A DNA stretch of 64,000 nt, taken from NCBI RefSeq assembly GCF_002813775.1, contig NZ_CP020370.1:3931501-3995500 (forward strand). Reading direction: 5' to 3'. The stretch comes from Candidatus Thiodictyon syntrophicum (GTDB lineage Bacteria; Pseudomonadota; Gammaproteobacteria; Chromatiales; Chromatiaceae). Below are positions 1-64,000 of this stretch, one piece after another. The notes below the pieces were generated by a model, which saw only the letters and a list, made by a program, of their open reading frames with translations, made no database searches and was not told the DNA's origin. Within the stretch, counting starts at the first letter, position 1. Each line of letters begins with the position of its first letter. Made by a program: the position numbers and the translations under genes.

Positions 1-94
1 CGGTCTTTCACCCGCGCCACCCGCCACCGCCGCGTCCGGTCTTGCCGGCCCTTCCACCCCAGCCCCGGGCCGACGGCCGGCGCCACCAATCGCC

Positions 95-124
95 TTGCCC
101 GCCGCCCGTCGCGCGACGTAAGAT
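95..124 (+). promoter_or_regulatory. Possible sigma70 promoter upstream of sat
   Basis: TTGCCC at 95-100 and TAAGAT at 119-124 are separated by 18 bp, about 190 bp before the sat start. The local sequence turns AT-rich (120-180) in a GC-rich setting. The match is moderate and untested. Apart from this, 1-315 shows no gene. Confidence 0.3.
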
Positions 125-315
125 AAGCAGTATAAGTACATCAACAGGTACTTAATCCGGTTTACGGATGGTTGAATTTTCCGTCCATCGATGCGTGTTC
201 GATGACCTGGACCTGGAGGTCTCAGCCATTCCTGCAACCAGGGATTCTGACAATCACAAGTAGTCGACACCTCCGATCGTGTCGGCGCGGGTTCGAAAAA
301 GGGGGGACAAGGCCG

Positions 316-1491
316 ATGAAACTGGTTGATCCACATGGTGGGGGCGATTTGCTGCCACTGCTGCTCGAGGGCGAGGAACTCGCGCAGGAGCGTCGGCACG
401 CGGCCACGCTGCCCAGTCTGCGCGTGAGTCAACGTGAGAAAGGCGACCTCATCATGCTGGGCATCGGCGGCTTCACGCCGCTGACCGGCTTCATGTCGCA
501 CACCGACTGGCAGGGCGTCTGCGATGGGATGAGAATGGCCTCCGGCCTGTTCTGGCCCATCCCGATCACCCTCTCGGCCGCCGCGGCGGCGGCCGATACC
601 ATCATGATCGGCGGCGAAATCGCCCTCACCGACCCGGATGACGACAGCATCCTGGCGACCATGCGTGTCACCGAAAAATACGCCATCGACAAGTTGCACG
701 AATGCGCCACCGTGTTCCAGACCACCGACCCGGCGCACCCCGGCGTCACGCTGGTGATGCAACAAGGCGAGGTCAACCTCGCCGGCCCGGTCAAGGTGCT
801 GTCCACCGGCGGCTTCCCCGAAAAATACGGCGACCTGTTCAAGACCCCGAAAGAGACCCGCGCGCTGTTCACCGCCCTGGGCTGGTCGCGGGTCGCGGCC
901 TTCCAGACCCGCAATCCGATGCACCGCTCGCACGAGTATCTGGCCAAGGTCGCCATCGAGACCTGCGACGGCGTGCTGATTCACTCGCTGCTGGGCAACC
1001 TCAAACCCGGCGATATCCCGGCCGAGGTGCGCACCAAGGCCATCGGCACCCTGGTCGAAAACTACTTCGTCAAGAATACGGTCGTGCAGGCCGGCTACCC
1101 CCTCGACATGCGCTATGCCGGCCCGCGCGAAGCCCTGCTGCACGCGCTGTTTCGCCAGAACTACGGCTGCTCGCACCAGATCATCGGGCGCGACCATGCC
1201 GGCGTGGGCACCTATTATGGCCCGTTCGACGCCCAGCATATCTTCGACCGCCTGCCCGTCGGCGCCTTGCAGACCCAGCCCATGAAGATCGATATGACCT
1301 TCTGGTGCTACAAGTGCGGCGGCATGGCCACCGGGCGCACCTGCCCCCATGCCGATGCCGACCGGCTGCAGGTGTCCGGTACCCAGTTGCGCAAGTCGCT
1401 GTCCGCCGGACTCGACGTGCCGCCCGAGTTCAGCCGTGCGGAGGTGCTCACGATTCTGCGTGAATACTACGCCAGCCTTGACAGCCAGTGA
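316..1491 (+). CDS. sat: Dissimilatory ATP sulfurylase (sulfate adenylyltransferase)
   Basis: Interconverts APS plus pyrophosphate and ATP plus sulfate. In a sulfur oxidiser it would run toward sulfate, conserving energy from APS made by AprBA in the cytoplasm. The 391-residue protein carries the nucleotide-binding motif [11 protein letters not shown] (DNA near 903-940), the GRDHAGVG motif (near 1186) and SGTQLRKSL near the C-terminus, all typical of the family, and has the usual length for prokaryotic Sat. I chose ATG 316 because the frame upstream of it (from 172) is unlike the family and a GA-rich stretch lies just before 316. aprB follows 42 bp downstream on the same strand, which suggests one operon sat-aprB-aprA. 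Identity is secure; direction of reaction is inferred from context. Confidence 0.96.
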
Positions 1492-1532
1492 TCTCGTGTA
1501 CACTCCCAAACCTTGAACGAGGAGAGACAGCA

Positions 1533-2006
1533 ATGCCGACCTATGTAAGAACCGACAAATGCGATGGGTGCAAGGGTCAGGACAAGACCGCCTGCATGTA
1601 TATCTGCCCGCACGACCTGATGGCCCTGGACAAGGACGGCTCGGCCACCGGGCACGCCATGAAGGCCTGGAACCAGGAACCCGAGCAGTGTTGGGAGTGT
1701 TATTCCTGCGTCAAGATCTGTCCGCAAAACGCGATCGAGGTGCGCCATTACGCCGACATCGTGCCGCTGGGCGGTTCGGTCCAGCCGCTGCGCGGCTCCG
1801 ACTCGATCATGTGGACCATCAAGTTCCGCAACGGCACCATGAAGCGCTTCAAATTCCCGATCCGCACCACCGCCGAAGGCTCGATTGATCCCTACGGCAA
1901 CAAGCCCATGCCCAAGATCGCCGACCTCGGCGCCCCCGGCGTCTTCACCAAGGAAATGATGGGCGGCTATCGTGCCGGCCGGCCGGACGAACTGATCCGC
2001 CGCTGA
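1533..2006 (+). CDS. aprB: Adenylylsulfate reductase beta subunit (AprB)
   Basis: Small iron-sulfur subunit of APS reductase, which passes electrons between the FAD of AprA and the membrane-bound Qmo complex. Two ferredoxin-type cysteine sets are visible: CDGC with CMYICP near the N-terminus and CWECYSCVKICP at about residues 50-62, which would bind two [4Fe-4S] clusters. The C-terminal tail after about residue 100 matches the AprB extension that wraps around AprA. The length of 157 residues is normal. Start ATG 1533 is supported by GAGGAGAG at 1519-1526; the longer frame from 1488 would overlap the end of sat. It sits between sat and aprA. Confidence 0.96.
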   Translation: MPTYVRTDKCDGCKGQDKTACMYICPHDLMALDKDGSATGHAMKAWNQEPEQCWECYSCVKICPQNAIEVRHYADIVPLGGSVQPLRGSDSIMWTIKFRNGTMKRFKFPIRTTAEGSIDPYGNKPMPKIADLGAPGVFTKEMMGGYRAGRPDELIRR

Positions 2007-2043
2007 GCGGGCGTTCCAACCATCAACCATCCTGACTCGTTGC

Positions 2044-2083
2044 GGGACAGAGCGCGGCCCACGCGGTGGGTAGCCGCTGTCCC
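2044..2083 (+). promoter_or_regulatory. Hairpin between aprB and aprA
   Basis: Arms GGGACAG (2044-2050) and CTGTCCC (2077-2083) pair perfectly, with further pairing inside (GCGGCCCAC against GTGGGTAGCCGC). The stem is in the 102-bp aprB-aprA spacer and ends 25 bp before the aprA start. No T-run follows, so a Rho-independent terminator is unlikely. An mRNA-processing or stability element is possible but unproven. Confidence 0.45.
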
Positions 2084-2108
2084 CAAACACTCCAAACGGT
2101 GAATGCGA

Positions 2109-4142
2109 ATGTCACAAGGTACCTTTGAAGATCCCACCGTCGTCCAGGAAGAGCTGGACATCCTGCTGATCGGCGGCGGCATGGCCTGCTGCGGCGCGGC
2201 CTATGAGATGATGCGGTGGGCCGAGGCCCTCAAGGCCGAAACCGGCACTGAACTCAAGATCAAGCTGGTGGACAAGGCCGCGATGGACCGCTCCGGGGCC
2301 GTGGCCCAGGGACTGTCCGCGATCAACACCTACATCGGCTCCGAGCAGGACCCGGCCGACTATGCCCGCATGGTCTCCAACGACCTGATGGGCATCACCC
2401 GCGACGACCTGGCCTATGACCTGGGCCGCAATGTCGATGATTCGGTGCACCTGTTCGAGGAGTGGGGCCTGCCGATCTGGAAGACCGACGCCGACGGGGT
2501 GCGCCATGACGGTGCCGAGTCGCTCAAGGAAGGCCTGCCGCTGCTCAAAGACGGCGGCAAACCGGTGCGCTCGGGCAAATGGCAGATCATGATCAACGGC
2601 GAATCCTACAAGTGGATCGTCGCCGAGGCCGCCAAGAAGGCACTGGGCCTGTCACGCATCGAAGAACGCATCTTCATCGTCAAGCTGATCAACGACAAGA
2701 ACGACCCCTCGCGCATTGCCGGCGCGGTCGGCTTCTCGGTGCGTACCAACACCATCCACGTCTATAAGGCCAAGGCCGTGCTGCTGGCGGCCGGCGGCTG
2801 CGTCAACCTGTTCCGCCCGCGCTCGGTGGGCGAAGGCACGGGGCGCGCCTGGTACCCGGTCTGGAACGCAGGCTCCACCTACGCCATGGCCGCCGAGGCC
2901 GGCGCCGAGATGACGATGATGGAAAACCGCTTCGTCCCCGCCCGCTTCAAGGACGGTTACGGCCCGGTCGGCGCCTGGTTCCTGCTCTTCAAGGCCAAGG
3001 CCACCAATGCCTACGGCGAAGACTATATGGTCAAGAACAAGGAGATGCTCAACGACTATCCGCCCTACGGCCAGGCCGCCGTACCCGCCTCCTGCCTGCG
3101 CAATCATCTGATGCTCAAGGAGATGAAGGAAGGGCGCGGCCCCATCTACATGGACACCGTCAGCGCCCTGGCCAAGCTGCGCGAGACCCTGACGCCCAAA
3201 GAGGTCAAGCACCTGGAAGCGGAGGCCTGGGAAGACTTCCTGGATATGTGTATCGGCCAGTGCGGCATCTGGGTCGGCGAGAACATCGAGCCCGAGAAGA
3301 AGAATTCCGAGCTGATCCCGACCGAACCCTACCTGCTCGGCTCGCACTCCGGCTGCTGCGGCATCTGGGTCTCGGGTCCGACCGACGTCGGTGCCCCCAC
3401 CGCCGATGAAGGCGACTACGACGGCGTGCCGGCCCACCTGCCGCGCGGCTGGAACTGGGGCTATCGCTCCATGACCACGGTCAAGGGCCTGTTCACCGCC
3501 GGCGACGGCGTGGGCGCCTCCGGCCACAAGTTCTCCTCCGGTTCGCACACCGAGGGCCGGCTGGCCTCCAAGGCCATGATCCAGTACGCGCTGGACAACA
3601 AGGACTGGACGCCCGAGCTCGACACCCCGGTGGAACAGTTGGCGACCGAGATCTACCAACCGGTGCGCAACTACCTGGCAAACAAGGATTACAGTACCGC
3701 CATCGACATCAACCCCAACTACATCACGCCCAAGATGCTGCAGTTCCGCCTGCAGAAGATCATGGACGAGTATGTGGCCGGCACCTCCACCTACTACAAC
3801 ACCAACGACAAGATGCTGGAGGTGGCTGAATACAAGCTGGGGATGCTCAAGGAAGATTCGCTCAAGATGCGCGCCAAGGACCTGCACGAACTGCTGCGCG
3901 CCTGGGAGAACTACCACCGCATCATCACGGCGGAGGCCCACATGAAGCACATCCAGTTCCGCGAAGAGTCCCGCTATCCGGGCTTCTACTACCGCACCGA
4001 CAAGAACTTTGTCGATGAGGAGAACTGGCATTGCTTCGTCAATTCCATCTACGACAAGAACACCAAGCAATGGACCTGCTTCAAGCGCAAGCACGTCGAC
4101 CTGGTGGACAAGTCCAAGCTGTTCAAGGCCGCGGCCCACTAG
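2109..4142 (+). CDS. aprA: Adenylylsulfate reductase alpha subunit (AprA)
   Basis: Catalytic flavoprotein subunit of dissimilatory APS reductase: APS plus two electrons gives sulfite plus AMP, run in reverse in sulfur oxidisers. The N-terminal FAD-binding segment LIGGGMACCGAA (residues about 18-30) and the fumarate-reductase-like fold motifs are clear, as are the segment RFKDGYGPVGAW near residue 280 and the AprA-specific C-terminal region. The protein is 677 residues from ATG 2109; an in-frame ATG two codons upstream (2103) is an alternative. Its partner aprB lies just upstream. A strong hairpin with a T-rich tail follows the stop. Confidence 0.97.
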   Translation: MSQGTFEDPTVVQEELDILLIGGGMACCGAAYEMMRWAEALKAETGTELKIKLVDKAAMDRSGAVAQGLSAINTYIGSEQDPADYARMVSNDLMGITRDDLAYDLGRNVDDSVHLFEEWGLPIWKTDADGVRHDGAESLKEGLPLLKDGGKPVRSGKWQIMINGESYKWIVAEAAKKALGLSRIEERIFIVKLINDKNDPSRIAGAVGFSVRTNTIHVYKAKAVLLAAGGCVNLFRPRSVGEGTGRAWYPVWNAGSTYAMAAEAGAEMTMMENRFVPARFKDGYGPVGAWFLLFKAKATNAYGEDYMVKNKEMLNDYPPYGQAAVPASCLRNHLMLKEMKEGRGPIYMDTVSALAKLRETLTPKEVKHLEAEAWEDFLDMCIGQCGIWVGENIEPEKKNSELIPTEPYLLGSHSGCCGIWVSGPTDVGAPTADEGDYDGVPAHLPRGWNWGYRSMTTVKGLFTAGDGVGASGHKFSSGSHTEGRLASKAMIQYALDNKDWTPELDTPVEQLATEIYQPVRNYLANKDYSTAIDINPNYITPKMLQFRLQKIMDEYVAGTSTYYNTNDKMLEVAEYKLGMLKEDSLKMRAKDLHELLRAWENYHRIITAEAHMKHIQFREESRYPGFYYRTDKNFVDEENWHCFVNSIYDKNTKQWTCFKRKHVDLVDKSKLFKAAAH

Positions 4143-4171
4143 GCCCCTGAGGCCCAGCGCGTAACGGACCC

Positions 4172-4208
4172 GGGGCCGGGCGCCGCAAGGCGTCCCGGCC
4201 CTTTGCTT
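4172..4208 (+). terminator. Rho-independent terminator after aprA
   Basis: GC-rich arms of 13 nt (4172-4184 and 4189-4201) with one mismatch close on a GCAA tetraloop. They are followed by TTTGCTT. The position, 30 bp after the aprA stop, fits the end of the sat-aprBA transcript. Confidence 0.7.
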
Positions 4209-4240
4209 GGCAAGGGGCCATTAGCGAGTGCCGATAGCAT

Positions 4241-4308
4241 CGTTGTCGTTGTCGTAATCGCGGTTATTGTAGCCCCGTAGGATGGGTAGAGCGCAGCGAA
4301 ACCCATCG
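4241..4308 (+). repeat. Half P1 element fused to a GGGTAGAGCGCAGCG-type repeat
   Basis: Two GTTGTC-type hexamers plus GTAATCG (about 4241-4260) form the left arm of the P1 family, followed by part of its core (GGTTATTGTAG). The right arm is missing. It runs directly into GGGTAGAGCGCAGCGAAACC (4283 onward), a short imperfect palindrome repeated at about 46749. Confidence 0.7.
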
Positions 4309-4419
4309 TCTTCGCCAGCGCAAACCGCTGATCCTCTCGCCCCCTCAGCCGTAACCAAAGTCAAGCCCCACCAACGCCTTCAGCCACTTATTCCGTGGAC
4401 CGACCACCAGGTAACCGCC

Positions 4420-5316
4420 ATGCAAGATGCCCAGCCCCTCCCCTTCCCCGGCAGCCCGGTGGTCCCGCAAACCTTTGACGACGGCAAGGTCATCCAATTC
4501 CAGTGCCGCCCCGGCATTTCCTGCTGGAATGCCTGCTGCAGCAATATCGACATCTCCCTGACCCCCTACGACATCCTGCGCCTGAAGCACCGCTTCGCCA
4601 TCAGTTCCGGCGAATTCCTGCGGGACTATACGGTCCCCTACGAGATGGAGCAGGACAGCATCGCCGGCGTCAAACTGCGCCCCGTCGCCGATGGCACGGC
4701 CTGCCGCTTCATGACCCCCGCGGGCTGCAGCGTCTACGCAGACCGCCCGACCGCCTGCCGCTATTACCCGGTCGCGCTGCTGTCGCTGCGCCGCCAGGAC
4801 GAATACACCGACCGCTCCTCCTACGCCCTGGTCGAAGAGCCGCACTGTCTCGGTCACCAGGAGCCGCGCCCCATCAGCGTCGCCGACTACCGCAAGGAAC
4901 AGGGGCTGGAAGACTATGACGATGCGGCGCGCGGCTGGCGCCAATTGATCCTGAAGAAGAAATCGTCCGGCCCCAGCATCGGCAAACCATCCAAGCGCAG
5001 CCTGGAACTCTTCTTCATGGTCTGCTACGACCTCGACCGCTTCAGCCAATTCGTCGCCAGCGACGGCTTCAGCGACATCTACGACCTGCCGGCCGAGGAG
5101 TTGAAGAACATCCTCTGCGACGATCTGGAGTTGATGCAGTTCGGCTTCCGCTTTCTGCGCCAGGTCCTGTTCGGCGAAGAGACCATCCCATTGCGGCGCG
5201 AAGCGGCCGAACAGCGCCGTCTGCGGCACATGGAGCGACAGCAGCGCCTCGCGACCGAGGCGGCGGCGCGCCGGGCCATGGAGCAGGACGAGATGTATGA
5301 GGACCCGGCTGAGTAA
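4420..5316 (+). CDS. YkgJ-family cysteine-cluster (Fe-S or Zn) protein
   Basis: The protein of 298 residues belongs by motif to the YkgJ/UPF0153 family, whose members carry clustered cysteines thought to bind zinc or an Fe-S cluster. Visible are CRPGISCWNACC at about residues 26-37, then CRFMTPAGC and CRYYP at about 97-120, spaced as in that family. The C-terminal third is charged and helical with many Arg and Glu residues. I start at ATG 4420 because the upstream frame (from 4282) is made of the preceding repeat sequence. The molecular function is not established for the family. It lies downstream of the aprA terminator and upstream of a P1 palindrome, so it probably has its own promoter. 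Confidence 0.8.
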   Translation: MQDAQPLPFPGSPVVPQTFDDGKVIQFQCRPGISCWNACCSNIDISLTPYDILRLKHRFAISSGEFLRDYTVPYEMEQDSIAGVKLRPVADGTACRFMTPAGCSVYADRPTACRYYPVALLSLRRQDEYTDRSSYALVEEPHCLGHQEPRPISVADYRKEQGLEDYDDAARGWRQLILKKKSSGPSIGKPSKRSLELFFMVCYDLDRFSQFVASDGFSDIYDLPAEELKNILCDDLELMQFGFRFLRQVLFGEETIPLRREAAEQRRLRHMERQQRLATEAAARRAMEQDEMYEDPAE

Positions 5317-5342
5317 CGAGTCAGGCACAAGTGAAACACAAT

Positions 5343-5460
5343 CGTTGTCGTTGTCGTTGTCGTTGTCGTAATCGAAATCGGAGCAGCGAAGCACCTTGGG
5401 GTGCGAGAAAGTCCGGGGCACCACGATAACCTCGATTACGATTACGACAACGACAACGAC
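5343..5460. repeat. P1 palindromic element (GTTGTC hexamer arms)
   Basis: Left arm: about four GTTGTC hexamers ending in GTAATCG (5343-5374). Right arm: CGATTACG followed by GACAAC hexamers (5432-5460). The arms are reverse complements and enclose a core of about 55 bp containing GGAGCAGCGAAGCACC and GTGCGAGAAAGTCC, itself a small hairpin. It follows the YkgJ-type gene. Confidence 0.85.
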
Positions 5461-5557
5461 ACCCGTCGCGGCCGGGGGCCGCTCCTAAGTCGTAGGAGCG
5501 GCCCCCGGCCGCGACGGGTTGGGCCAAGGACCCGTGGCCGGAGTTATGATCGAGGCC
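5461..5557. repeat. P2 MITE-like palindrome, one-ended
   Basis: A near-perfect inverted repeat of about 26 bp (arms around 5461-5487 and 5493-5519, GTCGCGGCCGGGGGCCGCTC type) is followed by GTGGCCGGAGTTATGATC and GAGGCC, ending at 5557. That is the right terminal sequence of the P2 family. The left end is missing: the palindrome abuts the P1 element directly. Confidence 0.7.
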
Positions 5558-5593
5558 AAAATAGTGGACCCCCGCACCTGACCCCAGCGCCCC

Positions 5594-6177
5594 ATGACCC
5601 AACCGATCCCACAGGAACCACCCCCACCCGCGATCTCACGCGACGACTACGACTCGCCGTGGAAAGCCCTGCTCGACCGTTGGCACCGGCAGTTTCTCGA
5701 GTTCTTTTTTCCCGTGGCCGCCGCCGATATCGACTGGTCGCGTGGACATGAATTCCTCGACAAAGAACTGCAAAAAGTCACCCGCCGGGCGGTCGTGGAT
5801 CGCCGCTATGTGGACAAGCTGATCAAAGTGTGGAGGCGCAGCGGCGATGAGACCTGGGTGTTGATCCACACCGAGGTCCAGGGCGAGCGGGACACGCACT
5901 TCGAGAAGACTACCATCGCTGTATCCAAACCATCGAGGAGGCAGAGCACATGCAATACGTGACCACTGCTGAGCGCATCGGGATCAAGAAGGGCCGGCAA
6001 GAGGGCCGGCGAGAGGGCCAACGTGAGTTGTTGGAGCAACTGCTGGCGGTGCGGTTTGGACCCTTGCCGGACCTGGTGGAGGCGCGGTTGGCGGGAGCCG
6101 AGTCGGTCCAGTTGGCCGCCTGGTTTCAGCGGGGGTTGACCGCGCCGACGTTGGATGCGGTGTTCGAGCCGACGTGA
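5594..6177 (+). pseudogene. Rpn-family PD-(D/E)XK nuclease / transposase-like gene, internally deleted
   Basis: The first part (5594 to about 5905) encodes the N-terminal region of Rpn/DUF4351-type recombination-promoting nucleases, with DIDWSRGHEFLDKELQ and the core WVLIHTEVQG (the E-x-Q end of the nuclease motif). The frame then breaks. The family's C-terminal tail resumes in another frame at about 5930-6177, with GIKKGRQEGRREGQREL and RFGPLPD. The middle of the protein (roughly 100 residues) is absent, so the gene is a deletion-frameshift remnant. Family members are common, often decayed genes of mobile character. A second fragment of the same kind lies at 20740-20935. Confidence 0.75.
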
Positions 6178-6184
6178 ACCGGGG

Positions 6185-6410
6185 GGCCTTGATCATCGTT
6201 GCGGCCATCGCTGCTAACCCCTGGTCCAGGAATTTCTCTCACGGAGACACTTAAGACACGGAGAAAGACAGGTCCGGATCTCCGTGTCTTTGTGTCTCCG
6301 TGAGAGATTTCTTCTAACCTGCGTCGCTGCAGGGGCTTGAGCTTGCTGCCAACCCCCACTGCGCGACGCTGGGTACGCATCAGCCACCGGCCGGAACCAT
6401 GATCAAGCCC
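6185..6410. repeat. P2-ended element with internal 31-bp palindrome
   Basis: The left end GGCCTTGATCATCGTT (6185 onward) and the right end GGCCGGAACCATGATCAAG (to about 6410) match the terminal repeats of the P2 family. Inside, arms at 6231-6263 and 6280-6310 (TCTCTCACGGAGACAC and its complement) form a second large hairpin that is unlike the usual P2 core. The rest of the gap up to 6695 shows no gene. Confidence 0.6.
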
Positions 6411-6695
6411 AGGGGCTCCTACCGCCCCTGCATGACCTGATCGACCGGCGGCGGCCCGACTGATTCCCTCGGCGAGACGACACGCCTCGCCCGCCGATCA
6501 GGCAGCAGGCAAGCAGTCATATCAGCGCCCAGTCGCCAGATGGGCCGCTTCCGGGGCCTTGCCGGCAGGTTTCCGGCAACCATAACCAACATTTATTTGT
6601 GTCTACCTGACCTGGATCAACGAACAGCCGTTGCAAGCCATCAACCCTTTGGCGGTACTAGCGTCCGCCAGGTGGGAACGTTAGGCTAGGAACTC

Positions 6696-7442
6696 ATGTC
6701 AAAACTTCTGGGCTTCATCGAATTAAAATTGCGCTTTCTTCCGAAATCTATGGCCAGCAAGATCGCGGCCGAAGTGCTAGCCTTTGCTCTAGACAAGAAT
6801 AATGATGAGTCCGAAAGAGTACGTGCAATTGCAGTTCTCGGTGTCACCCGTTACGCATCTGAGTTCTTGAGCGCGTTTATCCGGATTGCTACTGATCTCG
6901 AGGACTTCAGGCACCCCCGCCGTATGGCCTTGTCGAATTTAAAGCGCGAGGCTTCGGATGCAAGAAAGAACAGCGAGGACGAAGAGCATAAGACTGATGC
7001 CTTAATATTGGTGATATCCGGAAATTACTTTGACAAAGAACGTGCGCAAAGGGCGATTGACTTTGACATTATTGAAGAAGAGTTTCGGCGCTGGGCTATA
7101 GAGTTTAGTGATTGCCGAGATGATAGAATTGTCTCTGCCATTGCAACTGTTCTTCGCGACAAGTCCGAAAGCTTCAGTTTCCGGTCAAGTATCCTCCCGC
7201 TGGTTAAGTTGACACCCCAAGATCGCACATATCTAACCTTCACTAATGCGCTCATCGATATTGCCCTAGATACCACGCAGAATAGTACTCTAAGGTGGTA
7301 CGCTGAGGGACGCTTAGATCCGGAGATTCACAAAGACGTACTATTGCGTCTGATGAACGATGCGGACGATGACGTCAGAAAAGGCGCCATTTGGATGCTG
7401 AATAACGCATCGATAAAACGAGCGGCAGGAAAGGGACAATAG
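6696..7442 (+). CDS. HEAT-repeat-like protein, low-GC, probably acquired
   Basis: The protein of 248 residues is built mostly of amphipathic helices in a HEAT-like rhythm: ERVRAIAVLGVTRY at about 40-54, RIVSAIATVLRD near 147 and DVRKGAIWMLNN near 230. The last is a typical HEAT inner helix. No catalytic motif or membrane segment was seen. It is probably a scaffold or binding protein. Base and codon use are strikingly AT-richer than in its neighbours, with many AAT, TTT, GAT and ATA codons, so recent transfer is likely. It stands alone between a P2-ended element and a MITE, with no obvious partner. The molecular role is unknown. Confidence 0.6.
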   Translation: MSKLLGFIELKLRFLPKSMASKIAAEVLAFALDKNNDESERVRAIAVLGVTRYASEFLSAFIRIATDLEDFRHPRRMALSNLKREASDARKNSEDEEHKTDALILVISGNYFDKERAQRAIDFDIIEEEFRRWAIEFSDCRDDRIVSAIATVLRDKSESFSFRSSILPLVKLTPQDRTYLTFTNALIDIALDTTQNSTLRWYAEGRLDPEIHKDVLLRLMNDADDDVRKGAIWMLNNASIKRAAGKGQ

Positions 7443-7470
7443 GCCAAACAGAGTAAAGGGGTCTGTACCG

Positions 7471-7664
7471 AATGGCACTGACTTAAGCTGCAAGCATCGC
7501 AGAAATAACTGGTTGCGATGCGGCGAAGCACGCGAAAAATCGCTCCGGACCGGGCAGAAGCCGGGAAACACGGCGGAAAAAGCCGCTTCCACTCAAGTGA
7601 CTGCTAGCCGACCCTCCCGTAACTAGCTGATTTGTCGATGCTGCGGCTTAAGTCAGTGCTATTC
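7471..7664. mobile_element. MITE of about 194 bp with 25-bp terminal inverted repeats
   Basis: Left end AATGGCACTGACTTAAGC (7471 onward) and right end GCTTAAGTCAGTGCTATT (to 7664) are imperfect inverted repeats extending inward to CATCG/CGATG (7475-7499 against 7636-7659). No transposase fits inside. A single matching right end recurs at 58573-58601. The ends resemble those of IS4-like elements, but that assignment is from memory and unverified. Confidence 0.65.
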
Positions 7665-7769
7665 AGGTCAGTACCCTTTAAGGAAGAAATGGGAAGAAAT
7701 GGCGCCAGACCACGGCTTCAACGCCGCCGCTGGCTGTCGGTTGCTGTAACATGATCGTGGAGAAAGACC

Positions 7770-8201
7770 GTGGGTACGCCATACGAGACCGATATCATTG
7801 TTTGGGCCGACGAGCAGGCGGCATTACTGAGAGCGGGCAGATTTTCCGACATTGATATCGCGTGAATCGCCGAGGAGATAGAAGACGTGGGCAAGAGCGA
7901 GCGGCGAGAGTTGGGAAGCCGGATGGCAGTTCTCTTGGCTCACCTGCTCAAGTGGCAGTTCCAACCTGGCCGCCGCGGCTCAAGCCGGCGGCGGACGATC
8001 AAGGAACAGCGCCGGAGTATCGCGGCGCACTTGCGCGAGACGCCGAGCCTCAAGACCGCGCTTGCCGATCCAAACTGGCAAGAGGGGGTCTGGGCGGACG
8101 CAACCGCTAAGGCGATCGATGACACCGGCCTTGATCTATTCCCCGAGGACTTTCCATGGGAGATCGAGAAGGTTCTTTCAACGGATTTTTATCCGGGGTG
8201 A
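7770..8201 (+). pseudogene. DUF29 family gene with premature stop
   Basis: From GTG 7770 the frame encodes the DUF29 start (YETDIIVWADEQAALLRAG), then meets TGA at 7863-7865. It continues in the same frame with IAEEIEDVGKSERRELGSR and the LLAHLLKWQFQP motif to 8201. Family members read through this point without a stop, so a point nonsense mutation is the simplest explanation. Restart within the gene would lose the conserved N-terminus. DUF29 proteins have no assigned function and are common in cyanobacteria and purple bacteria, often beside mobile DNA. Confidence 0.75.
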
Positions 8202-8254
8202 CGCCGGGGGTAAAGGGGGGTGAAGGGGTCGGTAAGGTCTTAACCTCGACAAAC

Positions 8255-8351
8255 GGCCCTGATCATCACTCCGGCCACGCGCCTTTGCGGCAACCCGTCG
8301 CGGCCGGGGGGCCGCTCCTCCACCGCAGGAGCGGCCCCCCGGCCGCGACGG
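8255..8351. repeat. P2 MITE-like palindrome with perfect 25-bp arms
   Basis: The left terminal sequence GGCCCTGATCATCACTCCGG (8255 onward) is followed by a perfect 25-bp inverted repeat at 8295-8319 and 8327-8351 (CCGTCGCGGCCGGGGGGCCG type). A partial copy of the terminal motif, CCTTGATCGTCGCTCCGG, lies at about 8380 in the same orientation as the left end. It lies 3' of hdrB and could act as that operon's terminator. Confidence 0.75.
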
Positions 8352-8468
8352 AGATCACCCCCTCGGTGGTCCTTGATCGTCGCTCCGGCAAGCGGCTACC
8401 TGCTGGAGTCCAAGGCCGGCGATGTCACGAGGACCGAGCGCTCAAGGCCTGCCGACCGGTCTTACAAC

Positions 8469-9371
8469 TTACTTCTTGGCCGCAATCTCTTTCAACTTGG
8501 TCGGCGCAATGATATGCCCATCGAGCCCGGCCTCCTTGACGGAGCCGCCGTAGGCCACGGTCAGCAGTTGCGAGTAATAGAGCACCGGCAGGTTGAACTT
8601 GGTGCCGTGCTTGCGGTTGATCTCGGACTGGTAGACCTCGACATTGGCCTGGCACAGGGGACAGGGCGTGACGATCATCTCGGCGCCGTGGTCGTAGGCG
8701 GATTGGACGACGTCGCGCATCTGCTTCTGGCTCTTGTCCGGTTCCGAGAAGGCCAGCGCGCCGCCGCAACAGGTGACCTTCTGGTCGTAGGCCGTCAGTG
8801 CCTCAGCGCCGACGGCCTCCATCAGGTGGTCGAGGTACAGGGGGTTCTCGAAGGATTCCCCGGCGATCCCGAAGGGGCGGTTGGTCTGGCAGCCGACATA
8901 ACCGGCACACTTGATGCCGCCGAGCGGCTTGACCACCCGCCGCTTGAGGTCCTCGTAGCCGAAGTCCTCGATCAATACCTCGACCATATGGCGCACCGGA
9001 CCGCTGCCCTGGTAGTTCAACCCGGCCTCTTTCAGCGCCTCGTTGGCCTCGGCCTTGAGTTGCTCGCTGCCGTCGATCTTCTCCTTCGACTCGCGGGCAT
9101 TGAGCCAGCAGGCGGCGCAGGTGGCCACGATGTCCTGCCCGGGCAGGTGCTTGGCCGCCAGGGTGAAGTTGCGCGCGTTCAGGACCAGGCGCTCCAGTTC
9201 ACCGCCGCCGGCATAGGCGATCGAGGCGCTGCAGCAGTTCCAGTCCGGGATCTCGGTCAGCGTGATGTCCAGGGCCTTGCACAGCGAGGCGACCGAGGTC
9301 TGGAGGTTGGCCGCGGAGGCCTTGCGCTGCGAGGAGCAGCCGGGGTAGAACGCGTATTCCTTCTTGGCCAT
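8469..9371 (-). CDS. hdrB: Heterodisulfide reductase subunit B-like protein of the Qmo module
   Basis: The protein of 300 residues has the two cysteine-rich CCG domains of HdrB: the first around CCSASIAYAGGGE with CAACW, the second around CAGYVGCQ, CCGGALAF and CPLCQ. In HdrB these hold the noncubane [4Fe-4S] clusters where thiol or quinone chemistry occurs. The gene is last in qmoA-qmoB-hdrC-hdrB. In some sulfur-metabolising bacteria HdrC and HdrB replace QmoC, so the product probably takes part in moving electrons from AprBA to the quinone or thiol pool. ATG 9371 is preferred over ATG 9377 because GAGG lies 8 nt before it. Confidence 0.9.
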   Translation of the reverse strand: MAKKEYAFYPGCSSQRKASAANLQTSVASLCKALDITLTEIPDWNCCSASIAYAGGGELERLVLNARNFTLAAKHLPGQDIVATCAACWLNARESKEKIDGSEQLKAEANEALKEAGLNYQGSGPVRHMVEVLIEDFGYEDLKRRVVKPLGGIKCAGYVGCQTNRPFGIAGESFENPLYLDHLMEAVGAEALTAYDQKVTCCGGALAFSEPDKSQKQMRDVVQSAYDHGAEMIVTPCPLCQANVEVYQSEINRKHGTKFNLPVLYYSQLLTVAYGGSVKEAGLDGHIIAPTKLKEIAAKK

Positions 9372-9381
9372 AATCATTGCC

Positions 9382-10023
9382 TCAGTGGTTTGGGGACTGA
9401 CGCTGCGCTTGGAGGTCGCGGGCCTTTTTCAGCATCGCGGCGATACCCTTGTGGTCCTTGGAACCGTGGCCGCCGAACAGCTCGAACGGGTTGAGCCGCC
9501 CGGCCTTGACCAGCCCCAGCGCGATCTTGCGCATGGTCCAGCCTTGCTTGAAGCCCGCCACCAGTCCGTCCTTGAAGTACAGGCCCATGGTCAATTTGAG
9601 TTCGTTGACCCGGCCGGTCGTGGTGCAGTTGTTCCAGAACTGGATGGAAAAGTCGCGCGTCGGCTGCATCTTGGGCGCCATGCCCAGTTCTTGGGCATAG
9701 CTCGCGATGCCGTGCATGATCTGGGTGATCGGCAGCTTACGCGGGCAGCGCACCACGCAGTTGTAGCAGGAGGTGCACATCCACATCGCGTCGGACCCGA
9801 GCACCTCCGCGCGCTTACCCGCGCGGATCATCATAAAGATCTTCTGCGGCGTGTGCTCCCAGTAAGGGCCGAATGGGCAGGAGCCGGCACAGACGCCGCA
9901 CTGCATGCACATCTTGACCCATTCGCCGTCTTCGACCCGCGCCTCGACTTCCTTGAGGAAGTCGTTGCGGTAGGGTGCCGCCGCGGCGGCGCTCTGGTTA
10001 CCGGTCGTACGCAGTGCGTTCAT
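9382..10023 (-). CDS. hdrC: Heterodisulfide reductase subunit C-like ferredoxin protein
   Basis: The protein of 213 residues has two ferredoxin-type cysteine sets, CMQCGVCAGSCPFG at about 39-52 and CTSCYNCVVRCPRKLP at about 82-97. This is the HdrC pattern of two [4Fe-4S] clusters connecting the flavin subunits with HdrB. No membrane helices are visible, which separates it from QmoC, where a cytochrome-b-like domain is fused to this module. Its ATG shares one base with the qmoB stop (TGATG at 10021-10025), so the two are translationally coupled. hdrB follows after about 10 bp. The second half is helical without recognised motifs. Confidence 0.9.
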   Translation of the reverse strand: MNALRTTGNQSAAAAAPYRNDFLKEVEARVEDGEWVKMCMQCGVCAGSCPFGPYWEHTPQKIFMMIRAGKRAEVLGSDAMWMCTSCYNCVVRCPRKLPITQIMHGIASYAQELGMAPKMQPTRDFSIQFWNNCTTTGRVNELKLTMGLYFKDGLVAGFKQGWTMRKIALGLVKAGRLNPFELFGGHGSKDHKGIAAMLKKARDLQAQRQSPNH

Positions 10024-12287
10024 CAGTTGAACCCCTTCAACGGCGACATGCCGATGGTCTTGATCGTCTCCGCATAGTCGTTGATCAGGGTCGCGACGCG
10101 CCGGCTGTCGGTGATCGCAACCTCAAAGCTGACCACCCGCTCCTTCTCCAGGCTCAACTGCTGGAGGGTGTCGTCGATCTTGCTCATGCGGTAATACGCC
10201 AGTTCCGACCCCTTGACGAAGTGGCACTGGTAATCATCGCCGCGCTTGCAGCCCATCAGCATCACGCCGTCCCAACCGCTGTTGAGGGCGTCGGTGAGCC
10301 AGATGGTATTGACCGAGCCCAGGCAGCGCACCGGAATGGCCCGCACGAAGGCGGAATAGACGATGCGTGACACGCCGGCCATGTCCAAGGCCGGATAGGC
10401 GTCGTTCTCGCAGGCCAGCAGCAGGATACGCGGCTTTTCGGAAAACTCGTCGGGCATGTCGAGCGACTTGATCTGGCTGCCCACCGTATCAACCGAATAG
10501 TTCTCGAACGAGATCACGCGCACCGGGCAGGCCCCCATGCAGGTGCCGCAGCGCCGGCAACGCGATTCGTTGAAGACCGGGAAGCGCCGCTCGTCCTCAT
10601 CAATGGCACCGAACGGGCACTCCACCGTACAGCGCTTGCACTGGGTGCAGCCCTCCAGGCGGACGATCGGGTAAGACAGATCGCCCGAACGCGGATGGGC
10701 GGCACGGCCCTGCGCCGCGTTCTCCACCGCCTGGATGGCCTTGAGTGCCGCGCCGGTGGCGTCCTCGGTGGCCTGCAGCATGTCCATGGGACGGCGCACC
10801 GGGCCGGCCGCGTAGATGCCGGTGCGGCGCGTCTCGTAGGGGAAGCAGATGAAGTGCGAGTCGGCCAGCCCGGCCTTGAGCTGCGGCAGGTCGGGACCCT
10901 GGCGATAGGTCAGATTCAGGATGGAGGGCGGCAGGATGACGGGCGGCAGGTCCACCGGGGTCTGGTCTGCGCTCTGCTGGCCCTGCGGCGTCTGGCCCTC
11001 GGGCGCCGGCTCGACGAGGAGGTCGATGTCGACACCCGAGTTCGGCACCTGGCCGGTGGCCAACACCACCAGATCGGCGCCGAGCGTCACCTCCTCGTCC
11101 AGGATCAGGTCGCGGAAGTTCACGCTGCAACCCGTGCCCGCCGCCGTGACCGTGCTGACCTTGCCCTTGGTGAAGAGCACGCCCTTGTTCTGTGCGCTGC
11201 GGTAAAAATCCTCCCCCATGCCGGGCAGGCGCAGGTCCGTATACAGGACCACCGTATCGACATCCGGATTGACGTCCTTGAAATACATCGCCTGCTTGAC
11301 GCTGGTGGCGCAGCAGTGACCCGAACAATAGGGCAGATGGGTGCCGCCCTCGTCGCGCTGGCCCGCACACTGAACGAAGACCACACTGCGTATCGCCTGA
11401 CCATCGGCGCGCTGGATGGCGCCGCCGTTGGCGACCTTGGCCAGGTGCTCCAGACCGGCCTGATCGACCACCCCGGGCAGCCCGGCGCCCAGTTCGGGCA
11501 GCTTCGCCAGGTCATAGGTCGAGAAGCCGCTGGCCTGGACGATGGCGCCGACGGTCTCCTGCGTGATGGCGCCGTCCTGCGCTGCGATTTTCACCGCAAA
11601 GCGGCCCGGCGCCCCGGCCGTCTCGGCCAGGGTGGAGGCCAGATACACGCGGATCCTGGGGTGCGCGGTGACGCGCGCGACCAGCTCGGCCAGGCCCGTG
11701 TCCTGCGGCTCGGCATAGGGCGCGCGGAAGGGCACGCGCTTGTACAGCTTGGCCGCCCAGCCGCCGAGTGCCGGTTCCTTTTCGACCAGCAGCACCTCGT
11801 AGCCGGTCTCCGCCGCCTCGATGGCGGCCGTCAGACCCGACATGCCGCCACCGACCACCAGGATGCGCTTGTTCGAGGCGCAGTCCGGGTTGCCGGCCGG
11901 CACCGCCATCTTCTTGAGCTCGGCGCAACCCATGCGCACATAGTCGTCGGCCATCTCCTGGCGGACCTCATCATGCTCCGCGCCCGGCGCCAGGACCCAC
12001 ACCACGCCTTCGCGCAGATTGGCGCGCGCCATGGCGACCTCCGGAAACGCGAAGGCCTCGGTCTTGGCGCGGCGCGAGCAGGCCGCAATCATGACATGGG
12101 TGACGCCCTCATTGGCGATGTCATCGCGAATGCTCTGCACGCCCTCGGCGCTGCACAGGAAGCCGTGGCGTCTGACCACCTGCATCTTGCCTTCGCGCTG
12201 CGCCACCTTCTCCAGCGTGCCGAAATCGAGCACCTCGCCCAGGCCGCAGCCGGTACACAGATACGCCCCAAATTTTTTATCTGCCAC
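10023..12287 (-). CDS. qmoB: QmoB: HdrA-like flavoprotein with ferredoxin and MvhD domains
   Basis: The 754-residue protein has an N-terminal cysteine region (CTGCGLG), then an FAD/NAD-binding domain with VVGGGMSGLTAAIEAA at about 147-162. Two [4Fe-4S] sets follow, CTQCKRCTVECPFG and CRRCGTCMGACPVRV, at about 550-600. The C-terminal MvhD-like domain carries GCKRGDDYQCHF. That order is diagnostic for QmoB, the large flavin subunit of the quinone-interacting oxidoreductase complex that partners AprBA. The gene starts 2 bp after the qmoA stop and overlaps hdrC. A proline/glutamine-rich insert near residues 425-455 is likely a surface loop. Confidence 0.93.
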   Translation of the reverse strand: MADKKFGAYLCTGCGLGEVLDFGTLEKVAQREGKMQVVRRHGFLCSAEGVQSIRDDIANEGVTHVMIAACSRRAKTEAFAFPEVAMARANLREGVVWVLAPGAEHDEVRQEMADDYVRMGCAELKKMAVPAGNPDCASNKRILVVGGGMSGLTAAIEAAETGYEVLLVEKEPALGGWAAKLYKRVPFRAPYAEPQDTGLAELVARVTAHPRIRVYLASTLAETAGAPGRFAVKIAAQDGAITQETVGAIVQASGFSTYDLAKLPELGAGLPGVVDQAGLEHLAKVANGGAIQRADGQAIRSVVFVQCAGQRDEGGTHLPYCSGHCCATSVKQAMYFKDVNPDVDTVVLYTDLRLPGMGEDFYRSAQNKGVLFTKGKVSTVTAAGTGCSVNFRDLILDEEVTLGADLVVLATGQVPNSGVDIDLLVEPAPEGQTPQGQQSADQTPVDLPPVILPPSILNLTYRQGPDLPQLKAGLADSHFICFPYETRRTGIYAAGPVRRPMDMLQATEDATGAALKAIQAVENAAQGRAAHPRSGDLSYPIVRLEGCTQCKRCTVECPFGAIDEDERRFPVFNESRCRRCGTCMGACPVRVISFENYSVDTVGSQIKSLDMPDEFSEKPRILLLACENDAYPALDMAGVSRIVYSAFVRAIPVRCLGSVNTIWLTDALNSGWDGVMLMGCKRGDDYQCHFVKGSELAYYRMSKIDDTLQQLSLEKERVVSFEVAITDSRRVATLINDYAETIKTIGMSPLKGFN

Positions 12288-12288
12288 C

Positions 12289-13569
12289 TTATGCCTCCTC
12301 GCTGGCCGTCTGGTGAATGACTTTCATCGCGCGCAGCGCCGCGGCGGTCGCGCTTTGCGCCGAGCGGTTCACGTCGAGCGGGCTGGCGGCGGAGCCGGCG
12401 CCGCACATACCGCCATCGGCCGAGCCCTCGATGAAGCCGCAGGCATCGGTGATCAGGTCGTCCGGCAGGATGATGCCGTTGGACTCGGGCTCCATGCCGA
12501 TCGCCAGCACCACCAGGTCGTGCGGGGTGGCGTAGCGGTGGTAGCCCTCGGTGTCCACCCCGTGCAGGATCGGGTCGCCGTTGTCGGCCTGCGCGATGCG
12601 CGCGACCTTGGACTTGACGAAGCGCACGGTCGCATCGCGCTGCACCATCCGGTAAAAATCCTCCAGGCGATCGATGGAGCGGATGTCGATGTAATAGACC
12701 GTCGACTGCCCCGCGTCGCCCAGTGCCTCGCGCACATACTGGGTCTGCTTCAGGGTGGCCATGCAACAGATCCGCGAGCAGTGGCGCAGGTGGTTCTCGT
12801 CACGCGAGCCGGCACACTGGATGAAGGCGATGTTCTTCGCCTCCTTGCCGTCGGATGGCCGCAGCAGCTTGCCGCCGGTCGGCCCGGACGGGTCGGCCAA
12901 CCGCTCGAACTCGACGCTGGTGATGACATTGGGGAAACGCCCGTAACCGTAGGGCTGGATCTTCTCGGCCGCGTAGGGCCGCCAGCCGGTCGCCCAGACC
13001 ACGGCGCCGACGTCGAGTTGGACTGTCTCTTCCTGCATCTCCAGATCGATGGCGCCGATCTTGCAAGCCGCCTTCGCCAGGTCCGCATCGGCGGTGCCGA
13101 TGATGGACGGGTCGAGCACATAACGCTGCGGATACGCCATCGCGTGCGGCAGGTACGCGGCCTTGAGCCGATCCATGCCATAGTTGTAGGGATTGGGGAT
13201 CGTCGCGCTGACCGCGGCCGTACAATCGCCGCAGGCGGTACAGCGATCATCGACGTAGCGCGGACGGATCTTCAGCGTGGCCTGGTAGGCCCCACGCCGG
13301 CCGCTGATGCCCACCACCTCGGTCATGGTCAGCACGCGCACGCGCCGGCTGGCCTTGAGCCGCCGCAGATTGATCTCCAGCCCGCAGGTCGGATGGCACA
13401 TCTTCGGAAAATAGCGGTACAGCAGCGCGGTGCGTCCACCCAGGGTCGGACTGCGTTCGACCAGGACCACGTCACGGCCGCATTCCGCCGCTTCGAGCGC
13501 CGTCGTCATGCCGCTGATGCCACCGCCGACCACGAGAATCGTCTGGCTAGTCGCGATTGGTGCCGTCAT
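12289..13569 (-). CDS. qmoA: QmoA: FAD-binding subunit of the Qmo complex
   Basis: First gene of the minus-strand operon, 426 residues. A dinucleotide-binding site, VVGGGISGMTTALEAAECG, stands at about residues 13-31. It is followed by the HdrA-like segment LGGRTALLYRYFPKMCHPTC and a ferredoxin-like CTACGDC near 130. QmoA is the HdrA-type flavoprotein that accepts electrons from AprB. Spacing to qmoB is 2 bp. A Shine-Dalgarno-like GGAGATT precedes the ATG. The operon is separated from sat-aprBA by about 4 kb of decayed DNA and is on the opposite strand, so the two transcripts are controlled separately. Confidence 0.93.
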   Translation of the reverse strand: MTAPIATSQTILVVGGGISGMTTALEAAECGRDVVLVERSPTLGGRTALLYRYFPKMCHPTCGLEINLRRLKASRRVRVLTMTEVVGISGRRGAYQATLKIRPRYVDDRCTACGDCTAAVSATIPNPYNYGMDRLKAAYLPHAMAYPQRYVLDPSIIGTADADLAKAACKIGAIDLEMQEETVQLDVGAVVWATGWRPYAAEKIQPYGYGRFPNVITSVEFERLADPSGPTGGKLLRPSDGKEAKNIAFIQCAGSRDENHLRHCSRICCMATLKQTQYVREALGDAGQSTVYYIDIRSIDRLEDFYRMVQRDATVRFVKSKVARIAQADNGDPILHGVDTEGYHRYATPHDLVVLAIGMEPESNGIILPDDLITDACGFIEGSADGGMCGAGSAASPLDVNRSAQSATAAALRAMKVIHQTASEEA

Positions 13570-14137
13570 GGAATCTCCATTGCACAGGTTACGAAACGGT
13601 CAGGTACTTTGGTCCCGGCAGTCCGTCGGGGGCCGCGTTGGGGGTGCCGGATTGCTTGGCGAAGAGCAGGATCAGGGCCGGCATCCGGTCGCGCCCGGCG
13701 ACGAGGCACGCCGCGTGTCTGGGGTCCTCGACACGCGGCCGGCCCAGCCACAGTGTCAGTCGCCCGAAGGGTGCCTCCCGGGAAATCCCCGACCCGGTCG
13801 AGGTCTGCGTCCGGGTGGAGACTGGGGTCCTGCATGGGGCGACCTGAACCTGAAGTGGCGGAGTGACAATTTAGAGGATTCTAATATTCTTCCGCGATCC
13901 GGTGCAAACCCGCGTTGCGGTGCTTGGCCGCCCACGGCCGGTTCCAGACCTTGAGCGCCGCCGCCGTCGCGAGCGATTTCGACGAGTCCGACCAGCCGGT
14001 CCTGGCCGGCGTGCGTCCCGGGCACCGGCTGCCGAAACGATCATCAAGGCGCTTGACCCTTGCTCGCACCGGCACCTAAGATCAAAACCAAGTTCTTTAG
14101 ATAATGAGGTTTTCCGCGCAGGCGGGGGGATACAACG
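13570..14137. other. Divergent intergenic region between qmoA and aclB
   Basis: 568 bp without a convincing gene. A 9-bp-armed hairpin lies at 13711-13738 (CCGCGTGTC and GACACGCGG). AT-richer islands at 13870-13895 and 14080-14115 are the best places for promoters of qmoA and aclB, but no clear -35/-10 pair was found. Confidence 0.5.
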
Positions 14138-15430
14138 ATGCACATCACCGGGATGCTGTGGGGGGCAAAGCTCCTTGAGTATGTGGACTATCCGACCGCG
14201 CAGGTGCTGGGTCCGGACGCGAGTGGCGCGCAGGTCAAGGACCTGATCGACCGCTGGGGTAGTGTGCTGATCAAGCCCATCTTCAAGGGCGGCATCGGCA
14301 AGAAGGGCAAGTCCGGGTTGATCGGGCGGGCGACCGACCTGGCCACTGCAATGCGCGAGAAGGAGCGGCTGTTCTTCGTCGAGCACCGGGTCGGCAATCA
14401 GGTGGCCAAGGCAGAGGGCGTCACCTTCGAGGGTGCCGTCCCGGCCGAGCACGAGATCTATGTGTCGATCGCGGACGCGACCCGCTACCGGGCCCCGACG
14501 CTGACCATCACCCACCACGGCGGCGTCGATATCGAAGGCCTGGCGCCCGACCAGATCGCGACCATCCCATTCGATGCCCTGACCGGCTTCAAGGGGTTCA
14601 TCGTCGCCAATGCGCTGGACAGCATCGACGCGCCGCGCGAGATCATCAGCCCGCTGGTGCAGCACCTGCCGAAGCTGTGGGACCTCTTCAATAACTACGG
14701 CATGAGTATGCTGGAGCTCAATCCCATCCGCATGATGCCGACGGGTCAGGGGCGGTTGAGCCCCGTCGCCTGTGACTTCAAATGCGCCTTCGACGGCGAC
14801 GACCCGACCTGGCATCGGCTGAGTCTGCCCGACAACCTGGAATCCGCGAGCGACTCGGCCTTCGAGATCGAGGTCAACGCGCTGCGGACCTACCAGGGCC
14901 AGTCGGACGTGTTCGTGATCAACGACCAGGGCACCATCACGGCCATGACCTTCGGCGGCGGTGCCAACGCGCTGGTCACCGAGTTGCTGGGCGACGCCGG
15001 CAACATCTCCTCGGACTTCGGCGGCAACCCGCCGTACGAGAAGATGTACGACATCAGCCGCATCGTCTACAAGTACTGGCTCGCGCAGAGCAACGTGCTG
15101 TTCATCATCGGCGGCAAGGCCAACAACACGGACATCTACACCACCTTCCGGGCCATGGCCGATGCCTTGCGGGACTATTTCAACACCCAGGGCCGGCGGC
15201 CGCTGTTCGTCGTCGTCGGGCGCGGCGGACCGAACCTGATCCGCGGTATGGCGTATCTCAGGGACACCCTCGACGGGCTCGGGCTGCCGTATCGGATGTT
15301 CGGCCACGACTCGGCCATGAGCGGCGTGGTCAATTACGCCCGCGACATCGACTCCTGGATGCGCAATGGGGGCCGTGCCGAGATCGGCCGCCAGATGGGC
15401 CTCTCAAGTAACGAGTCAGAAAGCGGTTAG
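14138..15430 (+). CDS. aclB: ATP-citrate lyase, ATP-grasp (small) subunit, type II-like
   Basis: A 430-residue ATP-grasp protein related to the N-terminal third of ATP-citrate lyase and to succinyl-CoA synthetase beta. SVLIKPIFKGGIGKKGKSG (about 45-63) matches the ACL nucleotide-binding strand. MSMLELNPIRMM near 189-200 is the metal-binding E-x-N motif. The C-terminal half holds the CoA-ligase-like domain (FGGGANALVTELLGDAGNISSDFGG cut at several Gly loops, about 271-295). With the next gene it would form the citrate-cleaving enzyme of the reductive TCA cycle: citrate, ATP and CoA to acetyl-CoA and oxaloacetate. I prefer ACL over SucC because its neighbour carries a citrate-synthase-like domain. 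The frame is intact, but the partner gene is broken. Confidence 0.82.
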   Translation: MHITGMLWGAKLLEYVDYPTAQVLGPDASGAQVKDLIDRWGSVLIKPIFKGGIGKKGKSGLIGRATDLATAMREKERLFFVEHRVGNQVAKAEGVTFEGAVPAEHEIYVSIADATRYRAPTLTITHHGGVDIEGLAPDQIATIPFDALTGFKGFIVANALDSIDAPREIISPLVQHLPKLWDLFNNYGMSMLELNPIRMMPTGQGRLSPVACDFKCAFDGDDPTWHRLSLPDNLESASDSAFEIEVNALRTYQGQSDVFVINDQGTITAMTFGGGANALVTELLGDAGNISSDFGGNPPYEKMYDISRIVYKYWLAQSNVLFIIGGKANNTDIYTTFRAMADALRDYFNTQGRRPLFVVVGRGGPNLIRGMAYLRDTLDGLGLPYRMFGHDSAMSGVVNYARDIDSWMRNGGRAEIGRQMGLSSNESESG

Positions 15431-15442
15431 ACAACCAGCGTT

Positions 15443-15583
15443 CGTTGTCGTTGTCGTTGTCGTTGTCGTAATCGGATAAGCGATTCGCTTCGGGCATGAG
15501 CAGGCCGAAAGTAAAACGACGAGGTACGAGAAAATCCTCGCGGGTATCGTAATCTCGATTACGACAACGACAACGACAACGAC
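15443..15583. repeat. P1 palindromic element between aclB and aclA
   Basis: Four GTTGTC hexamers plus GTAATCG on the left (15443-15474) and CGATTACG plus three to four GACAAC hexamers on the right (15555-15583). The core of about 80 bp is diverged but keeps ACGAGAAAATCCTCG and GTATCGTAATCTCG. It starts 13 bp after the aclB stop. Confidence 0.85.
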
Positions 15584-16002
15584 TAAGCACAGCGATTGTA
15601 TCAGTGGTTAACTTGTTCTTGACTCGTTACTTAACACAAGCCCGACCAACCCGCCCGCAACACGAGATTCGCTATGTCTGCCAACGACTCCCAGTTCCTC
15701 GGCGCCATGCGCCGCAAGGGTATCCCCGAGTTCCCCCATTATTTTGTCGGCAACGGTAACCTGGCCCAGCTCGCGACCCGCGACGACCGGGTGTGCGTAC
15801 TGAACATCCTCGGCAACGAGAGCCGCACGGTGACCCCGATCAGCCATACCTACTCCGGCGGCAACGTGGTCTGCGGCGTGCAGCCGGGGCGCTCCGGCTC
15901 AGTGCTGAAGACCGAACTCAACGACATCCCGGTCTACAATACGGTCTCCGAGGCCCTGGAGGCCGGCCACCGCTTCAATGTCGCGGTCGTCTATGTACCG
16001 CC

Positions 16003-17918
16003 GGCCTTGATCATCGTTCCGGCCACCCCCGTTACGCCGCTACCGGCAGGAGCGCGGGCGGCTTGGGCGGGCGCGGTCGTCGGCGCGCTGGCGGCGGGGG
16101 CAACGGCATGCGCTGGAGCACCTGCGCGAACAGCGTTTCGTGGGCCCGGCCGAAGAAGCGCTCAGCGGCAGTGGTCCCGTCGGGGCGACGGAGGTGGAAG
16201 TTATGTACGGCGGTCAGTGCCTCGAGCTTGCGGTCGCTCAGGCGATGTCGGCCATGGTGATGTAGGGACAGTTGGCCGTTGCGCCCCTCCACGCTGGAAC
16301 TGCTGCGCTGGAACAGGTCGGCGCAGTCACCGGCCACCTGTTCGAGGCGCGCGCGCTCGGCCTCTGGGAGGGCCTGGAGCGGATGATCGCGTTGGCGCAG
16401 CGGTTCGAGCAACTGCCGGCTCAGGGCGTGCAGACGGTGGCGCGGTTCAGCGAGCGTGCTGCGATTGGCGACGCGCTCGAGGTAGAGCGCCGGAATCAGC
16501 TGCGTGAGCAACGCCAGTTCCACGGCGGGCGGCAGATTCAGCGCCTCGACCTTGGCCTGCACGGTCGCAAAGAAAAAGGTAATGGTGGCAAGGAACTGAA
16601 TCGTCAGGCGCTGCGCCTTGGCCAGGCGCTCACGGGCGCGCGTTGGCAGATCGGCCGCGTCGGCCAGCTGTTGCAGCCGCGTCCACACGTCGGCAAAGCG
16701 TTGCGCGATGCGCGCCACGGGCTGCGCCTGTCCCTGCTCCAACTCATAGGGGTGATAGAGGGTCCCCAACTCACGCACCAGTTCACGGGCCTCGGCCTGA
16801 CGCGCTTGCGCCTGTACCTGATCGGCTTCGGCCTGCACCACGACCGCCAGGGCGGCTTCAATGCGGGGCGCGAACGCCGGTGGGCGCCCGCGCGGACGCG
16901 GGGATTGGGCGTCATAGGCCTGCGCGGTCGCCCGCTCAGCGTCCAGCGACGTCTGGGCGGCCGCGACGCTGGCGCCCGCCTGTTTCACGTGGCGGACCAA
17001 GTGTAGGCTGGTGCCCTTGGACACCTCCTGTTGCACATGAAACAGGTCCGGGGAATGATGGGCCGCACAATCCGTCTGGATATGGCGGCGCAACGCTGTG
17101 GCCTCGTCGCTGGTGCCCTGGATCACGGTCACGTTCAAGCCGTCCAGACCCGCGCGCAACGCCTGCGTCCAGGTGGCCGCCGTGCGATCGGCGGCGTACT
17201 GTTCGCGCAGCAGAAAGTTCGACACCGGCTCCAACATGACCAACAAAATCTGCGGATGAAAGGTCTCATCCTCGCACGCCGTGATCGCGCGGTGCGGCAT
17301 GCCCACCGCCAACGCCGCCCGTTGCTCACGCGCCACGGCGACCACCATCTCCTCCAAGGCCGCATTGAGGGCCTGGTGGGTGCCATAGCTCGCGCCGACG
17401 AACGCCGACAACCCACTCAACTTCAAGAATTCACACACCATCCGCACCCCGGCACCGCCGTGCAGCGTGATGACGAAGTGCGCCGCCACCACCACTTGGT
17501 GCAGCCACTGCACGCCCTCAGGGGTCGCCACGAAGGCTGCCAACACCGCCGGGGCCGCGCCGACCGGGGTCGGCTTGCACCAGTCCTGCAAGGTGCTGCG
17601 CGCCACGCCCAGTTCGGCGGCGACGTGGCGTTGCGGCTGCCCCGTCGCCAAGCGGGCCACGGCCGCCCCGCGCTGTTCGGCTCGCTCCAGGCGCGAGCGG
17701 TGCTTCACGACCCACCGCCGGCCGACCGCCGGACCACGCCCGATGGCGTCGACCCGATGTCTGCGCTAAAGTCGATCCCGGCAGGACCTTCGAACATCGT
17801 GCTTCTCCCTCGGTTTGTTTGCACTTCCAAGGGTACACAATTTCGCGGGTCCTGCCGCTCTCCAGTGGGGGTTAACCAAGCCCTACGCTAGGTCTTGGCC
17901 GGATTTATGATCAAGGCC
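16003..17918 (-). mobile_element. Insertion sequence with GGCCTTGATCAT ends and 8-bp target duplication
   Basis: Ends GGCCTTGATCATCGTTCCGG (16003 onward) and CCGGATTTATGATCAAGGCC (to 17918) are inverted repeats, perfect over the outer 12 bp. They are flanked by GTACCGCC at 15995-16002 and 17919-17926. The 1916-bp element carries one transposase gene on the minus strand. The same terminal sequence borders the P2 palindromes elsewhere in the window. Confidence 0.92.
16032..17708 (-). CDS. Transposase (DUF6399-like, unclassified IS)
   Basis: The protein of 558 residues fills the IS. An N-terminal helix-turn-helix (RHVAAELGVARSTLQDWCK, about 28-45) could bind the ends. Candidate DDE residues are D147 in CEDETFHP, D201 in GTSDEA and the Glu of SSSVEGRNGQ near residue 500. 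A helical, Ala/Gln-rich middle (about 250-330) may be a coiled-coil insertion. The closest family I recall is DUF6399-containing putative transposases, so the name is tentative. The 8-bp target duplication fits a DDE enzyme. It is coded opposite to the host gene. Confidence 0.78.
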   Translation of the reverse strand: MKHRSRLERAEQRGAAVARLATGQPQRHVAAELGVARSTLQDWCKPTPVGAAPAVLAAFVATPEGVQWLHQVVVAAHFVITLHGGAGVRMVCEFLKLSGLSAFVGASYGTHQALNAALEEMVVAVAREQRAALAVGMPHRAITACEDETFHPQILLVMLEPVSNFLLREQYAADRTAATWTQALRAGLDGLNVTVIQGTSDEATALRRHIQTDCAAHHSPDLFHVQQEVSKGTSLHLVRHVKQAGASVAAAQTSLDAERATAQAYDAQSPRPRGRPPAFAPRIEAALAVVVQAEADQVQAQARQAEARELVRELGTLYHPYELEQGQAQPVARIAQRFADVWTRLQQLADAADLPTRARERLAKAQRLTIQFLATITFFFATVQAKVEALNLPPAVELALLTQLIPALYLERVANRSTLAEPRHRLHALSRQLLEPLRQRDHPLQALPEAERARLEQVAGDCADLFQRSSSSVEGRNGQLSLHHHGRHRLSDRKLEALTAVHNFHLRRPDGTTAAERFFGRAHETLFAQVLQRMPLPPPPARRRPRPPKPPALLPVAA

Positions 17919-19827
17919 GTACCGCCGGCCGGGGTCAGTGACGCGGTCATCGAGGCGGTGCGGGTCAACCCCCTGCTCACCCGCGTGGTCATCCTGACCG
18001 AGAAGGTCCCGCTCAGCGATGCCCGGATCATCCGCCAGTACTGTCAACTGCAGGGTGTCGACGTCTTCGGCGGCAACTGTCTCGGCATCGCCGATGCCCA
18101 CCACCATGTGCGCATCGGCGGGGCGCTGGGCGGCACCCATCCGGCCGAGTCGCTGGTGCCGGGTACGGTCGCGATCTACTCGAACTCCGGCAACTTCACG
18201 ACCACGATCGCCGTCTACCTGCTGACCGCCGGCTGGGGGACCACCGTGTCGCTGTCGTCCGGCAAGGACGTCTATATCCACTTCGCAGCCGCCGAGTTCA
18301 CGAACGCCTTCCACAACGACCGCCGCAGCCATGCCGCCGTGATGTACATCGAGCCTGGCGGTTACTACGAACGGGACCTGGTGTTCGAGAAGCCGGTGAT
18401 CGCCTGCATCGTCGGGCGCTGGAAGGACCGGTTGACCAAGGCCTGCGGCCACGCCGGTGCCATCGCCGGCAGCGGCGACAATGCCGCCGCCAAGGAGCGC
18501 TGGTTCATGGAGAAGTTCGGCGTCGATGCCATCTATACCGCCGATCACCCGGTCTTCTCGGCCAAGGGTGCGGTCGTCACCAACATCGCCGACATCCCGT
18601 CGGCCATGACCGCCGTGATGGCGCTCAATCGCCGGCAACCGGACTTCGCTCCGATCGGCGACCTGTCGATGAAGTGCTGGTTCGCCGATGACACCGGGCT
18701 CGCGTTGCCCGCGGCGCTCGACGTCAAATCGGTGCCGGCCGTCGAGCCCTTCAAGGAGCAGATCGACGCAGTCAACCGCCAGGTCGGCGTCATCCCACCG
18801 CGGGAGGTGATGAAAGACGCCTCCGGGGCCTCCATGATGGACCCGGAGACTCAGATCACGCGGCTGCACGGCCTCAGCATCCTGGATCTCGCGACCCGTG
18901 CCTACGAGGAAAACCTGGTCCTGGCCCTGGTGCGCGAGTAGCCCGACGACACCGGTCGCGCGCTCGCCAATGTCGCGCTGAACGCCTATGTCGACCTGCA
19001 TGGCACGCCGATGCTCGCCGCGGCGCACGCCGCCCGCGAGGCCGGAAGCAGCCCGAACACAGCGCTGTGCGCGGCGGTCGCGCTGATCGGGCCCAAGATG
19101 GTGGAGGGTGCCCGCACGGCCGTGCAGACGCTGCTGGAGGTCTTTCGGCAGTCAGGCATCACGGACTTGGCTGATCCGCACGTCGCCGTCGCTGCCCGCA
19201 TCGCCGCCACCTCTGCGGAGCAGGCCGGCACGCTGTTGGCCGCCGAGCTGGACCCCTTGGCCGAGGCAATGCTCGCGGGAGCGAGTGCCCGCGGCGCGCT
19301 CGAGACTGCCATCCTGCGCTACCTGACCGGCCTGGCCGCCGCACGGGGCGGCCACCCGAGCGCGGACGCCGTGCTCGCCGCCATCTGTTTCCACGTCGCC
19401 TGGCGCCCGCTGCTGCACAAGCGGATCTCGGTGACGACCCTGACCAACCTGCCCTGGCACCTGCGCGTCGCGGCGACGATCGTCGGCGCATCGGTGAACC
19501 CGTCCCGCCAGGGCGCGGATCAGTTCGGCGGCGTCCCGGTGCAATCCCTGATCGACGACTGGAGCTTCACCGAGACCGCCTACCTGGCCTTGCTGGGGTG
19601 CCGACCCGATGCCGATGGGCGCTTCGCCTTCTCGGTGCTGCTCGGGCTGACCGCATCCAACGGCCCCGGCACCATCTCGGCCCAGGGCGCGAAGGGTGCG
19701 GTCAGCGGGGACGGGCCGGAGATGCCCGAGCGGGTCCAGGTCAACAAGGGCTATCTCGGCTTCCTCAGTCACACCGGCTTTGCCCACGGCGACAACGGCT
19801 TCGAGGCCATGCAGTTCTTGATCGAGC

Positions 19828-20092
19828 GTGCTGGCGCGCATCCGCGACATCCGCGCCTCGGAAAAGCGGTTCTATCAAAAAGTGCGCGACCTGTTCGCAC
19901 TGGCCGCCGATTACGACAAGACCGATCAGACCACCCAGCAATTTTTCGCCACGGTGCAAAACCTGCTGCAGTATGAAGTGACGCGGCAGACCGCCGCTGA
20001 AATCATCCTCGCCCGGGCCAACTCTGCCGATGCCCATTTTGGCTACGCCAACGAGGCGGCCTATCGCGAGGACACCCGGCGCTGGTCCAACG
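19828..20092 (+). pseudogene. RhuM/Fic-DOC-type 'virulence' protein, C-terminal fragment
   Basis: IRASEKRFYQKVRDLFALAAD and TTQQFFATVQN..TAAEII are characteristic of the C-terminal half of RhuM-family proteins. The fragment is joined to the end of aclA in a different reading frame, with no start codon or RBS. It breaks off after DTRRWSN where the next remnant begins. Only about 88 residues remain of a protein that is normally over 300. Confidence 0.7.
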
Positions 20093-20514
20093 GGGGAGAT
20101 CTTCTCCGACATCCTCACCAAGTGTGCCCGCGCCGCGTCCTTGCCGGTCAGGCGCCGCAGCATCGCCAGGCTCGTCTTGTGGAGCGCCGCCAGGACCTCG
20201 GGGCGCTCCTGCAAGCCTTTGCGCACCGCAACGGCCTCCGCCACACCCTGGTCCGACAAAGGCCCGTCGGCATCGCGCAGGACTTCCAATACCAGCCGCT
20301 GGCATTCCCCCGGCGCGAACCAACGCTGGCCGCGGCGCCGTTTGCGCGCCCGAATCGCGCCGAGGTCGTACGCCGGGGCGAACAGCCGGATCATCGCGTC
20401 CAGATGCCCCAACTCCGCCGCCAGCCGCTGCAATTCCTGGTGACACAGCTGCGCCTGCCCGGCCAACTCGCCCCGCTTCGCCACCAATGCGCTCATTACG
20501 TGTAACTCCGCCAT
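20092..20514 (-). pseudogene. Conserved hypothetical protein, probably 3'-truncated
   Basis: From ATG 20514 about 135 residues look like a real protein. An N-terminal heptad-like helix (VAKRGELAGQAQLCHQELQ) is followed by an Arg-rich linker and then a winged-helix-like part (LVLEVLRDADGPLSDQGVAEAV and LAALHKTSLAMLRRL). The pattern resembles small helix-plus-wHTH hypothetical proteins found beside mobile DNA. After about residue 140 the frame runs antisense through the RhuM remnant, so the original C-terminus is probably lost. Function unknown. Confidence 0.5.
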
Positions 20515-20739
20515 GAATCCGACTCCTCGCTATCAGGTGAGGGGAGATTCTCCCGGTTCGGCCGGGTTGGATCATGTGCGGCTGCTACATAATGGCGCAG
20601 TTTTCCCGCATCCGGTTCCTCGGTCGTACTCGCTCATCAAGCGCGCGACAAGTTTCACGCAAACACCAGTTCGTATTGCAGGCAGCGCGACTCGGTGATG
20701 CGGGGTTTGGCGATACCAAGCTTTATCGATGGCGCGACC

Positions 20740-20935
20740 GAAGGCCGCCCAGGTGAAACACGGATCATGGAGGTCCTGGAATCGGAGTCGCACCGCGACG
20801 CGGCCGACGACCGCTGCAACCGCCTGGATCTGAAGGTGCGCAACCACCGCGGCGAGTTGGTGCTGATCGAGGTCCAATATGGGTCGACCGGTTCGACGAC
20901 ATCGCCCGCGACCCCCTCGACGAGAGTTCCTCGAT
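20740..20935 (+). pseudogene. Rpn-family nuclease fragment
   Basis: TRIMEVLESESHRDAADDRCN and RLDLKVRNHRGELVLIEVQY form the nuclease core of Rpn/PDDEXK transposase-like proteins (D..E-x-Q). The N-terminus is missing and the frame shifts after IEVQY, with VDRFDDIARDPLDE following in another frame. It is a relic, like the one at 5594-6177. Confidence 0.65.
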
Positions 20936-21207
20936 TGGGCGGCATCCGGTCGCGATGCGGCGCCGCGGCGGGGACGGCGATGCCGCATCTCCCGCGCTGG
21001 GCTCGTCGCGGCTGAAGCCGCTCCCACGGGGTCGCTGCGCGACGCTTACGGTGACGCCCCTCCGGGCGGGCGGGGGGAATGGTCCGCGCAGCGGACCCTA
21101 CGGCGGGGCGCTCGGGTGGTTGCCGAACCCGGGTCGGCGCAGCACAATGACCGGTCTTCGCGCGCCGCGAGCGACCCCCTCGGGCGACCCCCTCCACGAG
21201 AACCACT
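20936..21207. repeat. Repeat-rich spacer upstream of maeB
   Basis: Contains CTGAAGCCGCTCCCACG (about 21012), also present inverted near 34920, and GGTCCGCGCAGCGGACCCTA (about 21080), a palindrome repeated at 40750-40800 and 44140-44410. No gene was seen. The maeB promoter must lie here or upstream, but none is recognisable. Confidence 0.5.
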
Positions 21208-23481
21208 ATGTCCGACGATCTGAGACAGGACGCCCTCGCGTACCACTTGTACCCCCGCCCCGGCAAGCTGGAGATCAAGGCGACCAAGCCGCTCGCCAAT
21301 CAGCGCGATCTGGCGCTCGCCTACTCCCCCGGGGTGGCGGTCGCCTGCGAGGAGATCGTGCGCGATCCGCAGACCGCCGCCCTCTATACCGCCCGCTCCA
21401 ACCTGGTCGGGGTCATCACCAACGGCACCGCGGTGCTGGGCCTGGGCCCCATCGGCAGTCTCGCGAGCAAGCCGGTGATGGAAGGCAAGGCGGTGCTGTT
21501 CAAGAAATTTGCCGATATCGACGTGTTCGATATCGAGATCGAGGAGCGCGACCCGCAGCAGTTCATCGAGACCGTGGCGCGCCTGGAGCCCACCTTCGGC
21601 GCCATCAATCTGGAGGACATCAAGGCCCCGGACTGCTTCATCATCGAGCAGGCGCTCCAGGAGCGCATGGGCATCCCGGTCTTCCACGACGACCAGCACG
21701 GCACCGCCATCGTGGTCTGCGCGGCGATCCTGAACGGCCTGCGGGTGGTTGGCAAGGACATCGGGTCGGTGCGCCTGGTGACGGCCGGGGCCGGCGCGGC
21801 GGCGCTCGCCTGCCTGGACCTCTTAGTGGAACTGGGGCTTAGACCTGAGAACATCATGGTCACGGACATCGCGGGTGTGGTCTACCGCGGGCGCCCGGAG
21901 GTGATGGACCCCTACAAGGACCGCTATGCGGTGGACACCGACCTGCGCACCCTGGAGCAGGCGATCGTCGGCGCCGACCTGTTCCTGGGGCTGTCCGCGG
22001 CGGGGGTGCTGAAACCCGAGTGGCTGGCCCGGATGGCGCAGCGCCCCATCATCATGGCGCTCGCCAACCCGAACCCGGAGATCATGCCGGATCTGGCCCG
22101 CGCCGCCCGCCCGGACGCCATCATCGCCACCGGTCGCTCGGACTTTCCCAATCAGGTCAACAACGTCCTGTGCTTCCCCTTCATCTTCCGCGGCGCTCTG
22201 GACTGCGGTGCGACCCGGATCAACAAGGCGATGGAGATCGCCTGTGTTCATGCCATCGCCGATCTGGCGATGGCGGAGCCGTCCGACATCGTGCGCGCGG
22301 CCTATGGCGGCCAGGGCCTGAGCTTCGGCCCCGAGTACCTGATCCCGCGGCCCTTCGACCCGCGGCTCATGGCCCACCTGGCCCCCGCGGTCGCCCGCGC
22401 AGCCATGGAGTCGGGCGTGGCCAGCCGCCCTATCGCGGATCTGGACGCCTATCGTAATACCCTGTCGCTGCGCGCCTTCCGCAGCGGCATGACCATGAAG
22501 CCGGTCTTCGACCACGCCCGCGCCGCGCCGCGGCGGCGGGTGGTGTTCGCCGAGGGCGAGCAGGAGAAGGTGCTGCAGGTCGCGCAGCAGGCGGTGAGCG
22601 AGGGGATCGCCCGGCCCCTGCTCATCGGCCGGCCGGAACAGATCCGCCAGGGGTTGCAGGACCTGGGGCTCTCCATCCGCCCCGGGGAGGACTTCGACCT
22701 GATCATCCCGTCGGAGAACCCGCGCTTCGACACCCACTGCACGACCGTCTACGAGCGCGTCAAGCGCCGCGGCTATACCCTCACGGAGGTGCGCGAGTAT
22801 GTGCGCAAATCCCCGACCGTGCTCGCCGCGGCCGTGCTGCGCTCGGGCGATGCGGACGCCATGATCTGCGGCGTGGTCGGGCGTTACCTGCGCCACCTGG
22901 AGCACGTCCAGGCGATCATCGGCTGCGCCCCCGGGGTCCATCGGCTTACGGCCATGAACGCGGTCATCCTGTCGCAGGGGCCGCTCTTCATCGCCGACAC
23001 CTATGTGCAGGAGGACCCGAGCGCCGCGGACCTGGCGGAGATCGCGCGCCTGTGCGCGGCGCAGGTCGCCCGCTTCGGGCTCGAGCCCAAGATCGCGCTG
23101 TGCTCACACTCCAACTTCGGCACCCGCCACACCCCCTCCGCGGAGAAGATGTGCGAGGCCCTGCGACTGCTGCGCGCGAGCGACCCGGCGCTCGAGGTGG
23201 AGGGCGAGATGCAGCCCAACCTGGCCCTGGACCCGGAACTGCGCGCGCGGCGCTTCCCGGACTCCCGGCTCACCGGACGCGCCAACCTGCTCATCATGCC
23301 CAACCAGGCCGCCGCCAATATCGCGCTCAACCTGCTGCGCTCCACGGCCGGGGGCAGCAGTTCCATCAACGTCGGACCCATGCTGCTGGGCGCCGACCGC
23401 CCGGCACACATCGTGAGCACCAGCACCTCGGTGCGCGGCCTGCTCAACATGACCGCGCTGGCGGCGGTGCAGGCGGGCTGA
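21208..23481 (+). CDS. maeB: NADP-dependent malic enzyme with phosphotransacetylase-like domain
   Basis: The 757-residue protein converts malate to pyruvate and CO2. The N-terminal malic enzyme domain (about 1-430) shows [14 protein letters not shown], the catalytic region FDIEIEERD and [13 protein letters not shown], and a Rossmann segment [16 protein letters not shown]. The C-terminal part (about 435-757) is the phosphate acetyl/butaryltransferase-like domain typical of the long MaeB form, probably regulatory (acetyl-CoA binding). It lies 3' of the citrate-lyase locus; both act on C4 and acetyl-CoA metabolism, but the repeat-filled gap argues against one operon. Confidence 0.94.
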
Positions 23482-23492
23482 GGACGCAAGCG

Positions 23493-24161
23493 ATGATCAT
23501 GCAATCCCATCCGCATCACCACCACGTCGCCGTCTGGGGCACCGCCCTCCTGCTGCTCGGCCTGACCGGAGCCCAGCTCGCGGCCGCGGCGCGGGAGCAC
23601 AAGTGCTGGACCGGCGCGGACGGGGTGCGGGAATGCGGCGACCTTGTACCGCCGGGCCAGGGCGGCGACGGCGTCAGCGTCTATGGGTCCGGCGGGGGCA
23701 AGCCGATTCGCCAGGAGGCCCCCACCCCGACCGCCGAGGATCTGGAACGGGTGAGGCTGGAAGGCCAAGCGCAAGCGCAGGCCCGGACCCAGCACGAGGC
23801 CGACGATGCGCTGCGGGCGAAATACCGCTCGGAGGCCGAACTGAACGCGGCGCTTGGCGACGAACTGGCGACCCTCGACCGGCTGAGCGAAATCGACCGC
23901 AGTAACATGCGCCAGCAAGAGCTGCGGCTGGACGGCCTGCGGGCCAAGGCCGCCGACCTGGAGCGCGCCGGGCAGATGATCCCGCCTGACCTGGGCGCCG
24001 ACATCGACAAGGCCGATCGCTCCATCCGCAACAGCCAGGCCGCGATCCAGGAAAAGGAGGCCAGGAAGGCGCAAATCCGGCACCAATACGCGCAGAAAAT
24101 CGAGCGGCTGCGCCAACTCTCGGAGGCCACCCAGACCACCGGGCAGGCGGCGCCGCGCTGA
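23493..24161 (+). CDS. Small secreted DUF4124-like protein with coiled coil
   Basis: The 222-residue protein starts 11 bp after the maeB stop at ATG 23493; the longer upstream frame overlaps maeB antigenically meaningless sequence. Residues 1-33 form a signal peptide: a His-rich start, the hydrophobic stretch GTALLLLGLTGAQLAAAA and a likely Ala-x-Ala cleavage site. The segment KCWTGADGVRECGDLVPP (about 36-53) resembles DUF4124 modules of envelope proteins. From about residue 75 to the end the sequence is Ala/Glu/Arg/Gln-rich with heptad character, indicating a periplasmic coiled coil. Function unknown. Confidence 0.7.
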   Translation: MIMQSHPHHHHVAVWGTALLLLGLTGAQLAAAAREHKCWTGADGVRECGDLVPPGQGGDGVSVYGSGGGKPIRQEAPTPTAEDLERVRLEGQAQAQARTQHEADDALRAKYRSEAELNAALGDELATLDRLSEIDRSNMRQQELRLDGLRAKAADLERAGQMIPPDLGADIDKADRSIRNSQAAIQEKEARKAQIRHQYAQKIERLRQLSEATQTTGQAAPR

Positions 24162-24213
24162 GCGGGCGCCCCGCCAGGCACCCCCTGAACGCCGCGGCCC
24201 GCCACACGCTGCC

Positions 24214-24297
24214 TTAGCGTAGCGCCCTGGATTCTCTCGCACCGCAAATTGCATCGTTGCTCCGATTACGACAACGATTACGACAACGACAACGATC
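24214..24297. repeat. Partial P1 element (core and right arm)
   Basis: GTAGCGCCCTGGATTCTCTC (about 24219) and CAAATTGCATCGTTGCTCCG match the P1 core seen at 49990-50050. They are followed by GATTACG and GACAAC hexamers to 24297. The left hexamer arm is absent. Confidence 0.75.
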
Positions 24298-24391
24298 ATG
24301 CCCCGGGGTCTGTCTGCAATCGAACGGTACCCAGGCGGCAGACAGTGCAATAATTCATGGCCCCCGTAACCCACAGATACCGGACCAACCC

Positions 24392-25492
24392 ATGAGCGAC
24401 GACACCCACAGCGACCTCTTTCAGCCCTACCAACTCGGCAGCCTGACACTCGCCAACCGCATCGTGATGGCCCCGCTGACGCGCAGCCGCGCCGCGGCCG
24501 GGGATGTGCCCACGCCCTTGATGGCCACCTATTACGCCCAGCGCGCCGGCGCCGGCCTGATCATCAGTGAGGCGTCGCAGATCTCGCCCCAGGGCAAGGG
24601 CTACATCCAGACCCCGGGCATCTACAACGAGGCCCAGGTCGCGGGTTGGCGGCAGGTCACCGCGGCGGTCCACGCCAAGGGGGGCAAGATCGTCATCCAA
24701 CTCTGGCACGTCGGGCGCATCTCGCACCCCGAGCTGCAGGAAGGCGGCGCCCTGCCGGTAGCCCCCTCGGCGGTGAAGGCGCAGGGGCAGGTGTTCACCG
24801 GCCGGGAAATGGTGGACATGGTGACGCCGCGCGCCCTGGAACTCTCGGAACTGCCCGGCATCATCGACGACTACCGGCACGCGGCGGAAAACGCACAAGC
24901 GGCCGGCTTCGACGGGGTCGAGATCCACTCGGCCAACGGCTACCTGCTCGATCAGTTCCTGCGTGACCAGACCAATCGGCGCACCGACGCCTATGGCGGC
25001 AGCATCGAAAACCGCGCCCGTCTGCTGCTGGAGGTTACCGAGGCCGTGCTCGGGGTCTGGCCGCAGGATCGGGTCGGCGTGCGCCTCGCCCCGCTCTCCC
25101 CCGCCAACGACATCGCCGACAGCAACCCGGAGCCGCTCTTCACCCAGGTGGTACGGGAACTCTCGGCGCGCGGTATCGGTTTCCTGCATGTCGTGGAGGG
25201 GGTGACCGGCGGCCCGCGCGAGACCGGCTCCAGTTTCAAGCTCGACACCCTGCGCCCACTCTTCCGCGGTACCTATATCGCCAACAACGGCTACACCCGC
25301 GCGCTGGCCCTGGCCGCGCGCGCCGCGAACACCGCCGACCTGATCGCCTTCGGCCGGCCCTTCATCGCCAACCCGGACCTGGTGGAGCGCCTGCGGCGCA
25401 ATGCCCCGCTCACCGAGCCCGATCAGGCCACCTTTTACGGTGGCGATCAACACGGCTATACCGATTATCCCTTTCTGGAGGGGAGCGCCTGA
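24392..25492 (+). CDS. Old Yellow Enzyme family alkene reductase (NemA-like)
   Basis: FMN-dependent NAD(P)H ene-reductase of 366 residues. The start SDLFQPYQLGSLTLANRIVM is the conserved OYE N-terminus. FDGVEIHSANGYLLDQFL (about 174-191) holds the His/Asn pair that binds the substrate carbonyl, and DAYGGSIENRARLL is the family signature. It is likely cytoplasmic and acts on electrophilic alkenes or nitro compounds such as N-ethylmaleimide. I start at ATG 24392; the upstream frame is P1 repeat. No clear operon partner. Confidence 0.92.
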   Translation: MSDDTHSDLFQPYQLGSLTLANRIVMAPLTRSRAAAGDVPTPLMATYYAQRAGAGLIISEASQISPQGKGYIQTPGIYNEAQVAGWRQVTAAVHAKGGKIVIQLWHVGRISHPELQEGGALPVAPSAVKAQGQVFTGREMVDMVTPRALELSELPGIIDDYRHAAENAQAAGFDGVEIHSANGYLLDQFLRDQTNRRTDAYGGSIENRARLLLEVTEAVLGVWPQDRVGVRLAPLSPANDIADSNPEPLFTQVVRELSARGIGFLHVVEGVTGGPRETGSSFKLDTLRPLFRGTYIANNGYTRALALAARAANTADLIAFGRPFIANPDLVERLRRNAPLTEPDQATFYGGDQHGYTDYPFLEGSA

Positions 25493-25680
25493 GCGGCGGA
25501 CCAACTTGAGAAAGTGCCGGAAACCAGATCGGCATCGCTACGCGCTGCCCATCCTATGGGAATACTCTCGGTGCAGCTCGGGCCTCGGTTGCCGGGGATC
25601 ACGCCGACTGCGCCGGGGCGCTCGGACGAGGGCCGGTTGATGCGGCACGCCGAACGGCGCAAGTCGGCGCGGGCCTGCCA

Positions 25681-27045
25681 TCAACCCAACACCAGTTTGC
25701 GCCCGAACGGCGCCGCGGCATCCTGGTAGGCGACCGGCACGGCCCAGATGACCGGCCAGGCAGGGCGCCAGTCGGCCGGACCCTGCAGGTCGGTGAGGAA
25801 GAGACCGAGATCCGGTCGATGGCGGTCGGCTTCGCGCAGCAGGGGGGTGAAGTCGGTCCCGCCGCCGCCGTTGAAGACGATCTCGCGCAGGTTGGAGCGG
25901 CCGGGCTCGAAGGTCTGCACCGCGGTGACCCGTTCATCGCCGATGATGACGATGATGCGCGCCTCCAGGCGGCGGCTGGCGGCCTCGACCTCTTGGGCGA
26001 AGCGGTCCAGGAGCGGGTCCTCGATGGAGCCGGAGCAGTCCACCATCACCACCAGCCGGGCAACCGCCCGGGCGGCGGTGCGGCCGGGTTCCCAGGGCAG
26101 GCGCCCATGGGCGCCGACGCGGCCCTTGTTGGCCTGATAGGAGCGCGCCGGGCGCGACCAGGAGAGCCCGGGCTGCAGCGAGAGTCCACGGGTCAGGTGG
26201 GTACGCAGCAGGTGCTCCCAGGGGGTGCGGACCCGCGGCAGGTCGGCCAGCAGGGTGCGCAGCAGGGAGAATTGACCGTCGCCGGTGTGGGCGCGCAGCA
26301 GGCGCTCGCCCCAGGCGCGGGCCTGCTCCGGGGCATCCTCGGGGCGGTCCTCGTCCGGGCCGGGCCACAGGTCATCGAGGACGTCGCCGCCCAGACGCCT
26401 GACGAGCGCGGCGCGCGGACCATCGGGGCGCCAGGTCCCGGCACTTGCCCCGTCCTCTTGCGCGTCGCCAGCCTGCTCCCCGGCGCTTCCCTGCGCGCCC
26501 TCGCGGCGGGAACTGGAGCCGCGGCGCCCCAGGGCCGGAACGCTCGGTCCGCGGTCGTCGATGGCGCGGTAGAGCCGCTCCAGGTCCCATGCGAGCAGGG
26601 CCTGCTCCGGGGTCTCGCGCCGGTTCAAGGCCTCGAGCAGGACCTGTTCCAGCGTGACGGCCGACGCGGGCAGTTCCAGCCAGGTCAGGTGCCCCAGGGC
26701 GCTGTTGACGATGGCGTCGGCGCAGCGGTTGAAGAGTTGCAGATCGACATCCCCCAGTACGCCGCGCAGGGCCGCGTAACGCGGGCGGTGGCGCAGGGCG
26801 ACGTGCAGGACCTCATGGGCGACCAGGGCGGCCTGCGCGGGGAGCGACAGGGACTCGAACCCGGGGCCATAGAAGATGGTGCAGCCGTCGTTGGCGGCGG
26901 TGACGGCGGCGGGAGCCTCGCACAGGTCGCGATGGTTGATCCAGAGGGCCAGCCCGCCGCTGGAGGGGGCGTACTCGACCAGCCGCTGGATAGCGCGGGT
27001 GCCGCGGTGGGTGTGGACAATCGTCGATAAGTTAAACACGTCCAT
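25681..27045 (-). CDS. DUF2201 protein: metallopeptidase-like domain plus VWA domain
   Basis: The protein of 454 residues has a zinc-protease-like motif HEVLH (77-81) within the N-terminal DUF2201 domain, a variable Gly/Ser/Glu-rich linker (about 170-240), and a C-terminal VWA-like domain starting at VMVDCSGSI (near 340) with the metal-site DxSxS pattern. DUF2201 proteins are usually encoded beside MoxR-type AAA+ ATPases, here at 27302-28396 on the same strand, and the pair is thought to act in protein remodelling or metal insertion. A P1 element separates them. The exact substrate is unknown. Confidence 0.85.
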   Translation of the reverse strand: MDVFNLSTIVHTHRGTRAIQRLVEYAPSSGGLALWINHRDLCEAPAAVTAANDGCTIFYGPGFESLSLPAQAALVAHEVLHVALRHRPRYAALRGVLGDVDLQLFNRCADAIVNSALGHLTWLELPASAVTLEQVLLEALNRRETPEQALLAWDLERLYRAIDDRGPSVPALGRRGSSSRREGAQGSAGEQAGDAQEDGASAGTWRPDGPRAALVRRLGGDVLDDLWPGPDEDRPEDAPEQARAWGERLLRAHTGDGQFSLLRTLLADLPRVRTPWEHLLRTHLTRGLSLQPGLSWSRPARSYQANKGRVGAHGRLPWEPGRTAARAVARLVVMVDCSGSIEDPLLDRFAQEVEAASRRLEARIIVIIGDERVTAVQTFEPGRSNLREIVFNGGGGTDFTPLLREADRHRPDLGLFLTDLQGPADWRPAWPVIWAVPVAYQDAAAPFGRKLVLG

Positions 27046-27082
27046 TAGCGAATGCTTTTACCGCCATTGTGGTTGTGGTTAT

Positions 27083-27272
27083 CGTTGTCGTTGTCGTTGT
27101 CGTAATCGAGGTTATCGTAGCGCCGCGGATTCTCTCGCCCCCCAAAGTGGGCCTTGATCATAACTCCGGCCACCGGTCGCCGCGACGAGTGCCGGCCGGG
27201 ATCGCGCCGGATTCATGATCGAGGCCCCACAGTGCATCGCTTCTCCGATTACGACCACGACAACGACAACGA
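27083..27272. repeat. P1 element interrupted by a nested P2 element
   Basis: The left arm (GTTGTC)n with GTAATCG is followed by the core GTAGCGCCGCGGATTCTCTC up to about 27149. The core resumes at about 27227 with GCATCGCTTCTCCGATTACG and the GACAAC right arm to 27272. The interruption is the 77-bp P2 sequence 27150-27226. Confidence 0.85.
27150..27226. mobile_element. 77-bp P2 element inserted in a P1 element
   Basis: Ends GGCCTTGATCATAACTCCGG (27150 onward) and GGATTCATGATCGAGGCC (to 27226) match both ends of the IS at 16003-17918. It lacks coding capacity and the long GC palindrome of other copies. Confidence 0.8.
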
Positions 27273-27301
27273 TTGAGGCTGACTTGTCCTTGACTCGTCA
27301 C

Positions 27302-28396
27302 CTAGGCCTCCAACCCATCGACCTTGCGCTGCGCGACATAGCGTCGATAGGGGTCGCTTCCGTAAATCGCCGCCTCCAGGCCGCTCTCCAGAGCGCGCTG
27401 GAACAGCAGTTCCATAGCGAGCGTCTGGGCCTCGCGGATGGGCAGCGGGGTCTGGCCCCGGGCATCCGGCAGTTGCTCGATGATCTCCAGGGCGCGCGCC
27501 AGGCTCACCTCATCCCGGGTGGCGGCGAGCAGGCCGTAGAGCATGCCGTAGAGCCCGTCGAGGCTCGTGGGGAGCAGGGCCGCGGTCGCGGCGCCGGGGG
27601 CGGCGGCCAGGAGGCGCAGCACGTCGACCCCGGCCTGGATCTCTTTGAGCACGCCGAAGAACTCGGCCGCGTTGGCGGCGCCGATCCGGCCCTGCACGAA
27701 GACCCGCTTGGCCGGCTCCGAGAGGCGCGACTGCAGGACGTTGGAGATGTCCTCCCAGCCCCGGGGGCTCGCCCCCACCAGGTGGTCGCCCGCGAGCTGG
27801 GCCGCCGTATCGTCCAGCTTGTCCGGGCGCACCTTGAGATAGGCCAGCACCTCCGGGGCGAAGCCCATGGTCAGGGCGTGGGCGAGGAAGGCGTCGATCA
27901 CCGTTTGGACATTGAAGTGGAACATCCGATCCGACAGCGCCGTGCCCATGTCGTGCGCCACGGCCCCGTGGAAGCTGGCATTGCCGGCGGCGATGACCTG
28001 CCAGCCGTCGGGGAGTTCGTAGTGTCCGACCCGCCGGTCCAGAATCAGCGAATAGGCGGAGATCTGTAGCCGCTGGTCCGCCGCGGTCAGTTCATCCAAG
28101 AACAGGATGCCGTTGGGCTGGTCCGGCCCGGGGAGGAACTCGGGCGGAAACCACACGGTCTTGGCCTGGCGCTCGTCGACCCAGATGGCGCCGCGGATAT
28201 CCACCGGCTCGATGGTGGTGAGGCGCAGATCGACCAGCGGCACCCCGAAATGCGCCGCCACCTGGCGGACGATGGACGACTTGCCCACCCCCCGGCTGCC
28301 CCACAGCATGGAGGCGCGATGGCGCAGCCGCGGCTCCGCGTACTGTTCGATCAGTGCCGCCTTGACGGCGGCGATGGAGACGGCGGGGATATTCAT
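27302..28396 (-). CDS. MoxR-type AAA+ ATPase
   Basis: The ATPase of 364 residues has Walker A GSRGVGKS (33-40), Walker B GILFLDELT (about 92-100) and downstream sensor elements (VIAAGN near 133). Proteins of this kind work as chaperones with VWA-domain partners. The partner here is the DUF2201-VWA gene downstream on the same strand. The upstream gene on that strand (28406-29524) ends 9 bp before its start, so the two are probably cotranscribed. The target of the system cannot be read from the sequence. Confidence 0.9.
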   Translation of the reverse strand: MNIPAVSIAAVKAALIEQYAEPRLRHRASMLWGSRGVGKSSIVRQVAAHFGVPLVDLRLTTIEPVDIRGAIWVDERQAKTVWFPPEFLPGPDQPNGILFLDELTAADQRLQISAYSLILDRRVGHYELPDGWQVIAAGNASFHGAVAHDMGTALSDRMFHFNVQTVIDAFLAHALTMGFAPEVLAYLKVRPDKLDDTAAQLAGDHLVGASPRGWEDISNVLQSRLSEPAKRVFVQGRIGAANAAEFFGVLKEIQAGVDVLRLLAAAPGAATAALLPTSLDGLYGMLYGLLAATRDEVSLARALEIIEQLPDARGQTPLPIREAQTLAMELLFQRALESGLEAAIYGSDPYRRYVAQRKVDGLEA

Positions 28397-28405
28397 TGTT
28401 TGCGT

Positions 28406-29524
28406 TCATTGGCGTTCATTTGCGGACGAATATTCTTTCTTCCCCGGTCGCAGAACCCCGACCAGCCACCGGACGGCGCGCCGCCGGCGGGCCGGCGATG
28501 CCGCCGCGGCGGGCGCGGCGTCCGGCCGCGGAAGGGGCCTGGGCCGCGGGGGCGCGAGCGGCTCCCAGGCGCTCGCCGGCAGGGGCGCCGGGATGCGCGG
28601 CGGCCGGACACTGGGGATGTCGCGCATGAGGAACCAGGCGAAGAGGAGAAAGTTCGGGCTGTTGAAGGCCAGCATACGCAGCACCGAATCGCTCTGCGGA
28701 TCGACCCACAGGATCAGGGGCCCGGCGGCGAGCGCCCCCAGCACCGCCAGCATCCCGGCCACCCGCCGCCCGACGAAGACCCAGCGGGCACGCCGAAAAC
28801 GCGCGTGAAAGCGCGCCGGGGGCGCCCCCAGGACCAGCACCAGGTGATCCAGGGTACGGACCAGTTTGCGCTCGCAGTCGGGGGTGCGTGCGGGCTCGCG
28901 CTTGGCGACCCGCAGGTCCGCGCGCCACCCCTGGGTGAAGCGTTTGATCGACCTCCAACTCCACCCGAGCACCGCCAGCAGGTCTTCCGGCGGGTCGAAG
29001 GCGCGGTCCGCGGCGGGGACCAGGCGGATCTCCACCGGCCAGCCGGGGCCGGTCATGGCGTCGAAGGTCATCACGACGCCGCCCAGGTCAGCAACGGCCT
29101 GCGCCAGGACCGGGGGCGGCGCCTCAGCGGGCGCCTGCGTACCCTCGTGTGCAGCGGCGGCCAGCCGATAACTGCGCGCCACCATGACCCCGTGGCGCAC
29201 CTCGAACTGCCCCTGCGGATCGATCCGCTCCAAGCCCTCGACCAATCCCTGCGGCCCCTGCCCCTCCACCCGCAGTGTCGCCGCCAGCCCGGTCTGCGTC
29301 GTCAAGGTCCGGGTCAGCCGATACAGGTCGGGGCGCGGGTTCTCCAGGACCAGTTCCTCCCGCAGCGGCTCCCCCAGGGGCGGCGCGGCCGCAAGTTCCC
29401 GGGCCTTGAACACCAGGCGCCGCTCCGGCCGGTCGGTGGCGGCCAGGTCCACCTGGCGCCCGCCCCGGGAGAAGGGCTCGGCGAGGGTCAGGATCTCGTG
29501 ATGGGTCAGTGGATTGTTCGACAT
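28406..29524 (-). CDS. Hypothetical membrane protein upstream of moxR
   Basis: I do not recognise the family. The 372-residue protein has a mixed soluble N-terminal two thirds with several beta-like repeats (about 30-245). Two hydrophobic helices follow, AGMLAVLGALAAGPLILWV near 263-281 and FNSPNFLLFAWFLM near 294-308, then a Pro/Arg/Ala-rich tail that is probably cytoplasmic and disordered. It is the first gene of the MoxR/DUF2201 cluster, so a membrane anchor or client of that system is a reasonable guess. Both flanks carry a short repeat containing GGCGTTCATT (about 28400 and 29545). Confidence 0.6.
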   Translation of the reverse strand: MSNNPLTHHEILTLAEPFSRGGRQVDLAATDRPERRLVFKARELAAAPPLGEPLREELVLENPRPDLYRLTRTLTTQTGLAATLRVEGQGPQGLVEGLERIDPQGQFEVRHGVMVARSYRLAAAAHEGTQAPAEAPPPVLAQAVADLGGVVMTFDAMTGPGWPVEIRLVPAADRAFDPPEDLLAVLGWSWRSIKRFTQGWRADLRVAKREPARTPDCERKLVRTLDHLVLVLGAPPARFHARFRRARWVFVGRRVAGMLAVLGALAAGPLILWVDPQSDSVLRMLAFNSPNFLLFAWFLMRDIPSVRPPRIPAPLPASAWEPLAPPRPRPLPRPDAAPAAAASPARRRRAVRWLVGVLRPGKKEYSSANERQ

Positions 29525-29655
29525 GTCATCCGCTACTCATGGGCGTTGATTGGCGTTCATTGGCGGACAAGACACCTCGGCCGGGACTTCTCCGCAGACC
29601 GATAAGCCAGAGGCTACAAGCCAGTCGTCGAAGACCGTGGCAACCGGATGCAAAT

Positions 29656-29745
29656 AGACAGGATTAACAGGATGCAGTCGCAGTCAATCCAGTTATCGGC
29701 AATCCTGTAAATCCTGCGAAATCCTGTTAATCCTGTCCAATTTTC
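29656..29745. repeat. Inverted repeat of the ACAGGATTAACAGGAT type
   Basis: AGACAGGATTAACAGGATGC (29657 onward) is mirrored by ATCCTGTTAATCCTGTCC (to about 29742), with a partial internal copy. The palindrome sits in the spacer between the membrane-protein gene and alr, in the 3' region of alr, where it might terminate transcription. Confidence 0.65.
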
Positions 29746-29780
29746 CTGCCCCAACTTCAATCGTCTGAGGGGTACCGGCT

Positions 29781-30893
29781 TTATGTGCTGCGGCCCTCGG
29801 CGGCATCGCCGTCGGCAGGCTCATAGCGCAGCGGCACCCGGCCGGTCACCCCGGTGAAGAGCGTATAGGCAATGGTGTCGCTGGCCGCGGCCACGGCGTT
29901 GGCGCTGACCTGTCCGCCCCAGAGTTCCACCCGATCCCCGATATGGGCCTGCGGCAGTTCGGTCAGGTCCACCGTCAGCATGTCCATGGAGACCCGGCCG
30001 ATGAGGCGCGTCGGGCGGCCGGCGACCGCCACCGGGGTGCCGTCGCGGGCGTGGCGGGGATAGCCGTCGGCATAACCGGCCGCGACCACCCCCACCCGGG
30101 TCGGGCGCGCGCAGACGAAGCGCCCGCCGTAGCCGATCGCCTCCCCGGGCCCCAGGTCGCGCACCGCGATCAGGGCGGACTCCAGGGTCATGACCGGGCG
30201 CAGCCGGGCGGCCGACGGGTGCCCATCGCCCAGGGGCGAGGCCCCGTAGAGCATGATGCCGGGGCGCACCCAGTCGGCGATGCCCGCGGGCCAGGCGATG
30301 AGGCCGGGGGAACTGACCAGGCTGCGGGGTGCCGCGAGCCCCTCCCAGACCTCGGCGCACAGCGCCAGTTGCTGCCTGGTATAGGGGTGCTGCGGCTCAT
30401 CGGCGCGGGCCAGGTGGGTCATCAGCACCAGGTCGCCGACCGCGGGGCAGGCGGCCAGTTGCGCGTAGGCGGCGGCGAAGGCCTCCGGTGTCAGGCCGAG
30501 GCGGTGCATCCCGGAGTCCAGCTTGAGCCAGCAGGCGAGCGGCCGCGCCGGGCGGGCCGCCTGGACCCACTCCAGTTGCTCCCGCTGGTGGACCACCATG
30601 GCGAGACGGTGCCGATCGACCAGCGCGAGTTCGTCCGGGGTCACGACCCCCTCCAGCAGGAGGATGGGGGCACTGATCCCGGATTCGCGCAACTCCAGGG
30701 CCTCCTCCACGCACGCGACCCCGAAGGCATCGGCCGCCCCGACCAGGGCGCGGGCCACCGGCACCGCCCCGTGGCCGTAGCCGTTGGCCTTGACCACCGC
30801 GACCAGGCGCGCCGACCCGGCCAGTTCCCTGGCGACGAGAAAGTTGTGGCGCAGGGCATCAAGGTCGATGCGGGCACGGGTGGGACGGGCCAT
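29781..30893 (-). CDS. alr: Alanine racemase
   Basis: PLP enzyme that interconverts L- and D-alanine for peptidoglycan synthesis. The 370-residue protein begins MARPTRARIDLDALRHN. It shows the PLP lysine in VVKANGYGHG (K35) and the second-subunit catalytic Tyr region (AIGYGGRF near 245), with GRVSMDMLTVDLT near the end. ATG 30893 is chosen over the TTG four codons upstream because it gives the conserved N-terminus. It is transcribed divergently from mfd. Confidence 0.95.
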   Translation of the reverse strand: MARPTRARIDLDALRHNFLVARELAGSARLVAVVKANGYGHGAVPVARALVGAADAFGVACVEEALELRESGISAPILLLEGVVTPDELALVDRHRLAMVVHQREQLEWVQAARPARPLACWLKLDSGMHRLGLTPEAFAAAYAQLAACPAVGDLVLMTHLARADEPQHPYTRQQLALCAEVWEGLAAPRSLVSSPGLIAWPAGIADWVRPGIMLYGASPLGDGHPSAARLRPVMTLESALIAVRDLGPGEAIGYGGRFVCARPTRVGVVAAGYADGYPRHARDGTPVAVAGRPTRLIGRVSMDMLTVDLTELPQAHIGDRVELWGGQVSANAVAAASDTIAYTLFTGVTGRVPLRYEPADGDAAEGRST

Positions 30894-31157
30894 CGTGGTC
30901 TCCAAGCGACGGGCATTCTCTGCCGGGTAATGCGGGTCAGGACGATGACCGCGGGTGCTTCGGCGCTACCCTGAGCCTGCTCGAACAGGCCGCGCCGATC
31001 GTCGTCGCGCGTCTGCGTCGGTCGCGCGGCGATTGGGCAGTTCAACCGACGCTCAGGGCGATCCCGCAGCGTGCGGCCTTGGGGGAAGGTGCGGCCGACC
31101 GCAAGTCGAACCAAGGCGGCGACTCGGTTGACGCCGATCCTTCTCACGGACCGGGCG

Positions 31158-31213
31158 TCGTTGTCGTTGTCGTAATAGAACAATCCGATCACCACAACGA
31201 CAACGACAACGAC
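31158..31213. repeat. Short-form P1 hairpin in the alr-mfd spacer
   Basis: Two to three GTTGTC hexamers, then GTAATAGAACAATCCGATCA, then GACAAC hexamers to 31213. The core is about 20 bp instead of 55-80 bp, and the same short core (GAACAATCCGA) occurs at 54664-54723. No other gene is seen in 30894-31359. Confidence 0.8.
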
Positions 31214-31359
31214 CAGGACCAGGACAGCGCACCCCGACGACTCGCCATGGATGCAGGCGCATACCCGATCAGATATCCTGTCAGGGCTATGCCATCTTCC
31301 AAATCCACTCGGAACCTCGCCCCGCGGGCGATCTTCCGAGCACCGCAGCCCCGAGCCCG

Positions 31360-34300
31360 ATGACCCCCCCTGCCCTACTTGCGTCGACCGCCGAAGCCCT
31401 GTTCTCACCCCTGACCCCGCCCCTGCCGACGCGCCCCGGCGAGCGCCTGCTGTGGGGCCGCCTCCAGGGCGCGGCCACGGCGCTCGCCATCGCCGCGGCG
31501 GCGCGCGCCCACCCCGGGCTGGTGCTGGCCCTGGTGGAGGATGTCCAGGCGGCGGGGCGCCTGCGCGACGCCCTGACCTTCTTCCTGGGCGAGGGGTCGG
31601 AGCAGGGCGCCATCCCGCTCCTCGGCTTCCCGGACTGGGAGACCCTGCCCTACGACTGCTTCTCGCCCCTGCCGGAACTGGTCTCGGAGCGGCTGCTGAC
31701 CCTGCACCGGCTGCCGGGGCTCAAGCGCGGGGTGCTGGTGGTGCCGGTGGCGACCCTGCTCCAGCGCCTGCCGCCGCGCGACTATGTGGACGGCCAGTCC
31801 TTGGTGCTCGCGGTCGGCGACCAACTGGATCTCGACGCCACCCGCCGCCGCCTGGAGCGCGCCGGCTATTCCTGCGTCTCCCAGGTGATGGGCCATGGCG
31901 AGTTCGCGGTGCGCGGCTCCATCCTCGACTGCTTCCCCATGGGAAGCACTGAGCCCCTGCGCATCGATCTCTTGGACGACGAGGTCGATACCATCCGCAC
32001 CTTCGATCCGGAGACCCAGCGCACGCGCGAACGCCTGACCCGGGTGCGGATGCTCCCGGCGCGCGAGTTCCCCCTGAGCGAGGAGGCGATCTCGGGCTTC
32101 CGCCAGCGCTACCGGGTGCTCTTCGAGGGCGACCCCACGGTCAGCCTGATCTACCGGGAGGTCTCCGAGGGCCGCACCCCCGGCGGGCTGGAATACTACC
32201 TGCCGCTCTTCTTCGAGGAGACCGCGACCCTCTTCGACTACCTGCCCGAGGGCGTCCTGGCCCTGGAGTCCGACCGCTGCCGGGACGCGGCGACCGCCTT
32301 TCTGGACGGGGTCGAGGCGCGCTACGAGCAGCGCCGTCACGATGTCGAGCGGCCCCTGCTGCCGCCCGCCCGGATCTATCTCGCGGCGGACGAACTCGCG
32401 CATCGGCTCAAGGGCCTGTCCGGGGTCCTCTACCAGCGCGGCGAGCAGGACGAGCGCCGCAAGGGCTACGCCGAGGCGCACAACTTCGCCACCCGCGCCC
32501 TGCCGCCCATGAACATCCAGGCGCGCGCCGCCCACCCGGCCCAGGCGCTCCAGGAGTTCCTGGCCGCCCCGGGCCGCCGTGTGCTCTTCATCGCCGAGGG
32601 CCTGGGCCGGCGCGAGATGCTCAACGACCACCTGCACGGCTTCGGCGTCAACCCCCGCCCGGTCGAGGGCTGGGCCGCCTTCCTGGCCGGCAAGGACCCG
32701 ATCGGACTGACCGTCGCCCCCCTGGAGCAGGGCCTGTGGCTGGCGGACCCGGATCTCGCCATCGTCACCGAGACCCAACTCTACGGCGAGCGCGTGCGCC
32801 AGGAGCGCCGCCGCCGGGCGCGCGAGCGCGACGGCGACGCCATCGTGCGCAATCTGACCGAGCTGACGGCCGGCTCCCCGGTCGTCCACGAGGACCACGG
32901 GGTCGGTCGCTATCTGGGTCTGGAGACGCTGACCGTCGGGGGTCTGACCACCGAGTTCCTGACGCTCGAATATGCCAAGGGCGACAAACTCTATGTCCCG
33001 GTCAGCTCGCTGCATCTGATCTCGCGCTACACCGGCGCCTCCCCGGAGAACGCCCCCCTGCACCGCCTGGGCGGCGACCAGTGGGACAAGGTCAAGCGCA
33101 AGGCGGCCGAGAAGGCGTGCGACGTGGCCGCGGAACTGTTGGACATCTACGCCCGGCGCGCCGCCCGGCCCGGCATCGCCTTCCCGGAGCCGGGCGAGGA
33201 GTACGCCGCCTTCGCCGACGCCTTCGCCTTCGAGGAGACCCCGGACCAGGCGCGCGCCATCGAGGGGGTGCTGGCCGACATGGAGGACACCAAGCCCATG
33301 GACCGCGTGGTGTGCGGCGATGTCGGCTTCGGCAAGACCGAGGTCGCCATGCGCGCCGCCTTCGTGGCTGCCAACGGCGGGCGTCAGGTGGCCGTGCTGG
33401 TGCCCACCACGCTGCTGGCCCAACAGCACTTCGAGAACTTCTCCGACCGCTTCGCCGACTGGCCGATCAAGGTCGAGAGCCTGTCGCGCTTTCGCAATGC
33501 CAAGGAACAGAAGGTCATCCTGGACGGCCTGGCCAAGGGTACGCTCGACATCGTGGTCGGCACCCACAAGCTCCTGCAGGCATCGGTCAAGTTCAAGAAC
33601 TTAGGGTTAGTCATCATCGACGAGGAACACCGCTTCGGCGTGCGCCACAAGGAGCAGATGAAGTCACTGCGTGCCGAGGTCGATGTCTTGACCCTCACCG
33701 CCACCCCCATCCCGCGTACGCTCAATATGGCGATGTCCGGCCTGCGCGACCTCTCCATCATCGCCACGCCGCCGGTCGAGCGCCATCCCATCAAGACCTT
33801 CGTCAGCCCCTGGAACGATGCACTGATCCAGGAGGCCGTGCTGCGCGAATTGAAACGCGGCGGCCAGGTCTATTTCCTCCACAATGAGGTGGAGACCATC
33901 GAGAACCAGGCCCAGAAACTCGAGGCCCTGATCCCGGAGGCCCGCATCCAGGTCGCCCACGGCCAACTGCGCGAACGCGACCTGGAGCGCATCATGCGCG
34001 ACTTCTATCACCAGCGTTTCAATGTCCTGGTGTGCACCACCATCATCGAGAGCGGCATCGACGTGCCCAGCGCCAATACCATCGTCATCAACCGTGCGGA
34101 CAAGCTCGGCCTGGCGCAACTGCACCAATTGCGCGGCCGGGTCGGGCGCTCGCACCATCGCGCCTATGCCTACCTGATCACCCCGCCCCCCAAACAGATG
34201 ACCGAGGACGCCAAGAAGCGCCTGGAGGCGATCGAGTCCATGGAAGACCTGGGCGCCGGCTTCACACTCGCCACCCATGACCTGGAGATCCGCGGCGCCG

Positions 34301-34869
34301 GTGAACTCCTGGGCGATGAGCAGTCCGGCCAGATCCACGAGATCGGCTTCTCGCTCTATATGGATCTGCTGGAGCGGGCGGTCCAGGCGCTCAAGGCCGG
34401 GCGCACTCCGGAACTCGATCGTCCCCTGGACCACGGCGCCGAGATCGACCTGGGCCTACCCGCGCTGCTGCCCAGCGACTACCTGCCCGATGTCCATACG
34501 CGGCTCGTCATGTACAAACGGATCGCCAGCGCCAAGGACCAGGAGGCCTTGCGCGAGATTCAAGTGGAAATGATCGACCGCTTCGGCCTGCTGCCCGACC
34601 CGGCCAAGAACCTGATGGCGATCACGGAGATCAAGCTCACCGTCCAGCCCTACGGCATCAAGAAGATCGAGGCCGGCCCCGCGGGCGGGCGGGTCATCTT
34701 CGGCAGCGATACCAAGGTCGATCCCACGCGGCTCATCAAGCTCATTCAGACCCGGCCGAAGGAATACAAGCTCGACGGGGGGGATAAGCTGCGGTTCTTT
34801 CGGGACCTGTCCGATCCGACCCAGCGGATCGAGCAGGTCGGGCGGGTGGTAGAACAGTTGCTGGGCTGA
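31360..34869 (+). CDS. mfd: Transcription-repair coupling factor
   Basis: Displaces RNA polymerase stalled at DNA lesions and recruits UvrA. At 1169 residues it has full family length. The N-terminal UvrB-homology region (about 30-350) is followed by the RNAP-interaction domain (PVVHEDHGVGRYLGL near 505), the SF2 motor with Walker A DVGFGKTE (near 653), DEEH (near 753), TATPIPRTL and the RecG-like translocation motif. The C-terminal D7 domain (TRP-like LPSDYLPD) is present. No frameshift. Its upstream region contains a short P1 hairpin. Confidence 0.97.
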   Translation: MTPPALLASTAEALFSPLTPPLPTRPGERLLWGRLQGAATALAIAAAARAHPGLVLALVEDVQAAGRLRDALTFFLGEGSEQGAIPLLGFPDWETLPYDCFSPLPELVSERLLTLHRLPGLKRGVLVVPVATLLQRLPPRDYVDGQSLVLAVGDQLDLDATRRRLERAGYSCVSQVMGHGEFAVRGSILDCFPMGSTEPLRIDLLDDEVDTIRTFDPETQRTRERLTRVRMLPAREFPLSEEAISGFRQRYRVLFEGDPTVSLIYREVSEGRTPGGLEYYLPLFFEETATLFDYLPEGVLALESDRCRDAATAFLDGVEARYEQRRHDVERPLLPPARIYLAADELAHRLKGLSGVLYQRGEQDERRKGYAEAHNFATRALPPMNIQARAAHPAQALQEFLAAPGRRVLFIAEGLGRREMLNDHLHGFGVNPRPVEGWAAFLAGKDPIGLTVAPLEQGLWLADPDLAIVTETQLYGERVRQERRRRARERDGDAIVRNLTELTAGSPVVHEDHGVGRYLGLETLTVGGLTTEFLTLEYAKGDKLYVPVSSLHLISRYTGASPENAPLHRLGGDQWDKVKRKAAEKACDVAAELLDIYARRAARPGIAFPEPGEEYAAFADAFAFEETPDQARAIEGVLADMEDTKPMDRVVCGDVGFGKTEVAMRAAFVAANGGRQVAVLVPTTLLAQQHFENFSDRFADWPIKVESLSRFRNAKEQKVILDGLAKGTLDIVVGTHKLLQASVKFKNLGLVIIDEEHRFGVRHKEQMKSLRAEVDVLTLTATPIPRTLNMAMSGLRDLSIIATPPVERHPIKTFVSPWNDALIQEAVLRELKRGGQVYFLHNEVETIENQAQKLEALIPEARIQVAHGQLRERDLERIMRDFYHQRFNVLVCTTIIESGIDVPSANTIVINRADKLGLAQLHQLRGRVGRSHHRAYAYLITPPPKQMTEDAKKRLEAIESMEDLGAGFTLATHDLEIRGAGELLGDEQSGQIHEIGFSLYMDLLERAVQALKAGRTPELDRPLDHGAEIDLGLPALLPSDYLPDVHTRLVMYKRIASAKDQEALREIQVEMIDRFGLLPDPAKNLMAITEIKLTVQPYGIKKIEAGPAGGRVIFGSDTKVDPTRLIKLIQTRPKEYKLDGGDKLRFFRDLSDPTQRIEQVGRVVEQLLG

Positions 34870-34939
34870 CCCCCAACACCGGAAGTCGAGCCTTTCCCGC
34901 GAACGTCGCGCAGCGACACTGTGGGAGCGGCTTCAGCCG

Positions 34940-34968
34940 GTCGACGCCCGACACAGACGGGGTACAAT
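34940..34968 (+). promoter_or_regulatory. Putative promoter, duplicated at 40888
   Basis: GTCGAC (34940-34945) and TACAAT (34963-34968) are 17 bp apart, and a nearly identical 65-bp leader (34938 to the ATG at 35004) is found at 40886-40951. The upstream side carries GTGGGAGCGGCTTCAGCCG, a common GC palindrome. Confidence 0.5.
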
Positions 34969-35003
34969 CGCGCAGTCAATCCATCCCTAAGCGAGTCAGA
35001 CAC

Positions 35004-35459
35004 ATGAATCCCTTGCAGATCGAGGATCGTGGCTTACTGATCCCGCCGGAGTACCTGGCCGGCCTGGCCCGCCAAGTGCGCGTGCGTCCGATCAAAGGCG
35101 GTATCGTCGTCGAATCCGCCGATCAGGCCGACGCCAGGGACGCGCTGCAATCCATGGTCGAGCGGCTGCGCGCGGTCGCCGCTGAAGACCCGCTCGATCC
35201 GTCCGAGATCGCCCGCATCGTCGACGATATCCCCGAGGACGCGCTACTCGCGCCGAAGGTGTCCGACGCCACCGCCGCCGCGGAGATCCGTCTCGCCGCC
35301 GCGGTGAAACTCTACGAACTTGGCCGTTTGTCTTCCGGCGCGGCAGCACGGCGGGCAGGATTACCGCGGGTGCAGTTCCTGAGCAAGCTGGCCGATTACA
35401 GTGTCGACACCTTCTGCCTCTCCGACGATGAACTGAAGCGACAGACTCACCTTGCCTGA
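35004..35459 (+). CDS. UPF0175-type antitoxin
   Basis: The protein of 151 residues ends with the UPF0175 pattern: AAAVKLYELGRLSSGAAARRAGLPRVQF splits into a helix and an HTH-like turn at about 96-123. The first 90 residues include a short beta-rich segment (IEDRGLLIPPEYL) of the kind seen in AbrB/prlF-like N-termini. UPF0175 proteins pair with DUF3368 PIN-like toxins, and such a gene overlaps the end of this one. It is expected to bind the toxin and repress the operon. The upstream leader is shared with the STAND gene at 40970. Confidence 0.75.
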   Translation: MNPLQIEDRGLLIPPEYLAGLARQVRVRPIKGGIVVESADQADARDALQSMVERLRAVAAEDPLDPSEIARIVDDIPEDALLAPKVSDATAAAEIRLAAAVKLYELGRLSSGAAARRAGLPRVQFLSKLADYSVDTFCLSDDELKRQTHLA

Positions 35460-35679
35460 GGTCATCTGTAACACCTCGCCGCTCCAGTATTTGCACCAAC
35501 TGGGGCGTCTGGACCTGCTGCCGAGCCTGGTGTCGCGGGTCCTGGTGCCGACCGCGGTAGCCGCCGAACTGGCCGAAGGCCGGCGGCTTGGCCTGGATCT
35601 GCCGATCCCTGAGAACCTGCCCTGGGTGGATCTGCGTGAGGCCCCTCAGGGCCGCCCCGGAGGCATCAAGCGCGGATGA
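35452..35679 (+). pseudogene. DUF3368 PIN-like toxin, C-terminally truncated
   Basis: From TTG 35452, overlapping the antitoxin stop, VICNTSPLQYLHQLGRLDLLP is the DUF3368 N-terminus with the first PIN aspartate replaced by the N-T-S/P pattern normal for this family. It continues to VDLREAP, then breaks at about 35650. Complete members are about 160 residues and carry further acidic residues in the lost half. The toxin is therefore probably inactive while the antitoxin survives. The following 35680-35912 region shows no gene. Confidence 0.7.
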
Positions 35680-35912
35680 CCTGGATGCGCCGCCCCTCCG
35701 GGTTTGGCTCTTCGGCCGCAGCCGTGCGCTCGGTGATCGGCGGCTGGTCGCGGCGGCGGTCGAAGATCGTTGTTGGCGTTGCCCAGCGACACCCGGCGGA
35801 AAGCCGATCCCAGGGGTGCCCCTCAGTTCGTTGAGGTTAGGGTGAACTGGCTAGACATACAGCACTACTGGGGCTATGCTCCCTCGAAGACAAAACTTTC
35901 CCCTTTAATCCA

Positions 35913-36347
35913 ATGCAAGCACTGCAGTTGCGTGAGCGAGTCGGTTGCACCGAGCCGGACCGCAAAGCCTGGGAGCGGACCGGGGTCCTGGTGGCCCTGC
36001 GCGCGGGCTCGGGCGCCGGGGTCCACGCGCAGTACGACGATGCGAATCTGGTGGCTGCAATGATCGCCAAGGAAATGAAGCGGATGCGCGTTCCCGCGTC
36101 CCGCTATGCCACCGCCTTCGGCGAGTTACACAACTGGCTGCGCCGCCGTTCCAGCCTGGATTGGCCGCGCTACCGGGTCTTTCTGACCCCGGAAACCGCC
36201 CAGTTCCAACGCGCTGGCGACCCCGCAGTGCCGACACTCGCCGGATTCTCCCTGGACTTGGGCCAACTCTGCACCCGCCTCTTCCCGGACGGGGTGATGG
36301 CTGATCCTCAGTTGTCGCTACCTTTCGCGCTGGGGTCGGTACGATGA
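35913..36347 (+). CDS. MerR-like HTH protein leading the methylase operon
   Basis: The 144-residue protein starts QALQLRERVGCTEPDRKAWER followed by TGVLVAL, a pattern like the winged-helix DNA-binding part of MerR regulators (helix-turn-helix, then a wing before a Y-D-D-A-N segment at about 41-45). The C-terminal half (about 60-144) has no known effector domain and no metal-binding Cys set. It lies 100 bp before the methylase gene on the same strand, so it is probably the operon's regulator. Alternatively it is a DNA-recognition subunit. The family assignment is moderate. Confidence 0.55.
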   Translation: MQALQLRERVGCTEPDRKAWERTGVLVALRAGSGAGVHAQYDDANLVAAMIAKEMKRMRVPASRYATAFGELHNWLRRRSSLDWPRYRVFLTPETAQFQRAGDPAVPTLAGFSLDLGQLCTRLFPDGVMADPQLSLPFALGSVR

Positions 36348-36447
36348 GACGGCATGCCAACGTCGCTGCCACGCGCCGTAGCGCCGATTGGTCGGGATGC
36401 ACACGGTGTGGCTCGTCCGGTCCACTGACTCCAATCTGCGGTAGACC

Positions 36448-39400
36448 ATGAGCGCCCTGGACGACCTGGTCGAGCGTTACGGCGCCAATCCCGCCGGGCT
36501 CTTGGCGTTCGATCAGGACGTTCCGGCGCTGCTGCCCTATGCGACCCTGGTAGCCACCCGCCGAGCCGGTTGCCCTGACCTGAGCGCCCTGCACGCCGTC
36601 TATGAGTGGCAGGACAGCCCCCTGGTATTCCTGGTCGACGGCGATCGGCTAGAGGATGACAACCACCTGCGTCGCATCCGTCGCCGGATCGCACTCAGCG
36701 GTGACGCGCCCTATCTGGGCGTCGTGCAACCGGGGCGGCTGACCATTCACGCGATCGGACTAGACAGTGCCTCGGCGGGACTTAGCAGAATTCCTCTTGC
36801 GGTCGAAGCACCCATCACCTTCGCCTACCTGGCCTCTCAGCGACCCCAAGCGCGGGGCGTGCGGCGGCAGTGGATTACGGACTTGATTCTGCGATTGCTG
36901 CAAGGCTCCCTGGGCGATCTGCGACGCGCTGGGATTGCTGAGCCAGACGCCATCTCGCTGGCTGGCCGCGCGCTGTTCACCCGCTTCCTGGCCGACCGCG
37001 AGTTACTCCCGCAGACCCTCGCGCTAACGGAAGTGGTGCGTGCCTTGTTCGACGACCCGGACCAAACAGCACGAACCTCTCGCTGGCTCGATAAGACCTT
37101 CAACGGCGACTTCCTGCCACTCAGTCCCGGCTTGCTGACCCGTTTGCCCACCGCGGCCTGCCTGACTTTGGGTCATATCATGCGCCGCGCGGAGCCTGGC
37201 GGGCAGCTCTACCTGGGGTGGGAGCAGAAGTGGGACTTCCTGGATTTCGCCCAGATTCCGGTGGGTGTCTTAAGCCAGGCCTATGAGGGCTACCTGCGCG
37301 AGCATGACCCGAAGCGCCAGCGCGACCAAGGCGGTTTCTACACACCGCGCCCAATTGCCGAACTGCTGGTGCGCGGTGCTTTTCATGCCCTGGGTCGCGA
37401 GGGTTCGGCCCATACCGCCAGAGTGTTGGACCCGGCCGTCGGGGCGGGCGTCTTTCTGATCACGGCGTTTCGCCAACTGGTGGCCGAGCGTTGGAAGCAC
37501 ACGGGTATCCGGCCCGATTCGGCGACCCTGCGTGACATTCTCTACCACCAGCTCACCGGCTTCGACATCGACGAGGCGGCCCTGCGCTTTGCCGCCCTTG
37601 GACTCTACCTCATCGCCATCGAGTTGGACCCGCAGCCGGAGCCAGTTGAGAAGCTGCGCTTTGAGGACCTGCGCGAGCGGGTGCTCTGGAAGGTCGGTCA
37701 GGTTGATGACACGGGCGGGAACGGCCGGCTAGGCAGCCTCGGCAATGCGGTCGGCGAAGTCCACGCGGGCTTTTACGACTTGGTGGTCGGCAATCCGCCC
37801 TGGACCGGAGCGCGACGTATCCCCGACTGGAAGCAGGTCACGGATCACGTCACTCGTATCGCCTGCGCACGATTGGGACCCGACACCGCACCCCCGCCGA
37901 TCCCCAACGAGGTGCCGGACCTGCCATTCCTCTGGCGGGCCATGGAGTGGGCGCGGTCCGGCGGCCAAATCGCCGTTGCACTGCACGCCCGGCTCTTGTT
38001 CCAGCAGGGAGACGGGATGCCCGAGGCGCGTAGCGCAATCTTTTCGGCGCTCGACGTAACCGCCGTCGTCAACGGCACCGAATTGCGCAAGACCAAGGTC
38101 TGGCCGCAAATTACAGCACCATTCTGCCTCTTGTTCGCGAGGAACCGGCTGCCCTCGCCAGGGGCGGGATTTCGCATGTTGAGTCCGCGGCTGGAACCAG
38201 CGCTCAATGGCGCGGGAAGCATGCGTCTCGACCCGGCCAATGCCGACGAGGTGACTGCACAGCAAGTGGCGGCGCGGCCCACGATCCTAAAGACGCTATT
38301 CAGCGGCACGCGACTCGATTTGGAGTTACTTGAGCGAATCGAGGCTCGAGGACTGCCTACGCTGGACCAGTATTGGCGACGGCTGTTTGGGCAATCAAAG
38401 AATCGAGCGCGGCCGGTTGGCGGCAATGGATACCAGCGACTACGCGAAAGCACCGAGCATCCGCAATCAGCAAGAGATATAGTCGGTTTGCCCGAGCTTG
38501 TGATACATGGGCGGCTGCCTCTTTTGCTGGGTGTTGATGGTCTCCCGGCGTTCGATCAACCTCTCGTTCATCGCGCGAGAAGCCGTGAGACCTATCGAGC
38601 ACCTTTGGCAATCGTCCCTGAGTCCCCGCGAGCGGACTCCGGTCGCATTCGGACAACCGTATCAGATTTCGATGTCGTCTTTAACGAAAGCTATTACGGC
38701 TACAGTTCGGTCGGACATCCCGACGCTCAAACACTGACCCGCTATTTGGCCTTAGTGCTGGGCAGCCGCTTCTCCCTTTGGCATGCGCTGCTAACGAGCG
38801 GGAAGCTGGGTTTTGAACGGGACACGATCGAAAAAGCAACCATCGACTCCGTTCCGCTGGTTCCACTGGAGGATCTGAGTCCATCGGACCGCAAGCGAAT
38901 TGCTCCGCTATTCAACTCGATCGTGTCAAGCGAGACCGATGAGCACTGGGGCGAAATCGATAACTGGGTCGCATCACTCATCGGACTACGGGAGCGGGAC
39001 CGTCAACTCATAACTGATACCCTGGCCTATAATCTGCCGTTTGCGGCAAACAAGAATGCGGCTCAAAGCGCACCCGCCCAAGCAGCGATGGAGGCCTTCT
39101 GCCGCTGCCTCGCGGCGGACCTAATGCCTTGGGCCAATAGATTCGGAGCAGTGATCGTTGTCGCTGTTGCTGATACGCTGCCCGCGAACTGCCCCTGGCA
39201 GGTCCTGTGGTTGGGCGTCACTGAATCGGGCGCCCAACCGGCATCCGCCCGGGGGACCGATGATTGGTTGGAGATCGTGCATATCGCGGATCAACTCGCC
39301 GTTGCAGAGATCGTGCGTCCAGACCCTGCCCGCAGAGGTCTCTGGATCGCCCGGCTGCGCCAGGCACGGTATTGGAGTCTCAGCCAGGCACGGCTGTTGG

Positions 39401-39456
39401 CCCAGCGTATCCTCTGGGAGCATATGGACAGCCTGCTCAGCGGGGGAGATGCGTGA
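36448..39456 (+). CDS. N6-adenine DNA methylase, large type IIG/Eco57I-like protein
   Basis: The 1002-residue protein carries SAM-binding motif I as LDPAVGAGVFLITAF (about 327-341) and catalytic motif IV NPPW (about 449-452), with GGFYTPRPIAELLVRG (about 301-316) before motif I as in class gamma N6-methylases. The N-terminal 300 residues and C-terminal 450 are unlike Dam-type enzymes and probably include helical target-recognition regions, although no PD-(D/E)XK motif was seen in them. The next gene overlaps by 4 bp and encodes a nuclease-like protein. Methylase and nuclease together suggest restriction-modification or a related phage-defence system. Confidence 0.82.
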   Translation: MSALDDLVERYGANPAGLLAFDQDVPALLPYATLVATRRAGCPDLSALHAVYEWQDSPLVFLVDGDRLEDDNHLRRIRRRIALSGDAPYLGVVQPGRLTIHAIGLDSASAGLSRIPLAVEAPITFAYLASQRPQARGVRRQWITDLILRLLQGSLGDLRRAGIAEPDAISLAGRALFTRFLADRELLPQTLALTEVVRALFDDPDQTARTSRWLDKTFNGDFLPLSPGLLTRLPTAACLTLGHIMRRAEPGGQLYLGWEQKWDFLDFAQIPVGVLSQAYEGYLREHDPKRQRDQGGFYTPRPIAELLVRGAFHALGREGSAHTARVLDPAVGAGVFLITAFRQLVAERWKHTGIRPDSATLRDILYHQLTGFDIDEAALRFAALGLYLIAIELDPQPEPVEKLRFEDLRERVLWKVGQVDDTGGNGRLGSLGNAVGEVHAGFYDLVVGNPPWTGARRIPDWKQVTDHVTRIACARLGPDTAPPPIPNEVPDLPFLWRAMEWARSGGQIAVALHARLLFQQGDGMPEARSAIFSALDVTAVVNGTELRKTKVWPQITAPFCLLFARNRLPSPGAGFRMLSPRLEPALNGAGSMRLDPANADEVTAQQVAARPTILKTLFSGTRLDLELLERIEARGLPTLDQYWRRLFGQSKNRARPVGGNGYQRLRESTEHPQSARDIVGLPELVIHGRLPLLLGVDGLPAFDQPLVHRARSRETYRAPLAIVPESPRADSGRIRTTVSDFDVVFNESYYGYSSVGHPDAQTLTRYLALVLGSRFSLWHALLTSGKLGFERDTIEKATIDSVPLVPLEDLSPSDRKRIAPLFNSIVSSETDEHWGEIDNWVASLIGLRERDRQLITDTLAYNLPFAANKNAAQSAPAQAAMEAFCRCLAADLMPWANRFGAVIVVAVADTLPANCPWQVLWLGVTESGAQPASARGTDDWLEIVHIADQLAVAEIVRPDPARRGLWIARLRQARYWSLSQARLLAQRILWEHMDSLLSGGDA

Positions 39457-40172
39457 TTAATGCCCCAGCCCCGGCTGGCCGAGCGGTCTACGAGCAACTC
39501 ACGGCGGGTGTGCAATTGCCCTTGCCACCAATACCCCGGTTTATGCTGGAAGTCATTGCGGAGAGTATCCTTGCGGCTTGGTTGAATATCCCCCAGGATC
39601 AAATCGGGATCGCTGACGAGGCGGGGTTGAACGCCATGATGGAGACGCAACTGAACCAGCTCGCCGACCAGGACGAGCAGTTCCAAATGTTGGTGGCGGC
39701 TGCAGTCCGCGGCAAAGAGACAATCAATTTCGATGGCACCTGGCTGGAGAAGCGCCCCGACCTCTCACTGATCCTGACCAACGGCGTCAGGGCGCGCGAT
39801 TTCCCACTCACCATTGAATGCAAGCTGATCCACAAAGCGACGAAGAAAGGCGTAAGTCTTTACTGCAATAAGGGTATGAAGCGATTCATCGACGGGGATT
39901 ACGGTTGGGCCAGGCAGGAAAGTTTGATGCTCGCCTACGTCCGTGACGGCTCCAGCATCAAGACACATCTTGAACCCTATCTCGGCCGCCATTTCGGAAA
40001 GGCCCACGACATCTTCTGCACCACGACCCTACCCGTACCGACCGGGTCAAGCGCCGCGCAGGCGATATCGAAGCATCGCCGCCGTTTCCGCTATATCGAT
40101 CGGGCAGCGCAGGACGATCCAGGCCCAATCGCGATCGAACATATCTGGCTGGATGCCCGCGGTTCAAACTGA
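39453..40172 (+). CDS. PD-(D/E)XK-like protein coupled to the methylase
   Basis: The 239-residue protein starts at GTG 39453, whose GTGA overlaps the methylase stop; AGCGGGGGAGA just upstream serves as RBS. I do not recognise the family. A nuclease-like core is visible: RPDLSLIL (D103), 19 residues on LTIECKLI (E122, K124), matching the D-(x)n-E-x-K signature. Before it is a helical part (residues 25-80) with FMLEVIAESIL. Overlap implies fixed stoichiometry with the methylase. It may cut unmodified DNA, or be a recognition subunit. Confidence 0.65.
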   Translation: MINAPAPAGRAVYEQLTAGVQLPLPPIPRFMLEVIAESILAAWLNIPQDQIGIADEAGLNAMMETQLNQLADQDEQFQMLVAAAVRGKETINFDGTWLEKRPDLSLILTNGVRARDFPLTIECKLIHKATKKGVSLYCNKGMKRFIDGDYGWARQESLMLAYVRDGSSIKTHLEPYLGRHFGKAHDIFCTTTLPVPTGSSAAQAISKHRRRFRYIDRAAQDDPGPIAIEHIWLDARGSN

Positions 40173-40189
40173 CCGTTACGCACCACGTC

Positions 40190-40405
40190 GATGCGCTGCA
40201 TCGCAAGCAGTCGCTTGGCCCGCTCGACCCCGACATCGCCCAGCCACGACTGGATGACCAGCAGGAATTCGGTGCGGTTGGATGCACACAGACCGATCCT
40301 GGCAGCAACAGCCAGCGCGTTCAGAAGGTCCGCGGCCTCCGGTTCCCAGAGCAGGATCGCGGTCAGGGCGCTGGTATAGACAGCCAGATCAATCCCAGTG
40401 GCCAT
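40190..40405 (-). pseudogene. FitB/VapC-type PIN toxin, truncated and missing its first Asp
   Basis: From ATG 40405 about 72 residues match the intact toxin at 44792-45211. The catalytic Asp of VVDTSA is replaced (AVYTSA), and homology stops after LLAMQRIDVV, so the later acidic residues are gone. The frame continues into unrelated sequence. The toxin must be inactive. Confidence 0.85.
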
Positions 40406-40652
40406 CGGCGTTGTAGCCCAGAATCTCATCCTCACTGCGCCGATCGAGTACCGGCAAGGTCCAGACCTCGGCCTTCAGCCAGTCGAGGCTTTCCTCTACC
40501 GTGAGTCTGCGCGGGACGTCGAGCGGCTCAGCCAGTCCCGACGCAAGGGTGACGATAGCCTCCTGCGCCATCGAGCAGCGGTGGTCGGCGGCGGCTTGCT
40601 TGAGCCTGCCGTACAGGTCATCCGGGACGTTTCGCAAGACCAGGGTGGGCAT
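40389..40652 (-). CDS. FitA-type ribbon-helix-helix antitoxin (copy 1)
   Basis: The 87-residue protein has an N-terminal RHH motif (TLVLRNVPDDLYGRLKQAAA, 3-22) and a helix with CSMAQEAIVTL. Its C-terminal tail WTLPVLDRRSEDEILGYN is the toxin-binding part and is nearly identical to the intact copy at 45195-45458. The toxin gene overlaps its 3' end as in the other copy, but is broken. The antitoxin is still open and could act as an anti-addiction factor against the intact toxin. Confidence 0.8.
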   Translation of the reverse strand: MPTLVLRNVPDDLYGRLKQAAADHRCSMAQEAIVTLASGLAEPLDVPRRLTVEESLDWLKAEVWTLPVLDRRSEDEILGYNADGHWD

Positions 40653-40697
40653 ATCACACTCCTCGCAACGGCGATGCTGGCGTCATGCTAGGGCCGA

Positions 40698-40886
40698 TCC
40701 GCGGGGCACGCAACCAGTCTTGATCATGACCGCGGCCGGCGGCGCTCGGTCCGCACAGCGGACCCCACGGCGAGGCCGCGTTCCGTAGGGTCCGCTGTGC
40801 GGACCAACGACCTCGCGGCTCATGCGGCGGCTGCAATCTTGACCAAGACCACCCACGCCCGACAACCGGAGGTCGAGGCTTGCGCC
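40698..40886. repeat. Repeat-bearing spacer before the STAND gene
   Basis: Palindromes GGTCCGCACAGCGGACCCCA (about 40759) and TAGGGTCCGCTGTGCGGACC (about 40787) are mutually inverted. TTGATCATGACCGCGGCCGG near 40721 resembles a P2 end. No gene seen. Confidence 0.5.
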
Positions 40887-40887
40887 G

Positions 40888-40916
40888 GTCGACGCCGGAC
40901 ACAGACGCGGTACAAT
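40888..40916 (+). promoter_or_regulatory. Putative promoter of the STAND gene
   Basis: GTCGAC (40888-40893) and TACAAT (40911-40916), spacing 17 bp, within a leader almost identical to the one before the antitoxin at 35004. The shared leader continues to GTCAGACACAT, about 20 bp before the ATG at 40970. Confidence 0.5.
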
Positions 40917-40969
40917 CGGGCAGTCAACCCATCCCTAAGCGGGTCAGACACATCGCCGGAGCCGTGCCC

Positions 40970-43900
40970 ATGCCCGCTGACACCTTCGCCTGGCTGCATC
41001 TGACCGACCTGCACTTCGGCCTCAAGGGCCAGGGCTGGCTGTGGCCGACCCTGCGCCAGCCCTTCCTCGCCGACCTGGCCCTGCTGCATGACCTCTGCGG
41101 CCCCTGGGATGCGGTGCTCTTCACCGGCGACCTGGTCCAGTCCGGCCAGTCGGCCCAGTTCCAGGGGCTGCAAGAGCAGGTGCTGGGGCCGCTCTGGGAG
41201 CAACTGACCCGTCTCGGCTCCGGCGACGCGGTGCTGGTCGCGGTGCCGGGCAACCATGACCTGTTCCGGCCCAATGCCGCCGAGGACAACGCGGCCATCG
41301 ACGCCCTGCTGGAGCCGGACCGGTTCCCCGGCATCGCCGCCAAGTTCTGGGACCAGCCGGACGGCGGCTATCGGCGGGTCATCAACCACGCCTTCGCCGC
41401 CTGGCGCGACTGGTGGGACAGTGCCCCGCACCGCCCGGCGCGGATCGCCACCGGCGCACTCCCCGGCGACCTGGCCCTGACCCTCACCAAGGGCGGGCGG
41501 CGCATCGGGCTCATGGGCCTCAACACCGCCTTCCTGCAACTTCGAGCCGGCAACTATCAGGGCAAGCTGGTCTGGGACCCGCGCCAGGTCCAGGCACTCT
41601 GTCCGGACGGCATCGACCGCTGGCACGCGGACCACGACCTCTGCCTGCTGCTCACCCACCAGGGCCCGGACTGGCTGACCCCGGAGGCGCGCGCCTTGGG
41701 CGACAGCGAGATCGCCCCCGCCGGGCGTTTTGCGCTGCACCTGTTCGGGCACCTGCACGAGGCGCGGCTGGAGACGACCCGCCGCGGCGCCAACCCGGAG
41801 GCGGTGCGGCTGTGGCAGGGCTGTTCGCTCTTCGGCATGGAGCACTTTGGTGAGCCGCCCCAGTTGCACCGCGCCCACGGCTACAGCGCCGGTCAGGTCC
41901 GCTTCACCGCAGACGGGCCGCAACTGCGTCTGTGGCCGCGCGTCGCGACCAACAAGACCGGCCCCTGGCGCCTGATCCCGGACCATGACCACTTCCATTT
42001 GGAACCGGATCAGGGCACCCCACCCGAACCGCTGACCCAGCGCCGCCGGCCCAATCCGGCCGCAACCGCCCCGACCGCCCCCGCCGACGGACCAACGACC
42101 CAGGCGACCCCGCCGCCCCGGCCCGCCCCGCACTCGACCCTGCCGCGGCGCCAGCCCTTCTTCGGCCGGGTGGATGAACTCGCCCGTATCGCCGCCGCGC
42201 TGGAGCCCAGGGACCGCTCCTGGGGCCTGGGGCTCGCCGGCCCCGGCGGCATCGGCAAGACCGCGCTGGCACTGGAGGCCGCCCACCGCGCCCCGGCCGA
42301 GCGCTTCCCGCTCAAGCTCTGGGTCACCGCCAAAGGCCGCGAACTGGACCCGGACGGCGAGCGCCCGCTGCCGGACCAGCCGGTGCATGACTTCGACAGC
42401 CTGCTCGCCGAATTGGGTCGTGCCCTGGCGCGCGAGGACATCCCCCGCAGCGACCCCGCCGAGCGCGCGACCCTGGTGCGCCATGCCCTGGCCGGGCAGC
42501 GGGCGCTGCTGGTCATCGACAACCTGGAGACCCTGAACACCGCCGAACGGCAGCGGGTCTTCGACCTGCTGCGCAATCTCCCCGACGACTGCCGCGCCCT
42601 GGTCACCAGCCGCCGCGCCAGCGGCGCCAGCCCCGGCAACTGGCTCGCGCTCGACCGGCTGGACCGCGGCGCCGCCGACGCACTGCTGGCGGAACTGGCC
42701 CGGCGCTGGCCGCCGGTCGGGCGGCTCGATGACGCCGACCGCGCCCGGCTCTATGCCGAGACCGGCGGCAACCCGCTGCTGCTCACCTGGACCGCCGGCC
42801 AACTGGGGCTGGACCGGGGCCGCTGCCACACCGTCGACGACGCCATCGACCGGCTGCAACAGGCCCACCGGCACAACGACCCGCTGGCGTTCATCTTCGG
42901 CGACCTGGTGGACGGCTTCACCGCGGACGAGACCGCGGTGCTGGCCGCACTGGTCCACTTCAGCGAACCCGCACCGCTGCCCTGGCTGCTGCCCCTGACC
43001 ACGCTCAGCCCGACCGCCGCCCGCACGGCGCTGGACGACCTGCGCGACCGCTCACTGCTGCTCACCGACGACGACCGCGGCACCTGGCTGCTGCCGGCCC
43101 TGGCCGCCCGCTATCTGCGCCGGGTGCGCCCGGAGGTGGTCGCCGCCACCGGCGAGCGCCTGGCCGAGCGCGCCTATGCCCTGGCCCAGGAGAATGGCTA
43201 CGACAAGCACGACCGCTTCCCGACCCTTGAGGCCGCCTGGCCCGAGCTGGCCGCCGCGCTGCCGGTGCTGATCGGCGGGGCCAACCGGCGGTTGCAGGGG
43301 TTCTGCGGCGCGCTGGGGCAGTTTCTCACCTTCTCCGGCCGCTGGGACGACTGGCTGGCGCTGAGCCTGGCCGCGGAGTCCCAGGCCTTGGCGGCCGGCG
43401 ACCACGACAGGGCGGGTCGGCGGGCCTATAACGCTGGCTGGTGCCATCTGCTGCGCGGCAACGCCGAGGGCGTGCTCGACTGTGCCGGACGCGCCGCAGC
43501 CGACTGGCAACAGTCCAACGCCGGTTCCCGCGAACGGGCGACCGCGATCCAACTGCGCGGCCAGGGCCATCGGCTCGCCAAGGACTACCCGGCCGCCATC
43601 GCCGCCCTGCACGAGGCCCTGGCACTGGATCGTGGCGTGTCGGCCCGCAGCGGCGACGTTGCCGCTGATCTAAACTCACTCGCCTCCGCGCTGCGGGACG
43701 CCGGGCAATACGACGAGGCCGAGGGATATTACCGCGAGGCCCTGGCTATCGCCCTCGACCTCCCCGCTCCCGAGGGCGTCGCAACCTTGACCGGGAACCT
43801 CGCCGTACTGGCCCTGGACCGCGAGGACTGGCCCGCGGCCGAGCGCCTGGCCCGGGAGGCCCTGACCCTGGCCGAGCCGGTCGGGCGCAAGGAACTTATC

Positions 43901-44056
43901 GGGGCGCACTGTCAGGTGCTCGCGAAGGCCCTGGCCCGCCAGGGCCGCGGTGCCGAGGGCCGCTGTCACGCCGAGCGCGCCGTCGCACTCTTCACCGAGC
44001 TGCGCTCCCCGCACCTGGCCGAGGCCCAGGCCACCCTGGCCGAGTGCCGGGCCTAG
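40970..44056 (+). CDS. Metallophosphoesterase-STAND NTPase-TPR fusion protein
   Basis: A 1028-residue multidomain protein. Residues 1-350 are a calcineurin-like phosphoesterase: HLTDLHFG (D13, H15), TGDLVQSG (D54), PGNHD (94-97) and LFGHLHEAR near 259. A Pro/Ala-rich linker (about 355-400) leads to an NB-ARC/STAND NTPase, with QPFFGRVDEL, Walker A GPGGIGKT (about 423-430), Walker B LLVIDN near 513 and the sensor LVTSRR near 545. From about 780 to the end, helical TPR-like repeats (LASALRDAGQYDEAEGYYREAL near 905) complete it. This is sensor-switch-effector architecture: TPRs would sense a ligand, the NTPase oligomerises, and the phosphoesterase hydrolyses nucleic acid or a nucleotide. It stands alone between toxin-antitoxin copies. 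ATG 40970 is preferred to upstream frames lying in the leader. A defence role is inference. Confidence 0.82.
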   Translation: MPADTFAWLHLTDLHFGLKGQGWLWPTLRQPFLADLALLHDLCGPWDAVLFTGDLVQSGQSAQFQGLQEQVLGPLWEQLTRLGSGDAVLVAVPGNHDLFRPNAAEDNAAIDALLEPDRFPGIAAKFWDQPDGGYRRVINHAFAAWRDWWDSAPHRPARIATGALPGDLALTLTKGGRRIGLMGLNTAFLQLRAGNYQGKLVWDPRQVQALCPDGIDRWHADHDLCLLLTHQGPDWLTPEARALGDSEIAPAGRFALHLFGHLHEARLETTRRGANPEAVRLWQGCSLFGMEHFGEPPQLHRAHGYSAGQVRFTADGPQLRLWPRVATNKTGPWRLIPDHDHFHLEPDQGTPPEPLTQRRRPNPAATAPTAPADGPTTQATPPPRPAPHSTLPRRQPFFGRVDELARIAAALEPRDRSWGLGLAGPGGIGKTALALEAAHRAPAERFPLKLWVTAKGRELDPDGERPLPDQPVHDFDSLLAELGRALAREDIPRSDPAERATLVRHALAGQRALLVIDNLETLNTAERQRVFDLLRNLPDDCRALVTSRRASGASPGNWLALDRLDRGAADALLAELARRWPPVGRLDDADRARLYAETGGNPLLLTWTAGQLGLDRGRCHTVDDAIDRLQQAHRHNDPLAFIFGDLVDGFTADETAVLAALVHFSEPAPLPWLLPLTTLSPTAARTALDDLRDRSLLLTDDDRGTWLLPALAARYLRRVRPEVVAATGERLAERAYALAQENGYDKHDRFPTLEAAWPELAAALPVLIGGANRRLQGFCGALGQFLTFSGRWDDWLALSLAAESQALAAGDHDRAGRRAYNAGWCHLLRGNAEGVLDCAGRAAADWQQSNAGSRERATAIQLRGQGHRLAKDYPAAIAALHEALALDRGVSARSGDVAADLNSLASALRDAGQYDEAEGYYREALAIALDLPAPEGVATLTGNLAVLALDREDWPAAERLAREALTLAEPVGRKELIGAHCQVLAKALARQGRGAEGRCHAERAVALFTELRSPHLAEAQATLAECRA

Positions 44057-44128
44057 CCCCCGGCGGGCGCGGACTGCCGGCCGCGACCAGCGGGCCTTCG
44101 CCCTAGTCCCATGACCGGCGGCAGTGCA

Positions 44129-44206
44129 GTCCCGTAGGGTCCGCTGCGCGGACCATTCGCCAGTTGAGTCTGCGCGCGGTTCGGTCCGCACAGCGGACCC
44201 TACCAG
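44129..44206. repeat. 78-bp direct repeat, copy 1
   Basis: Contains the palindromes GGTCCGCTGCGCGGACC and GGTCCGCACAGCGGACC around GCCAGTTGAGTCTGCGCGCG. Copy 2 is at 44337-44414. Between and after them GACCCCAACGGGGTCGAAC occurs three times (about 44215, 44290, 44432). Confidence 0.8.
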
Positions 44207-44336
44207 TGGCGGACGACCCCAACGGGGTCGAACCTACCAGCCCAGCCCGATCGGCCTACCCCGCGCCAATGGGCCACCATCGGCGGACGACCCCAACGGG
44301 GTCGAACATACCAGCCCAGGGCAACGCCCTGGGTTA

Positions 44337-44414
44337 GTCCCGTCGGGTCCGCTGCGCGGACCATTCGCCAGTTGAGTCTGCGCGCGGTTCGGTCCGCACA
44401 GCGGACCCTACCAG
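44337..44414. repeat. 78-bp direct repeat, copy 2
   Basis: Matches 44129-44206 except near its start (CGTCGGGTCC against CGTAGGGTCC). The whole 44057-44790 stretch has no gene and consists mainly of such short palindromes. Confidence 0.8.
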
Positions 44415-44495
44415 GCTGACCGTAGCGGACGACCCCAACGGGGTCGAACATATCAGCTTAAGGCGCAGCCCTGGGTTAGCGTTGTTATTCGGCTT

Positions 44496-44552
44496 AGCCC
44501 TGAAAGGGCGTGACATGACGGTGGGCTCCCCATGTCACGCCCTTTCAGGGCT
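44496..44552. repeat. Perfect 22-bp inverted repeat (AGCCCTGAAAGGGCGTGACA)
   Basis: Arms 44496-44517 and 44531-44552 are perfectly complementary, with a 13-bp loop. Related palindromes occur at 56687-56743 (both arms) and at about 58769-58790 (one arm). Confidence 0.85.
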
Positions 44553-44791
44553 GATCCCTGGTGTCCGCCGACCCCAGGGCGTTGCCCTGGGCTGGTATGT
44601 CCCGCCCCTTCGGGGCTCAAGGTCGTGGCGATGACAGGGTAACCTTCCGCCACGAAACCAAGGCGCATGGGCACCCGGATTGACCCCAGCGCGCCGAATA
44701 AGGAACCCGCCGCAGCATTCCAGGGACAGGGCATTCCAGGGACGGGATACTTAATTCGCGCCCTGGCTGATTCGATGAGGTTGTACCGCAA

Positions 44792-45211
44792 TCAGGGCAT
44801 AGGATAAGCCGCAACCCGCACATCAGTCTGCGAAAAGTCATTCCCCTTGAAGAGCAGCGGAACCTGTTCGCGGATCGCCAGGGCATAAGAGAAACAGTCG
44901 CCGAAGTTGAGCCCAGCCGGATGCCGACCCTTGCCGAAGCGCCGGAAACGCAGGGCCGCGGCATCGGCCAGGGCCTCGTCCAAGGGGACCGTTTCGATGC
45001 GCTGCATGGCAAGCAGTCGCTTGGCGCGCTCGACCCCGACATCGCCCAGCCGCGACTGGATGACCAGCAGGAATTCGGTGCGGTTCGGGGCACACAGACC
45101 GATCGTGGCAGCGGCAGCCAGCGCGGTCAGGAGGTCCGCGGCCTCCGGTTCCCCGAGCAGGATCGCGGTCAGGGCGCTGGTATCGACGACCAGATCAATC
45201 GCAGTGGCCAT
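44792..45211 (-). CDS. FitB/VapC-type PIN-domain ribonuclease toxin (intact)
   Basis: The 139-residue PIN-domain toxin has the acidic set of the family: D10 in VVDTSA, E46 in NRTEFLL, D105 in LNFGDCFSYA and D125 in GNDF. It should cut RNA when free of antitoxin. ATG 45211 lies inside the antitoxin gene (17-bp overlap), so the pair is translationally coupled. A degraded copy is at 40190-40405. Whether the target is tRNA or mRNA cannot be told. Confidence 0.92.
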   Translation of the reverse strand: MATAIDLVVDTSALTAILLGEPEAADLLTALAAAATIGLCAPNRTEFLLVIQSRLGDVGVERAKRLLAMQRIETVPLDEALADAAALRFRRFGKGRHPAGLNFGDCFSYALAIREQVPLLFKGNDFSQTDVRVAAYPMP

Positions 45212-45500
45212 CGGCGTTGTAGCCCAGAATCTCATCCTCACTGCGCCGATCGAGTACCGGCAAGGTCCAGACCTCGGCCTTGAGCCATGCGAGGCTTTCC
45301 GCTACCGAGGGCCAGCGCGGTCGGTCGCGTGCGCCGCCCAGTCCCGACTGAAGGGCGACGATGGCCTCCTGTGCTATGGAGCAGCGGTGGTCGGCGGCGG
45401 CTTGCTTGAGCCTGCCGTACAGCTCATCCGGAACATTTCGCAAGACCAGGGTCGGCATGTCTATCCTCGCAATGGGGGTACTGGCGCAATGCTAGGGCCG
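44989..45500. repeat. Direct repeat copy 2 containing the intact FitAB-type module
   Basis: Counterpart of 40189-40697, in the same orientation, 4.8 kb apart. It covers most of the toxin gene 5' half, the antitoxin gene and the upstream CAATGCTAGGGCCGATCG segment. Confidence 0.85.
45195..45458 (-). CDS. FitA-type ribbon-helix-helix antitoxin (intact pair)
   Basis: 87 residues: RHH N-terminus (TLVLRNVPDELYGRLKQAAA) and C-terminal toxin-binding tail (WTLPVLDRRSEDEILGYNAD). It neutralises the overlapping PIN toxin and should autoregulate the operon. It differs from copy 1 mainly in the linker at residues 38-50. The promoter region upstream (45459-45500) is shared with copy 1. Confidence 0.88.
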   Translation of the reverse strand: MPTLVLRNVPDELYGRLKQAAADHRCSIAQEAIVALQSGLGGARDRPRWPSVAESLAWLKAEVWTLPVLDRRSEDEILGYNADGHCD

Positions 45501-45553
45501 ATCGACGGGGCCCGCAACCAGGTTTGATCGTTACGCCGTCAGGCTGCGGCGGC

Positions 45554-45688
45554 GGCCTTGATCAAGACTCCGGCCACGCGCCCTTGCGGCAACCCGTCGC
45601 AGCCGGGGGGCCGCTCCTACCGCGTAGGAGCGGCCCCCCGGCCGCGACGGATGTCAGGCGCGAGCTGGCCGGAATAACGATCAGGGCC
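45554..45688. repeat. P2 MITE-like palindrome, two-ended, 135 bp
   Basis: Left end GGCCTTGATCAAGACTCCGG (45554 onward), right end GGCCGGAATAACGATCAGGG (to 45688). The core is a long GC palindrome of CCGTCGCAGCCGGGGGGCCG type (about 45594-45651). The remaining spacer to 45904 shows no gene. Confidence 0.8.
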
Positions 45689-45904
45689 GATGCACCCGGC
45701 AGCCGTCGCACGCCTCTGACCCGCCGGATGGTCAACCGGGATCTCGATGATGGCATCGGTCCACCGCCGCACCACCAGGACGAACGGGCGCGGCGGGGTC
45801 CGCGGGCAACGCCGCGGGATTGCGGGCGCAGAGGCTACCGCCTGCCCGGGCGACCGGCTATCCTGCGCGGACCCCCACTCAAGCCCGATCGCCGCCCGAC
45901 ACCC

Positions 45905-46351
45905 ATGACGCCCCAGCCCGCAGCCGTTCCGCAGATCGACCCGAGTCGTTTCGCAGCCCTCCCCGGCGGAAAGCGCAAGTTCAATTGGTTCGCCTTCGAG
46001 CTGGCGTGCGAGATCCGGCAGGCGATTGCGCCGCCGCTCGTGCGCACCCTCGCCAAACGCGGCTACGATCACGCGCGCATCAAGCGCTCCTGCATCGCGC
46101 TCGCGATCGGACTGCAAGGGGTTGTGCGCAAGCAGCTCAGGGGCGAGATCCCGCAGATGGAGATCGGTTGGGACCAGGTCGAGGCCGCCTTTCCGGGCCT
46201 GACCGACAAGATGGTCGACCGGTTGTTGGATTGTACGGGAACGGCCTGGGAGCGACTCCTGAGCTATTGCGTGGCCTGTCCGTCCGCGTGTGTGACGAAT
46301 AAGGACGACTACTGTCCGATGTTTGACGATCCGCTCTATTCCGACGGCTGA
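45905..46351 (+). CDS. Conserved-looking hypothetical protein with Cys-rich C-terminus
   Basis: I do not recognise the family. The 148-residue protein has a basic, helical middle (RGYDHARIKRSCIALAIG, about 56-73, and GVVRKQLRG). Its cysteine cluster CVACPSACVTNKDDYCPMF near 122-140 could bind a metal. ATG 45905 gives a compact ORF with normal codon use; the longer upstream frame runs through the P2 repeat. Its stop overlaps the start of the KAP-NTPase remnant, so the two may once have been an operon. Confidence 0.6.
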   Translation: MTPQPAAVPQIDPSRFAALPGGKRKFNWFAFELACEIRQAIAPPLVRTLAKRGYDHARIKRSCIALAIGLQGVVRKQLRGEIPQMEIGWDQVEAAFPGLTDKMVDRLLDCTGTAWERLLSYCVACPSACVTNKDDYCPMFDDPLYSDG

Positions 46352-46681
46352 TGCCCGCAATGAAGCACTACCGCAACGACACCTGGACCCTGGACGACGG
46401 CCTCGGGCTCGGGCGCGCCGGGGACCAGGTGGCGCGCATGGTCCTGGAGGTGGAGCCGCCCTTCACCGTCGGCGTTACCGGCAAATGGGGCTTGGAAAGC
46501 CCGGCACCGTCGTCTCGACTTCATCGCCCGCTTCCTGCGCCGGCGCCAGGAATGGCAGGTGGAGGCCCGTCGGCTCCTGGATGAGTTCGAGTCTGCGCTC
46601 CAGGACCCGCGCCGCCCGCACCTGCTGAACCTCGCCCGCCGGCCCATCTTCCTCACCCTGGATGGCCCTGGTGCAAGTCAA
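46351..46681 (+). pseudogene. KAP-family P-loop NTPase remnant
   Basis: DDGLGLGRAGDQVARMVLEVE followed by PPFTVGVTGKWG is the start of KAP-type NTPases up to the Walker A Gly-Lys; the following S-G-K-T is missing. A different frame then carries LDFIARFLRRRQEWQVEARR and LLDEFESALQD. A large internal deletion and frameshift have left only about 110 residues. KAP NTPases are often membrane-associated and occur in defence islands. Confidence 0.65.
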
Positions 46682-46741
46682 CGAGCGGGAGCCGGGGGGA
46701 AGCGATCGAAACCGTGGCGGCCGCCCCGCGCCGACGGCCAG

Positions 46742-46775
46742 CGTAGGATGGGTAGAGCGCAGCGAAACCCATCAC
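46742..46775. repeat. GGGTAGAGCGCAGCG-type repeat
   Basis: GTAGGATGGGTAGAGCGCAG and AAACCCATC match 4278-4308. A variant (GTAGGGTGGACAAGCGCAG) is at about 57540. The rest of 46682-46972 shows no gene. Confidence 0.75.
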
Positions 46776-46972
46776 GGATCGACAAACCGGACGCGGCTTA
46801 GCCCCGTCCGCAAGGCTCTCCGCGACGCCGCGTCCAAGCTGGGTCCGGCCGGGAGAGCGGGAGGTCTTTGGCGATAGTCTGCGCTTAGAGGCTTATCGCG
46901 CGCCGTAACCCGACAGCGATGGCGCCTGGCGGGTTAAGGCGCGCACGGGCTCCGCGCTCCGACGCGATTCCA

Positions 46973-47995
46973 TCAGGGCGCGCCTAATTCGTTGTCCCCG
47001 GAGTCCTGGACGCGGGCGACCGCTCGGAGACCGGCCGGCACGACCGGGCGCCGCACCCCTGGCAACGGTGACGGGGCGGCGCAGAGGGCTCCGCGGGCGG
47101 GGCAACAAGGCGCTTCTCGACGACGAAGCCGCAGCTTGTAAAGGTCCCCTGCTCGACGCTGCTCGCGCTTACGACGATGTACTTGCTCGCACTTGCGAAT
47201 CGTCTTTATTAGCTCTTCGCTTGGTTTTCCGCTTGATCTTGCACTCCCTGGTGTTGTTTCGCTTTCGTAAGCAAGAGCAAAGAATCGTTCGAATCTGTTC
47301 CCGGTTCTCGCGACAAAATCCCCGATGGTAGTGGCGGTTTCGCAGATTACGACAACGTCGACATATTTGAATGTTTCTCGGACTAAATCAATGAACACTG
47401 CGGCATCATCGAATGAGTGAGCCGTTGGCGAAGCGGGATCGATCAAGACGACGTTTATGTTCGCATCGTTGCGGTATTTTTCACAGTTCCCGACATACCG
47501 CTCGACGGCAATCCGGTCAGTGGGCTGCCGGAGAACTGCACTGAGGCTCTGAAGGAACGAAGTCTCGTCGTAATAGTGCGCATCGGGAACGATGAGAATC
47601 CCGGGTGGCGGCGCCGGCCGAAGACACAAGACGGGCGTCAGGTATTCCGGGATGCTCTCCAACTCGATCGCGTTGCAACCCAATTCGAATGCGAAATCGA
47701 CGGGTTTTCCTGCAGCGATCACACGGTAGAAGCCGACCGCGAATTTCATCGCTGCCCGGTCCCCGATCGAGTGGCTGGTTCCAATGACATAATCAATGTG
47801 TGCTGCGATCGCTTCCGCCTGCGGTTTCGAGCTGCAGGCGTTGAGAACAACACACCCGACTTGACCCGCAAAGAGCCGGAACAGATCCGCCAGAGCAGTT
47901 GTGCCGACCAACCGGGAGTGTCCCGCCTCATCTTGAAAAAACAAGCCGTCTTGGCCCGCGCCGTGGCCGCTGAAGTGGACGACTTGCGGTTTCAC
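46973..47995 (-). CDS. CHAT-domain caspase-like protease, probably truncated
   Basis: The protein of 340 residues starts almost at the CHAT catalytic His: VVHFSGHG (about 5-12), then VVLNACSS (about 49-56) with the catalytic Cys. Most CHAT proteins have extra N-terminal sequence, and the start here is a GTG within the domain, so the 5' part is probably lost or joined from an upstream frame. After the CHAT core an unrecognised domain follows (GILIVPDAHYYDETSFLQSL, about 130-250). The C-terminal tail from about 275 is Arg/Pro-rich and looks like out-of-frame sequence. CHAT proteases act as effectors in several bacterial immunity systems; that role is inferred, and activity is uncertain. Confidence 0.6.
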   Translation of the reverse strand: MKPQVVHFSGHGAGQDGLFFQDEAGHSRLVGTTALADLFRLFAGQVGCVVLNACSSKPQAEAIAAHIDYVIGTSHSIGDRAAMKFAVGFYRVIAAGKPVDFAFELGCNAIELESIPEYLTPVLCLRPAPPPGILIVPDAHYYDETSFLQSLSAVLRQPTDRIAVERYVGNCEKYRNDANINVVLIDPASPTAHSFDDAAVFIDLVRETFKYVDVVVICETATTIGDFVARTGNRFERFFALAYESETTPGSARSSGKPSEELIKTIRKCEQVHRRKREQRRAGDLYKLRLRRREAPCCPARGALCAAPSPLPGVRRPVVPAGLRAVARVQDSGDNELGAP

Positions 47996-48142
47996 ATTTA
48001 GTATTGATGCACCGGGGCCGCGGATTGCCGGGCCTGCGCCGGCGCGTCGCGCAGGAGCAATGGACGAAGCGGCCGGGATAATGTTAAAGGCTATCGAGTG
48101 AGGCCGTTCCGGCCCCCCCGCCCCCCCGGCCGACCCTATCCC

Positions 48143-48626
48143 CTATTTGGGCCCGTCGGCGGCCTGCAACTCGGCACACAGGGCAGAATAGTTATCGAGC
48201 CAGTTCTCGATGGTGCCGCTGCCGCCATTGGCGGAGCCGCAGCCACTCATCTGGTTGCCGTCGATATCGAAGAAAAAGCTGAGCTGCCTGCCCTTCAACT
48301 GAAGATGCCTGCCGTCGGCTGACAGCGTGCCCACCAACGCGCTGGTGTGTAATGGTGTCGTCAACGAGACTTCCAGATGGCGCCCCTGCCGGCGCGCGAT
48401 CTTGATGGTCACGGGGTTTTCGTGAAACCCGAATCCCTTCACTGCATCAGCCTTGCCGACATTATCGCTGTGTTGGGGATGGTGCGGGATGGGGGCCCCG
48501 ATTCGAGGTCACGGTGATCTTGCCGACCCAGTTGGTGGGTAGCCGCGGGCTGTCCTGAGCCAAGTTGGGTTGCAGTGAGCTCAGGATCATGCCGCCGGTG
48601 ATCACCAGCACTTTACTTGCTCTCAT
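48143..48626 (-). pseudogene. Small secreted hypothetical protein with a single frameshift
   Basis: From ATG 48626 a signal peptide is read (MRASKVLVITGGMILSSL..), continuing to ITVTSNRG near 48495. The frame must shift by one in the G5C4 run at 48491-48499 to continue as PQHSDNVGKADAVKGFG and on to the stop at 48143. Together they give about 160 residues with one GNQMSGCGSANGGSG loop near the end. It is either a recent frameshift or a sequencing error. Function unknown. Confidence 0.55.
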
Positions 48627-48680
48627 CACGAGTTCCTCAATATCCGGAAAGGAAGTATAGATACTACCATCGCGCAGGGT

Positions 48681-49220
48681 TCAGGCCAGCCGGTCGGTCG
48701 GGGTGACGGCGACCGTGAGCTGGTCGGTGCCGATCCACACCTGGCCGCCCTCGATGGTGCAATTGAGGTCCATGGAGCGCTCGGCCAGGGCGGCCAGGGC
48801 GCGGACCTCGGGGGTGGCGATCGACCAGACCCGCAGGTTGCGCTGGCGGCGCAGCGACTCGCCGTTCTGCTCCCACCAGAGATCCGCCGCCCGGCCGCCG
48901 TAGTTGATGACGATGACCTCTCGGGCGCGTCCGCACGCCTGGCGGATGCGGCGCTCGTCGGGGTGACCCAGTTCGATCCAGCGCTCGATCTCCCCGGTCA
49001 GGCTGTGTTGCCACAGGTCGGGCTCGTCATCGGCACTCACGCCCTTGGTGAAGGTGAGGCGCGGGTCGGCATAGAGACAGAAGGCGAGCAGGCGCACCAT
49101 CATCCGCTCGTCGGTCTCGGAGGGGTGGCGGGCGATGGTGAGCGCGTGGCTCTCATAATAGTGACGGTCCATGTCGCTGATCTGCACCTGGGCCCTGAAG
49201 ACCGTCGCCTTGAGGGCCAT
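48681..49220 (-). CDS. yaeQ: YaeQ family protein
   Basis: The 179-residue protein matches YaeQ from start to end (MALKATVFRAQVQISDMDRH at the N-terminus, DEPDLWQHSLTGEIERWIEL near 65-84, REVIVINYGGRAADLWW near 100-116). YaeQ has a PD-(D/E)XK-like fold without proven nuclease activity; a role in transcription-related regulation has been suggested in the past but is not settled. Its ATG shares one base with the ribE stop (TGATG), so it is coupled to ribE. Confidence 0.93.
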   Translation of the reverse strand: MALKATVFRAQVQISDMDRHYYESHALTIARHPSETDERMMVRLLAFCLYADPRLTFTKGVSADDEPDLWQHSLTGEIERWIELGHPDERRIRQACGRAREVIVINYGGRAADLWWEQNGESLRRQRNLRVWSIATPEVRALAALAERSMDLNCTIEGGQVWIGTDQLTVAVTPTDRLA

Positions 49221-49879
49221 CAGCGTGCGAACCCATGCTCAGCGAGGAAGTCCACGGTCAGGCCACGGGCGCTGGGTGCGGCGGCGCGCTCGCCCAGCAG
49301 CAGGCGCTCCAGGTAGCGGGCGATGAGGTCCACCTCCAGGTTGACCCGGGTGCCGGTCTGATAGCGGGCGATGATGGTCTGCGCGATGGTGTGGGGGACT
49401 ATGTTGAGGTCGAAGCAGGCGCCGTCGACCGCATTGACGGTGAGACTCACCCCGTCCACGCAGATCGATCCTTTGTGGGCGATGTAGCGGGCCAGTTCCG
49501 CCGGGGCGGCGATGCTCAGGCGCCAGGAGCGGGCGTCTTCACTGCGATCAAGGACCTGACCTACCCCATCGACATGGCCGCTCACCAGGTGGCCGCCCAG
49601 CGGCGTGGACAGCGTCAGCGCCGGCTCCAGATTCACCGGGCTGCCGGGGCCGAGATCGCCGAGCGTGGTATGCGACAGCGTCTCACGGGACACGTCGGCC
49701 ACGAAGGCGTCGGCGGCCAGACTCACGGCGGTCAAACAGACCCCGTTGACCGCGATACTGTCGCCCAAGGCGGCACCCGTCAGCGGGAGCTTGCCGGTGC
49801 CGATGGTGAGTCGGACGTCCCCGCCGCGGGGTTCCAGGCGGCGGATCTCGCCGACTGATTGGATGATACCGGTGAACAT
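49220..49879 (-). CDS. ribE: Riboflavin synthase alpha subunit
   Basis: Dismutates two molecules of 6,7-dimethyl-8-ribityllumazine to riboflavin. The 219-residue protein starts at ATG 49879 with the diagnostic MFTGIIQSVGEIRRLE. Two lumazine-binding repeats are visible: SIAVNGVCLTAV (about 39-50) and GSICVDGVSLTVNAV (about 135-149). The longer ORF from 50032 is an artefact of P1 hexamers read as Thr repeats. It belongs to glyA-nrdR-ribD-ribE-yaeQ, but a P1 palindrome lies between it and ribD. Confidence 0.95.
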   Translation of the reverse strand: MFTGIIQSVGEIRRLEPRGGDVRLTIGTGKLPLTGAALGDSIAVNGVCLTAVSLAADAFVADVSRETLSHTTLGDLGPGSPVNLEPALTLSTPLGGHLVSGHVDGVGQVLDRSEDARSWRLSIAAPAELARYIAHKGSICVDGVSLTVNAVDGACFDLNIVPHTIAQTIIARYQTGTRVNLEVDLIARYLERLLLGERAAAPSARGLTVDFLAEHGFAR

Positions 49880-49939
49880 GCTGGGATTCCGATGCAGCGG
49901 TGAGGCCCTTTCAGGGCGAAGTTGGGTGTCAGGTTGCGC

Positions 49940-50086
<147 letters not shown>

Positions 50087-50117
50087 GGTACTCGTGGTTT
50101 AACTTATTTCTGACTCG

Positions 50118-51275
50118 TTACTGACCCTCGCCAGGCGACAATACACCCGGACGCAGGATCAGCCGCAGGTCAGGCCCGATGCGCCGCACCTCGGCGATCC
50201 GCAACGGGATGCGGTGCTCCATGTGCTCCAGGCCCGGGAGCCGGAACAGCCCCCGTGCCCCGTCGCCCATCAGGTGGGGGGCGATGTAGAGGATGATTTC
50301 GTCGATCAGTCCGGCGGTCAGCGCCGCCCCGGCCAGCGTGGGGCCGGTCTCCAACAGGACCTCGTTCATCTCCTGCGTGGCGAGCCAGGCCAACAGGGCG
50401 CGCAGGTCGACCTGGGCGTAGTGCTCCGCAAACTGCATCACCCGCGCCCCGGCGGCCGCCAGGGCGGCCCCGCGCGACGAATCGGCCCGGGCACAAGCGG
50501 CAATGACGGTGATCCCGGGCAGCCCGAGCAGACGCGCCCCCGGGGGGGTGCGCAGGCGACTATCCACCACGACCCGCCAGGGTTGACGCACCGCCTCACC
50601 CGGTTGGAGCCCGGGCAGGTCCGCGGGCGTGAGGCGGACGTTGAGCGACGGGTCATCGGCGAGCACGGTCGCCACGCCGGTGAGGATGGCGGAGTGGCGC
50701 GCCCGCAGGCGCTGCACGTCCCGGCGCGACGCCTCCGAACTGATCCAGCGGCTCTCGCCGCTGGCCATGGCGGTGCGCCCATCCAGGCTGGCGGCGAGCT
50801 TGCAGCGGCAGTAGGGCAGGCCCTGGGTCATGCGCTTGATGAAACCAGGGTTCAGGGCCCGTGCCTGCGCCGCCAGCGGCCCGACCTCGACCGCGATACC
50901 CGCCGCCCGCAGCAGCCGCACACCGCGGCCCGACACCCGCGGATCGGGGTCCACCATGGCGCAGACCACCCGCGCGACGCCGGCCTGGACCAGCGCGTCC
51001 GTGCAGGGCGGGGTGCGGCCCTGGTGGCAGCAGGGCTCCAGCGAGACATAGGCCGTGGCGCCGCGCGCCCGGTCACCGGCCGCGGTCAGGGCGATGCGCT
51101 CCGCGTGGGCCTCGCCGGCGCGCCGGTGCCAGCCCTCCCCCACCACGACCCCGTCGCGGACCAGAACACAGCCGACCCGCGGGTTGGGGTCCGTGGTGTA
51201 GAGCCCACGGCGGGCGAGCCGGATGGCCTGGGCCATGGGGCCGACGTCGGCCGCGCTGGGTTGGGGGGCGCTCAC
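50118..51275 (-). CDS. ribD: Bifunctional diaminohydroxyphosphoribosylaminopyrimidine deaminase / reductase
   Basis: Second and third steps of riboflavin synthesis. The N-terminal deaminase (about 10-145) has the zinc site HAERIAL and [11 protein letters not shown]. The C-terminal reductase (about 150-370) has [12 protein letters not shown] and the NADPH-binding region [15 protein letters not shown]. The protein is 385 residues. The start is GTG 51275, overlapping the nrdR stop by 4 bp (GTGA), hence translational coupling. This gene order is common in gammaproteobacteria. Confidence 0.96.
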
Positions 51276-51787
51276 TTGGGTTTGATCTCCAGTGCGTCCA
51301 GCAGGTCGAGTTGTTTACGCCGGACCTCCGGGGTGGGTTGGCGCTCGAGGCGGTCGATCTCCTCGCGAAAGGCGGCCACGTCCTCGAACTTGCGGTAGAC
51401 CGAGGCAAAACGGACATAAGCGACCTGGTCGAGACCGCGCAGTTCGTCCATCACGAGTTCCCCCACCCGCCGGGCCTGGACCTCCGATTCACCGCTCGAC
51501 ATCAGACGGCGCTGGATGCGCGCCTGGGCGGCATCGATCTGCTCGGTGCTCACCGGGCGTTTTTCCAGGGCCCGCATCATGCCGGAGCGCAGCTTGCGCC
51601 CGTCGAAGGGCACCCGGCTGCCGTCGCGCTTCACCACCCGCGGCAGGTTCAGTTCGGCCGTCTCGTAGGTGGTGAAGCGCTCCTTGCAAACCTCGCACTT
51701 GCGCCGACGGCGCACCTGATCGCCCTCCCCGGCCAGCCGGGAATCCACGACCTTGGTGTCCTCGGCGCCACAGAATGGACAGCGCAT
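51272..51787 (-). CDS. nrdR: Transcriptional repressor NrdR
   Basis: ATP/dATP-sensing repressor of ribonucleotide reductase genes. The 171-residue protein has an N-terminal zinc ribbon ([17 protein letters not shown] and [12 protein letters not shown]) and an ATP-cone domain ([19 protein letters not shown] near 52-70). It ends in a lysine-containing tail after a slightly longer C-terminus than usual. It lies 13 bp downstream of glyA and overlaps ribD. Confidence 0.96.
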
Positions 51788-51800
51788 CAGGTAAGCGAGG

Positions 51801-53057
51801 CTAGCGGGCGTAGACCGGGAAGCGCTTGCAAAGCTCCAGCACCCGCGCCTTGGCGGCGGCGATCACGGCCGGATCGCCGCGCCCGTCGATCACATCGCAC
51901 ATCCAACCGGCCAGGTCGCCGGCCTCCTTGAGACCGCAGCCGCGGGTGGTCATCGCCGGGGTGCCGACGCGGATGCCGCTGGTCACGAAGGGCGACTGAG
52001 GGTCATTGGGGACCGCATTCTTGTTGACCGTGATATTGGCCGCGCCCAGCCAGGCGTCCACGTCCTTGCCGGTTAAGCCCTGGTCGATGAAGCTGACCAG
52101 GAACAGGTGGTCGTCGGTCCCGCCCGAGACCACGTCGTAGCCCCGGGACAGAAAGACCTCCGCCATGGTCTGGGCATTGAGGACCACCTGGCGCTGGTAC
52201 TCCTTGAAGGCCGGCTCCAGGGCCTCCTTGAAGGCCACCGCCTTGGCGGCGATCACATGCATCAGGGGACCGCCCTGGATGCCGGGGAAGACCAGCGAGG
52301 CAAGCTTCTTCTCAACCTCCGGGTTGGCGCGCGCCAGAATCAGCCCGCCGCGGGGGCCGCGCAGCGTCTTGTGGGTGGTGGTGGTGGTCACGTCGGCGAT
52401 GGCCACCGGGCTCGGGTAGACCCCGGCCGCCACCAGCCCCGCCACATGGGCCATGTCGACGAAGAACCAGGCGCCGACCGCATCGGCAATCGCCCGGAAG
52501 CGCGCCCAGTCGATCACGCGCGAGTAGGCGGAGAAGCCGGCGATGATCATGCGCGGCCGGTGCTCGTGCGCCAGGCGTTCGACCTGCCCATAGTCGATCT
52601 CACCGGTGGCCGGGTCCAGGCCGTACTGCACGGCCTGGTAGAGCTTGCCGGAGAAGTTGGGCTTGGCCCCGTGGGTCAGGTGCCCGCCGTGCGCCAAGCT
52701 CATACCGAGCACGGTATCGCCCGGCTCGCACAGGGCCATGTAGACGGCGGCATTGGCCTGGGAACCGGAGTGGGGCTGGACGTTGGCGTAGGCGGCGCCG
52801 AAGAGCTGCTTGGCCCGCTCGATGGCCAACCGCTCGGCCACGTCCACGAACTCGCAACCGCCATAGTAGCGCTTGCCGGGGTAGCCCTCGGCATACTTGT
52901 TGGTCATGACCCCGCCCTGGGCCTCCAGGACCCGCGGGCTGACATAGTTCTCGGAGGCGATCAGCTCGATGTGCTCCTCCTGGCGGCGCTCCTCGCCCTG
53001 GATCGCCGCCCAGAGTTCCGGGTCGTAGTCGCGGATCGTCATGGTCTGGTCAAACAT
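51801..53057 (-). CDS. glyA: Serine hydroxymethyltransferase
   Basis: PLP enzyme interconverting serine and glycine with tetrahydrofolate. The 418-residue protein includes [20 protein letters not shown] (near 29-48), [14 protein letters not shown] (near 59-72) and the PLP lysine in [14 protein letters not shown] (near 225-238). First gene of glyA-nrdR-ribD. It is divergent from ubiG, with 141 bp between, where AT-rich TAGTTTAATCGG (about 53087) may hold promoters. Confidence 0.97.
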
Positions 53058-53198
53058 GGGAGCTCTCCCCAGCGTGAAAAGCCGTGTAGTTTAATCGGTT
53101 TCGATCCGGACCGCCCGTTATAGAATGTAGGGCCTTGACCACGGGAGCCGGGGCGTCCCGCCCCGGCCCGACCACCAGTCACGCAGGTCCGCGCACCC

Positions 53199-53930
53199 AT
53201 GACCGCCACCGTCCACCCCGGCGACTATCACGCCAATGTCGACCCCGATGAGATCAGTAAGTTCGAGGCCCTGGCCGCCCGCTGGTGGGACCCGCTGAGC
53301 GAGTTCAAGACCCTGCACGACATCAACCCCCTGCGGCTCGATTATGTGGAGCGCGCGGCGGGGCTCGTGGGCCGCGAGGTGCTGGACGTCGGCTGCGGGG
53401 GTGGACTGCTCGCCGAGGGCATGGCACTGCGCGGCGCCCGGGTCCTGGGGATCGACATGGGGGCGATGCCCTTGCGGGTGGCCGAGTTGCACACCCTGGA
53501 GACGGGGGTGGTGGTGGACTACCGGCGTATCACGGTGGAGGCCCTGGCGGCGGAGCGCCCGGCGGGCTTCGATCTCGTGACCTGCATGGAACTGCTGGAG
53601 CACGTCCCCGATCCGGCCTCGGTGATCGACGCCTGCGCCCGCCTGGTGCGCCCGGGGGGCAAGGTGATCTTCTCCACCCTCAACCGCAACCCCAAGGCCT
53701 ATGCGCTGGCGATCCTCGGCGCCGAGTATCTCCTGGGGATGCTGCCCAAGGGCACCCACGACTACAACCGTTTCATCCGTCCCGCGGAATTGGATCGCTG
53801 GGTCCGCACCGCCGGGCTGCGCACCCGCGACCTGACCGGCCTGATCTACAACCCGCTGACCCGCACCTATCGGCTGGAACCAGCGAATGTGGATGTCAAT
53901 TATCTGGTCACCTGCGAGCGCGACCTCTGA
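53199..53930 (+). CDS. ubiG: Ubiquinone biosynthesis O-methyltransferase
   Basis: SAM-dependent enzyme performing both O-methylations in ubiquinone synthesis. The 243-residue protein starts [20 protein letters not shown], with [15 protein letters not shown] near 27-41. SAM motif I is [20 protein letters not shown] (about 63-82). [19 protein letters not shown] is a UbiG-specific membrane-contact helix region. Stop TGA 53928-53930 overlaps the ATG of the following SDR gene (TGATG). Confidence 0.95.
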
Positions 53931-54640
53931 TGGATACCCACGCGACCGAAAAACCACTGCTGGAGCGCATCGTCCTGGTCACCGGGGCGGCCGAGGGCCT
54001 CGGCCGCGCGGTCGCCCTGGCCGCCGCCGCCGCCGGGGCCACGCTCGTCCTGAGCGATCTGCCCGAGGCCGATCTGAATACCGTCTATGACCGCATCGAG
54101 ACCGGCGGCGGGGCCTTGCCCGCCATCCTGCCGCTCAACCTCGACACCACGGACGAGAAGGGCTGCCGTAGTGCAGCCGAGCTGGTCGGCGAGACCTTCG
54201 GGCGCCTCGACGCCCTGGTGCACTGCGCCGCCTTCGCCCCCTATCTCTCCCGCATCGACGACTACGAGCACGCCGAGTGGGAGCGGGTGCTGCGGATCAA
54301 TCTGACCTCACCCTTTCTGCTCACCCAGGCCTGTCTGCCGCTGTTGCACGCCTCCCGGGACCCGGTGGTGATCTTCACCTCCGACCGCGTCGCCCGTGCC
54401 GGGCTCGCCTATTGGGGCGCCTATGCGGCGGCCAAGTTCGGCCTCGAAGGGCTGGCGCAGGTGCTCGCGCAGGAGTCCGGGGGCCGCCACCCGATCCGCG
54501 TCGCCAGTGTGGACCCGGGGACCCTGCGCACCGGACTGCGCGCCCGCCTCTACCCCGGGGAGGACCCCTTCACCCTGCCCGCGCCCGAGACCGCCGCGCC
54601 GCGTTATCTGCAGCTGCTGGCGGGGTGCGATCAGAAGTGA
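53930..54640 (+). CDS. Short-chain dehydrogenase/reductase (YciK-like)
   Basis: The 236-residue Rossmann oxidoreductase has the cofactor motif TGAAEGLGRAVAL (about 18-30), NAG-like CAAFAPYLS near 102, and the catalytic Ser/Tyr/Lys region FTSDRVARAGLAYWGAYAAAK split over two segments (about 145-168, YxxxK). The substrate is not known. Genes like it often follow ubiG (sometimes with a phosphatase between, absent here). Overlap with ubiG implies cotranscription, and a short P1 hairpin lies 24 bp after the stop. Confidence 0.88.
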   Translation: MDTHATEKPLLERIVLVTGAAEGLGRAVALAAAAAGATLVLSDLPEADLNTVYDRIETGGGALPAILPLNLDTTDEKGCRSAAELVGETFGRLDALVHCAAFAPYLSRIDDYEHAEWERVLRINLTSPFLLTQACLPLLHASRDPVVIFTSDRVARAGLAYWGAYAAAKFGLEGLAQVLAQESGGRHPIRVASVDPGTLRTGLRARLYPGEDPFTLPAPETAAPRYLQLLAGCDQK

Positions 54641-54663
54641 TGTGGTGACCGAGATCCCGGGTA

Positions 54664-54723
54664 CGTTGTCGTTGTCGTTGTCGTAGTCGAACAATCCGAC
54701 CACGATCACGACAACGACAACGA
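54664..54723. repeat. Short-form P1 hairpin, possible terminator
   Basis: About three GTTGTC hexamers, then GTAGTCGAACAATCCGACCA, then GACAAC hexamers to 54723. It matches the short form at 31158-31213. It sits between convergent genes (SDR on +, CDGSH protein on -), so it could end transcripts from both sides. Confidence 0.85.
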
Positions 54724-54753
54724 CGCCCGTTGCGCGGGCGTGAACCGTTGCGC

Positions 54754-55404
54754 TCAGTCGCTCTTGAACCCGGCCGCACGGTGGCTGCCGTCGCAGAAGG
54801 GCTTGTTCTGGGAGGCCCCGCAGCGGCACAGCGCCGTCTCGGTGCCCTCCCAGGCAAGGCGCCCACTGGCGGCGCGGATGCTCAAATTACCCTTGACCAG
54901 GAGCGGACCGTCCGCCAAGGGCTTGATGGCCAATGGGCCGCCCAGCGCGTGCAGCGGCGCCCCGCGCTCACCGACGGCCCCGAAATCCTCAAACCCCGCG
55001 GCCAGGTGGCTGTTGTCGCAAAACGGCTTGTTGGCGGACGCCCCGCAGCGGCACAGCGCGGCCCGGTGGCTGACCCCCGGCAGGTCCTCCGGTATCCCGT
55101 CGATGACCAGTTCCCCGTGCGCGTACAGCGGACCGTTGTAGGCCAGGGTGACGATATTCTCGGCCGGCGCGACCTCCGGCCCGCCATCCTTGTCCCGGTA
55201 CGTCAGGGCACCGCTGGGGCACCGTTCGATGATCTCGCGCACCTCGGCCTTGCTGCAACCGTCCGGGACGCACCAGGGCTCCCGGCCGCCGACGAACAGT
55301 TCCCCGGCCGCGGTGCCGCACTCGCCGATATGGATACACAGCCGCCCGTCCCACTGGACATCGATCTCGGCCCCGGGATACTCGACCACCTGCTTGTCGC
55401 TCAT
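54754..55404 (-). CDS. Protein with Fer4_19-like domain and two CDGSH iron-sulfur motifs
   Basis: The 216-residue protein has an N-terminal divergent ferredoxin-like domain (CIHIGECGTA near 23-32, DGCSKAEVREIIERCPSGAL near 48-67), like the Fer4_19 monocluster type. Two CDGSH (mitoNEET-like) modules follow, CRCGASANKPFCDNSH near 118-133 and CRCGASQNKPFCDGSH near 192-207. Each CDGSH would hold one [2Fe-2S] through three Cys and one His. Single-protein combination of these modules suggests electron transfer or Fe-S handling. It is probably cytoplasmic, and the partner is unknown. Confidence 0.9.
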   Translation of the reverse strand: MSDKQVVEYPGAEIDVQWDGRLCIHIGECGTAAGELFVGGREPWCVPDGCSKAEVREIIERCPSGALTYRDKDGGPEVAPAENIVTLAYNGPLYAHGELVIDGIPEDLPGVSHRAALCRCGASANKPFCDNSHLAAGFEDFGAVGERGAPLHALGGPLAIKPLADGPLLVKGNLSIRAASGRLAWEGTETALCRCGASQNKPFCDGSHRAAGFKSD

Positions 55405-55465
55405 CTGCCCGACCTCTGGTAACGGTTGAAAGACTTGTCGCTAAATGCCTACCCCGACGGCGGAT

Positions 55466-56206
55466 TCAAGCCCGAGGCGCAGCGTCGCCAGGTGCCGGCG
55501 GACCCGGAAGGTCGAACAGCAACACCTGCGCCTCGTCCGGCCCGCTGCCGCTGATCCGGACCGCCTCCTCGGCGACCAGATGGACCCCGTCGCCCGCCTC
55601 CAACTCCAGACCGTTCACCAGCGCCCGCCCCGTCGCCAGATGCACATAGGCCTCATGGCCCGCAATCAGGGGATGGGTAACCGACGAACCGGCGCACAGC
55701 AGGGTCGCATAGAGCAGCGCGTCCTGGTGGGTCGGGAGAGAGCCCTCGCGCCCATCCGGAGAGACCAACAGGGCCAGACGGTTGCGCCGCTCATCGGCGC
55801 AGAACTGGCGTTGATGATAGTCCGGCTCGCCCCCCAGGCGGTTGGGTGTCAACCAGATCTGCAGCAAATGCACCGGCACCGCGGCGTCGGCGTTGTACTC
55901 GCTGTGGCGCACCCCGCGGCCGGCGCTCATGTGCTGGACCTCCCCCGGGCGGATCACCGACCCGTTGCCCATGCTGTCGCGGTGCTGCAAGGCGCCGGCC
56001 AGGACATAGGTGACGATCTCCATGTCCTGGTGGCCGTGCATGGGAAAACCGCCGCCGGGGGCGATGCGGTCGTCATTGATCACGCGCAGGTTCGCGACCC
56101 CCATGTGGCGGGGGTCATAATAGTCGCCAAAGGAGAAACTGTGGCGGCTGTCAAGCCACGTCAGCTGCGCCTGGCCGCGCTCGCTGGACGGTCGCAAGGT
56201 CATCAT
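55466..56206 (-). CDS. Pirin family protein (quercetinase-like cupin)
   Basis: The 246-residue bicupin has HGHQDMEIVTYVLAGALQHRD (about 57-77, metal-binding His set) and PGEVQHMSAGRGVRHSE (about 87-103), as in the YhhW-type pirins, some of which oxidise quercetin. ATG 56206 gives the conserved N-terminus (LTWLDSRHSFSFGDYYDP); the upstream frame is a toxin remnant. Function in this host is unclear, perhaps redox stress. Confidence 0.92.
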   Translation of the reverse strand: MMTLRPSSERGQAQLTWLDSRHSFSFGDYYDPRHMGVANLRVINDDRIAPGGGFPMHGHQDMEIVTYVLAGALQHRDSMGNGSVIRPGEVQHMSAGRGVRHSEYNADAAVPVHLLQIWLTPNRLGGEPDYHQRQFCADERRNRLALLVSPDGREGSLPTHQDALLYATLLCAGSSVTHPLIAGHEAYVHLATGRALVNGLELEAGDGVHLVAEEAVRISGSGPDEAQVLLFDLPGPPAPGDAAPRA

Positions 56207-56344
56207 GGCTGCTCCGGGATTGGTATTTGGTGACCCCAAACTGGCGCCGGACCTGGATCGATTCCAGACCCGTCGGCAGGCAGACACCCTTGATCGGGGC
56301 GCACGGCGGTCGGGACGACGCCGGGTCCCCGTGCGCCGGTCAGA

Positions 56345-56525
56345 CCGGGCGAGATCGCGGCTGGAGGCACCCAAGGCGAAGAGCGAGCGGATCAGCAGAT
56401 CCAGCGAGATGCGCGCGACCGCGAAGAACGGCGGGGTCTTGACCTCGCCATGTAGCCAGACGAGCGGCCGGTCGCGGAGGCCCAGACGACCGAGGCATAT
56501 GTCGGACTCGACATAGCGTCAACTG
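56345..56525 (-). pseudogene. RelE/HigB (Gp49-like) toxin fragment
   Basis: RYVESDICLGRLGLRDRPLV, then WLHGEVKTPPF, then ISLDLLIRSLFALG resemble the N-terminal part of phage-derived HigB-type toxins (the WLHGEVKTPPF signature). Only about 55 residues remain, without a start codon at the expected place and with the C-terminal RNase part missing. A relic. Confidence 0.5.
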
Positions 56526-56540
56526 CGGGTAGCGGTCCGG

Positions 56541-56743
56541 GAATTTCGGTGGCAGTTTACTCAATTCGGTCTCTACGACGGACGCAGATAAGTAAACGGT
56601 CACCGGAACTCGCCGAGCTAAGCCCCGCAGGGGCGTGACATACCAGCCCAGGGCAACGCCCTGGGAAAGGGTCGTTTTCTCGGTACAGCCCTGAAAGGGC
56701 GTGACATAGCGGCGGGGCTCAAGGTGTCACGCCCTTTCAGGGC
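56541..56743. repeat. Large repeat, copy 1, with AGCCCTGAAAGGGCGTGACA palindrome
   Basis: 56541-56709 aligns with 58624-58790 (start GAATTTCGGTGGCAG, then GTAAACGGTCACCGGAACTC, GGGCGTGACATAC). It ends in an inverted repeat with arms 56687-56706 and 56725-56743. Confidence 0.85.
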
Positions 56744-56999
56744 CAGGCTGGTGAAACGACGCGACCCCGGGGCGCTGCCCCGGGCTGGTATGGGTCATCT
56801 CGGCGCCGTAGGCGATGCACACGAGGACATCCGCGTCGTCGAGACCCGGATAATTATCGAGGATTTCGCGATGGCTCCAACCGGCGGCGAGCAGATCGAG
56901 GACCAAGGAGACCCAAATCCTGTGCCCCGTGATACAAGGCTTGCCGAAGCAGACGCCCGGATCGACCGAAATGCGCGCCAACAACTCGTCTTTGGACAT
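56727..56999 (-). CDS. DUF433 antitoxin-like protein with repeat-derived C-terminus
   Basis: The 90-residue protein has residues 1-67 as a DUF433 domain: ISVDPGVCFGKPCITGHRIW near 10-29, then LDLLAAGWSHREILDNYPGL near 34-53, an HTH-like DNA-binding fold associated with toxin-antitoxin operons. The last 22 residues (THTSPGQRPGVASFHQPGPE) are translated from the palindromic repeat, so the original end is replaced. No toxin partner is present next to it. Confidence 0.7.
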   Translation of the reverse strand: MSKDELLARISVDPGVCFGKPCITGHRIWVSLVLDLLAAGWSHREILDNYPGLDDADVLVCIAYGAEMTHTSPGQRPGVASFHQPGPERA

Positions 57000-57039
57000 C
57001 GTTTTACCCTCAAGTCGGAATGGTTAAACAGCCGGAATC

Positions 57040-57165
57040 GCATTCAATTCCAGAAAAATAGCCTCCTTGTGCGGTGCCGAGAGGGGCTCGCGCGACACCA
57101 GCAGATGAGTCGTTCCATCTATTTATCTAGGCAATGGCGGCGTTCATGTCGAGCAGGTACGGCAT
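57040..57165 (-). pseudogene. VapC-type PIN toxin remnant
   Basis: From ATG 57165 the sequence reads MPYLLDMNAAIA, the PIN-domain start (normally LLDTN), followed at once by an in-frame TAG and about 25 weakly recognisable residues. It overlaps the end of the antitoxin gene at 57144-57407. The toxin is dead. Confidence 0.55.
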
Positions 57166-57407
57166 TCGTCGAGGGCCTGGCGCGGCGCGTCGAGACCTAA
57201 GTCATCGTCCGCGATGTCGTCGGGAAAGTCGTCGCTGAGCCCGCCGAAGACCGCCGCGAGAAAGCGATCGGTGTCCTGCGGGTCCGCAACGGCGGGCAGG
57301 GCCACACCGTAGCGATCCTCCAAACCCTCAATGTAGGCAAGCGCCTCACGGGCCACCGGCTCCGGCAGGCGAAGGCTGTGTGCGTAGATGACCTCGGCGA
57401 GTGACAT
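57144..57407 (-). CDS. VapB/DUF2281-like antitoxin without functional toxin
   Basis: The 87-residue protein contains LAEVIYAHSLRLPEPVAREA (about 3-22), the pattern of DUF2281-like antitoxins of VapC toxins, and an acidic C-terminal tail (DDFPDDIADDDLGLD) suited to toxin binding. The toxin remnant overlaps its 3' end. ATG 57407 is preferred to the longer frame, which covers a repeat-like region. Confidence 0.6.
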   Translation of the reverse strand: MSLAEVIYAHSLRLPEPVAREALAYIEGLEDRYGVALPAVADPQDTDRFLAAVFGGLSDDFPDDIADDDLGLDAPRQALDECRTCST

Positions 57408-57592
57408 GGTGGGGGCTCCGCGGATTCCGGGACTTTGGCGTCGTCGAATGTCGGCAGTATAGGGGTTTGTTCTCGTGCCGGGGCTGTCGGCCCGGCAGGC
57501 GGGTGCGAGCAATACTAATTGTGGGCTTGCGGGGCGACGTAGGGTGGACAAGCGCAGCGCAGTCCACCAGCACCGCCGATCCCTTGGCTTGA

Positions 57593-57853
57593 TCATTCGG
57601 TCTTGCGTCCTTGCAGAAGCACGCGAAATGCCTGCTTGTGGGTCCGCGCCAGTTCCGCGGGTCCGCCCTCGCCAACCCCCACCAAATCGCCGATCAAGTC
57701 GAACGCGCTAAGCCCGGTCGATGCGCCGGATTGCGCTTTCTCAAGCACGATCAGCGCGTCGCGCACGAGGTCCGACTTGGAGCGCCCGGTCGACGACGAC
57801 AAACGGTCGAGACGGGCATCCGTCTCGCGTTCCACGGAAATGGTTGCTTGCAT
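57593..57853 (-). CDS. Ribbon-helix-helix (ParD/CopG-like) antitoxin, orphan
   Basis: The 86-residue protein has residues 1-36 in an RHH fold (TISVERETDARLDRLSSSTG, then RSKSDLVRDAL), and an acidic middle (LIGDLVGVGEGG) typical of antitoxins of PIN toxins. No toxin follows it on the same strand: the next 180 bp downstream are non-coding. The orphan state matches the other relics around it. Confidence 0.72.
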   Translation of the reverse strand: MQATISVERETDARLDRLSSSTGRSKSDLVRDALIVLEKAQSGASTGLSAFDLIGDLVGVGEGGPAELARTHKQAFRVLLQGRKTE

Positions 57854-57985
57854 AGCCTACCTCGCTTCGTCTTCAATGGTCTGGGGTCGCTCACGGTTAC
57901 CGATCAAGCGGACCGGACGCGACTGCTGCTCGGAGGGCGATCGTTCCGGCGAACAACGTATCGTCTGGATAAGCAGGATAAGAGA

Positions 57986-58294
57986 TCAGGATAAGGGGTC
58001 ACAATCAAAACCGTAATCCCCAAGTTGACGCTTGTCGAAGGCATCCAAGAACCAGCGGTGATATCGCGGGTCTAACTCCCCGGTCTTGGCGAAATGGGCT
58101 CCAAAGGCGCCGATTGCTCCACTGTGCTTGGAGAAATGCAATCCTTTCTCGGCCGGCAATGCCTGCACGCAGTAGAACATCGCGTAATAGGCACGGCTGG
58201 CCCCGAAATCTATGTCGGCATCCGCCGGTAATCGAGTCGCCGCACGGATGGCGCGACCGGCCTTTGCCAATAGCTTGACGCTGTCTTCGGTCAT
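57986..58294 (-). CDS. HEPN-domain protein, probably C-terminally truncated
   Basis: The 102-residue helical HEPN protein has ASRAYYAMFYCVQALPAEKG (about 32-51) and FSKHSGAIGAFGAHFAKTGE (about 54-73), then DPRYHRWFLDAFDKRQLGDYG, the pattern of HEPN partners of MNT nucleotidyltransferases. The usual final helix after QLGDYG is replaced by a short tail (FDCDPLS). No MNT gene is adjacent, so the module is incomplete. Confidence 0.7.
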   Translation of the reverse strand: MTEDSVKLLAKAGRAIRAATRLPADADIDFGASRAYYAMFYCVQALPAEKGLHFSKHSGAIGAFGAHFAKTGELDPRYHRWFLDAFDKRQLGDYGFDCDPLS

Positions 58295-58312
58295 GCCGCG
58301 ACGGCCTCAGCG

Positions 58313-58497
58313 GGCCTTGGTCATAATCCCGGCCACCCGGCACCGGCGAGAGCACACGCGGAACCCGGGTCGAACGCTGGGAGCGCCGCACCCCAGTGCG
58401 GCGCGGCCTCGCGGGCGACCGCGACGTTGCGTGCTGCGGATAGCCCGCGCCGCACTGGGGTGCGGCGCTCCCAGTGGCCGGAGTGATGACCAAGGCC
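58313..58497. repeat. P2 element with a different palindromic core, 185 bp
   Basis: Left end GGCCTTGGTCATAATCCCGG (58313 onward) and right end GGAGTGATGACCAAGGCC (to 58497) are inverted. The core arms (CTGGGAGCGCCGCACCCCAG and its complement near 58440-58474) differ from those of other P2 copies, so the ends rather than the core define the family. Confidence 0.8.
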
Positions 58498-58572
58498 CCT
58501 CAGCGCGCGCATTGACCAAGAATGGGGTTGTCCGCTCCTTCCGATTCAGCGCATCGCAACCGATTGTTTCCG

Positions 58573-58601
58573 CGATGCTTGCGGCTTAAGTCAGTGCTAT
58601 T
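58573..58601. repeat. Solo right end of the 7471-7664 MITE type
   Basis: CGATGCTTGCGGCTTAAGTC, then AGTGCTATT, match the right terminal repeat at 7636-7664. No left end was found nearby. Confidence 0.7.
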
Positions 58602-58623
58602 CTACCCTGGCCTTTTTTCCTTA

Positions 58624-58790
58624 GAATTTCGGTGGCAGCTTACTCAATTCGGTCTCTAACGACGGGCGCAGATAAGTAAACGGTCACCGGAACTCGCCGA
58701 GCTAAGCCCCGAAGGGGCGTGACATACCCGCCCAGGGCAACGCCCTGGGAAAGGGTCATTTTTCGGTACAGCCCTGAAAGGGCGTGACAT
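58624..58790. repeat. Large repeat, copy 2
   Basis: Same sequence as 56541-56709 with few changes, cut off after GGGCGTGACATAGC so that only one arm of the terminal palindrome is kept. The region to 58891 has no gene. Confidence 0.85.
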
Positions 58791-58891
58791 AGCTGTTAGC
58801 GGCTTCCAAGAAGCGCGGAAAAATGGCGAACTCACCTGCGGTAGGAGCGGGGGGCCGGGGCGCCCACGGAGGAGCGCCGACCGGGCGGGGA

Positions 58892-59089
58892 TCAGAACGG
58901 CATGGGGTCGCCGGGGTCGAAGAGGTCGCCTTGGTCGGTATGCTCCAGGGTGACGTAGTGTTCGGCTTGGAACTCCTGGATGCGCAGGCCATAGCGGGCC
59001 CAGATGTGCTCGCGTAGTTGGTCGAGGAAGTCAACGACGGCGAGCGCCTCTTCGGTTGACCAGTAATGGGGGATCAGTGAGGTCGTCAT
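58892..59089 (-). CDS. Small IS21-associated hypothetical protein
   Basis: The 65-residue protein starts TTSLIPHYWSTEEALAVVDF and is rich in aromatic and acidic residues (HIWARYGLRIQEFQAEHY). Its ATG overlaps the istB stop, so it is translated as the last gene of the IS21 operon. Such short accessory genes accompany some IS21 elements; its role is unknown. Confidence 0.6.
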   Translation of the reverse strand: MTTSLIPHYWSTEEALAVVDFLDQLREHIWARYGLRIQEFQAEHYVTLEHTDQGDLFDPGDPMPF

Positions 59090-59715
59090 GATGTTGCTCC
59101 GGTGGGTTGGCGCGCGTGCCGCGGGGACGCGGCCGGGTGTGTCTGGTGGCGCTGTTCGGCGCGTTCTTTGGCCTCCTTCAGGCGGTAGGATTCGCCCTGG
59201 ATGGTGATGATTTCGGCATGATGGACCAGGCGATCGACCAGGGAGACGACGCAGGCAGCGTTGGGAAAGACCTCGCCCCATTCGGCAAACGGGCGATTGG
59301 TGGTAATCAGGGTCGATTTGGCCTCATAGCGGCGCGAGACGATCTCAAAGAGCAGATCGGCGTGGCGATTGGAGTAGGACAGATAGCCGACCTCGTCAAT
59401 GACCAACAGGCGCGGGCGGGCATAGACGGTGAGGCGATGACGTAAGGCATGATCGCCATCGGCGCCGGCCAGTTCGTTGAGCAGGTGCCCGGCACTGGTG
59501 AACAGCACGGTGTGGCCGGCGAGCAGCGCCTGATGGGCGATGTTGCGGGCGATCATGGATTTGCCAACGCCATTGGGGCCGACCAAGATAATGTTGGCGG
59601 TCTCGGCGAGGAAGCGCAGGCCCATCAGGTCGTCAATGGCGGGGCGGTCGCAGTGGGTGGGCCACTGCCAATCGAAGTCGGCCAGCGGTTTGAAGCGCCC
59701 CAGGTGGGCATTGCC

Positions 59716-61675
59716 TAGGGTGTTCAATATCTCACCTATATCGCAAATTAAATTCATGCAGTTTTCGTGTTTGACACAAAATCAATGAGAGCACGCCGAC
59801 GCCGGGCCAGCATCGACGCACCGAGGTGCGTTGTCGCCCACTGCTCGACATCAATAGTACGCACCGATTCCATCGCCTCCTGAATCAACGGAGTCGCCAG
59901 GTCGGCGATGAAGGCAGGAATCGCAAGCACCAGCTTACCGATCTCCTTGAGCGGCCCCCTGGTGGTGAAGCATTTGTATTTCCCGAAGACCGATTCGATG
60001 ATATCGGAGGAGGCCAGCCAGACACTATCAGTCGGGATCTTGGCGGATTCCAATGCGACCTTCGCGAGAATCTGTTGGGTAAAGGCCGCCGCCCGTGGGG
60101 TGAGCGTTGACGGCGGTGGCAGCGTGGCCTGGAGTGATTCTTGGGAGCCCTGCTGAAGACCCGTGGATTTGAGATGCGACTGAATCAGCTTGGATTGCGC
60201 CATCATTTGCGCGTAATCCACCAGGTCATCCCGGTAGGACAGTAGCCAGGCAAAGCCGTCAAGGAAGCGGCTGTACCCGGCGTCCGCTTGCTGCCAGAAC
60301 ACATCGTCGAGCGTATCACTCTCGAGGTCTGAGTGTGTCTGCAGTGCCTGGCAAAAAGCCGCCCGGTCGGGATAGCGAATGCCGACGATGGCCCGCAATG
60401 GGTGCGCCCGGGCGGCGCCGAACCGCGCGCACAGGTGCTCCCATGCCGGCCACTTCAGGACGTATTGCGCGCGGATCGCGCTGAAGTCGCCGCGATCATG
60501 GTAGGCGAGGACGCGTTGTGCCCACCGCACATGGACATCCAGATTCATAAAACGCGCCTTGATGCGCTGCCGAGGCGGCAGCAAGAAGGCGAGATCGGTC
60601 TGCTGCAAGGACGACCACGCGCGGCGACAGTGCGCCAGCAAGGACTCCCAGCGCGCATCTCGGCCCATCTCGGCCTTGAGCCGCGTCGCAATAAGATGCG
60701 ATATATCATAAGTATAGACGCAGGCAGTGGCGTGCTCCTGAAACAAGGCGATGCCCTTGTGCAGGTCGCTGCCGTGGTCGGCAACGATCTGGACTGGTGG
60801 ACCGGTGCGTTGCGCAACGCGCCTGAGCACTTGTGCGACCCACGCTCCCGTGCTGTGTGTTGTGATCTCCACGGCCAGCACCTGCATGGCGCCGTGACAC
60901 GGGCTGTAACCGCTCTGGGCCAGTGCACTCACCGGAATACCCAGGATGACGAGGCACTTGGACGCCCCCAAGGCGATCGTATGGTCGGCGACGTAGATCC
61001 AATCCGTGCGCCATTGCGGTTGGCGATTGAGAATCGCGAGACCGCAGCGATAGACCCAGTTGAGCACGGTGGTGTGGGCTGGCGCCGCCACCGGGAGTGA
61101 CGCGCCGAACAGATTCAATACCCGCGCCACCCCGCGGCTGCCGAGCCCCGCGTGCAGATACAGCCGCATGGTTAACTGCATGACCATGACCGAATAGTGA
61201 TGGCCGACCGGCGGGGACAGCGCAAGGTGTGGTGGCTCATCCGCTGGTTCGTCATCCGCCGGCGCCGCGGCCTCTTCGGCTCCCGTTCGCGCACGCTCCG
61301 CCTTTAGCGCACGCGCCTTCCACTGCGCGCGGCTGTGCTCCAGATCCCGAATCTTGACCTCCGCGGCCCGCAGGCGCTGCTGCCGCTCCAACGCTTTCGC
61401 CTTCCAGGCATCACGTGATCGCTGGAACAGGTTGGCCAGACGGCTCGCTGGGCTCTTGAATGCATTCATCACGTCGTGCGTGCTCCGGCAAGGCGGTCAG
61501 ATCACCGCGCCAGTAGACTGATCAAGCGTTCGTCGTTTGTCAACGGCTTGGCATGAGAAAGTGTCGCACGCGTCATCGTACTCCCCCAAGCACAGAACCG
61601 ACCGCCGGGCCTTCCAGGCAACACGCTTCTTGCATCGACTTTTCGGCGCCTTTTTAGGTCAGATTGAACACCCTA
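59716..61675 (-). mobile_element. Insertion sequence in istB, ends TAGGGTGTTCAAT, 9-bp target duplication
   Basis: Ends TAGGGTGTTCAATATCTCAC (59716 onward) and GGTCAGATTGAACACCCTA (to 61675) are inverted over 13 bp. GGCATTGCC flanks both sides (59707-59715 and 61676-61684). The 1960-bp element has one transposase gene on the minus strand. Confidence 0.9.
59754..61472 (-). CDS. Transposase of the IS nested in istB (unclassified DDE type)
   Basis: The 572-residue protein has an Arg/Ala/Glu-rich N-terminus (about 10-80), a probable coiled coil. A DDE catalytic core follows: IYVADHTIALG near 163, VADHGSDLHKG near 235 and DIIESVFGKYKCF near 505. A helical insertion of about 270 residues lies between the second and third acidic residues. 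HTH-like GSRGVARVLNLFG is near 113. I cannot place it in a named IS family with certainty. It is complete and probably active. Confidence 0.78.
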   Translation of the reverse strand: MMNAFKSPASRLANLFQRSRDAWKAKALERQQRLRAAEVKIRDLEHSRAQWKARALKAERARTGAEEAAAPADDEPADEPPHLALSPPVGHHYSVMVMQLTMRLYLHAGLGSRGVARVLNLFGASLPVAAPAHTTVLNWVYRCGLAILNRQPQWRTDWIYVADHTIALGASKCLVILGIPVSALAQSGYSPCHGAMQVLAVEITTHSTGAWVAQVLRRVAQRTGPPVQIVADHGSDLHKGIALFQEHATACVYTYDISHLIATRLKAEMGRDARWESLLAHCRRAWSSLQQTDLAFLLPPRQRIKARFMNLDVHVRWAQRVLAYHDRGDFSAIRAQYVLKWPAWEHLCARFGAARAHPLRAIVGIRYPDRAAFCQALQTHSDLESDTLDDVFWQQADAGYSRFLDGFAWLLSYRDDLVDYAQMMAQSKLIQSHLKSTGLQQGSQESLQATLPPPSTLTPRAAAFTQQILAKVALESAKIPTDSVWLASSDIIESVFGKYKCFTTRGPLKEIGKLVLAIPAFIADLATPLIQEAMESVRTIDVEQWATTHLGASMLARRRRALIDFVSNTKTA

Positions 61676-61826
61676 GGCATTGCCCAGGCGTCGCTCCAGG
61701 CCGCGGCGGGCGCGCTCATCCTCTTCCCAGGTGATCAGCGGCGCGACCCAATCCGCCGACGCGACGTCCTCCCAATGGGCCAGCAGCCCATGGAGCTTCA
61801 GCGCCTTGGCGCGCGCCATCAGGGCC

Positions 61827-63332
61827 TCAGGCGTGGTCGTCATCGTGGGGCTCCGGGCTGAGTTGGTCGTAGTCGGCCAGGGCATGGGGACGGACGGCCT
61901 GATCGCGTACCCGGGGGTCATCGGGCAGGCTCAGGGGCACGGGTGGCGGCTGGTCACGCTGTTCGCGCCGCCGCTCCAGACTCAAGCGGACCGCGTTGGG
62001 ATGGGGCACCCCGCGCTGCAGCGCCTCGGTGATCGCCGCCTGCAGCTCACTGCTCCCATACGTGTCGAGCAGCCGCAGCAGGGCGGCCGTGAGGGAGCCC
62101 AGGTTCTCCCCGCGCGCGGCGGCGGCCAGCAGCAGGTCACGGCTGTTAGGCGCGGCCTGGGCCAGGCGATCCTGACCGCGGTGGTGGCGCGCCGCGCGTT
62201 TGCGCGCTACCAGTTCCGCCAGATGGGCCGGGTCCTCGATTTGCGCGCCCTGATCGTAACTGCGCGGATGGCAGGCAATGACCGCGGCGCCATCGAGCAC
62301 CCGCACCTGCTGGGGGCTGGCCACCACCGTGACCAGGCGTTGGACATGGGTCGACGGCAGCGAGTAATCGTTCAGGTCGAAACGCACATAGGGAGTCTTA
62401 CCGACCTTGGCTTCCAGGCGCTCGTCGGTCGGGAACGGGTTGTCGGGCAGTGCCAGCAGGCGCGGTTGTTCCTGGGCAAAGGCCTGGCGCACCGTCAGGG
62501 TGCGCTCCTCAGGACAGGGGCGATCCGCCGCCTGACCGGCGCACCAGGCGTCGGCCTGGGCGTTCAGATCATCCAGGTCGCGCCAGGTGCGGGCGGCAAA
62601 GAAGCCTTCGCGTACATAGCGAATGGCCCGCTCCACGCGCCCTTTCTCGTTCCCGCGCGCGACCGCCACCGGGCGCGGCTCAAAGCGATAGTGGGCGGCC
62701 AAGGCCAGCAAGGTGGGATGAAAACGAATGGCGTCGCCCTGGCGTTCGAGCACGGCGCTTTTCAGATTGTCATAGAGCAGCACCCGCGGCAGCCCGCCCC
62801 AGGACTGGAAGGCCGCCTCATGGCCGCGCAGAAAACTGGCCATGCGGGCATCGGGAAAGAAGCGCAGCAGGATCTGGCGCGACCAACTCAGCACCATGAC
62901 GAAGGCCATCAGGGGGCGCGTGGCCCGGCCGATGGTGAGGGTCCCGAAGTGACCCCAATCGACTTGCGCCTGCTCCCCCGGCAGGGTCTTCAGGCGCAGA
63001 TAGGCTTCGGGTTGCGCCCGTGGCCGGTAATGCTGCATCAGGTGACGAAAGTGGTCGGCACCGCCTGGGTACCCGCGCTCGCGCACCATGGCGTAGAGCC
63101 GGCTGGCGCACAGGCGCGGGTACTGCTCCAAGGTCGCCCGCACGAAGGGCAGAAACGGATCGAGCATGGCGGCCCGATGAGGCCGCTCCAACTTCGGCAA
63201 ACCGGCCTGGGACAGCACCCAATCCACGGTGCCATGGTGCAGGCCCAAGTGCCGGGCAATGGTACCCACCGGCCACTTCTCCACATGGAAGTAGCGCAGG
63301 ATTTTCGCTTCGAATTCTGTCGAGATGGTCAC
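61827..63332 (-). CDS. istA: IS21-family transposase IstA
   Basis: The 501-residue protein has an N-terminal HTH ([20 protein letters not shown], about 21-40) and an integrase core with [12 protein letters not shown] (first Asp, near 118), [10 protein letters not shown] (second Asp, near 186) and [12 protein letters not shown] (Glu near 224), the DDE set of IS21. The C-terminal region (about 330-500) is basic and Pro-rich. It overlaps istB by 17 bp, usual for IS21. It transposes with IstB, whose gene is interrupted here. Confidence 0.95.
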
Positions 63333-63366
63333 CGTCGACTCCCCGTCCGGGCCACCCCGGCGACGC

Positions 63367-63816
63367 TCAAGGGCTCTGCGCCCGCGCGCGGGGTGGCCGT
63401 GGCATCACTGGCCCATCGCAGCGTTGGCGCAAGAACCCCAGACGGACAAACTCCGAACAGCAGCGCCCGCAGAAATGGCAGCGTAGACCCTCAGGGGCAG
63501 GCGCGGGAGCAGGCTCGGTCGGGGGCGGTGCCGCGGCACGCGACTCGGCGGGCAGTGAAACACCGGGGGGCGGGGCGAGTGAACCCTGATGCGTCACTTT
63601 CCGCCGCCGGGTCCGGTAGCGACGCTGGCGGCGGGCGTGGTTCATGCGACCTGGACGGCTGTGTTGATAGCGCGCCCCGGCCGCGCGACCCGCGGCCCGC
63701 CGTGCGGCCTGGGCGCAGTCGGGGCCGCAATAGCGATGGCCGCGGTCGCAGTGGCGACAGATCGCCACCTGACGACCGCAGCGGGCGCAGTTGAACAGAC
63801 GGGCAGTATCGTGCAT
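63367..63816 (-). CDS. Cys-rich zinc-binding-like protein upstream of istA
   Basis: The 149-residue protein has two cysteine sets: [20 protein letters not shown] (about 8-27) with CGPDC, and [20 protein letters not shown] (about 113-132), both zinc-finger-like. Between them is an Arg/Pro/Ala-rich linker. Its ATG 63816 is 35 bp before istA on the same strand, so it is likely part of the same IS21-type operon. It could bind DNA ends, but no established function is recognised. Confidence 0.65.
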
Positions 63817-63899
63817 CGGCAACTCCTGCCGATGAGCCCTGGATCACCGCCCACCAGCGGGCGATACTTACCCACGGTACGTGCGAGGCACGCTCCGGG

Positions 63900-63944
63900 G
63901 TACGGCACTGGGGAAGACTGTGGCGGTCGCGACCAGTGCCGTAC
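63900..63944. repeat. Inverted repeat near the right end of the IS21-type region
   Basis: GTACGGCACTGG (63900-63911) and CCAGTGCCGTAC (63933-63944) are perfect inverted repeats; GGTACGTGCGAGG lies just left of them. It may belong to the end or operator of the IS21-type element. The true terminus was not identified, and 63817-64000 otherwise holds no gene. Confidence 0.5.
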
Positions 63945-64000
63945 CTGTCTCAACGGCACTGATCCTGTAGACCATGGCGCGGCCCTTGTCACCGCCCTCA

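Follow-up and report, generated by a model that had tools for sequence, protein, structure and literature searches.

A candidate NLR-like conflict protein of Candidatus Thiodictyon syntrophicum joins a metallophosphoesterase to an NB-ARC switch and TPRs

Metallophosphoesterases (MPEs) of the calcineurin type have been in print since 2020-2021 as effectors on STAND, EAD and TRADD-N proteins (Kaur et al., PMC7159879, PMC8195603, in the portions of those papers available to us). DS-8 (DefensePredictor; NCBIfam NF053861), a one-protein metallophosphatase-NACHT antiphage system of E. coli, was then reported in Science in 2026; according to the available part of that report, phage defence by DS-8 requires both the MPE and the ATPase residues, and DS-9 consists of two genes, an MPE and a HAD (PMC13092281). 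Our own literature searches for an MPE with STAND/TPR, Avs, NACHT or NB-ARC returned fungal NLR/amyloid titles only, and nothing on such a protein. An earlier note on the DNA analysed here had proposed an undescribed immune-type fusion; because calcineurin-type effectors on STAND, EAD and TRADD-N proteins and the phage-stopping DS-8 are published, this word is too strong, and it is the combination of domains that is new.

We analysed a window of 64,000 nt from Candidatus Thiodictyon syntrophicum, a purple sulfur bacterium (NZ_CP020370.1, 3,931,501-3,995,500 of the forward strand; coordinates below are those within the window). At 40970..44056 (+), the ORF listing gives 1,028 open codons and a terminal stop, coding for an MPE-NB-ARC-TPR protein of 1,028 aa. 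In such a GC-rich stretch frame length alone is little evidence of coding, and a 712-aa antisense frame overlaps the gene. We nevertheless judge the frame to be real: GC at codon positions 1/2/3 is 0.78/0.53/0.90, comparison with two intact homologues gives an overall dN/dS of 0.32 and 0.27, and a further genome of the genus encodes homologues of full length. Upstream, the same frame remains open back to a TTG at 40880; the start codon is likely the ATG at 40970, which we adopted because a GGAG, seen by eye, lies at 40958-40961, the L. purpurea orthologue has the same MPADTF start, and DNA homology begins at 40953.

Pfam matches were scored against each family's own cut-offs and listed down to E 0.1. 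The N-terminal MPE module (residues 1-355; 40970..42034, +), delimited on PF00149 and alignments A1 and A2, matches Metallophos at 45 bits against a cut-off of 21.5 (residues 9-264), and the eight catalytic positions D13, H15, D54, N95, H96, H230, H261 and H263 are all present, as they are in 29 of the 29 MPE rows. A Pro/Ala-rich linker (residues 356-395; 42035..42154, +) is apparent in the sequence, and the matches of relatives with other sensors end at residues 351-387, at the module boundary. The nucleotide-binding domain (residues 396-550; 42155..42619, +) matches AAA_16 at 35.7 bits against 32.6 (residues 396-539) and, passing narrowly, NB-ARC at 23.8 against 23.5 (residues 406-550). Residues 424-431 with K430, D517 and residues 546-548, which we take to be Walker A, Walker B and TSR, are invariant in the four rows of alignment A3. 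Also in A3, a presumed ARC/winged-helix region (residues 551-740; 42620..43189, +) includes GNP at 600-602; it has no separate Pfam match, and in the paralogue L027 the NB-ARC match extends to profile position 226 of 248. The C-terminal helical half (residues 741-1028; 43190..44053, +), the presumed sensor by its TPR_12 match, A3 profile and dN/dS, matches TPR_12 C-terminal to the switch at 53.1 bits against 30.1 (residues 901-969), and the A3 profile finds kinesin light chain TPRs at E 1.1e-18. At the level of sequence this confirms a chain made of an MPE, a STAND switch of NB-ARC/AAA_16 type that is intact, and TPRs resembling those of kinesin light chains, and the fusion, complete phosphoesterase, intact NTPase and TPR-like repeats of the earlier note all hold.

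Like DS-8, the protein is a single chain in which an N-terminal MPE precedes a STAND-type P-loop NTPase, and it has its catalytic MPE positions in common with L078, a member of the DS-8 family. The two MPEs are distant homologues (probability 92.9 over 243 columns, 23% identity for the window MPE against the DS-8 family MPE). However, the switch is NB-ARC and not NACHT, which scores 17.2 bits, below its cut-off of 26.7, and the C-terminus carries TPRs, for which L078 has no match; L078 itself is assigned by Pfam to nSTAND4 and not to NACHT. Membership of DS-8 was rejected at 25.7 bits against the curated cut-off of 790 for NF053861. Residues 9-105 also resemble DS-9A (NCBIfam NF053862), the metallophosphatase with a HAD partner gene, at 29.9 bits, but miss the cut-off of 420, and DS-9 is a two-gene system; over the same residues the PADLOC candidate PDC-S60 (PDLC05051) reaches 28.5 bits, but with just ~93 of its 1,027 profile positions covered. 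Of the Avs models in PADLOC none gave a match; the four families that the scan returned at E 0.1 all bear other names. With the STAND-FGS, TRADD-N and GAP1-N1 conflict systems, as far as described in the accessible text of Kaur et al., the protein shares an MPE that would be an exchangeable N-terminal effector, and MPEs of its family also occur on NACHT-FGE and EAD8 chains, but Pfam at E 0.1 reports neither FGS nor EAD nor TRADD-N on the chain encoded in the window. Finally, the TIR-NB-ARC-TPR locus L033 of the same genome has a similar switch (34% over 219 aa) and TPRs that match at 30% over 171 aa, but there a TIR replaces the MPE, and switch and TPR lie on two overlapping frames. The idea of a unique, lone fusion is ruled out by the relatives found.

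What is new here is that, within one genus, MPEs 41-62% identical to that of the window protein are fused to nSTAND5, TIR_2 or EAD8, as seen in G107, of the same Chromatiaceae genus. One MPE-EAD8 gene is followed within ~100 bp, on the same strand, by an EAD8-nSTAND1-FGE gene, and because the two adjoin, this pair, together with the fusions, suggests delivery of the MPE both in cis and in trans. In a tree of 29 MPEs, the nSTAND5-linked L024 groups with the three NB-ARC-TPR MPEs in a starred 4-row clade, and joins to nSTAND5 are forced at least twice. The tree leaves out the broken copies, L077 (a weak, partial viral match) and L082, a DS-8-like MPE missed by the A2 profile. Its label 'NACHT-FGE' was checked by long alignment to L056 for 11 of 13 rows, with Pfam run on L056 alone and rows L060 and L066 cut by contig ends; 'iSTANDlike' is our own name for a shared C-part to which Pfam assigns nothing, and in L068 the MPE is the only part that Pfam matches. 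That the MPE is swapped from sensor to sensor, EAD8 pair included, is well supported by these comparisons, and so is the effector-switch-sensor logic of the earlier note.

A single genus carries one effector on four kinds of chain, in one case as a separate protein next to its presumed receptor, and this small family offers natural material for finding the substrate and for testing the interchangeability of effector and sensor in bacterial NLR-like proteins. We tentatively put forward a joint reading, in which the MPE would be one interchangeable effector with a single nucleotide target, recombined onto six or more types of chain (NB-ARC-TPR, nSTAND5, TIR, EAD8, NACHT-FGE and an unnamed ~750-aa C-part), in cis and in trans (via EAD8 or a split gene), and its version with NB-ARC and kinesin-light-chain-like TPRs would be a fast-evolving peptide-sensing bacterial NLR. 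If the effector is indeed shared, identifying the substrate of one member would reveal it for every other, perhaps also for DS-8 and DS-9.

The sequence shows the three domains, catalytic and ATPase motifs that are intact, an MPE swapped between sensors and a gene that moves singly, and we consider it likely that we are dealing with an NLR-like (STAND) conflict protein that stands alone. It probably belongs to a known kind of protein, one that acts against viruses or by self-sacrifice, and combines its parts in a new way. The C-terminal TPR half would bind a peptide of an invader or of stress, the NB-ARC switch would exchange nucleotide and may oligomerise, and the MPE, thereby turned on or concentrated, would cut a phosphodiester bond, so that the infected cell or the phage would be stopped. 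For the substrate, we give a nucleotide or nucleotide signal an even chance, and nucleic acid a smaller but appreciable one. The sensor half evolves faster in two of four comparisons: in the two closest, both of which include the window sequence, its dN/dS is 3-4x that of the switch (sensor/switch 0.52/0.13 and 0.48/0.14), whereas in two more distant ones the rates are no different (p 0.49, 0.34). We counted for the conflict-protein reading that a distant relative, DS-8, has been validated with both domains essential in the accessible part of its report; against it we counted the remoteness of that similarity (23% MPE identity, DS-8 cut-off widely missed), positional neighbours mostly without a defence gene, the rate contrast gone in two of four comparisons, and the likeness of the switch to AfsR/HaaT-type regulators.

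This last likeness raises the improbable alternative of a signalling regulator, an NB-ARC-TPR protein of AfsR/HaaT type whose MPE, a class III phosphodiesterase, would tune a cyclic nucleotide pool in response to a host peptide. The nearest solved MPEs by sequence, Rv0805/Icc and LMO2642, are cyclic-nucleotide phosphodiesterases, which is in keeping with such a role, but the AfsR match of the switch (37.6 bits) and the HaaT match of L027 (46.7 bits) lie far under their cut-offs of 1430 and 1125, the same MPE family sits on EAD8, TIR, nSTAND5 and NACHT-FGE chains of conflict type, and presence is patchy, with broken copies, within one genus. Somewhat less probable still is a conflict protein in which the MPE, instead of killing, removes or makes a signal for another protein, or one directed at plasmids or kin rather than phage. 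The EAD8 pair, which shows that the MPE can be part of a larger system, would fit this, as would, in the available portions, the prediction by Kaur et al. of a nucleotidyl phosphodiesterase, with SLATT pore partners adjoining such effectors in some systems (PMC7159879, PMC8195603), and the report of this recently validated antiphage effector, in DS-8 and DS-9, as having an unknown substrate (PMC13092281); however, the window has no obvious receiver, and the checked flanks hold toxin-antitoxin, methylase and CHAT fragment genes.

Returning to the favoured conflict protein, homology to its orthologues at 90% DNA identity is confined to the gene, stopping 17 bp upstream and 69 bp downstream of it, and shows single-gene mobility. 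Copies are patchy within one genus and often broken. That the window gene is a decaying remnant without function is very improbable, for although copies in G107, G142 and G889 are broken or incomplete, its own frame and motifs are intact, MPE and switch have a low dN/dS (0.13-0.31) when compared with the two closest relatives, and G127 has two unbroken copies. Both here and in G127, the housekeeping gene mfd (31360..34869, + in the window) precedes the gene by ~6 kb; in G142 the corresponding stretch at mfd is present and the gene absent there at E 1e-10, and for this empty-site comparison the contigs of G035, G889 and G890 extend no more than ~1 kb past mfd and that of G079 <0.5 kb. Phage records gave no match, the NB-ARC-TPR half was found in 0 of 126 candidate stretches on viral contigs, and a second class of the phylum yielded nothing in its centre genome, the one of 337 covered.

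The toxin-antitoxin surroundings recorded in the earlier note are borne out by FitA-like antitoxins, of the RHH type paired with PIN, on the left (40392..40652, -; PF22513, 37.8 bits; a repeat copy) and on the right (45198..45458, -; PF22513, 35.7 bits), where a PIN-domain toxin adjoins (44795..45241, -; PF01850, 64.5 bits); no Pfam family matches the PIN frame on the left (40094-40435). Its methylase-nuclease operon keeps the methylase (N6_Mtase), but the presumed nuclease behind it (39264-40169) matches nothing in Pfam or PADLOC, and of its two remnants the CHAT fragment is real, if marginal (25.0 bits against 24), and the presumed KAP frame (46351-46578) has no Pfam match. Homologues in metabolic operons, which would have spoken against defence, were not encountered, as judged mainly by fusion partners and two plasmid records, in neither of which the annotated neighbours form an obvious metabolic operon. 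PARIS-like AriA/AriB, PDC-M31A/B or Cas9/Cas1 occur in the vicinity of some relatives, examples chosen by eye. In a positional count of frames of at least ~150 aa on either side of seven loci (L024, L025, L026, L027, L029, L030 and L096, with L027 counted on one side only and L096 on the left beyond its toxin-antitoxin pair), defence, conflict or toxin domains occur in five of 13 neighbours: PDC-S26/PD-(D/E)XK, Cas9, EAD8-nSTAND1-FGE, FGE (in L026, scanned by Pfam and NCBIfam) and PIN. With eight of 13 lacking any, we reject defence-island context as proof and claim no enrichment. In a control, one of ten window genes had a weak match. Two of the eight matched PADLOC models, mad3 at 85.1 bits and mad8 at 24 bits, which we attribute to cross-matching by, respectively, an ABC-transporter ATPase and a RadA-like protein.

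The frame at 40970-44056 (+) encodes a protein of 1,028 residues, in which Pfam models recognise, above their curated cut-offs, a Metallophos domain (residues 9-264), an AAA_16/NB-ARC domain (396-550; NB-ARC by a narrow margin) and a TPR_12 match (901-969). The earlier note had correctly named the residues of the calcineurin-like metallophosphoesterase (MPE): D13, H15, D54, GNHD (at 94-97) and GHLH (at 260-263); H230 is present as well. In the switch we find what we take to be the motifs FFGR (397-400), Walker A (424-431), Walker B (D517), TSR (546-548) and GNP (600-602), whose residues are invariant across four aligned sequences of the NB-ARC-TPR chassis, with the exception of Walker A position 428. 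The C-terminal repeats resemble the TPRs of kinesin light chain in a profile comparison (E 1.1e-18). The signal would most likely pass from the TPR sensor to the NB-ARC switch, and from there to the MPE effector. Among proteins of solved structure, Rv0805/Icc and LMO2642 come closest in sequence (E 1.5e-4 to 0.004), with matches covering at most about 92 positions in the N-terminal part of the MPE. As these are presumably cyclic-nucleotide phosphodiesterases, we lean towards a nucleotide substrate, a nuclease being a possible alternative.

Sequence comparison shows this MPE to be a module swapped among chains. A genome of the same genus (G107) carries three MPEs that are 62, 43 and 41% identical to that of the window and are joined to nSTAND_NTPase5 (L024), EAD8 (L025) and TIR_2 (L026), respectively; the gene after L026 encodes an FGE-sulfatase domain. 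About 100 bp downstream of the MPE-EAD8 gene, on the same strand, lies an EAD8-nSTAND1-FGE-sulfatase gene, whose EAD8 match (23.1 bits) is below the cut-off of 27. EAD-EAD contact has been proposed as a recruitment mechanism for these domains, and the gene pair has the layout expected if such contact recruits the MPE in trans. Elsewhere, members of this MPE family occur on NACHT-FGE proteins (13 rows of the tree, the label being checked by long alignment for 11), on nSTAND5 in L069 (Pfam) and L076 (similarity), and, in L054, L075 and L085, on a common C-part (about 750 aa) that matches no Pfam model. In L055 and L086, the MPE is a separate 361-aa gene overlapping the gene for a related C-part.

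A tree of 29 MPE domains groups the nSTAND5-linked L024 with the three NB-ARC-TPR MPEs in a clade of four (support 100/100), inside which L024 joins the NB-ARC-bearing paralogue L027 weakly (88/65). The starred branches force at least two joins to nSTAND5, and a single origin of NB-ARC-TPR is possible on this tree. The placements of DS-8 and of the SIR2 fusion are unsure because of long branches. This fusion (L081:5826-7778:+, in G340) joins the MPE to SIR2_2, that is, two effector-type enzymes on one chain. An MPE-NACHT-FGE protein (L056:6378-10883:+) has an extra N-terminal CbiA/ParA-type domain, and about 300 residues also precede the MPE in L057, L058:11050-15402 and L062.

Contig C1 of the window's own genome holds further relatives. 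At about 2,154,558-2,159,135 (L082:6559-11136:+) lies a second MPE-STAND protein, an MPE-NACHT-FGE-sulfatase, whose MPE matches the DS-8 model at 110.4 bits, below the cut-off of 790. At about 5,240,000 (L033:4977-7186), a TIR_2-NB-ARC frame overlaps a separate TPR frame; switch and TPR resemble those of the window protein, making this a chassis of the same kind with TIR as effector. The MPE-TIR protein L026 has a broken relative near 6,017,000-6,019,000 (L031:6924-9081, minus strand), whose MPE pieces are 84-86% identical to it and which has no match to the TIR-bearing stretch.

The proposed mechanism has its experimental footing in DS-8 (NF053861), described as a single metallophosphatase-NACHT protein that stops phage in E. 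coli and loses defence when MPE or ATPase residues are altered; its authors liken the MPE to human SMPDL3A (PMC13092281). Both DS-8 and the window protein combine an MPE with a STAND-type NTPase, which is NACHT in the former, whereas it is NB-ARC with TPR in the latter. The window protein scores below the cut-off of the DS-8 model (790 bits), on which the family member L078 reaches 1,073 bits; we therefore do not assign the window protein as a member, and by analogy it may work like DS-8. The MPEs of the window protein and L078 share 23% identity in an alignment of 243 columns (probability 92.9). The DS-8 chassis itself seems to take other N-termini too: L079:5172-7883:+ and L080:1213-3795:- have its NTPase and C-terminal part (model positions 289-994 and 298-994) and no match to its MPE part. 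Calcineurin-type effectors are already published in GAP1-N1, STAND-FGS and TRADD-N systems (PMC7159879, PMC8195603), as are DS-8/DS-9 (PMC13092281); we found no MPE-NB-ARC-TPR protein in the open PMC literature, searched largely at listing level.

The source genome measures 7.74 Mb in 3 contigs, and the nearest named relative is Lamprocystis purpurea DSM 4197 (L005, genome G127); a Thiodictyon MAG also has a match. In a survey that samples genomes, the whole protein matched 6/146 genomes of the family, and the NB-ARC-TPR half 5/55 relatives, every one of the window's genus, which was sampled by 8 genomes. Unbroken full-length copies are present in the source genome (one) and L. purpurea (two). 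Copies in G107, G142 and G889 are broken or incomplete, draft assemblies possibly accounting for some breaks (a truncated MPE-NB-ARC-TPR copy in G107 lies within L030:1130-8540), and G035, G079 and G890 gave no NB-ARC-TPR half at E 1e-10. At E 1e-20, the MPE profile matched 1/369 genomes in the class, namely the source genome, 14/398 across the phylum, again including it, and 1/337 in another class, the centre genome of that search; misses are likely in these runs, since the first look scores only about five candidates per genome. Matches were found in 2 of 72,556 plasmid records, in none of 50,697 phage records, and at three loci on viral contigs.

The neighbourhoods of the relatives offer examples of defence genes, for which we claim no enrichment. 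Among neighbours selected for their defence-like look are PARIS-like AriA/AriB and a PD-(D/E)XK protein (near L096), PDC-M31A/B (near L024), a gene for Cas9 and a short frame for Cas1 within 1 kb of the L030 copy, followed by what we read as a Cas2-like frame, and, near L055, a KAP-type protein matching PifA/QatA. When neighbours of seven related loci were chosen by position, 5/13 frames had defence, conflict or toxin domains, against one weak match among ten control genes of the window. The Rhizobium plasmid copy has as neighbours a sugar-transport operon and the gene for elongation factor G, with a gap of >1 kb and, upstream, a gene on the opposite strand in between; the Pseudomonas plasmid copy adjoins umuDC and an integrase.

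The window gene and its L. purpurea orthologue (L028) are 87.6% identical (dS 0.216, dN 0.069), and comparison with a 62.5%-identical paralogue gives a dN/dS of 0.27. By region, dN/dS against the orthologue is 0.27 in the MPE, 0.13 in NB-ARC plus ARC/WH and 0.52 in the C-terminal half; against the MAG copy (L006), which entered as two separate pieces, it is 0.31, 0.14 (switch) and 0.48. In both pairs, which have the window sequence in common, C-terminal half and switch differ significantly (Fisher p 8e-6 and 5e-4); this contrast is absent in the comparisons with L030 (0.46 vs 0.43, p 0.49) and L027 (0.20 vs 0.37, p 0.34), where dS is higher. Since the contrast appears in two comparisons sharing one sequence and is absent in the other two, the data suggest but do not establish that the sensor changes fast over short time scales.

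The nucleotide match to L. purpurea spans 40953-44125 at about 90% identity, i.e. the gene plus 17 bp 5' and 69 bp 3', and that to the MAG copy has the same outer limits. Beyond them, the flanks have no match to the orthologue loci at E 1e-20, save one toxin-antitoxin copy. Two such FitA/PIN-type copies flank the gene (40094-40744 and 44795-45548), with 88% identity across 557 bp (40188-40744 vs 44994-45548), and both match a third upstream of the L. purpurea orthologue (L005:5302-5796). In the window and L. purpurea alike, mfd is found about 6 kb upstream of the MPE gene (6.1 and 6.4 kb, respectively), and the genes in between differ. The stretch beside mfd seems to be accessory; four other genomes have a contig end at this point. 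Right behind the gene, direct and inverted repeats cluster at 44128-44617, starting where orthologue homology stops (44125) and ending in an Acido-Lenti-1 RNA match (RF01687, 44573-44617, 41 vs 37 bits).
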